Part shown: piece by piece, positions 1 through 33,591 of the stretch | Numbering within the stretch: the stretch's first letter is position 1 | How the letters are laid out: each line of letters begins with the position of its first letter | Origin: an uncultured delta proteobacterium | Lineage (GTDB): Bacteria; Myxococcota_A; Polyangia; Haliangiales; Haliangiaceae | NCBI GenBank assembly: GCA_900696455.1 | Contig: CAADGB010000507.1 | Coordinates: 1 to 33,591 of the forward strand | Reading direction: 5' to 3' | DNA: 33,591 bases | The notes under the pieces: generated by a model | Seen by the model: the letters and a program-made list of their open reading frames with translations, nothing else | What the model was told of the DNA's origin: nothing | Database searches by the model: none | Made by a program: the position numbers and the translations under genes

Positions 1-38
1 GACCGCCGGTGACCGTGGCCGCCGCCCGCCGATGGGCG

Positions 39-44
39 TAGGAT
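39..44 (+). promoter_or_regulatory. -10-like TAGGAT, leaderless start candidate
   Basis: TAGGAT ends 8 bases before the GTG at 53 and there is no purine-rich ribosome binding site. If this is the -10 element, transcription starts at or next to the start codon. The same arrangement precedes several other genes in this window. No -35 element is recognisable. Confidence 0.4.
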
Positions 45-52
45 GCGCGGCC

Positions 53-1933
53 GTGGAGCTGCCGGTCGCACCCAGCGAGCTGTCCGCGACCATCCTGGCC
101 GCGGTCGAGCGCGCCGGCCTCGGGCTCACGATCGTCCGCGTGCGCGGCGAGCACCTGGAGCGGGTCTACAGCAACCCGGCCTTCTGCCAGCTCACCGGTT
201 ACAGCGCCGCCGAGCTGGCCGCGATCGCGCCGATCGCGATGGTGCCGCCCGACGAGGCCGCGCGCCTGCGCGCGATGCTCCAGCGGTTCCAGGCCGACGG
301 GCAGCACCCGCCGACGATCGAGAGCCGCGTGATCGTGCGCTCGGGCGAGGTCGTGCCGGTCGAGGTGTCGATGGCCAGCGTCCCCCACGGCGACAGCGCC
401 TACACCGTCAGCTTCGTCCGCGACATCCGCGAGCGCGACGCGACGGCGCGGGCCCTGCGGGAGTCCGAGCTGCGCTTCCGCACCCTGGCCGAGGCCTCGG
501 CCGAGTCGATCACGGTCATCGCCGATCGGCGCTTCGTCTACGCCAACCCGGCGGCCGCCCGCCTGCTCGGCTTCGACAGCCCCGCGGAGCTGATGGCGCG
601 GCCGCTCGAGCAGCTCCTCCTCGATCCGGCCGAGACCCGGGAGATGATGACGCGGGTCGGACGCGTCCTGGCCGGAGAGACGCTGCCGCCCCGCGAGTAC
701 CGCGGCCGTCACAAGGACGGCTCGGCGGTGGTCATGGAGATCTCGACCTCGCGGGTGTCCTTCGACGGCCGGCCGGCGACCCTGTCCTTCGGCCGCGACA
801 CCAGCGAGCGCCGCGCGTGGGAGGCCGAGCTCCTGCGCAGCGATCGCCTGGCGGCCCTCGGCCTGCTCGCGGCCAGCGTCGCCCACGAGATCAACAACCC
901 GCTCACGTACCTCCACCTCCACCTCGACCGCCTGCGCGAGCTGGTGCCGGGCGCGGTCACCGACGCCGAGGTCCGGCGCCGCCTCGAGGATCACCTGGCC
1001 GCCGCCCGCGACGGCGCCGAGCGCGTGCGGACGATCGTGCGCGAGCTGCTGAGCGTCGCCCGGCACGACCACGAGGCCTCGCGGGTCGCGGTCGGCGAGG
1101 TGCTCGACACCGCGCTCCGCCTGGCCGGGCCCACCCTGCGCGAGCGCGCCGAGGTGGTGCGGCGCGGCGGCGAGGTGCCCCCGGTCCGCGCCAACCCCGG
1201 CCGCCTCAGCCAGGTCTTCGTCAACCTCGCGCTCAACGCCGCCGACGCCTTCGACGCGCCGTCGCCCGACAACCGGGTGGAGATCGCGATCGCTCACGAG
1301 GGCGACCAGGTGGTGGTCACCGTGGCCGACAACGGCCGGGGCATCGCGTCCGAGGATCTCGAGCGCGTCTTCGAGCCGCTGTTCACCACCAAGCTCGCCG
1401 GCCAGAGCACCGGCCTCGGGCTGTCGATCTGCCGCGGCATCGTCGCCGAGCTCGGCGGCTCGATCACCGCGGCGTCGCAGCCGGGGGGCGGCACGCGCAT
1501 GACCGTGCGCCTGCCGGCGGCCACGGCGACCTCCCTCGCGCCGCCCGCGGCCGCCCCGGCCGCCGCCACCCCGCGCCGGCGGATCGCGGTCATCGACGAC
1601 GACGTGCTGGTCGCCCGCTCGCTCGCGACCCTCATCGACCAGGCCCACGAGGTCGAGACCTTCACCTCGCCGCGCGCCGCCCTGGCCGCGCTGGTCGATG
1701 GCCCCGCCTTCGATCACGTCCTGTGCGACGTCAACATGCCCGGCCTCTCCGGGCCCGAGCTCTACGAGCGGCTGTGCGAACGTAGGCCCGAGTACACGCA
1801 CCGCTTCACCCTCATCACGGGTGGCGCCAGCACGCCCAGGATCGACGCCATGATCGAGGACGGTCGGCTCCAGCTCCTGCGCAAGCCCTGTGACCCGGGC
1901 ACGATCCTCGCCGCGGTGTCACGCGCGGGTTGA
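53..1933 (+). CDS. PAS-domain hybrid histidine kinase with C-terminal receiver
   Basis: Soluble signalling kinase of about 626 residues with no transmembrane segment or signal peptide. In order: a first PAS domain (about residues 8-127, SNPAFCQLTGY core), a second PAS (about 138-253, YANPAAARLLGF), a HisKA dimerisation helix with the phospho-acceptor His278 in HEINNP, a HATPase domain with N-box Asn395, DNGRGI at 426-431 and GLGL at 454-457, a Pro/Ala linker, and a receiver domain (about 510-622) with IDDD, phospho-acceptor Asp559 in CDVNMP and Lys611. It autophosphorylates on His and probably passes phosphate to its own receiver; the output is unknown because no effector domain is attached. 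I chose GTG 53 because a -10-like TAGGAT sits 8 bases upstream. An in-frame ATG at 32 is the alternative, and the frame stays open to the window edge. No partner response regulator is adjacent. Confidence 0.9.
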   Translation: MELPVAPSELSATILAAVERAGLGLTIVRVRGEHLERVYSNPAFCQLTGYSAAELAAIAPIAMVPPDEAARLRAMLQRFQADGQHPPTIESRVIVRSGEVVPVEVSMASVPHGDSAYTVSFVRDIRERDATARALRESELRFRTLAEASAESITVIADRRFVYANPAAARLLGFDSPAELMARPLEQLLLDPAETREMMTRVGRVLAGETLPPREYRGRHKDGSAVVMEISTSRVSFDGRPATLSFGRDTSERRAWEAELLRSDRLAALGLLAASVAHEINNPLTYLHLHLDRLRELVPGAVTDAEVRRRLEDHLAAARDGAERVRTIVRELLSVARHDHEASRVAVGEVLDTALRLAGPTLRERAEVVRRGGEVPPVRANPGRLSQVFVNLALNAADAFDAPSPDNRVEIAIAHEGDQVVVTVADNGRGIASEDLERVFEPLFTTKLAGQSTGLGLSICRGIVAELGGSITAASQPGGGTRMTVRLPAATATSLAPPAAAPAAATPRRRIAVIDDDVLVARSLATLIDQAHEVETFTSPRAALAALVDGPAFDHVLCDVNMPGLSGPELYERLCERRPEYTHRFTLITGGASTPRIDAMIEDGRLQLLRKPCDPGTILAAVSRAG

Positions 1934-1962
1934 TCCCGGCCCGGCTGCGCCACGAGCTGCGC

Positions 1963-1968
1963 TATGAT
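1963..1968 (+). promoter_or_regulatory. -10-like TATGAT, leaderless start candidate
   Basis: TATGAT (five of six matches to TATAAT) ends 6 bases before the GTG at 1975, so the predicted transcription start falls on the start codon itself. No Shine-Dalgarno is present. Confidence 0.5.
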
Positions 1969-1974
1969 CGGTCC

Positions 1975-2961
1975 GTGACGCGTCCCCTCCTCCCGGGCGC
2001 CGTGTTGCTGGTGGCGCTGACGCTCACCCGCGTGAGCGCGGCCGAGACGCTGGTGATGGTCTCGCCGGCGCCCGAGCTCGACGCCGCGGTGCGGGCGTCG
2101 CTGGCGCCGTGGCGCGTGACGATCATCGTCGTCGACCTGGCCGCCGGGACCCCGGCGGAGCTGGCGCTGAGCCAGGGCGCGGGCTACGTGGTGTGGAGCG
2201 ATCAGGGCGAGCTGGTGCTGTGGGACGCGCGCGCCGCCACCGGCGAACGCCGCGGCATCCCGGCGCCGCTCGATGACGCGACCGCGGCGGCCCTCGCCCT
2301 GTCGATCAAGTCCTGGATGCGCCTGGGCCCGCCGCCGGTGCCGGACGCGCCCGTACCGGACGGGCCCGTGACCGAGCTCGTCGCCGAGACGCCGGCCCCG
2401 GCGACGGGACGCGAGCGCGTCGACGGGGCACCCGCGCCACCAGCGGTGTCCCCGCCCCGGCTCCGCCTCGAGGCCGGCAGCGGCGCGCGCGCCAACGCCG
2501 CCGCCAGCGGCCGGACCGCGCTCCGCCTGGCGGTGGCTGCCGCCGGCCGGGTCGGCCCGGTCGACGTGGTCGCCGGCGTCGAGCTGGGCCCCTCCCACCC
2601 GGGCGGCGACCTCATGACGAACGGCGAGCTAGCCACCCTCGCCGTCACCGCCCACGCCCGCTGGCCGTTCGCGCTCGCGCCGGCGGTCACCGCCGGGCCC
2701 GCCATCGGCGCGGTGCTGGTCCACACCACCTACCGCGGCCTCGATCAGATCGCCCGCCCCTTCGCCGCGACCGGCTTCATGCCCGGCCTCGACGTGGCCG
2801 GGGTGGTGGAGTGGCGGCGCGGCCCGCTGGTGGTGGGGGCCGAGGTCGGGGCCACCGCCATCCCCTGGGGGCAGTCGCTCAAGGACCGCAACATCCGGCT
2901 GGATACACGCGCCCACATCGAGCCCCACGGGCTGGCGCGGGTGGGCGTGATTCTGTGGTGA
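1975..2961 (+). CDS. Exported protein with barrel-like C-terminal half, function unknown
   Basis: 328 residues. The N-terminus has a clear Sec signal peptide (Arg, then a Leu/Val-rich core, probable cleavage after VSA near residue 22). Residues about 23-115 form a small alpha/beta region, about 120-160 is a Pro/Ala-rich linker, and about 165-328 has alternating Gly/aromatic/hydrophobic strands ending in ...GVILW. That ending suggests a small outer-membrane beta-barrel inserted by the Bam machinery (inference). GTG 1975 is preferred over an upstream in-frame TTG at 1930: it gives a proper signal peptide and is preceded by TATGAT. The gene lies 31 bp upstream of an ECF sigma factor on the same strand, so it may be part of the envelope-stress or envelope-assembly group that follows. 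I do not recognise the family. Confidence 0.75.
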   Translation: MTRPLLPGAVLLVALTLTRVSAAETLVMVSPAPELDAAVRASLAPWRVTIIVVDLAAGTPAELALSQGAGYVVWSDQGELVLWDARAATGERRGIPAPLDDATAAALALSIKSWMRLGPPPVPDAPVPDGPVTELVAETPAPATGRERVDGAPAPPAVSPPRLRLEAGSGARANAAASGRTALRLAVAAAGRVGPVDVVAGVELGPSHPGGDLMTNGELATLAVTAHARWPFALAPAVTAGPAIGAVLVHTTYRGLDQIARPFAATGFMPGLDVAGVVEWRRGPLVVGAEVGATAIPWGQSLKDRNIRLDTRAHIEPHGLARVGVILW

Positions 2962-2992
2962 CCTTTCGGCGGGCCGCGCCACTAACTCCCTC

Positions 2993-3607
2993 GTGCCCTC
3001 CCTCGCGCCGGCCAGCCGCGACCGCGACGCCGACCTGGCGGCCCGCTGCGTCGGCGGGGAGCGCGCCGCGCAGCGCGAGGTCTTCCAGCTCACCCGCGCC
3101 GCGGTCCACCACACGCTGTTCCGCATCCTGGGCAGCAACCAGGACATGGAGGACGTGCTGCAGGAGACCTTCCTCGAGGTCTTCCGCTCGATGCCGCGCT
3201 ACGCGGCGCGCTCGAGCCTGGTCACCTGGTCGTGCGCGATCGCCGCCCACGTCGCGCTCGGTCACCTGCGCGGCCGCCGCCGCCCGGCGACCGAGCTGTC
3301 CGCCGAGCTGCCGACCTCCGACCCCGACCCCGAGCGGGTCACGGCGGCGCGCGCCGCCGCGCGCCGCCTCTACGCCGCCCTCGACCGCCTCGACCCCACC
3401 CAGCGAGTCGCCTTCGCCCTCGCCGTCATCGACGGCCGGCCGCTGCAGGAGGTCGCCGAGCTCACCGACGCCAGCCTGTCGGCGGTGAAGACCCGGGTGT
3501 GGCGCGCGCGCAAGGAGCTCGACCGCCTGGCGAAGCGCGACCCGGTGCTGACCGCGTACGTCGCCGAGCTCGCCGACCACTCCGCGACGGAACCGGAGGG
3601 CGCATGA
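2993..3607 (+). CDS. ECF-type RNA polymerase sigma factor
   Basis: 204 residues, the usual size for an extracytoplasmic-function sigma-70 factor. Region 2 spans about residues 25-97, with the core-binding signature DVLQETFLEVF (54-64) and a Trp79-containing -10 recognition helix. Region 4 spans about 125-180, with the helix-turn-helix ELTDASLSAVKTRVWRARKEL. There is no region 1.1 or 3. The GTG start at 2993 lacks a strong ribosome binding site; TAACTC sits 4-5 bases upstream, a weak version of the leaderless pattern. The stop overlaps the start of the next gene by four bases (ATGA), so sigma factor and FecR-domain protein are translationally coupled, the usual layout when the second protein controls the first. 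Confidence 0.9.
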   Translation: MPSLAPASRDRDADLAARCVGGERAAQREVFQLTRAAVHHTLFRILGSNQDMEDVLQETFLEVFRSMPRYAARSSLVTWSCAIAAHVALGHLRGRRRPATELSAELPTSDPDPERVTAARAAARRLYAALDRLDPTQRVAFALAVIDGRPLQEVAELTDASLSAVKTRVWRARKELDRLAKRDPVLTAYVAELADHSATEPEGA

Positions 3608-4668
3608 GCGATCACGGCCGCCCGCCCGTCGAGCCCCTGCCCGACCTCACCTGGGCCCGGGTCGAGCGCGATCTGTGGGCCGCCCTCGATCGCCCCGGGT
3701 CCAGCGCCGCCGCCGGCGCCCGCGGCCGGAGCACGCCGCGCCTCCGCCTGCCCCCCCGGCTGGTCCGCGGCCTCGCCGTGGGCGCGCTGGTGGCGGCGGC
3801 GGCGATCGCCGTGATCGCGGTCTGGCCCGCCGGCCCCACCGGCGGCGGGGCTCCCCGCGCCAGCGACCTCCCGTCGCGGGTCGCCACCGCCGCCGCGCCG
3901 ACCACGGTCAGCTTCGGCGACGCCGAGATCACGATCGCGGCGCAGTCGACGCTGGTGCTGGCCGGGACGCCGGCCCACGGCGTCGACATCGTCCTCGAGC
4001 AGGGCAGCGCCACCTTCGCGGTCGCGCCCCGCCGCGGGCGTCCCCCGTTCCACGTCCACGCCGGGGCCGTCGACATCCGCGTCGTCGGCACCCGGTTCAC
4101 GGTCACGCGCAGCGGCGATGCCGCTCGTGTCGATGTCGCCCATGGTGAGGTCGAGGTCGTGGCCCACGGCCGTCGCGAGCTCCTGCTCGCTGGCAGCTCG
4201 TGGGATTCGAGTCGCGATTGGGAGGCCGCGATTCGAAGCTCAGCCACGATCACAAACCCGGACGACATCGCCGCTGCGCAACCTCTCGCCGCCGAGCGCC
4301 CCGGCGCCGAGCTCCCCGGGACCGAGCTCCCCGGCGACGGCGCCATCGCGGCGCCGCCGGTGGCGCCGCCCGACGGCCGCGCCCCCCTGCCGGACAGCCG
4401 CGCCGCCTACGAGGCGGCCGCCGCGCTCGAGCGATCGGATCCCGCCGCCGCCCTCGCCGCGTATCGCCGCCTCGCGCGCGGCCGCGGGCCGTGGGCGGCC
4501 AACGCCCTCTACGCCGCCGCCCTGCTCGCCGAGCAGCGCGGCGACGCCGCCCTCGCGCTCACCCTCGCCCGCCAGTACGGCCAGCGCTTCCCCCGCGGCG
4601 CCAACGCCGCCGACGCCGCCCGGCTGGTCACTCGCCTCGAAGGAGCCCCCCATGCGCCCACGCCCTGA
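3604..4668 (+). CDS. FecR-domain membrane protein, putative anti-sigma partner
   Basis: 354 residues. A cytoplasmic N-terminus (1-52) is followed by one transmembrane helix (about 53-74), a periplasmic FecR domain (about 100-198, with GTRFTV and [10 protein letters not shown] strands), a Pro/Glu linker with repeated ELPG units (about 232-265), and a C-terminal Ala-rich helical segment (about 267-345) resembling one or two TPR-like hairpins. FecR-type proteins transmit periplasmic signals to a cognate ECF sigma; the four-base overlap with the sigma gene fits that. No FecA-like TonB receptor follows, so the signal is probably not iron-siderophore import. A local patch around 4195-4262 has unusually many A/T-ending codons (AGT, GAT, ATT, AAA) compared with its surroundings, at the junction between the FecR domain and the linker. 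Confidence 0.85.
4640..4645 (+). promoter_or_regulatory. Ribosome binding site AAGGAG
   Basis: AAGGAG lies 6 bases before the ATG at 4652, inside the 3' end of the FecR gene. It fixes the start of the lipoprotein and shows that ribosomes reinitiate within the overlapping 17 bases. Confidence 0.7.
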
Positions 4669-5437
4669 CCCTCGCCGGCTGCGCGCCGGCCTCGCGCTGT
4701 CCCTGGTCCTCGCCCTCGTCGCCGCGCTCGCGGCGTGTGGTGACAGCAACGGTGACGGCAACAACGACGGCGACGGCGGCGGCGACGGCGACGGCAGCGT
4801 CGACGGCGACGGCGGCACCGGCGTCGACGCCAACACCACGCCCGGCGAGTGCATCACCGGCGTGAGCCAGTGTACCGACGGCATCGACAACGACGGCGAC
4901 GGCCTCATCGATCTCGCCGACCCCGAGTGCACCTCGGCCTGCGACAACGACGAGAGCAGCTTCGGCACCGGGCTCCCCGGTGACAACCGCGACCCGATCT
5001 GGCAGGACTGCTTCTTCGACGGCAACAGCGGCCACGGCGACGACGGCTGCCGCTACCACTCGTGCTGTCTGTACCCCACCGGTCACCCCTCGGCCTGCAC
5101 CCAGCAGCAGCTCAACCAGGGCGCGTGCGACGTCAGCCAGGAGTGCATCAACACCTGCGCGCCCGCGACCCCACCTGGCTGCGACTGTTTCGGCTGCTGC
5201 ACGGTGTGCGGCGTCACCGGCGGCTGCGGCGACGCCAACGGCTGCGTCCAGATCGTGCTCCTGCCGACGTGCAACTTCGAGGACATCTGCAGCGACCAGA
5301 TCAACTGCCCGCCGTGCCAGCAGTCGAGCCAGTGCACCACCCAGTGCGCGGGCGGGAGCACGGAGTGCACCGCGGACGAGCAGTGCAGCGCCGCCGAGTT
5401 CTGCATCGACGGCTGCTGCGTCGCGCAGATCCCCTGA
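4652..5437 (+). CDS. Asp-rich, Cys-rich secreted lipoprotein
   Basis: 261 residues. The start overlaps the FecR gene by 17 bases and has a strong AAGGAG. An Arg-rich N-terminus and Leu/Ala core end in the lipobox LAAC, with lipidated Cys29. A low-complexity Gly/Asp tract (about 30-58) follows. Next is a motif of the form [20 protein letters not shown], which has EF-hand/thrombospondin-3-like Asp spacing and probably binds calcium; this motif is widespread in myxobacterial surface proteins. The rest (about 90-261) holds more than 30 Cys, many as CC or CxxC, suggesting a disulfide-stapled surface domain. With the sigma and FecR genes it forms a three-gene unit, so it may be the envelope target or sensor of that system (inference). 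I do not recognise a named family. Confidence 0.8.
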
Positions 5438-5440
5438 CCC

Positions 5441-5476
5441 CCGCGGCGGGCCGCACGCCGCGATCGCGCGCCGCGG
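5441..5476. terminator. Stem-loop between convergent genes
   Basis: An 8-bp perfect inverted repeat (CCGCGGCG at 5441-5448, CGCCGCGG at 5469-5476) with a 20-base interior fills the 39-base gap between the stops of two convergent genes. There is no U-tract, as is common at this GC content. It could act as a bidirectional transcription barrier. Confidence 0.35.
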
Positions 5477-6853
5477 TCAGCGGCGGCGGCGCCGGCCCAG
5501 CATCGCCGCCGCCAGCGCGATGAGCGCCAGCGCCCCGCGAGGATCGGCGCCGGCGCTGCAGCACCCGCCGGCGTCGGGCGCGAAGCAGGCGTAGCGCTCG
5601 TCGTCGGCGTGCAGGCACGCCAGGCCGTCGGGGCAGGTCGACGCCGCCGGCCAGCACGGCTGGGTGCAGGTGGGCTCGCCGTCCCGCGCCACGCACGCCT
5701 TGCTCGCGCACTCGGCCGCGCCGCCGCAGGCCTCGCCCACCGCCGTGGTCCCGGCCGGGGCCAGGCAGCGGCCCTCGCTGCAGGTGTAGCCGCCGGGGCA
5801 GGCGGCGGGGCCGGCGCAGGGCGCACCCTTCTGCACCGTGATCGTGCGCGTGGCCAGGGTGCCGAGGTCGTCGTAGACGCGGACCTCGAGGTCGAGCACG
5901 CCGTCGAAGAGCTCGACCGGGGTCACGAGCTCGTACGGGGCGGTCGAGACCTTGCCGGGCACGGCGCCGACGAGCGCGCCGTTGACCCACAGCTCCACGG
6001 TGGTGACCGGGCGGCCGTCGACGGCGACGAAGACCGAGAACCCCGGCGCGACGGTCGTGGCCGGCAGCGGGCTGCGGATGTCGAGCCCCGCCGGCGCCGG
6101 GAGCGCGCCCGGTCCCAGCCGGTCGTAGAGGTGGCGGTGCGACGACTGGGTCGCGCCGCACTTGCAGGCGCGGGTCCCATCGAACTCGCCGCAGGCCAGG
6201 GTGCGGTTGAGGAAGATCTTGCGCCCGCACCCGGTGAGGTAGGTCATCGGGTCCTTGCACTCGAACGCGTGGTCGAGCCCGTAGACGTGGCCGGCCTCGT
6301 GGGCGACCGTCGCGCACAGCTCGGACACCAGCTCGGGCCCCGCCAGGTGGGCGTTGGCGAACGCGAAGCCGATCGCGCTGGGCAAGGCCGAGCAGTCGTT
6401 GGCCAGCGGCGCGATGCCCAGCGTGTTGCCGGCCAGCGCCAGCGCGTCCGCGGTGCCGGCGACCATGACCTCGACGTGGGGACCGCCCGGCGGCGCGGTC
6501 ACGACCTCCACGCCGTAGATGGCGTAGGTGTCGCGGACGCACGCCACCATGCCGTCCCAGGTGGCGTCGTCCCAGCCGAACGGCTGGACGCTCACCCGCG
6601 ACGGGATGCCGCCGCGGCCCAGGATGGACGAGCGATCGGCGACCGCGTCGTCGCGGCCGGACTCGACCGTGCAGCCGTCGACGCAGCGGTTGAGGTAGAG
6701 GTAGTGGGGGCCGCCGTGGTGGAAGAACACCGGCGCCGGCTCGACGACGACGTAGTCGAGCCCGTCGACGCCGGGCCCGGGCCCCCGCAGCCGGCCCTCG
6801 GCCGCCGCGGTCCCGACCGAGGCCAGCACGAGGAGCGCGACCAGACGCGGCAT
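5477..6853 (-). CDS. Secreted metzincin-like zinc metalloprotease with MYXO-CTERM-like tail
   Basis: 458 residues with an N-terminal signal peptide (cleavage near AAA-EG, residue 18). The catalytic motif is the full metzincin [11 protein letters not shown] (His185, Glu186, His189, His195), followed by a Met-turn candidate MTY (Met203). After the protease domain come an Ig/fibronectin-like beta region (about 258-342) and a Cys-rich stretch (about 345-432). The C-terminus has the shape of the MYXO-CTERM sorting signal: Cys-Cys (431-432), a hydrophobic helix (about 438-453), then five Arg. Such tails are processed by a myxosortase-type membrane protease and lead to surface attachment or release. 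The ATG at 6853 is preceded by TACGCT with a 6-base gap, consistent with a leaderless transcript. It is divergent from the VIT/VWA gene. The substrate is unknown. Confidence 0.88.
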
Positions 6854-6859
6854 CGAGGC

Positions 6860-6865
6860 AGCGTA
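6860..6865 (-). promoter_or_regulatory. -10-like TACGCT, leaderless start candidate
   Basis: On the minus strand TACGCT ends 6 bases before the ATG of the metalloprotease, with no Shine-Dalgarno between them. The predicted transcription start coincides with the A of the ATG. Confidence 0.45.
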
Positions 6866-6989
6866 TCACGCGACCCGAGCGTCGCCCCGCGCGGCGGGGG
6901 TCGCCGCCGTGCGCTGCGACACGCAGCCGCCGGCGCGCCCCGGAGGTCGCAGGCCGGTGCCAGGCGCTGTCAGGGACCGCGAGCCAAGG

Positions 6990-7014
6990 CCTGCCGTTTC
7001 GAGGCGGCAGGAGG
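6990..7014 (+). promoter_or_regulatory. Hairpin overlapping the AGGAGG ribosome binding site
   Basis: CCTGCCG (6990-6996) pairs perfectly with CGGCAGG (7005-7011) around an 8-base loop. The ribosome binding site AGGAGG (7009-7014), 5 bases before the ATG at 7020, starts inside the 3' arm, so half of it is buried when the hairpin forms. This could set or regulate translation of the VIT/VWA gene. Confidence 0.4.
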
Positions 7015-7019
7015 ATCCC

Positions 7020-9536
7020 ATGCCCCGCTCGCTCGCGTTCGCGCTCGCCCTGGCGCTGGCGCTCGCCGCCCGTCTGCCCACCGCCCACGCCACCGGCCCC
7101 GCCGCCGACGACCGGCGGCCGATGATGCTCGCCGTCGACGGCGACGCCCGCGCCGAGCTACCGCTGGTGGCCAGCGCGATGCGGGTCGTGGTCCGCGGCC
7201 CCATCGCTCAGGTCGAGGTCACCCAGCGCTTCAGCAACCCGAGCCCGCGGCCGATCGAGCTGGTCTACGTCTTCCCGCTGCACGAGGACGGCGCGGTCGG
7301 CGCCATGACCATGCGCATCGGGGCCCGGGTGATCCGGGCCCGCATCGAGCGCCGCGAGCGGGCCCGCGCCGCCTACGAGCAGGCGCGGCAGGAAGGCAAG
7401 ACCGCGGCCCTGCTCGAGCAGGAGCGGCCCAACGTCTTCACCCAGTCGGTCGCCAACGTCCTGCCCGGCGAGGTCATCGACGTCGCGCTCACCTACGACG
7501 TCCTGCTCGATCCCGACGGCGACGTCTACGAGCTGGCGCTGCCGACCGTCGTCGGCCCTCGCTACATGCCGGGCGCGCCGCTGGCCGCGCTCCCGGTCGG
7601 CACCGGGGTCCAGGCCGACTCCGATCAGGTCCCCGACGCGTCGCGCCTGTCGCCCCAGGCGGCGCCGCCGGGCAAGCTCACCGGCACCACCGTCACCCTC
7701 GACCTCGACGTCGACGCCGGGCTCCCGATCACCGCGATCGACAGCCCGACCCACCGCCTCACCACCACCCGGGTCGCCGCCGATCGCTACCGGATCGCGC
7801 TGGCCGACGGCGACATGGTCGCCGACCGCGACTTCGTCCTGCGCTGGCGGGTCACGGTGGCCTCGCCGACCCTGGCGGCGCTGGCGCACAAGGACGGTGG
7901 GCGCGGCCACCTCGCGCTGATCGTGCAGCCGCCGCCGGTCGACGCCGGCCGGGCGCCGCCGCGCGAGCTGGTGTTCGTGGTCGACACCTCGGGCTCGATG
8001 TCGGGCGAGCCGCTGGCCCTGGCCCGGCGCGGCATGCGCCACGCCCTCCAGCACCTCCGCCCCGAGGACAGCTTCCGCCTCCTCAACTTCTCGTCCTCGG
8101 TCGAGGCCTTCGCCGACGGGCGAGCGCTGCCGGCGACCCGCGACAACGTCCGCGCCGGTCTGTCGTACGTCAACGGCGTCGACGCCGGCGGCGGCACCGA
8201 GATGCTGAGCGGCATCGTCGCCGCCCTCGACCGGCCGCCCGCCGACGGCCGCCACCGCTTCGTCGTGTTCATGACCGACGGCTACATCGGCAACGAGGCC
8301 GCGATCCTCGCCGCGGTGACGCAGCGCCTCGACGACCGCACCCACCTGTTCTCGTTCGGGGTCGGCTCGTCGGTCAACCGCCACCTGCTCGACGGCCTGG
8401 CCCGCCACGGTAAGGGTGTCGCCCACTACCTGCTGCTGGACCAGGCGCCCGAGCCGCAGATCGAGCGCTTCTACGCCCGCCTCGACGCGCCGCTGCTCCA
8501 CGACCTGCGCGTCGACTGGAACGGGCTCGACGTCCACGACGCCACCCCGGCCACCGTTGGCGACCTCTTCGCCGGGCAGCCGCTGGTGATCGCCGGCCGC
8601 TACGGCCGCGGCGGCGCCGGCTCGGTGCGGGTCACCGGCAAGGTCGCCGGCCGCACGATCGTCCTGACCGTCCCCGTCGTCCTGCCCGAGCGCGGCGGCG
8701 ACGGCGCGGTCCTCGCCCGGCTGTGGGCGCGCCGCCGCATCGGCGAGCACCTCGAGCGGCTGGCCAGCGGCTGGCACCAGGCGCTGGCCGACGAGGTCAC
8801 CGCGATCGCGCTCGAGCACGCGCTGCTCTCGCCGTGGACCGCGTTCGTCGCCATCGACGAGCGACCGCGGGCCGAGGGCATGCCCACCGACACCGTCGCG
8901 GTCCCGGTCGAGCTGCCGGCCGGGGTCACGCCGGCCGCCGGCAACGTGATCACCGGCGAGCACCTCGCCAGCATCCCGGTCGGCAGGACCTTCGGGACCG
9001 TGCTGAGCGCGGCGCCGGGCTCGAGCGGAGACGCCCTCGGCGTCAGCTTCTCCGGCAGCAGCGGCGGCGAGAACCACTACTCCCTCGACATCGTCGACGA
9101 CGGCGACCGGGACGGCCTGCTCGGCCGCTACCGGCCGCGCCGGACCGGCCTGCGGCTGGCGCTGGGCGCCGGCCTGGGCCTCGGCGAGACCGGCCGCGAC
9201 TACCTCGACCTCGGCCTCGGCGTGGACCGCCGGGTGGCGCGCCGCCTGGCGCTCGGCCTCGACGCCCGCCTCCTCGTGCGCGACGGCGCGCCCGACCTCG
9301 TGCAGCTCATGCTCACCCTGGCCCGGCTCTCGCTCCTGCCTCGCCTCGATCTCCGCCTCGGCCTCGGCGCCGCCACCACCCCCGCCGGGGAGGTCGGGCC
9401 GAGCTGGAAGGCCGAGCTCGCCCTGCCGCTGCCGCTGCGCGGCCGCCTCGCCTCCGAGCTCACCCTCGGGCTCGGCGGCGCCGGCGCCGGCGAGGCCCAG
9501 ACCGGCGCCGGGCTCGGGCTGGGGCTCAGGTGGTGA
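7020..9536 (+). CDS. Exported VIT/VWA protein with TonB-plug-like segment and C-terminal barrel
   Basis: 838 residues. Signal peptide 1-25 (cleavage near AHA-TG). A vault/inter-alpha-trypsin (VIT) domain covers about 35-165, with YVFPLHEDGAVGAM and the Glu-rich loop typical of the family. A von Willebrand A domain covers about 315-485 with an intact MIDAS: Asp322, Ser324, Ser326 (DTSGS), Thr393 and Asp420, so it should bind a divalent metal and a protein ligand. About 645-700 reads like the plug of a myxobacterial TonB-dependent receptor (IPVGRTF, then APG, then GVSFSGSSGGEN). About 709-838 alternates hydrophobic and polar residues, is Gly-rich and ends in LRW, like an outer-membrane barrel. 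The ATG at 7020 is fixed by AGGAGG. The stop overlaps the efflux pump gene tail-to-tail by 11 bases. The adhesion or surface role is inferred. Confidence 0.85.
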   Translation: MPRSLAFALALALALAARLPTAHATGPAADDRRPMMLAVDGDARAELPLVASAMRVVVRGPIAQVEVTQRFSNPSPRPIELVYVFPLHEDGAVGAMTMRIGARVIRARIERRERARAAYEQARQEGKTAALLEQERPNVFTQSVANVLPGEVIDVALTYDVLLDPDGDVYELALPTVVGPRYMPGAPLAALPVGTGVQADSDQVPDASRLSPQAAPPGKLTGTTVTLDLDVDAGLPITAIDSPTHRLTTTRVAADRYRIALADGDMVADRDFVLRWRVTVASPTLAALAHKDGGRGHLALIVQPPPVDAGRAPPRELVFVVDTSGSMSGEPLALARRGMRHALQHLRPEDSFRLLNFSSSVEAFADGRALPATRDNVRAGLSYVNGVDAGGGTEMLSGIVAALDRPPADGRHRFVVFMTDGYIGNEAAILAAVTQRLDDRTHLFSFGVGSSVNRHLLDGLARHGKGVAHYLLLDQAPEPQIERFYARLDAPLLHDLRVDWNGLDVHDATPATVGDLFAGQPLVIAGRYGRGGAGSVRVTGKVAGRTIVLTVPVVLPERGGDGAVLARLWARRRIGEHLERLASGWHQALADEVTAIALEHALLSPWTAFVAIDERPRAEGMPTDTVAVPVELPAGVTPAAGNVITGEHLASIPVGRTFGTVLSAAPGSSGDALGVSFSGSSGGENHYSLDIVDDGDRDGLLGRYRPRRTGLRLALGAGLGLGETGRDYLDLGLGVDRRVARRLALGLDARLLVRDGAPDLVQLMLTLARLSLLPRLDLRLGLGAATTPAGEVGPSWKAELALPLPLRGRLASELTLGLGGAGAGEAQTGAGLGLGLRW

Positions 9537-12500
9537 CGGCCTCGATCTCGGCCTGCCGCAGCTCGTCGCCCTGGCCGCGGTCGACGACGTCGGGCTTGCG
9601 CAGGACGCGGCGGACCAGCCGGGTCGCGCGCGCCGCCACGCCGTCGAACAGCGAGTAGAAGACCGGGATCGCCACCAGGGTCAGCGCCAGCGACAGCGTC
9701 TGGCCGCCCACGACCACGCCGGCGATGGCGCGGGAGAAGCCGGAGCCGATGCCCTCGCTGGTGATGAGCGGGATCATGCCGGCGACGAAGGCGAACGTCG
9801 TCATGAGGATGGGGCGCAGGCGGTCGCGGGCGGCCTGGACGATGGCCTGGTCGCGCGGCATGCCCTTGGCCCGGAGCTGGTTGGCGTGATCGATCTGGAG
9901 GATGCCGTTCTTCTTGACCATGCCGAACAGCACCAGCAGGCCGAGCATCGAGAAGATGTCGAGGTGGTTGCCGAAGGCGATGATCGAGAACAGCGCGAAC
10001 GGCAGGGTCAGGGGCAAGGTCAGCATGATCGTGAACGGGTGCAGCCACGACTCGAACTGCGCCGCCAGCACCAGGTACATGAACAGGAACGACAGCAGGA
10101 AGGCGAAGCCGAAGGCGGCGGCGGTGCGGTTCATCTCCCGGGTCTGGCCCCAGGGCTGGGCGCTGTAGCCGGGCGGGAGATCGAGATCGGCGAACGCCTG
10201 CTCCAGCGCCGCCGCCACCGCGCCCTGGCTGTGGCCGGGCGCCACGTTCATCGTGATCGTGATGCTGCGGGCGCGGAAGGTGCGGTTGATCATCGACGGC
10301 CCGGTGCTGTCGCGGCTGGTGACGACGTCGGACAGCGGCACCTGGCCGAGGCTGCGTGACGGCACGGTCATGATGCCGAGCAGCGCCGGATCCCAGCGGA
10401 AGCGCTCGCTGGCGCGCAGGAAGACGTCGTACTGGCTGCCGCGCTCCTCGTAGGTCGAGCTCGCGAGGCCGCCGAACAGGAGCGCCAGGGTCGAGGTGAT
10501 GTCGGCGGGATCGACGCCGAGCGCGGCGGCGCGGTCGAGATCGGCGCGCAGGGTCTGCTCCGGCAGCGGCTCGGGGATGCTGGAGTCGAGGTCGACCACC
10601 CCCGGCACCGTCCGCATCTTGGCCAGCACGCGCTCGGCGTACATCGACAGCCGGTCGAGATCGGGCCCGCTGAGGAGGTACATGACCATCGCGTTCTGCT
10701 GGGCGCCGAGGTTGAAGTCGTTGACGAGCTGGGCGGCGACCCGGGTGCCCTCGGGCAGATCGACCAGCACGTGCTTGCGGACGTCGTCCATGATCTGGGT
10801 CTGCGAGCGCTCGCGCCGGTCGGGATCGGAGAGGCGGACGTAGACGCTGGCGACGTTCTGGGTCTTCTGGTCGTTGTCGGCGACCGTGACCAGGGTGTGA
10901 GTGACCTCGGGGATCTTGCGGGTCTCGCGGGCCAGGCGCTCGGCCAGGACCGTGGTGGCGTCGAGGCTGGTGCCCTCCTTGGTCCGGACGTAGATCTCGA
11001 ACTGGGCCTCGTCGTTGTCGGGCAGGAAGCCGAAGCCGGCGCGGGCACCCAGCGGCACCACCGAGGCCAGGACGGCGAGCGACGCCACGACGACGATCCA
11101 GCGCCGGCGCAGGAGGAAGGCCAGGACCTTGCCGTAGCCGCGCTCGAGCGGGCGGTAGCCCCAGTCGATGCCGCGCTCGAGCCAGCTCCGGCGCGGCGCC
11201 TCGCCGGGGGGCGGCGGCAGCGGCAGCATGCGGGCCGCCATCATCGGCGTCAGCGCGAACGACACCAGCATCGAGACCGCGATCGCGAACGACATGGTCA
11301 GGCCGAAGCTCATGAGGAAGCGGCCGACGATGCCGCTCATGAAGGCCACCGGCAGGAAGACCGCGAGCAGCGACAGCGTGGTCGCCAGCACCGCCGAGGC
11401 GATCTCCTTGGTGGCCTTGATCGCGGCCGGGAACGGCTTCTCGCCGTGCTCGACGATGTGGCGGTGGATGTTCTCGAGGACGACGATCGCGTCGTCGATG
11501 ACGATGCCCACGGCCAGGGCCAGGGCCAGGAGCGTCATCAGGTTGAGGGTGAGGCCGAACACCATCATCAGGGCGAAGGTGCCGATGATCGAGATCGGGA
11601 TCGAGATCGAGGCGATGATCGTCGAGCGCACCGAGCCCAGGAACAGGAGCACCACCAGCGACGCGAAGAAGGCGCCGAGGATGAGGTGCTCGATCACCTG
11701 CGACGCCGAGGTCCGGATGACCTCGGAGTTGTCGCGCACGACGTCGAGGGTGATGCCCGGCGGCAGGCTGGCGGCGATCTCGGCGGCCGCGATCTTGGCG
11801 CGGTCGACCACGGCCACGGTGTTCGAGCCCGACTGCTTGCGGATGGCGAGGCCGACCGAGGCCTCGCCGTCGCGGATCGCCGCCGACTCGGCGTCGATCT
11901 CGGTGGCGAGGACGGTGGCGACGTCGCGGACCTTGATGGCGTGCCCCGGGAGCTGGCGGACGACGATGTCGCCGAGCTGTTCGGGGGAGCCGACCCGACC
12001 CTCGATCCGCAGGCTCGCGGTCTCGGGGCCGCGCTCGAGCCGGCCGCCCGGGATGTCGATGTTGGCCACGCCGATCGCGCGGTAGACCTCGAGCGCCGAG
12101 ACCCCGGCCGCCTGCAGGCGGATGGGATCGACGGCGACCTCGATGCGACGCTTGCGGCCGCCGACGACCCGGACCTGGCCGACGCCGTCGATGGTCTCGA
12201 GCCGGCGCTTGACGACGTCCTCGGCCACCCGGGTCAGCTCGCGCACCGAGGCGTCGCCCTTGACCGCCAGCATCAGCACCGGCGCGGCGTCGGGATCGGC
12301 GCGCTGGATCACCGGCGCCCGCGCGCCGGTGGGCAGGTCGGTGATGGTGGCGATGCGGTCGCGCACCTCCTGGGCGGCGACGTCGGCGTCCTTCTCCAGC
12401 GCGAACTGGACGATCACCAGCGACGCGCTCTCGGTCGAGATCGACGACAGGGTCTCGATCCCGCCCACGGTGTTGACCGCGGCCTCGATCTTGTCGGTGA

Positions 12501-12690
12501 CGTCGGTCTCGACCGAGGCCGGGGCGGCGCCGGGGTAGACCGTGGTGATGAGCACCAGCGGGAAGTCGATCTTGGGGAACTTGTCGACGCCGAGCGAGCG
12601 GTAGCCGACGAGGCCGACCACGACGATGGTCAGCATCATGACCACGGCGAGGACCGGCCGGCGGACGGTGAGGCGACTGAGCCAGTTCAT
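9526..12690 (-). CDS. RND-family efflux transporter (HAE1/AcrB-like inner-membrane pump)
   Basis: 1054 residues, the normal length for hydrophobe/amphiphile RND pumps. The N-terminus has the family pattern of a first transmembrane helix (about 10-30) then a large periplasmic porter loop. A cluster of helices follows from about 333, with the proton-relay pair Asp399-Asp400 in GIVIDDAIVVLENI of TM4. A second porter loop and a second helix bundle include the conserved LFGMVKKNGILQIDHAN. It uses proton influx to expel lipophilic compounds or drugs through a TolC-type channel. It is the last gene of a three-gene operon, 46 bp after the membrane fusion protein. Its 3' end overlaps the VIT/VWA gene end. 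The substrate cannot be told from sequence; the soluble DD pair argues against the heavy-metal (CusA-type) subfamily. Confidence 0.95.
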   Translation of the reverse strand: MNWLSRLTVRRPVLAVVMMLTIVVVGLVGYRSLGVDKFPKIDFPLVLITTVYPGAAPASVETDVTDKIEAAVNTVGGIETLSSISTESASLVIVQFALEKDADVAAQEVRDRIATITDLPTGARAPVIQRADPDAAPVLMLAVKGDASVRELTRVAEDVVKRRLETIDGVGQVRVVGGRKRRIEVAVDPIRLQAAGVSALEVYRAIGVANIDIPGGRLERGPETASLRIEGRVGSPEQLGDIVVRQLPGHAIKVRDVATVLATEIDAESAAIRDGEASVGLAIRKQSGSNTVAVVDRAKIAAAEIAASLPPGITLDVVRDNSEVIRTSASQVIEHLILGAFFASLVVLLFLGSVRSTIIASISIPISIIGTFALMMVFGLTLNLMTLLALALAVGIVIDDAIVVLENIHRHIVEHGEKPFPAAIKATKEIASAVLATTLSLLAVFLPVAFMSGIVGRFLMSFGLTMSFAIAVSMLVSFALTPMMAARMLPLPPPPGEAPRRSWLERGIDWGYRPLERGYGKVLAFLLRRRWIVVVASLAVLASVVPLGARAGFGFLPDNDEAQFEIYVRTKEGTSLDATTVLAERLARETRKIPEVTHTLVTVADNDQKTQNVASVYVRLSDPDRRERSQTQIMDDVRKHVLVDLPEGTRVAAQLVNDFNLGAQQNAMVMYLLSGPDLDRLSMYAERVLAKMRTVPGVVDLDSSIPEPLPEQTLRADLDRAAALGVDPADITSTLALLFGGLASSTYEERGSQYDVFLRASERFRWDPALLGIMTVPSRSLGQVPLSDVVTSRDSTGPSMINRTFRARSITITMNVAPGHSQGAVAAALEQAFADLDLPPGYSAQPWGQTREMNRTAAAFGFAFLLSFLFMYLVLAAQFESWLHPFTIMLTLPLTLPFALFSIIAFGNHLDIFSMLGLLVLFGMVKKNGILQIDHANQLRAKGMPRDQAIVQAARDRLRPILMTTFAFVAGMIPLITSEGIGSGFSRAIAGVVVGGQTLSLALTLVAIPVFYSLFDGVAARATRLVRRVLRKPDVVDRGQGDELRQAEIEAVTT

Positions 12691-12736
12691 GACGTGCTCC
12701 CGGGGGGGCGGAGGAAGGCGGGGGGGACGGCGGGCA

Positions 12737-13840
12737 TCACTCGACCCGCAGGCCGTCGACGATCCGCTCGTCGATCGCCGCGGCGACGCGCTCGCCGGCC
12801 GCCAGGCCCCGGACGATCGCGACCTGGTCGCCGTCGAGCTCGGGCCCGAGCTGGACCACGCGCTCCTCGAGGCGGCCCTTGACCACCGCGAACAGACGCC
12901 AGGTGTTGCCGCGCCGGACCACCGCGGTGCGCGGCACCGCGGGCCGTGCCGTGGCGCCGACGGTGATCGTGGCCTCGGCGAACATGCCGGGGACCAGCGG
13001 CGAGCCCGGCGCCAGCTCGGCCTCGGCCACCAGCGCGCGGCTCATGCGCCCGATCTCGGAGCCGACCTTGGTCACCCGGGCGGAGAAGCGCTGCCCGGGA
13101 TAGGCCACGGCCTCGACCGCGACCTCCTGGCCGACCTGGAGGCGGGGCACCCAGGCCTCGGGCACGCTGAGGTCGACGCGCAGCGGCTCGTCGTCGACCA
13201 GGGTGAGCAGCGGCATGCCCGGCCCCGCCCACTCGCCGGGCGCGATCATGCGCTGGGTGACGACGCCGGCGAACGGCGCCCGCACCACGCCGTCGGCCAC
13301 CGACTTCGACGCGAGCTGGAGCTGGGCCTTGGTCGCCGCCACGTTCTGGGCGGCGGCGGTGCAGCTCGTCATCTCGCGCTCGTACTGGGAGCGGGTGATC
13401 GCGCCCTTGTCGAGGAGCTGCTGGGCGCGCTTGCACTCGTCGGTGGCCAGCTTCTCCTGGGCCTCGGCGGCGGCGAGCTGGGCGCGGATCGACTGCGCCG
13501 ACAGCGACGCGCTCGAGGCGTCGAGGCGGAGCAGCGGGTCTCCGAACTTGACCCGGCTGCCGCGATCGACGAGCACGGTCAGGACCTTGCCCGGCACCGC
13601 GGCGGTGACGTTCGAGGTCTCGTCGGCCATGACCGTCCCGGTCAAGGTCAGGCGGTCGGGCGCCGGCCGCTCCGCCGCCTGGTGGAGCGCGACCGTGACC
13701 ACCGGCTCGGCGGCGCCCCGGGCGTCGGCGCCCTTGGCGTCGGAGCGGTTGCAGGCGGTGGCGGCGAGGCCGAGCGCGGCGACGAGGGCGGCGGCGGTGA
13801 CGAGCGCGCCGGGGGCGCGCGGGGGGCGGGGCGGGATCAT
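12737..13840 (-). CDS. RND periplasmic adaptor (membrane fusion protein), lipoprotein
   Basis: 367 residues. The N-terminus ends in a lipobox-like AATAC with Cys30, so it is probably tethered to the inner membrane by lipid. The order is: first half of the lipoyl domain (about 60-90, PGKVLTVLVDRGSRVKFGDPLL), a short alpha-hairpin coiled coil (about 95-165), second lipoyl half (RAPFAGVVTQRMIAPGEW), a beta-barrel domain (about 205-290) and the membrane-proximal domain (about 290-360). It bridges the RND pump to the outer-membrane channel. Its ATG overlaps the stop of the tolC-like gene by four bases (ATGA), so the two are translationally coupled. Confidence 0.93.
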   Translation of the reverse strand: MIPPRPPRAPGALVTAAALVAALGLAATACNRSDAKGADARGAAEPVVTVALHQAAERPAPDRLTLTGTVMADETSNVTAAVPGKVLTVLVDRGSRVKFGDPLLRLDASSASLSAQSIRAQLAAAEAQEKLATDECKRAQQLLDKGAITRSQYEREMTSCTAAAQNVAATKAQLQLASKSVADGVVRAPFAGVVTQRMIAPGEWAGPGMPLLTLVDDEPLRVDLSVPEAWVPRLQVGQEVAVEAVAYPGQRFSARVTKVGSEIGRMSRALVAEAELAPGSPLVPGMFAEATITVGATARPAVPRTAVVRRGNTWRLFAVVKGRLEERVVQLGPELDGDQVAIVRGLAAGERVAAAIDERIVDGLRVE

Positions 13841-15255
13841 GGCGTGGTCTCTCCGAGGACGTGGGCCAGGCGGGCCCGGGCGAGGCGACGGTCGATGAGG
13901 GCGTCGATCACGGCGATGCGGGCGCGGGTGAGCTCGGTGTCGGCGTCGATCAGCTCGATCGCCGTGGCGCGCTCGGCGGCCAGCAGCTCCTGGCGCACGC
14001 GGTGGCTCTCCTCGGCGGCGGCCAGGCCGCGGCGGGTCGCCTCCTGGGCGGCGTCGGCCAGCACCACCGCCTGCCGCGCGGCGGTGACCTGGGCGCGGAC
14101 GCCGAGCTCGAAGGCGGCGCGATCGGCGTCGAGGGCGCGGAGCTGGGCGTCGAGCTTGTCGACGCCGGGGCCGTGATCGAGGAAGTCGTTGAGCGACCAC
14201 GACACCTGGGCGCCGGCGGCCCAGGTGAACGTGAACGTGTCCTCGGCCGGGATGATGCGCTGGTTGGGGTTGTCGTAGACGGCCTGGGCGAAGACCGACA
14301 GCCGGGGCAGGCGGTCGATCCGCGCCGCTCGCCGCTGCTCCTCGAGCGCGGCGCGGGCGGCGCGCAGCGCCTTCAGCTCCTCGCGCCGCTCGAGCGCGGT
14401 CCGGGTCAGCTCGGTCGCCGCCGGGATCGCGGCGGCGGCCGCGGCCTCGCGCACGTCCTCGCCGATCGCGAGCGCCTCCTCGGCGCCGGCGCCGATCGCG
14501 ATGCGCACCTGCTCGGCGCGCAGCCCGGCCAGCTCGCGGACCTGGGCCAGGGCCAGCTCGACCTGCGCCTCCTGGGCCTCGAGGCGCAGGACGTCGGCGC
14601 GCGACACCCGGTTGACCTCGGCCAGGGCCTGGACGAGCCCGAGGTTGGCCCGCACCTGCTGCAGCAGGCGCTCGGCCACCACGACCTGGAGCTCGGCCCG
14701 CACCCACTCGTAGTAGGCGAGCCGCGCCTCGAGCGCGGCCTCGCGCTGGGCGCTGCGCTGCCCGCTCTCGGCGGCGGCGACGCCGTGCTCGGTGGCGCGC
14801 TTGAGCGGCGGCAGGCGGACCAGCAGGTCGCTGACCGGCACCGCGACCTGCGCGCCGAGGTGGAACGAGTTCAGGATCACCGGGAACGAGAAGCCGGGCG
14901 CGAGCTCGGGGTACTCCACGTCCGACAGCCGGGTGTAGCCGGCGGTCACCGTGGTCCGCGGCACCAGCGCGTACTTCGCGGACTGGGTGTCGGTGCGCGC
15001 CGCCGCGACCTCGGCCGCCTTGCGCTGGACGGCGGGGCTGGCGGTGAGCGCGCGACGCGCGGCCTCGTCGGCGGTGAGCCCGCCCGGCCGGCCGAGCAGG
15101 GCGGCCAGCGCGTCGTCGAACGACGGCAGCGCGCCCGCCGCCGGGCCCGGAGGCGGGGCCGGCTGGGCCTGCGCGGAGCCGGGCGACGCCGCCAGCGCGA
15201 GCGCCGCCACCACCACCGTCACCAGCACCGTCGGCATCAGGGAGAAGGAACGCAT
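13837..15255 (-). CDS. TolC-family outer-membrane efflux protein
   Basis: 472 residues with signal peptide (cleavage near AQA-QP, residue 30). Two outer-membrane efflux protein (OEP) repeats are visible: long Ala/Glu/Arg-rich coiled-coil helices at about 75-250 and 285-470, separated by strand regions such as TTVTAGYTRLSDVEYPEL and LSVFAQAVYDNPNQ that form the barrel. Three subunits make the outer-membrane channel-tunnel for the pump encoded downstream. It is the first gene of the efflux operon. The sigma-54 promoter candidate at 15269-15284 would start transcription about 3 bases before the ATG at 15255; a second in-frame ATG at 15237 also keeps the signal peptide. Confidence 0.92.
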   Translation of the reverse strand: MRSFSLMPTVLVTVVVAALALAASPGSAQAQPAPPPGPAAGALPSFDDALAALLGRPGGLTADEAARRALTASPAVQRKAAEVAAARTDTQSAKYALVPRTTVTAGYTRLSDVEYPELAPGFSFPVILNSFHLGAQVAVPVSDLLVRLPPLKRATEHGVAAAESGQRSAQREAALEARLAYYEWVRAELQVVVAERLLQQVRANLGLVQALAEVNRVSRADVLRLEAQEAQVELALAQVRELAGLRAEQVRIAIGAGAEEALAIGEDVREAAAAAAIPAATELTRTALERREELKALRAARAALEEQRRAARIDRLPRLSVFAQAVYDNPNQRIIPAEDTFTFTWAAGAQVSWSLNDFLDHGPGVDKLDAQLRALDADRAAFELGVRAQVTAARQAVVLADAAQEATRRGLAAAEESHRVRQELLAAERATAIELIDADTELTRARIAVIDALIDRRLARARLAHVLGETTP

Positions 15256-15268
15256 GACGCGCCTGCCA

Positions 15269-15284
15269 AGCAGCGGCCATGCCA
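15269..15284 (-). promoter_or_regulatory. Sigma-54 (-24/-12) promoter candidate for the efflux operon
   Basis: The minus strand reads TGGCATGGCCGCTGCT. Against the consensus TGGCACG-N4-TTGCW it matches 10 of 12 fixed positions, including the essential GG at -24 and GC at -12 at the correct spacing. The implied transcription start is near 15258, just before the tolC-like ATG. The divergent neighbour encodes an NtrC-type sigma-54 activator, which makes the match much more credible. The activator's own binding sites would be expected within the remaining 130 bases up to 15410. Confidence 0.6.
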
Positions 15285-15404
15285 CACCCCCGGCGACGGA
15301 TTGCGCGCAGTTACGATCGCGCCCACCGACGCCTGTCGGATCTCCGTACAGCGATCGACGGTTCACCAGACGACTGGCGGTGCTCCGACCACGCCGGGCC
15401 GGGC

Positions 15405-15410
15405 TACCAT
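15405..15410 (+). promoter_or_regulatory. -10-like TACCAT, leaderless start candidate
   Basis: TACCAT ends 7 bases before the ATG at 15418 with no Shine-Dalgarno. This favours 15418 over the in-frame ATG at 15409, which lies inside the hexamer. Confidence 0.45.
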
Positions 15411-15417
15411 GCGGCGC

Positions 15418-16821
15418 ATGTTCCCAGATCCGCCACCGTCGGCCGGCGCCCCGCGCGTTGGCCCGGCGCTCGCAAAGCGAGCGGACGTGTGGCGCGGCAC
15501 CCGCAACGAGGCCATCCTGGCCACCGGACGCGAGAACGTGCGGTTCGCGGCGGTGTGCGGGCTGGTCTCGATCGGCCTCATCGTCGCGATCCTCGCCCAC
15601 GCCAGCTACCCGACCTGGCGGATCGCGGTGCCCCTGGGCGCGTGGTCGGTGTTGCTGGTGGTCCAGTTCAGCGTGCTGCGATGGGTCGAGCATGATCCGC
15701 GGCGCCTGGACACCGCGGTCTACGTGATGCACGGCATGGCCCAGGCGTATCTGCTGACGATCGTCGCGGTCACCGGCGGCCTGCGCAGCCCGATGCTGCC
15801 GGCCCTGGGCACCGCCTCGGTCATCCCCGCCGTGTTCTACGGCGCCCGGGGCGCGACCCGCTGGCTGACCGCGTCGGTCGTCGTCCTGTTCGCGCTGGTC
15901 GGCCTCATGCCCCGGAGCTGGCTCGGCCCGACCTTGCCCCACGGCCACTACGTCGCCGCCGCCGTCGTGTCGTTCGCGTGGACGATCGCGATCGTCACCA
16001 ACTTCATCAGCAAGGTGCTCACCGCCAACCAGGCGGCGGCCTGCGCCGTCGACGAGCTCAACGAGGAGCGGGTCACCGCCGCCGCCGAGCACGCCGGGCG
16101 CCTGCAGGCAGTGGGCGAGAAGGTCGCCCACGAGCTCAAGAACCCGCTGGCCTCGATCAAGGGGCTGGTCCAGCTCGTGGCCCGCGCCCCCGACGCGCCG
16201 CGCACCCGCGAGCGCCTCGAGGTCATGCAGGCCGAGGTCGCGCGCATGGAGGCCATCCTCGGCGAGTACCTGTCGTTCTCGCGCCCGCTCGAAGATCTGC
16301 GCCCGCAGCCCCTCGACCTCGCCGAGGTCACGGGCCAGGCGCTCGGCGCCATCGCCGGTCGGGTCGAGAGCGCGCGGCTGACCGTCCAGGTCGAGCGCCG
16401 GGCCACGCCGATCGAGGGCGACCCGCGCCGCCTGCGCGAGGCGCTGCTCAACGTCCTCACCAACGCGGTCGAGGCCACGCCCGCCGGCGGGACGATCCAC
16501 GTCCGGGTCGGGCCCGGCGGCGGCGACGGCGACGGCCGCGGCGGCGGCGTGGTCGAGATCGAGGACCGGGGCCGCGGCATCCGCTCCGAGGACCTGGCCC
16601 GCCTCGGCACCAGCTACTTCACCACCCGCGAGGGCGGCACCGGCCTCGGCGTGGTGCTGGCGCAGACCGTGGTCGCCCAGCACGGCGGCACGCTGCACTA
16701 CGCCAGCGCCCCCGGCCGCGGCACCACCGTCACCTTGCGCCTGCCGGCCCGGCCGCGGCCGGCCCGCGCCGGCGACGTCCTCACCACCTCGGCGCGCGGC
16801 CACGTCGAGCCGGCGGCGTGA
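15418..16821 (+). CDS. Membrane sensor histidine kinase
   Basis: 467 residues. Six hydrophobic segments lie at about 43-62, 68-86, 104-120, 128-143, 149-165 and 177-196, with very short loops, so the signal is probably sensed in or near the membrane. A linker helix and HisKA domain follow, with the phospho-acceptor His238 in VAHELKNPLASIKG. The HATPase domain has the N-box LLNVLTNAVEA, the G1 box EDRGRGI and the G2 box GTGLGVVLAQ. The form resembles NtrB/ZraS-type kinases that pair with NtrC-like regulators, and the next gene, 28 bp downstream, is exactly such a regulator. Together they are the obvious candidates to control the divergent efflux operon. The start at 15418 rests on the TACCAT spacing; 15409 is the alternative. 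Confidence 0.92.
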   Translation: MFPDPPPSAGAPRVGPALAKRADVWRGTRNEAILATGRENVRFAAVCGLVSIGLIVAILAHASYPTWRIAVPLGAWSVLLVVQFSVLRWVEHDPRRLDTAVYVMHGMAQAYLLTIVAVTGGLRSPMLPALGTASVIPAVFYGARGATRWLTASVVVLFALVGLMPRSWLGPTLPHGHYVAAAVVSFAWTIAIVTNFISKVLTANQAAACAVDELNEERVTAAAEHAGRLQAVGEKVAHELKNPLASIKGLVQLVARAPDAPRTRERLEVMQAEVARMEAILGEYLSFSRPLEDLRPQPLDLAEVTGQALGAIAGRVESARLTVQVERRATPIEGDPRRLREALLNVLTNAVEATPAGGTIHVRVGPGGGDGDGRGGGVVEIEDRGRGIRSEDLARLGTSYFTTREGGTGLGVVLAQTVVAQHGGTLHYASAPGRGTTVTLRLPARPRPARAGDVLTTSARGHVEPAA

Positions 16822-16849
16822 GCGCCACGGACGAGGCGACGCGCACGCC

Positions 16850-18313
<1,464 letters not shown>

Positions 18314-18318
18314 TCCCG

Positions 18319-18324
18319 TACCAT
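18319..18324 (+). promoter_or_regulatory. -10-like TACCAT, leaderless start candidate
   Basis: TACCAT ends 6 bases before the GTG at 18331 and lies only 5 bases after the stop of the response regulator. The phosphatase gene may therefore have its own leaderless transcript despite being tightly packed behind the regulator. Confidence 0.45.
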
Positions 18325-18330
18325 CGGCGG

Positions 18331-19182
18331 GTGCCGAGCGCCGCGCCCCACCATCGCCGCCCCCCTCGCGCCGTGACCGCCGGCGCGGCCGCGCTGATCG
18401 TCAGCGCCGCCGCGCTGGTCGCTGGCGCCCGTCCCGCCCGCGCCGACGACACCGTGGCCGCCCCCGACCGTCGCCTCCACGTGCCGCTGACCCTGGCCCT
18501 GGGCGGGATCTACCTCCTGGCCGAGGCGCCGTTCAAGGGGCCGCTGTCGAAGGACACCTGCCGCTGGTGCGGCCCGATCCTCGTCGACGACGCGGTCCGC
18601 GACGCGCTCCTGTGGGACGATCGCCACCTCGCCCACGACCTCAGCAACTGGTCGGGCTTCGTCACCGCGCCGCTGTTCGCCCTCGGCGGCATCGGCCTCG
18701 CCGCCCACCTCGACGGGCGGCGCGGCAACTGGTTCGACGACGGTCTCGTCATCGCCGAGACGGCCGCGATCGCGGGCGTCACCAACTTCGTCATCAAGGC
18801 GGCGGTGGCCCGCGAGCGCCCGTTCGTCCACCAGCTCGCGCCCGAGGACAAGCCGCGGACCGACCGCCCCCAGGACAACAACCAGTCGTTCTACTCGGGG
18901 CACGCGACCCTGACCATGAGCCTGGCGGTGTCGGCGGGCACGGTGGCGTCGATGCGCGGCTACCGGTGGGCGCCGGCCCTGTGGGGGGGCGGCGTCGGGC
19001 TGTCGCTCGCCACCGGCTACCTGCGCATCGCCGCCGACAAGCACTGGACCACCGACGTCGTCACCGGCTGGGTGCTGGGGGCCGCCATCGGCTACGCCGT
19101 GCCCCGCTTCCTCCACCGCCGGGGCACCGAGGTCGCGCCGATCGCCACCGCCTCGACGGTCGGCGTCGCGATGACCTGGTGA
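18331..19182 (+). CDS. PAP2-superfamily membrane-associated phosphatase
   Basis: 283 residues with an N-terminal signal or anchor helix (about 14-38, ending ARADD). The three phosphatase motifs are present: C1 as K156-x6-R163-P164 (KAAVARERP), C2 as Y-S-G-H191 (Tyr in place of the usual Pro of PSGH), and C3 as R232-x5-H238-x3-D242 (RIAADKHWTTD). His191 and His238 are the expected nucleophile and acid/base. Several hydrophobic helices surround the motifs. Substrates in this superfamily include phosphatidate, undecaprenyl pyrophosphate and related lipid phosphates, acting at the outer face of the inner membrane or the periplasm. Two Cys flank a WCG-like loop at 77-80. The GTG at 18331 is chosen from the TACCAT spacing; GTG 18373 would also leave a signal peptide. 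Confidence 0.88.
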   Translation: MPSAAPHHRRPPRAVTAGAAALIVSAAALVAGARPARADDTVAAPDRRLHVPLTLALGGIYLLAEAPFKGPLSKDTCRWCGPILVDDAVRDALLWDDRHLAHDLSNWSGFVTAPLFALGGIGLAAHLDGRRGNWFDDGLVIAETAAIAGVTNFVIKAAVARERPFVHQLAPEDKPRTDRPQDNNQSFYSGHATLTMSLAVSAGTVASMRGYRWAPALWGGGVGLSLATGYLRIAADKHWTTDVVTGWVLGAAIGYAVPRFLHRRGTEVAPIATASTVGVAMTW

Positions 19183-19210
19183 TCACGGCGCGCCGCGCCA
19201 CCGTCGGGCG

Positions 19211-20524
19211 TCAGGGCCGCGGCGGCAACGTGCGGTAACGCTCGAGCAGCCGGGTCTGGTGGTCGACCGTGGGCTGGATCGCGCCGCCGATGAGCACGAC
19301 CTCGGCCGCGCTCGTCAGCTCCAGCGGATCGCCGCTCCACACCACCAGGTCCGCGATCGCCCCGCGCTCGACGGTGCCGCGGCCGGCGAGGCCGTAGATC
19401 GTGGCCGGGACGGTGGTGACCGCGGCCAGGCCCTGATCCCACGTCAGCCCGCCGGCGACCGCGACCCCGGCGAGCTGGCGGAGGGTGCGGGCCTCGGCGC
19501 TCTTGCCCAGGGTCGAGACCGCGACCGCCACCCCCGCGCGCGCCAGGATCGCGGCGGCGTCGGCGCGGACGTCGCCGGCCTCGAGCATGCGCGGCAGGTT
19601 GTCGGTGGGATCGAGCACGACCGGCACCCGCGCCCGCGCCAGCTCGGGCGCGACCCGCCAGGCCTCGGCGCCGCCGGCGATCACCAGGCGGAGGCGGAAG
19701 TCGCGGGCGACGCGCAGGGCGGCGCGGATGTCGGCCTCGGCGTGGACCGCCACCACCAGCGGGACCGCGCCGCGCAGCACCGGCTGCAGCGCCTCGAGGT
19801 CGAGGCGGTCGGCGATCATGCGGCGGCGGGCGTTGCGCTCGAACGCGGCGCGATCGCGGCCGTAGGCGCGGGCGTCGTCGAGGACCTCGCGCAGGAGCGC
19901 GATGGCGCGCCCGCGGGAGCCGCCGGCCGCGGCCCCGCCGCCGGCGCCGAGCTGGCCGTGCATCGCCAGCGGCGCCCGCACCGGCTCGATCGCGCCGTCG
20001 AGGGTCCACGCCGCCGACTGCCCGGCGAGCAGGCCGCCGCTGGGCGCCGCCACCACCAGGGTCAGCCCGCCGGCGCGGGCGACCGCGACCGAGACCCCGC
20101 GCGGATCGAAGCCGTCGCGGGCCTCGTAGGCGGCGTGGACCGGATCGTCGTGGACCTCGTCGCGAGGCCCCAGCCGGCCGTCGTTGGCCGGGCCCTCCTG
20201 GTCGATGCCGATCAGCCCGACCCCCGACAGCGGCTCGATGAGGCCGGCGGTGACGACCTTGCCGGCGCCGTCGATGACGCGGGCGCCGGCGGGTGGGCGG
20301 ACGCCGACCCCGACCGCGGTGACCTTGCCGCCGTCGACGATCACGGTGGCGCCGGCCACGACCTGCCCGGGCTTGACGTGGACGGTGGCGCCGACGATGG
20401 CGATGGGCTCGGCCACGGCCGGTGCCGCGGCGACGGCGGCGGCGACGGCGAGCGCCAGGGCCGCGGTCCCGACGCCGGCCGGCCGCGGTGTCCGGAGCGC
20501 CGGACGCGGCGCGCGCCCGCTCAC
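19211..20524 (-). CDS. Amidohydrolase-like secreted protein lacking the metal-binding HxH
   Basis: 437 residues with a signal peptide (about 18-38, AVA-EP). It has the amidohydrolase composite-domain entry (IVGATVHV, VIVDGGKVTAVG, ARVIDGAGKVV) and exit (RGTVERGAIADLVVW). However, where an active enzyme has GLIDxHxH it reads GLIEPLSG (95-102), and the Asp expected near the C-terminal side of the barrel is also not evident. Some bacterial amidohydrolase families naturally lack HxH, so it may be a non-catalytic partner or use different chemistry. The GTG start overlaps the stop of the intact amidohydrolase upstream by four bases (GTGA), implying coupled synthesis and perhaps a heteromeric complex. 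No mutation pattern suggests pseudogene decay; the frame is fully open. Confidence 0.83.
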   Translation of the reverse strand: MSGRAPRPALRTPRPAGVGTAALALAVAAAVAAAPAVAEPIAIVGATVHVKPGQVVAGATVIVDGGKVTAVGVGVRPPAGARVIDGAGKVVTAGLIEPLSGVGLIGIDQEGPANDGRLGPRDEVHDDPVHAAYEARDGFDPRGVSVAVARAGGLTLVVAAPSGGLLAGQSAAWTLDGAIEPVRAPLAMHGQLGAGGGAAAGGSRGRAIALLREVLDDARAYGRDRAAFERNARRRMIADRLDLEALQPVLRGAVPLVVAVHAEADIRAALRVARDFRLRLVIAGGAEAWRVAPELARARVPVVLDPTDNLPRMLEAGDVRADAAAILARAGVAVAVSTLGKSAEARTLRQLAGVAVAGGLTWDQGLAAVTTVPATIYGLAGRGTVERGAIADLVVWSGDPLELTSAAEVVLIGGAIQPTVDHQTRLLERYRTLPPRP

Positions 20525-22059
20525 GGCGCCCCTCCGACCGCGCCCACCCCCAGCTCGTGATCCGACGGCCGCAGGCCGGTGGCGCGATCGAACCCGATCT
20601 CGCCGCCGACCAGCACCAGCTCGGCCCGGGTGTAGACCGAGAACGGCGGGCCGCTCCACAGGACGACGTCGGCGCGCTTGCCGACCTCGAGCGTGCCGGT
20701 CACCGTGTCGATGCCCAGCACCCACGCCGGGTGGGCGGTGATCCAGCGCAGCGCGGCGTCGTCGTCGAGGGCGACCCCGGCGCGGCGGCCGGCGGCCAGC
20801 GCCTTGGCGGCCTCCTGGTTGAGGCGCTGGATGCCGATGGGCGAGTCGGAGTGGATGGTCGCGCGCCCGCCCTGCTCGGTGACCAGCGCCGCGTTCTCGG
20901 GGATGCCGTCATAGGCCTCGAGCTTGAAGCCCCACCAGTCGGCCCAGGTGTTGACCGCGATGCCCTCGGCGGCCAGCCGGTCGCGGATCTTGTAGGCCTC
21001 GAGCGCGTGGTGGAACGAGCGGATCGTGAAGCCCAGCTCCTTCGCGATCGCGATCATGTGGGCCATCTCGTCGCCGCGGTAGCAGTGGACCTGGACCAGG
21101 ACCTCGCCGCGCAGGACGGCGGCCAGGGTCTCGAGATCGAGATCGATCGCGGGCGGCTCGGGCGCCGGCTCGCCGGCGATCTTCTTGCCGTCCGGCGCGC
21201 GGGCGTCGAGCTCGGCGGCGCGGGCCCGCCGCGCCTCCCACTGCGCGCGCGCGCTGGCGTGGGCGGCGCGCTTGCCAGCGTAGGCCGCGGCCTCGTGGAA
21301 GGCGGCGCGGAACGCGGCGTAGACGCCCATCCGCGTCGACGGGCCGCCCTTGTCGCCGTGGACCCGCTTGGGATTCTCGCCGCACGCCATCTTGAGCGTG
21401 GGCGGCGCCCCGGGGAAGGCGACCTCGTCGACGGTGCGGCCGGGCCGCATCGCCACCGTGAAGCCATGACCGCCGATCAAATTGGCCGACCCCGGCAGGA
21501 TCAGCGCCGCGGTCACGCCGCCGGCCACCGCCCGGGCGATCTGCGGATCCTGGGGCCAGTAGCCGTAGGCCGCGCGGGCCCGCGCGGTCACCGGCTTGGT
21601 CGCCTCGTTGCCGTCGTTGTGGGCGCGGCTCGACGGCGCGGCGTAGACGCCGAGGTGCGAGTGGGTGTCGATGAGGCCGGGGGTCACGAACTTGCCGGCG
21701 CCGTCGACGACCCGGGCGCCGAACGGGACCTCGACCTCGGCGCCGCCCAGCGCCGTGATCGCGCCGCGCTCGAGGACGATCGTCCCGCGCTCGATCCGCC
21801 GCCCGGTGGCGGTCAGGATCGTCGCGCCGCGGATGGCGACCGTGGGCGCGGCGATGTTCTCGAGCGCGGCCGACAGCGGGAGCGCCGCCGGGACCACGCC
21901 CCGCGGCTGGAAGCCGGCGGTGTCGATCCAGGGTGCGACCACGTCGAGCTTGGGCTCGTCGGGCGGACGCGGCGTCGCCGGCGCCGGTCGCTCGCCGCAT
22001 CCGGGGCCGGCGGCCACGAGGACCGCCGCGCAGGCGGTGAGGGCGCGTCGCGTGCTCAT
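20521..22059 (-). CDS. Amidohydrolase, lipoprotein, imidazolonepropionase/dipeptidase-like
   Basis: 512 residues. The N-terminus has a lipoprotein-like signal ending AGPGC (Cys21). The metal-dependent hydrolase fold is complete: His133-x-His135 in GLIDTHSHLG, a family-specific KMACGENPKR region (Lys223 is the candidate bridging Lys), His325 (VQVHCYRG), His350/His351 (SFHHALEAYK), and HSDSP with Asp405 as the catalytic Asp. The C-terminal composite domain includes GTLEVGKRADVVLWSG. Secreted members of this family hydrolyse cyclic amides or peptides; the exact substrate cannot be read here. It is the first gene of a two-gene operon with the HxH-less paralogue. A near-perfect 20-bp palindrome lies 23-42 bases upstream of the ATG. 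An earlier in-frame ATG would add a tail without a signal, so 22059 is preferred. Confidence 0.88.
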   Translation of the reverse strand: MSTRRALTACAAVLVAAGPGCGERPAPATPRPPDEPKLDVVAPWIDTAGFQPRGVVPAALPLSAALENIAAPTVAIRGATILTATGRRIERGTIVLERGAITALGGAEVEVPFGARVVDGAGKFVTPGLIDTHSHLGVYAAPSSRAHNDGNEATKPVTARARAAYGYWPQDPQIARAVAGGVTAALILPGSANLIGGHGFTVAMRPGRTVDEVAFPGAPPTLKMACGENPKRVHGDKGGPSTRMGVYAAFRAAFHEAAAYAGKRAAHASARAQWEARRARAAELDARAPDGKKIAGEPAPEPPAIDLDLETLAAVLRGEVLVQVHCYRGDEMAHMIAIAKELGFTIRSFHHALEAYKIRDRLAAEGIAVNTWADWWGFKLEAYDGIPENAALVTEQGGRATIHSDSPIGIQRLNQEAAKALAAGRRAGVALDDDAALRWITAHPAWVLGIDTVTGTLEVGKRADVVLWSGPPFSVYTRAELVLVGGEIGFDRATGLRPSDHELGVGAVGGAP

Positions 22060-22081
22060 CGATGTGCGGTTGTACACGATC

Positions 22082-22101
22082 GTGCGTAAGGCCTTGCGCA
22101 C
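22082..22101. promoter_or_regulatory. 20-bp near-perfect palindrome, operator candidate
   Basis: GTGCGTAAGGCCTTGCGCAC is self-complementary apart from one T/G position, and is flanked on both sides by CGATCG-type sequence. It sits just upstream of the amidohydrolase operon (ATG at 22059) and overlaps where its -35 region would be, given the -10-like TACAAC at 22069-22074. This is the expected place and symmetry for a dimeric repressor site. Confidence 0.4.
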
Positions 22102-22276
22102 CGATCGAGCGAACAGGCGCGAAGCGGCTTGCGCGGGGGATCGAGCGCATTGCCGAAAAGTTGCCGGCAGGTTGCATCCCCCCCGATGCTGGTGCGTACT
22201 AGGCCCACACGGGTTGGCCGGGGCCTCAACCATGCCGTCCCCAAGGGGTGGGGCCGGTCAACTCAACGAGGACAGC

Positions 22277-23017
22277 ATGAAGAACAAGCTCACCATCGGT
22301 ATCTCGTCGCTCGCCATCGCCGCCACCGCCTCGATCGCCGCCGCGGAGGTCAACCAGCCACAGGAGATCATCATGCGGCCGATGACCACCCCCGCCAGCC
22401 AGATCACGGTCGGCGGCTCCCTCGGCATCCTCATCGCGCCCGACCCCATCGGCACGGCCATGGGCCTCGCCCTCGGCGGCAGCTACGGCGTCTCCGAGAA
22501 GATCGAGGTCGGCGCCTCCTACGGCTTCTCGCTCAAGGAGTTCGAGGCCAAGGGCAACCTCAACATCGAGGGCGCCTTCAACATCATGGAGGGCAACCTC
22601 GGCGTCGCCGCCAACCTGACCGCCGGCTACAGCATCGTCGGTGAGGCCATCAACCCGCTGGGCCTGGGCGCGCGCGTCCGCTTCCGCCTCAACGACAAGC
22701 TCGCGATCCAGTCCCCGGGCAGCCAGCTCCAGATCGCCCTCGACGGCGATCCCAAGCCGATCACCCTCGGCCTGCCGGTGGGCGTCGCCTACCAGGCCTC
22801 GCCGCAGCTCCACGCCTTCCTCTACACCGAGCTGGCCAACCTGTCGATCTCGAACAGCTCGACGGTCATCTTCGGCGCGGACTACGTCCCGGTCACCGTC
22901 GGCGCCTTCTTCTCGCCGTCGAACACGCTGGACGTCGGCGCCTCGATCGGCTGGTTCGATCTGGTCGACGCCTCGGACTTCATCAACATCTCGCTCGTCG
23001 GTCGCCTCCACATGTGA
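22277..23017 (+). CDS. Small outer-membrane beta-barrel-like protein
   Basis: 246 residues. A classic signal peptide (MKNK, then a hydrophobic core, cleavage near AAA-EV at residue 23) precedes a protein made of alternating-polarity strands rich in Gly and aromatic residues (for example VGGSLGILI, VGASYGFSL, LGARVRFRL, VGASIGWFDL), ending SLVGRLHM. No Cys is present. This is the pattern of an outer-membrane barrel of about ten strands. GAGGA at 22268-22272 serves as ribosome binding site. In the 217-base upstream region, TTGCAT (22172) and TACTAG (22197) are 19 bases apart and could be a sigma-70 promoter; the same bases also give an imperfect sigma-54-like match. Use of Lys, Asn and Ser codons is higher than in neighbours, as usual for abundant barrels. 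The cargo is unknown. Confidence 0.75.
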   Translation: MKNKLTIGISSLAIAATASIAAAEVNQPQEIIMRPMTTPASQITVGGSLGILIAPDPIGTAMGLALGGSYGVSEKIEVGASYGFSLKEFEAKGNLNIEGAFNIMEGNLGVAANLTAGYSIVGEAINPLGLGARVRFRLNDKLAIQSPGSQLQIALDGDPKPITLGLPVGVAYQASPQLHAFLYTELANLSISNSSTVIFGADYVPVTVGAFFSPSNTLDVGASIGWFDLVDASDFINISLVGRLHM

Positions 23018-23024
23018 GGTCGCG

Positions 23025-23118
23025 GACCGACCGCGGTCGGTCACCGACGCCGGATCGGGTCGCCCCGTCCGGCGTCGTCGCGTTTCGGGGCGGCGGCGAC
23101 GGGCGCCAGGTGGCGCCC
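23025..23118. terminator. Three successive hairpins between convergent genes
   Basis: The 124-base gap between the outer-membrane protein and the kinase gene holds an 18-bp perfect palindrome GACCGACCGCGGTCGGTC (23025-23042), a 10-bp perfect stem with an 11-base or larger loop (23045-23054 with 23068-23077), and an 8-bp inverted repeat with almost no loop (23101-23118). The middle one is the best terminator candidate, followed by CGCGTTTCG. They likely block transcription in both directions. Confidence 0.45.
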
Positions 23119-23141
23119 GGGGCGCCCGCAGGCCCCGCCCA

Positions 23142-25010
23142 TCACAGACGCTGGCCCCAGGCGTGGCGGGCGATCAGGGCGTCGGCGCGCGCGCGCGTCG
23201 CGCCGTCGAGCTGCCCGTCGGCGGCGAAGGCCATGGCCGCCGCCAGCTCCACCGGCGTGCCGAACCGATCGGCGCGGTCCTTGGCCATGCCGATGGCCAG
23301 CACGCGGTCGACGTCCTCCGGCAGCTCCGACAGCACCGACGCCCGGGTCGGCATCTTGTAGACCATGTCGTAGAGCGTGGTCGGCACGTCCTTGCCGGTG
23401 AAGGCGGGGTGGCCGGTGAGGCAGCGGTAGGCGATCGTGGCCAGGGCGTAGACGTCGGTGCGCAGGTCGACGTCCTCGCCCCGCGCCTGCTCCGGCGACA
23501 TGTAGCCGGGGGTGCCGACGACGTGGCCGGCGGTGAGCGTACCGCCGCTGCCCGCCATCTTCGACACGCCGAAATCGAGCAGCTTCCAGGTGAAGCGGCC
23601 CTCGAGCTCGGACAGGAACAGGTTGTGCGGCTTGATGTCGCGGTGGACGACGCCGGTGCGGTGCGCCACCGCCAGGCCGCTGGCGACCTGGCGGAGCAGG
23701 CTCACGGTCTGCGGCAGCGACAGGCGGCGCGCCCGCCGCAGGTGGTGGGCGAGATCGAAGCCGCGCAGCCGCTCCATGGCGATGAACGGGATCTCGCCGG
23801 CGGTCATGCCGACCTCGTGCACCGCGCACAGGTGCGGGCTGTCGAGGCGCGCGGCGACCTCGGCCTCGCGCAGGAAGCGGGCGACGGCCTGCGGATCGGC
23901 GAGCGTCGAGGGGTGGAGCAGCTTGACCGCGGCCTCGCTGCCGTCGTGGACGTTGCGCGCCTCGTAGACCTCGCCCATGCCGCCGCGCCCGATCAGGTTG
24001 CCCAGCCGGTAGCTGCCGACCTCCTGCTCGGTGTAGCGGCCGGGGCCGCCGACCTTGAGCGCGCGATCGAGCTCCTGCCGGACCTCGGCGAGGAGCGCCT
24101 CGCGCATCGAGATCGCCCGCACCGCCCGGTCGAGGCGCTCGACGGCGGCGAGGGTGGCGCGCCGGCTGCGGCGGCCGAAGAACAGCGCCGAGGCGTAGAG
24201 GAGCTGGATCGTGACCTGGCTGATGAGCTGCTCGCGCAGCGGCATCTGCGCGGTCTTGATGACGCCGACGTCCTCGATGGCGCCCGACATCACCAGGATC
24301 GCGAGCACGAGGTGACCGCCGGTGGCGACGACGTACATCGTCAGGGTGCCGCGCAGATCCTGGCCGAGGCTGAAGAAGTAGATCCCGAACAGCATCACCG
24401 CCGCCGCCGGCGAGGCCACGCCCCAGTAGAGGACGCCGCCCAGGACCGCGATGAAGCCGGCGATGCCGGGCAGGACGACCCGCGACGGCGTGAAGCGCTG
24501 CGGATCACGGAGCTGGAGCAGCAGCCAGCCCACCGCCGCCACCATCACCGCGACCGTCGCCGCGAACACCGCCTTGGCCAGGGGGTGCCCGCCCGCCATC
24601 GACACCGCCGCCATCGCGCCCACGCCGATGGCGATCGCGAGCTTGCTGAAGGCGCGCGTGCGCTCGACCTCCTCGGCCCGCATCGCCTCGAGCGGCGTGG
24701 TCGCCGTCGACAGCCGGGTGTCGCCCTCGGCCGACGGCGGCAGGCCGCGGGTGGCCGGGAGCTGCTGGGTCGGCTGGCTGTGGACCGGCTCCACCGGCAA
24801 GGCCGGGAGCCGGACCGCCTCGCTCTTGCGGCGGGCCGCCGGGGCCGCGGCCTGGGTCATGGCCTCGCGGGTGACGCCGTCGTCGCCGCCCTCGCCGTCA
24901 CCGTCGTCGGCGGCGGCCTCCGCGCCCGCCTCGGGGACGCCGCGCGGACCGCGGGCGGACGCCGGAGACGCTCCGGCGAGCTCGGCCTCGGGGGTCTCCG
25001 GCTCGGCCAC
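23142..25010 (-). CDS. Transmembrane Ser/Thr protein kinase (N-terminal membrane domain)
   Basis: 622 residues. Residues 1-115 are a low-complexity, probably disordered cytoplasmic tail. About six hydrophobic helices follow (about 123-139, 147-166, 178-197, 201-216, 223-243, 262-278), then a linker helix rich in charged residues (about 285-320). The Hanks-type kinase domain covers about 333-595: GRGGMGEVY glycine loop (341-349), Lys363, HRDIKPHN with catalytic Asp458, DFGVSK with Asp479, and GTPGYMSPEQ. All catalytic residues are present. The topology is the reverse of the common bacterial PknB layout (kinase first, then one helix and extracellular repeats): here a multi-helix module precedes the kinase and no large outer domain exists. 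The GTG start at 25010 is preceded by TAGGAT with an 8-base gap. Confidence 0.93.
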   Translation of the reverse strand: MAEPETPEAELAGASPASARGPRGVPEAGAEAAADDGDGEGGDDGVTREAMTQAAAPAARRKSEAVRLPALPVEPVHSQPTQQLPATRGLPPSAEGDTRLSTATTPLEAMRAEEVERTRAFSKLAIAIGVGAMAAVSMAGGHPLAKAVFAATVAVMVAAVGWLLLQLRDPQRFTPSRVVLPGIAGFIAVLGGVLYWGVASPAAAVMLFGIYFFSLGQDLRGTLTMYVVATGGHLVLAILVMSGAIEDVGVIKTAQMPLREQLISQVTIQLLYASALFFGRRSRRATLAAVERLDRAVRAISMREALLAEVRQELDRALKVGGPGRYTEQEVGSYRLGNLIGRGGMGEVYEARNVHDGSEAAVKLLHPSTLADPQAVARFLREAEVAARLDSPHLCAVHEVGMTAGEIPFIAMERLRGFDLAHHLRRARRLSLPQTVSLLRQVASGLAVAHRTGVVHRDIKPHNLFLSELEGRFTWKLLDFGVSKMAGSGGTLTAGHVVGTPGYMSPEQARGEDVDLRTDVYALATIAYRCLTGHPAFTGKDVPTTLYDMVYKMPTRASVLSELPEDVDRVLAIGMAKDRADRFGTPVELAAAMAFAADGQLDGATRARADALIARHAWGQRL

Positions 25011-25018
25011 CTCCGCAG

Positions 25019-25024
25019 ATCCTA
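25019..25024 (-). promoter_or_regulatory. -10-like TAGGAT, leaderless start candidate
   Basis: On the minus strand TAGGAT ends 8 bases before the GTG of the Ser/Thr kinase. The GGAG directly touching the GTG is too close to serve as a ribosome binding site. Confidence 0.4.
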
Positions 25025-25092
25025 CCCTAGCCGCGAGCCCGCTGCCCGCCGGCGCCCGTGAGGCCCCCGCCCGACACCAGCGCGGCGCGGCC

Positions 25093-26382
25093 CTACGGCG
25101 TCATGAAGCCGCACGCCCACAGCGGGATGCAGTAGCCGGTCCAGCAGCCGTCGCGGATGCCGGGGGTCGTCTCCGCCGGACACGCCGGCGGCAGCGAGTC
25201 GCAGACGACGACGCCCGTGCACGCGCCCGGATCCTGGTTGGGCGCGCAGGTGGCGGTGCAGGCGCCGTTCGGCCCGCAGCTCTCCTCGCAGTGGTAGCCG
25301 GGGCCGCAGTCGACCGCCGCGCACAGCCCGCCGCCGCCGGGCACGCACACCGGGCGGCACGCGCCGACCCCGCCGTTGGGCTCGGTCGCGCACTGCAGCG
25401 CGCACACCTGGCCGCTCGGACACTGCACGTCGTTGCACGTCGGGCCGAGCGGCACGCACTCCCACGAGCACTGCGGCTCGGGGGCCTGCTCGTCGTTGCC
25501 GCCGCCGCCGCTGCCGCCGCCGCCGCCGCTGCACACCTCGACGCACTGACTGTCGGGCGGGCACAGGATGGGACACATGTTCTGGTCGGGGACGCAGGTC
25601 GGGATGCAGGCGCTGTCGCAGTTGCCGGCGGGATCGCAGGCGCCGGGCGTGCACAGCTCCTCGCAGTGCTGCCCCGGCGGGCAGGTCGTGCCCTGGCAGG
25701 TGCCCGCCGGCGGCTCGCACCAGCCGTAGCAGACCGCCGGGCAACCGGCGCCGTCCGCCGGATCGCAGCCGGGCGGCGGCAGGCACTCGGTGTCGGCGGT
25801 GCAGTTCCAGCCCGGCGGGCAGTCCTGCTCGCCGTAGCAGCCCTGGACCTGCTCGCCGGCGCACGACACGAAGGCCAGCGGCGGCGCCTCGAGCGCGAAC
25901 GCCCACGCGGTCTGCTCGTACAGCCCGACGCAGTCGTTGTGTCGCGAGCACTCGTAGGCGTCGAGCGACTCGCAGGCCACGCGCTCGTACGCCGGACCCG
26001 AGGGCGCGATGCTCCAGCACCCGTAGAACGCGGTCGGCGGCTGCTCGCAGGTGCCGTCGGCCGGGCACGGGGTGACGGTGTAGACGGCGCGACAGCGCTC
26101 GGCGGCGAGGCACGCGCTCTCGCCCAGGGCCTCGCACGCGCTCGGGCACGCGCCCCAGTCGGGGAGCGGGGCGCGGGCGCCGTCGGCGTCGGCCTCGGCG
26201 TAGCCGTAGCAGCGGCCGCCGCCGTAGCTCTCGCACGCGCCGTTGTAGGGGTTGCGCAGGCCGGTGAACGCGATGTCACCGGCGCCCGAGCACGGATCGT
26301 CGTCGCCCCAGTAGATGTGGCAGCCGGGGACGGCCGCGGCGGCAACGACGGCGAGCAGGGCGAGACACAGCCGGTTCCTCAT
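25093..26382 (-). CDS. Cys-rich surface lipoprotein with repeated CxxGxxC modules
   Basis: 429 residues. The signal ends VPGC with lipidated Cys21. An N-terminal region (about 22-230) with scattered Cys pairs is followed by a repeat region (about 235-429). There, units of the form C-x4-CPPGxxC-x3-C-x(5-10)-C-x3-C-x-P recur at least four times (for example [48 protein letters not shown]), interrupted by a Gly-rich spacer near residue 320. Such EB/TIL-like disulfide modules are frequent in myxobacterial surface proteins; binding roles are inferred. GAGGAG at 26389-26394 lies 6 bases before the ATG. It is one of only two genes here ending in TAG. It lies downstream of nothing on its strand and is divergent from the DUF2760/Hsp70 pair. 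Confidence 0.82.
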
Positions 26383-26388
26383 CGGATG

Positions 26389-26394
26389 CTCCTC
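26389..26394 (-). promoter_or_regulatory. Ribosome binding site GAGGAG
   Basis: GAGGAG lies 6 bases before the ATG at 26382 and decides this start over longer in-frame extensions, which would remove the lipoprotein signal from the N-terminus. Confidence 0.65.
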
Positions 26395-26530
26395 GATCGG
26401 AATGGTAGGCCAGACGGGTAGGTGTGTGGGGCTCCAGCAAGGCGCAGGCCACGGGCGGGGGCGGCACACGTCCGCCCAACTGGGCGACCCGGCAGGGTGC
26501 AGGGCCCCGGCGGTCATGGATTTCCGAGGC

Positions 26531-26559
26531 TTGACTCGGGGGCGATCGCGGTTTACCCA
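26531..26559 (+). promoter_or_regulatory. Sigma-70-like promoter candidate for DUF2760-Hsp70 operon
   Basis: TTGACT (26531-26536) is a strong -35 match and TACCCA (26554-26559) lies 17 bases further as a weak -10. The implied start is about 10 bases before the ATG at 26576. Confidence 0.3.
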
Positions 26560-26575
26560 GGCCTCCGACCCGTCC

Positions 26576-27234
26576 ATGTCCCGCATCGGCCTCGCGTTCT
26601 CCTCGTTCTTCCGGCTGCTTTTCGGCAAGAAGCTCGCGCCCGAGGCGGTCGCCTACCTGCCGGAGGAGGCCGTCGCGAAGCTCGCGCTGCCGGCGGGCAA
26701 GGCCGAGACGGCCGGCCCGGACAAGCCCGCCGACAGGCCGGCAGCGGACAAGCCCGCCGACAGGCCGGCGGCGGACAAGCACGCCGACAGGCCGGCGGCG
26801 GACAAGGACGCCGCGCGCCCCCGCAGCGCCGCGGCCGAGGGCGAGCGCGCGCGCGCCCAGCGCGACGGCGCGCTGGCGCTCCTGGCCCTGCTCCAGCGCG
26901 AGGGGCGGCTGGTCGACTTCCTGCGCGAGTCCCTCGACGGCCACGGCGACGCCGACATCGGCGCCGCCGCGCGCGACGTCCACCGCGGGTGCAAGAAGGT
27001 CCTCGACCAGTGCTTCACCTTCGAGGCGGTGATGCCGGGCGAGGAGGACGCGAAGGTCTCGGTGCCGCGCGGCTTCGACCCGGTGGAGGTCCGCCTCATC
27101 GGCGAGGCCCGCGGCGAGCCGCCGTTCGGCGGGACGCTGCGCCACCACGGCTGGCGCGCGACCCGCGCCCAGCTCCCGGCGCTGACCGACGGCGTCGACC
27201 GGACCGTCGTCGCCCCGGCCGAGGTCGAGGTCTC

Positions 27235-27238
<4 letters not shown>
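26576..27238 (+). CDS. DUF2760 domain protein with DKPADRPAA repeats
   Basis: 220 residues, cytoplasmic. The N-terminus (1-48, [20 protein letters not shown]) and the C-terminal domain (about 85-220, containing [33 protein letters not shown] and RHHGWRA) match the DUF2760 pattern as I know it. Between them a charged linker carries three tandem copies of a nine-residue unit (DKPADRPAA) and a decayed fourth. DUF2760 genes are commonly found directly before Hsp70-like genes, as here, where stop and start overlap (GTGA). A co-chaperone or client-delivery role is therefore plausible but not shown. The ATG at 26576 begins the conserved N-terminus; the longer in-frame ATG at 26315 would run back through the divergent promoter. 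Confidence 0.82.
26720..26800 (+). repeat. Three 27-bp tandem repeats inside the DUF2760 gene
   Basis: Copies at 26720-26746, 26747-26773 and 26774-26800 begin GACAAG and differ at only one or two bases; a fourth, degraded copy begins at 26801. The unit is in frame (nine residues), so copy-number change would only lengthen or shorten the linker. The near identity points to recent slippage. Confidence 0.85.
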
Positions 27239-29004
<1,766 letters not shown>

Positions 29005-29009
29005 CCCGG

Positions 29010-29237
29010 CTAGGCGCCGCGCGCCGCCGTCACCGCCGCCACCACCTCGGCCTCGGTCGGGAACTCACCGCCGGCCTTGTCGACGACCTTGCGACCGTCG
29101 AGCCAGACCGTGTACTCGCCGCGACCGCCGGGGACCAGCGTCGCCTCGACGCCGAAGGCTCGGCGCAACGCGGCCGCCGCACGGGCGGCCCGGGGCTCGT
29201 AGCTTCAAGCCACGCAGTAGCGGATCTCGAGCGTCAC
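29010..29237 (-). CDS. SelW/Rdx-family selenoprotein (in-frame UGA as selenocysteine)
   Basis: 75 residues when UGA at 29205-29207 is read as selenocysteine (U). The N-terminus reads VTLEIRYCVAU, then SYEPRAARAAAALRRAFG. This is the beta-alpha-beta start of the SelT/SelW/SelH (Rdx) thioredoxin-fold family with its CxxU redox motif (Cys8, Sec11) in the usual place. It continues through EATLVPGGRGEYTVWLDG and an FPTEAEVV helix to a TAG stop; nearly all other genes here stop with TGA. A perfect 7-bp hairpin with a five-base loop starts 15 bases after the UGA, fitting the bacterial SECIS pattern. TATGCT ends 6 bases before the GTG (leaderless). Rdx proteins are small redox proteins, probably acting on thiols. 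A decayed Cys gene is the alternative, but UGA at exactly the redox position plus the hairpin argue against it. No sel genes are in the window. Confidence 0.85.
29172..29190 (-). promoter_or_regulatory. Bacterial SECIS-like hairpin
   Basis: On the minus strand GGCCGCC pairs with GGCGGCC around the loop CGUGC. The loop begins 22 bases after the UGA and has G as its second base. The established bacterial SECIS description asks for a short stem-loop within the coding region, an apical loop roughly 16-37 bases past the UGA and a G in the first two loop positions; all are met. Confidence 0.65.
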
Positions 29238-29243
29238 CCCGCG

Positions 29244-29249
29244 AGCATA
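29244..29249 (-). promoter_or_regulatory. -10-like TATGCT, leaderless start candidate
   Basis: On the minus strand TATGCT ends 6 bases before the GTG of the selenoprotein gene, in the 25-base gap after the metallophosphoesterase stop. It suggests independent transcription of the small gene. Confidence 0.5.
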
Positions 29250-29262
29250 CCGCGTCCGGGGC

Positions 29263-30483
29263 TCAGGCGACAGGGTCGGGCTCGAGCTCGAACAGCTCGA
29301 CCGCGGCCGGATCCGGCGCGCGGTGGAGGGAGGGATCGATGAGGTAGAGCACGGCGTCGCCGGGTGCCGCCGGCGCCAGGCCCAGCTCGTAGCGCACGTC
29401 GTCGCCGCCGCGCGCGCGCAGCGTCCGGCGACCGGACAGGGTCTCGGGCATGGCCGGATCGCGCCAGCGCACCAGCTCGGCCACGCACTTGGGGTGCCCG
29501 GTGTGGCCGGCGACCTGGACCAGCCCGGCCGGCAGCGTGCGCGGGTGGTAGCGGCGCGGCCGCGTCATCTCGGTCTCCCAGCTCCGGTCGGCGCCGGGGC
29601 GGTCAGGGTCGGCCGGCCGGTGGTAGAGCATGCCGCCGCCCTCGGGCAGCGCCCCCAGCCCGTCGGCCGCGGTCGCGCCCGCCACGTGCAGCGGCGCCAG
29701 GGACAGCGGCGCGAGGTCGCCGGCGAGCCACCGCGGTCGCACCTCGTCGATCGCCATCGCCAGTCGGGCGTCGAGCGCGGCGGCCAGGATCGCCGGATCG
29801 CGTTCGTCGGGCAGCCCGAGCAGGGCCAGCTCGCGCCCGGTGATCGCGGCGTGGGTGAGCAGGAGCGGCGGGCCCCCGGCCGCCCGGGCGCTCGCGCCGA
29901 GCCGCAGGCGGCCGGCGAGGAGCTCGGCGACGACCAGCGCCCGCTGGGCGGCCGTGAACGCCGAGAAGTCGCGCTGGACCACGCCCAGCGCCGGCACCTC
30001 GGGGAACCGCGCCATGTACTCGGCGGCGACCCGCGCCGGGTGCTCGTCGGGCGCGTCGGCGCGGGCCGCCAGCAGCGCCTCGGCCACCGCGGTCGCCGCG
30101 GCGAAGCGCTCGTCGCTCACCCGCGCCAGCTCCATCACCCGCGCCACGTCGTGGTTGCCCACCAGGATCGTCACCTGCGCCGGCGGGTGCGCGCACAGCC
30201 AGCGCAGGAACGCCGGCCCGTCCACCCGCGCCGCGTCGATCGTCCCCTGCGCCCGGGTGCCGAAGTCGAAGTGATCGCCGATGCTCACGAGCTGCACGTC
30301 ATCGCGCAGCCGCCCGTCCTCCCCCAGCAGCCCCTGGTGCTCCAGCACCGCCAGCAGCTTCTCCAGCGCCGCCTGCGGATCGCCCATCGCCACCGCGCGC
30401 CGCGGCGTCACCGCCCGCGCCGCCAGCCGGTCGCCATCCCCCAGCTCCCGGGCCAGCCCCAGCGCACGCGCGACGCGCTCCAT
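29263..30483 (-). CDS. Metallophosphoesterase (calcineurin-like)
   Basis: 406 residues, cytoplasmic, no signal peptide. Metal-site motifs in order: GDPQ (Asp35; the usual GDxH has Gln here instead of His), GDHFDFG (Asp70, Asp73), GNHD (Asn110, His111), LTHAAITG and GHTGH near residue 330. The fold is the two-metal PPP/MPE phosphoesterase; substrates in the family range from nucleotides to phosphoproteins. The C-terminal about 60 residues form an added beta region. The ATG at 30483 is preceded by GAGAAT with a 6-base gap, again leaderless-like. The stop lies 25 bases upstream of the selenoprotein start on the same strand. The unusual Gln in the first motif may weaken one metal ligand. Confidence 0.87.
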   Translation of the reverse strand: MERVARALGLARELGDGDRLAARAVTPRRAVAMGDPQAALEKLLAVLEHQGLLGEDGRLRDDVQLVSIGDHFDFGTRAQGTIDAARVDGPAFLRWLCAHPPAQVTILVGNHDVARVMELARVSDERFAAATAVAEALLAARADAPDEHPARVAAEYMARFPEVPALGVVQRDFSAFTAAQRALVVAELLAGRLRLGASARAAGGPPLLLTHAAITGRELALLGLPDERDPAILAAALDARLAMAIDEVRPRWLAGDLAPLSLAPLHVAGATAADGLGALPEGGGMLYHRPADPDRPGADRSWETEMTRPRRYHPRTLPAGLVQVAGHTGHPKCVAELVRWRDPAMPETLSGRRTLRARGGDDVRYELGLAPAAPGDAVLYLIDPSLHRAPDPAAVELFELEPDPVA

Positions 30484-30510
30484 CCCAACATTCTCGCACA
30501 CTTCCGCCGT

Positions 30511-30764
30511 GGGGACAGGATCCCATATCCCAACCACCTGAGATAACAATGCAATCTGGGGCCGTTGTGTTCGGGGAAAACGAACCGTCCCACCTGCCAG
30601 AGACCGGGGACTCAGGTGGCCCAAGATCTCGTGAGGTTGACAACCAGTCGGTGGATGCCGTGAGCTCGGCAAGGCACTCCATCAGACGCGAGACCGCGAC
30701 CGCTGCGCAGTGCCCCCGATAACCTTCGTGATTCCAGTGTCTTGAAGATGAGGATCCTGTCCCC
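30511..30764. repeat. 254-bp lower-GC region bounded by 13-bp inverted repeats
   Basis: GGGGACAGGATCC (30511-30523) and its exact reverse complement (30752-30764) bound a stretch visibly lower in GC than everything around it. Inside are concentric inverted repeats centred near 30577: CCACCTGAG/CTCAGGTGG (30534-30542 and 30611-30619), TCTGG/CCAGA (30555-30559 and 30597-30601) and GTTCG/CGAAC (30569-30573 and 30581-30585). A small palindrome GGTTGACAACC lies at 30635-30645. No coding frame fits. It fills most of the 342-base gap between genes and could be a non-autonomous element, REP-like cluster or structured RNA. GGGGACAGG ends recall motifs near Y1-transposase (RAYT) genes. No target-site duplication was evident. 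Confidence 0.5.
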
Positions 30765-30779
30765 TCTCCGAAACGAAAC

Positions 30780-30799
30780 TGATAACGCTTTTCAAAATC
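30780..30799 (+). promoter_or_regulatory. Fur-box-like operator
   Basis: GATAACGCTTTTCAAAATC (30781-30799) matches 13 of 19 positions of the classical Fur box GATAATGATAATCATTATC. TGATAAC-G-CTTTTCA (30780-30794) also fits the 7-1-7 form with five of seven paired positions. It is one of the few AT-rich stretches in the window and lies 26 bases before the start of an imelysin-like lipoprotein, a family often controlled by iron. Confidence 0.5.
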
Positions 30800-30825
30800 G
30801 GTCTGGTCGTGGTAGCACGGGGGAG

Positions 30826-31998
30826 ATGTCGCGACTGGCGTGTCTGAGCGTGCTCCTGGCGGTCGCCTGTGGCGGAGGAAACGGCGGTGGGGCTCCGGAT
30901 GCGGACGTCGTGGCGTTCGATCGACGGGCGATGCTGGCGCACCTGGCCGATCACCTGTTCGTCCCGACCTACGCGCAGTTCGAGGCCGACGCGGCGGCGC
31001 TGGCCACCGCGCTCGAGGCCCACTGCGCGGCGCTCGACACCGGCACCGACGATCCGTCCGCCGCCCGGACGGCGTGGGCCACCGCGATGGACACCTGGGA
31101 GCTCGCCGACGCGGTCCAGGTCGGCCCGTCGGCCGCCGACGACGGCCGGGTGCGCAACCGCATCTACGGCTGGCCGCTGCTGGCGCCGTGCACGCTCGAT
31201 CAGGACGTCATGGTGCGGTGGACCACGCCCGCCGCCTACGACGTCGAGACCCGCCTCGACAACGCCCGCTCGCTGGCGGCGATCGAGTACCTCCTCTTCT
31301 ACACCGACGTCGTGTCGAGCTGCCCGGTGCCGCCCACCGGCTGGGACGCCCTCGGCGCCGACCGCCCGCGCGCCCGCTGCCGGCTGGCCGCCGCCGTGGC
31401 CGCCGACGTCGCCGCCCAGGCCGCCGCGCTGGCCACCGCGTGGCGTCCGACCGGTGGCAACTACCGCGACCAGCTCGCCCTGGCCGGCACCGCCAGCTCG
31501 TCGATCGCCGGCGAGCGCGAGGCCGTGAACATGGTCTCCGACGGCATGTTCTACATCGACACGATGGTCAAGGACATGAAGCTGGGCGAGGCCGCCGGCA
31601 TCATGATCAACGCCTGCGGGACGATCGAGGAGCCGTGCCTGCGCGAGGTCGAGCACCGCTTCGCCGACCACAGCACCCCGGCCCTGCGCGTCAACCTGCG
31701 CGCCCTGCGCGCCGCCTTCACCGGCACCACCGCCGGCGCCGACGGCCCCGGCTTCGACGACTACCTGACCGCGGTCGGCGCGCCCGAGGTCGCCGCTCGC
31801 ATGACCGCCAGCATCGACGCCGCGATCGCCCTGGCCGACGACCTCCCCGCCAGCTTCCTCACCACCCTCACCACCGACCGCGCGCGGGTGGTCGCGCTCC
31901 ACGCCGCGACCAAGGCCATCACCGACGACATGAAGAGCCAGTTCCTCACCGTGCTCGGGCTCGACATCCCCGACGACGTCGCCGGAGACAACGACTGA
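30826..31998 (+). CDS. Imelysin-like (M75) lipoprotein
   Basis: 390 residues. A short lipoprotein signal ends LAVAC (Cys15), then a Gly-rich spacer. The body is helical and carries imelysin-family hallmarks: W-E-x-A-x(3)-VGP (91-101), RIYGWPLLAPC (112-122) and SLAAIEYLLF (149-158), then the second helical half with INACG. Imelysins (EfeO/IrpA relatives) are periplasmic or surface proteins linked to iron uptake; a classical GxHxxE motif is not obvious here, so peptidase activity is doubtful. A Fur-like box lies 26-46 bases upstream. TAGCAC ends 7 bases before the ATG, a weaker version of the leaderless pattern. An upstream in-frame ATG at 30742 would spoil the signal peptide and start inside the inverted-repeat region. 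The stop overlaps the next gene start by one base (TGATG). Confidence 0.85.
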   Translation: MSRLACLSVLLAVACGGGNGGGAPDADVVAFDRRAMLAHLADHLFVPTYAQFEADAAALATALEAHCAALDTGTDDPSAARTAWATAMDTWELADAVQVGPSAADDGRVRNRIYGWPLLAPCTLDQDVMVRWTTPAAYDVETRLDNARSLAAIEYLLFYTDVVSSCPVPPTGWDALGADRPRARCRLAAAVAADVAAQAAALATAWRPTGGNYRDQLALAGTASSSIAGEREAVNMVSDGMFYIDTMVKDMKLGEAAGIMINACGTIEEPCLREVEHRFADHSTPALRVNLRALRAAFTGTTAGADGPGFDDYLTAVGAPEVAARMTASIDAAIALADDLPASFLTTLTTDRARVVALHAATKAITDDMKSQFLTVLGLDIPDDVAGDND

Positions 31999-33410
31999 TG
32001 CCGACCTCGGTCGCGCCCGACCCGCGCCTCGCGCCCTCGCTGGGGCAGCGCGTGGTCGCGCGCGCGACCCGTCCGGTCGACGTCGCCTCGCTGGCGGCGT
32101 TCCGCATCGTCTTCGGCCTGGTCATGTTCGCGGGCCTCGTCCGCTTCCTGACCAGCGGCTGGATCGAGGAGATGTACGGGCGGCCGGACTTCTTCTTCCA
32201 CTGCGCCGGCTTCGCCTGGGTCGAGCCGTGGTCGGTCACCGGCATGTACGTGCACTACGGCGTGCTGGCCGCCCTCGCCCTGGCCATCGCCGCCGGCGCC
32301 TGGCACCGGGTGGTCACGCCGCTGTTCGTCCTCGGCTTCGCCTACACCCAGCTCGTCGACGTCACCAACTACCTCAACCACCACTACCTGGTGGTCCTGC
32401 TCGGCGGCCTGCTCGCGGTCCTGCCCGCGCACCGGGCGTGGTCGATCGACGCCTGGCGCACGCCGGGGCTCGCCACCGACGTCGTGCCGGCGTGGACGGT
32501 GTGGCTGCTCCGCTTCCAGGTCGGCGTGGTCTACGTCTTCGCCGGCCTGGCCAAGGCCCAGCCCGACTGGCTCGTCCACGCCCAGCCCCTCAACGTCTGG
32601 ATGTCGGCGCGCACCGACACCCCGCTGGTCGGGCCCTGGCTCGACGAGCGCTGGCTGGCCTACGCCATGAGCTGGGCCGGCTTCCTCTACGACACGACGA
32701 TCGTCCTGTGGCTGTCGTGGCGACGGACGCGGGTGCCGGCGTTCCTGGTGGTATGCGCCTTCCACGCCGTCACCGGCTACTTCTTCAACATCGGGATGTT
32801 CCCGTTCATCATGACGACCTCGGCGCTCGTCTTCTTCTCGCCGAGCTGGCCGCGCCGCATCCTGGGCCGCCTCGGGGTCACCGCCGCCGCGACCCCGCCG
32901 GTCACCGCCGGGCGGGCGGCCCCGCGCGTCGCCGGTCGCGTCCTCGCCGCGGTCCTCGTCGTCCACGTCGCGCTGCAGGTGGTCCTGCCCCTGCGCCACC
33001 ACGTCTACCCCGGCACCCTGGCCTGGGGCGAGGACGGCATGCGCTTCGCCTGGCAGGTCATGGTGCGCGAGAAGCACGGCAGCGTGACCTACATCGTCCG
33101 CTTTCCGGACGGAAGGCGCCTCGAGGTCCCGCCCCGCCGCTACCTCACCGCGCGCCAGGAGCGCGAGATGGCGGGGCAGCCCGACCTCATCCTCCAGCTC
33201 GCCCACCACGTCGGTCGCGATCTGCGCGCCGCCGGCCACCGCGACCTCGCGGTCCACGTCGAGACGCGCACCTCGCTCAACGGCCGCCCGCCCGTGCCCC
33301 TGATCGATCCCGAGGTCGATCTCCTGCGCGTCCGCGATCTCGGCCCCCGCACCTCCTGGGTCACCCCCATGCCATCGACACCTCCCATCCACCTGCGGGC
33401 CCGACCGTGA
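31998..33410 (+). CDS. HTTM / vitamin-K-dependent carboxylase-like membrane protein
   Basis: 470 residues. The first about 320 residues hold eight or so membrane helices; the last about 140 are a soluble domain (AWGEDGMRFAWQVMVREKHG, then strand-rich sequence with RYLTARQEREMAGQPDLILQLAHH). Two signatures match the HTTM family that includes human gamma-glutamyl carboxylase (GGCX): NYLNHHYL (His128, aligning with GGCX NHSYL) and YVFAGLAKAQPDWL (Lys186, aligning with the carboxylase catalytic Lys of AGVKKLDADW). Bacterial members are mostly uncharacterised; carboxylation or another quinol-coupled reaction is inferred. It is translationally coupled to the imelysin gene and to the gene after it (GTGA overlap), so all three probably act together in the envelope, perhaps under iron control. 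Confidence 0.88.
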   Translation: MPTSVAPDPRLAPSLGQRVVARATRPVDVASLAAFRIVFGLVMFAGLVRFLTSGWIEEMYGRPDFFFHCAGFAWVEPWSVTGMYVHYGVLAALALAIAAGAWHRVVTPLFVLGFAYTQLVDVTNYLNHHYLVVLLGGLLAVLPAHRAWSIDAWRTPGLATDVVPAWTVWLLRFQVGVVYVFAGLAKAQPDWLVHAQPLNVWMSARTDTPLVGPWLDERWLAYAMSWAGFLYDTTIVLWLSWRRTRVPAFLVVCAFHAVTGYFFNIGMFPFIMTTSALVFFSPSWPRRILGRLGVTAAATPPVTAGRAAPRVAGRVLAAVLVVHVALQVVLPLRHHVYPGTLAWGEDGMRFAWQVMVREKHGSVTYIVRFPDGRRLEVPPRRYLTARQEREMAGQPDLILQLAHHVGRDLRAAGHRDLAVHVETRTSLNGRPPVPLIDPEVDLLRVRDLGPRTSWVTPMPSTPPIHLRARP

Positions 33411-33591
33411 CCACCCGCCCCGCGCTCTTCCCCCCTCGCCCCCGCACCCGCGCCCTGCTGGCCGCGGCGCTGGCCGTCGCCACCGCCACGCCGGCGGCGG
33501 CCCAGCCGGTGGCGACCGCGGTCCGGCGCGCCATCGCGCCGCGCCCCGCGCCCGCCCCCGTCGCTGCTCCGGCTCCGAGCCCGACCCCGGC
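33407..33591 (+). CDS. Exported protein, N-terminal fragment (cut by window end)
   Basis: GTG 33407 overlaps the stop of the HTTM gene (GTGA). The 61 visible codons encode an Arg-rich N-terminus, a hydrophobic Leu/Ala core and a likely signal cleavage after AAA near residue 33 (AAAQP), then a Pro/Ala-rich segment. The frame is open to the end of the window. It is the third gene of the imelysin-HTTM unit and an exported protein. It could be a receptor or a substrate of the HTTM protein; the family cannot be told from what is visible. Confidence 0.65.
   Translation, partial: MTTRPALFPPRPRTRALLAAALAVATATPAAAQPVATAVRRAIAPRPAPAPVAAPAPSPTP

Follow-up and report, generated by a model that had tools for sequence, protein, structure and literature searches.

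Selenoproteins of the SelW-like family are well documented in bacteria. In the Sargasso Sea set they outnumbered every other selenoprotein family, with 48 genes that carry the CxxU motif and bacterial SECIS elements; a redox function was suspected, and a SelW-like protein was found to interact with glutathione (PMC1088965). In completed genomes, SelW-like proteins were listed among the selenoproteins of Deltaproteobacteria, Clostridia and Symbiobacterium, and selenocysteine (Sec) may be the original form of the family (PMC1794560). The kind of gene considered here is thus already known, SelW-like genes with bacterial SECIS elements having been described since 2005-2006 (PMC1088965, PMC1794560). 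A literature search of limited coverage found no study of the selenoproteome of Myxococcota.

The window, i.e., the whole 33,591-nucleotide stretch of DNA that was analysed, contains a candidate gene of this kind with the following features:

29010..29237, minus strand: selW-like (Rdx family) gene, predicted to encode a selenoprotein; supported by its translation, PF10262 and TIGR02174 matches over cut-off, and a frame kept in 70 distinct loci.
29205..29207, minus strand: in-frame UGA at codon 11, the second redox position of Cys-Val-Ala-Sec (CxxU); supported by the translation and by the presence of TGA at this codon in 73 loci fetched from relatives.
29172..29190, minus strand: bacterial SECIS-like hairpin with a 7-bp stem, the five-base loop CGUGC and an invariant G at 29182; supported by its fold, pair counts, a synonymous-codon control and the contrast with Cys homologues.
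29244..29249, minus strand: -10-like TATGCT ending 6 bases before the GTG; supported by enrichment of TANNNT at this distance in homologues, where it is nearly exclusive with Shine-Dalgarno-like motifs.

The original prediction had placed a 75-codon gene at 29010-29237, reading through a TGA at the second redox position to a TAG stop. The coordinates were correct, and the strand, which had not been given, is minus: translation from the GTG at 29237 to the TAG at 29010 yields 75 codons plus the stop, just as proposed, with a single in-frame TGA and the redox motif C8-V-A-U11 near the N-terminus. The product reads VTLEIRYCVAUSYEPRAARAAAALRRAFGVEATLVPGGRGEYTVWLDGRKVVDKAGGEFPTEAEVVAAVTAARGA. The plus-strand reading of the same interval was rejected, as it gives no sensible protein. 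The selW-like gene occupies a short gap: its plus-strand neighbour, an Hsp70-like gene, has its end at 29004, and on the minus strand a frame with no assigned family stops at 29263, leaving 25 bases to the GTG. In a relative of the same genus (L023), the sequence immediately upstream of selW is similar to the 3′ end of the window's Hsp70-like gene. There, selW appears to follow an Hsp70-like gene in the same direction, whereas in the window the two genes are convergent. At gathering thresholds, Rfam gave nothing in the window, and around the selW-like gene only chance-level matches were seen.

The assignment to the Rdx family, also part of the original prediction, was confirmed by profile searches of the product with U read as C. 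The match to Pfam Rdx (PF10262) was clear (47.2 bits, E 2.6e-12, cut-off 22.6), and TIGR02174 of NCBIfam also exceeded its cut-off (38.1 bits vs. 34.2). The top NCBIfam model was NF041051, the SelT/SelW/SelH family (seleno)protein of the Campylobacter type, with 61.7 bits and E 5.8e-17; this lies under the equivalog cut-off of 88 bits for SelTWH_Campy, so the product is not that equivalog. When the whole genome was searched in six frames with PF10262, the single locus obtained was 29010-29237, with one TGA inside.

The gene was then compared across 193 genomes, ranging from the same genus to the class. A SelW match was present in 77 of them, and in 71 of these 77 the copy was of the Sec form (TGA). 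The loci were fetched and re-read, giving 73 with TGA (70 distinct); all 73 have TGA exactly at the codon for U11 and Cys at residue 8, and their frames stay intact for about 70-90 codons before reaching a stop, the length typical of the family. Since the loci are related by descent, these counts are not independent. A Cys codon at the U11 site was found in eight usable loci, L101 and L103 having been excluded from this set for want of a usable homologous frame; these eight Cys homologues fall into a sub-group of their own, visibly distinct in its greater length and in a tail like KELKQ..RD. A contig scan with the product returned one relative only, a Myxococcales MAG (L051), whose locus is identical to that of G004 over the first 60 bases from the UGA.

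A hairpin (GGCCGCC-CGUGC-GGCGGCC) begins 15 bases after the UGA and has G as the second base of its loop. The original prediction took it for a SECIS-like element, and its position, 7-bp stem, loop G and conservation all bore this out, but its single-sequence energy is not significant. In a 58-nt stretch of the window alone, the folding energy lay at the mean of dinucleotide shuffles (z -0.07); in DNA as GC-rich as this, the hairpin does not rise above chance in this respect. This is what would be expected if the hairpin were a by-product of GC-rich coding sequence, with the SECIS element lying elsewhere or absent. The comparison of the 70 distinct loci tells strongly against such an explanation. 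Numbering the U of UGA as 1, the pairs 19-35, 20-34, 21-33, 22-32, 23-31 and 24-30 were formed in 65, 70, 68, 63, 70 and 69 of the 70 loci, respectively, and the stem was kept through compensatory changes: pair 21-33 occurs as C-G (37 loci), U-A (10), G-C (10) and U-G (8), pair 22-32 as G-C (46), A-U (14) and U-A (2), and pair 24-30 as C-G (50) and G-C (19). Close loci of the same genus show little variation in the stem.

The loop and the codon usage point in the same direction. At position 26, in the loop, all 70 loci have G; the base after it, a third codon position, is U in 48 of them, where codon usage in the rest of these genes would give 6.5. Whenever the codon in question encodes Ser, it is AGU, whereas elsewhere Ser is encoded by UCN in the majority of cases and AGU is rare. 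In the synonymous-codon control, 68 of the 70 loci folded better than their own synonymous mean (mean z -1.47), and when the hairpin of the window was recoded without altering its amino acids, just 1 synonymous version in 300 folded equally well. Finally, of the 7 stem pairs, an average of 3.4 are formed in the Cys homologues vs. 6.4 in the Sec forms, a contrast that constitutes an unmatched control, as the protein sub-groups differ. We therefore regard a mere by-product of GC content as very improbable. The case for a SECIS element is carried by comparison across genomes and not by the energy of the single hairpin.

The genes selA, selB, selC and selD, whose presence elsewhere in the genome bears directly on the decoding of the UGA, were sought in the assembly (8.0 Mb, 554 contigs, 95% complete), and all four were present. 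The selA gene on contig C14 scored 527 bits, over its cut-off, with the first ~60 positions unseen because the gene lies at the contig end. On contig C429, selB (292.8 bits) encodes a full-length protein of 633 residues with an EF-Tu-like domain, the SelB beta-barrel and two SelB winged-helix domains. The tRNA-Sec gene on contig C497 scored 70.7 bits (gathering score 47), and its anticodon according to ARAGORN is tca (UCA). The selD gene on contig C532 carries its own in-frame UGA (TGA), located in the active-site motif GGGUAAK and followed by a strong hairpin. The selD of this genome is a selenoprotein gene itself (L019:1474-1531). With two UGA-containing genes and the full machinery in one genome, Sec decoding is the straightforward reading.

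The distribution of selA among the relatives is in line with this: it was detected in 65 of the 71 genomes with a Sec-form SelW vs. 39 of the 122 without one, the p-value of this co-occurrence being a guide only, as the genomes are related. As for the six Sec-form genomes in which selA was not detected, selB exceeds its cut-off in five, and the remaining one is an assembly of 1770 contigs, so that assembly or search gaps are the probable explanation. Conversely, 39 genomes (G009, G011, G013, G016, G017 and others) have selA and no detected Sec-form SelW; these would be cases of gene loss, divergence or assembly gaps.

Taken together, the family match, the complete machinery, the conserved UGA and the covarying hairpin support the selenocysteine reading of the UGA put forward in the original prediction. 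The conservation of the frame, taken by itself, would allow the UGA to be read through independently of SelB as another residue, e.g., Trp or Cys, whether by near-cognate decoding or by reassignment of the codon. Such decoding is difficult to reconcile with the SECIS-like hairpin and its invariant loop G, with the co-occurrence of Sec-form SelW and selA, with the tRNA-Sec gene in the genome, and with the use of TGA as the ordinary stop in many of the same Sec-form SelW genes; we consider it extremely improbable. A decaying Cys-type Rdx gene, in which TGC had become TGA through a nonsense mutation or a sequencing error, has in its favour solely that TGA is a stop in the standard reading and can be dismissed, with the UGA conserved at the same codon across families of the class in 70 distinct loci, intact frames running to the stop, the Sec machinery in the genome and the covarying hairpin; the relatives, where the original prediction had proposed to look for stops and frameshifts, showed an intact frame and no decay.

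We conclude, with near certainty, that this is a functional SelW-like selenoprotein gene, with Sec predicted at residue 11. SelB carrying Sec-tRNA would bind the hairpin just downstream of the UGA, thereby directing selenocysteine to residue 11. The product would be a small protein, presumably of the thioredoxin fold, whose CxxU redox pair may serve a redox (thiol/selenol) function.

The start region deserves separate consideration. The -10-like TATGCT ending 6 bases before the GTG, already part of the original prediction, was located at 29249-29244, and no Shine-Dalgarno sequence was seen before the GTG. For the 70 loci, start codons were assigned from their location with respect to the UGA. 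A TANNNT box stops precisely six bases short of the start codon in 19 loci and 5 to 9 bases short of it in 35, as compared with 0 to 2 loci at other distances. A Shine-Dalgarno-like motif was present in 5 of the 35 loci with the TANNNT box vs. 26 of the remaining 35. In addition, a -10-like TACGCT precedes the ATG of selD in the same genome by seven bases. The distance of the box from the start, its near-exclusion with Shine-Dalgarno motifs and the selD box together make a leaderless mRNA likely, and the position of the -10 box suggests that transcription from it would yield a leaderless selW-like transcript. Three other long frames of the window, at 1975 (+), 18331 (+) and 6853 (-), likewise show TANNNT ending at a distance of exactly six bases from the ATG/GTG. 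The use of leaderless starts may be general in this genome.

These observations lead to a broader proposal, which we hold to be somewhat better than evenly balanced: the selW-like mRNA would start at or next to the start codon, with no Shine-Dalgarno sequence, the UGA being recoded at codon 11 and the SECIS element beginning about 48 bases from the 5′ end; with the same arrangement in about half of the homologues and in selD, the class would routinely couple leaderless initiation with Sec recoding. A literature search of limited coverage found no bacterial study joining leaderless mRNA with selenoproteins. The leaderless-looking starts, the less usual part of the system, link leaderless initiation to recoding in a way that can be tested, and together with the conserved SECIS set they are the parts worth keeping. 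The hairpins of the 70 distinct loci are useful covariation data for bacterial SECIS elements. Moreover, Sec-form SelW is widespread in this bacterial class (71 of the 193 genomes searched), and gene callers that treat UGA as a stop would tend to miss such genes.

As for related proteins, those with solved structures include the Cys-type Rdx proteins 3dex, 2fa8 and 2ojl and the human C17orf37 (2ljk). They belong to the same family by sequence, but the similarity is weak (best E 6e-5), and they have CxxC and no Sec, in contrast to the CxxU of the present protein. The Campylobacter type (NF041051) gives the best NCBIfam score, yet one below the cut-off of the model. The closest likeness is to the bacterial SelW-like selenoproteins (PMC1088965, PMC1794560), which share with the present gene a small Rdx product, the CxxU motif, the in-frame UGA and a downstream bacterial SECIS element with G in a small apical loop. 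The present gene differs from them in its myxobacterium-like lineage and in its probably leaderless start.
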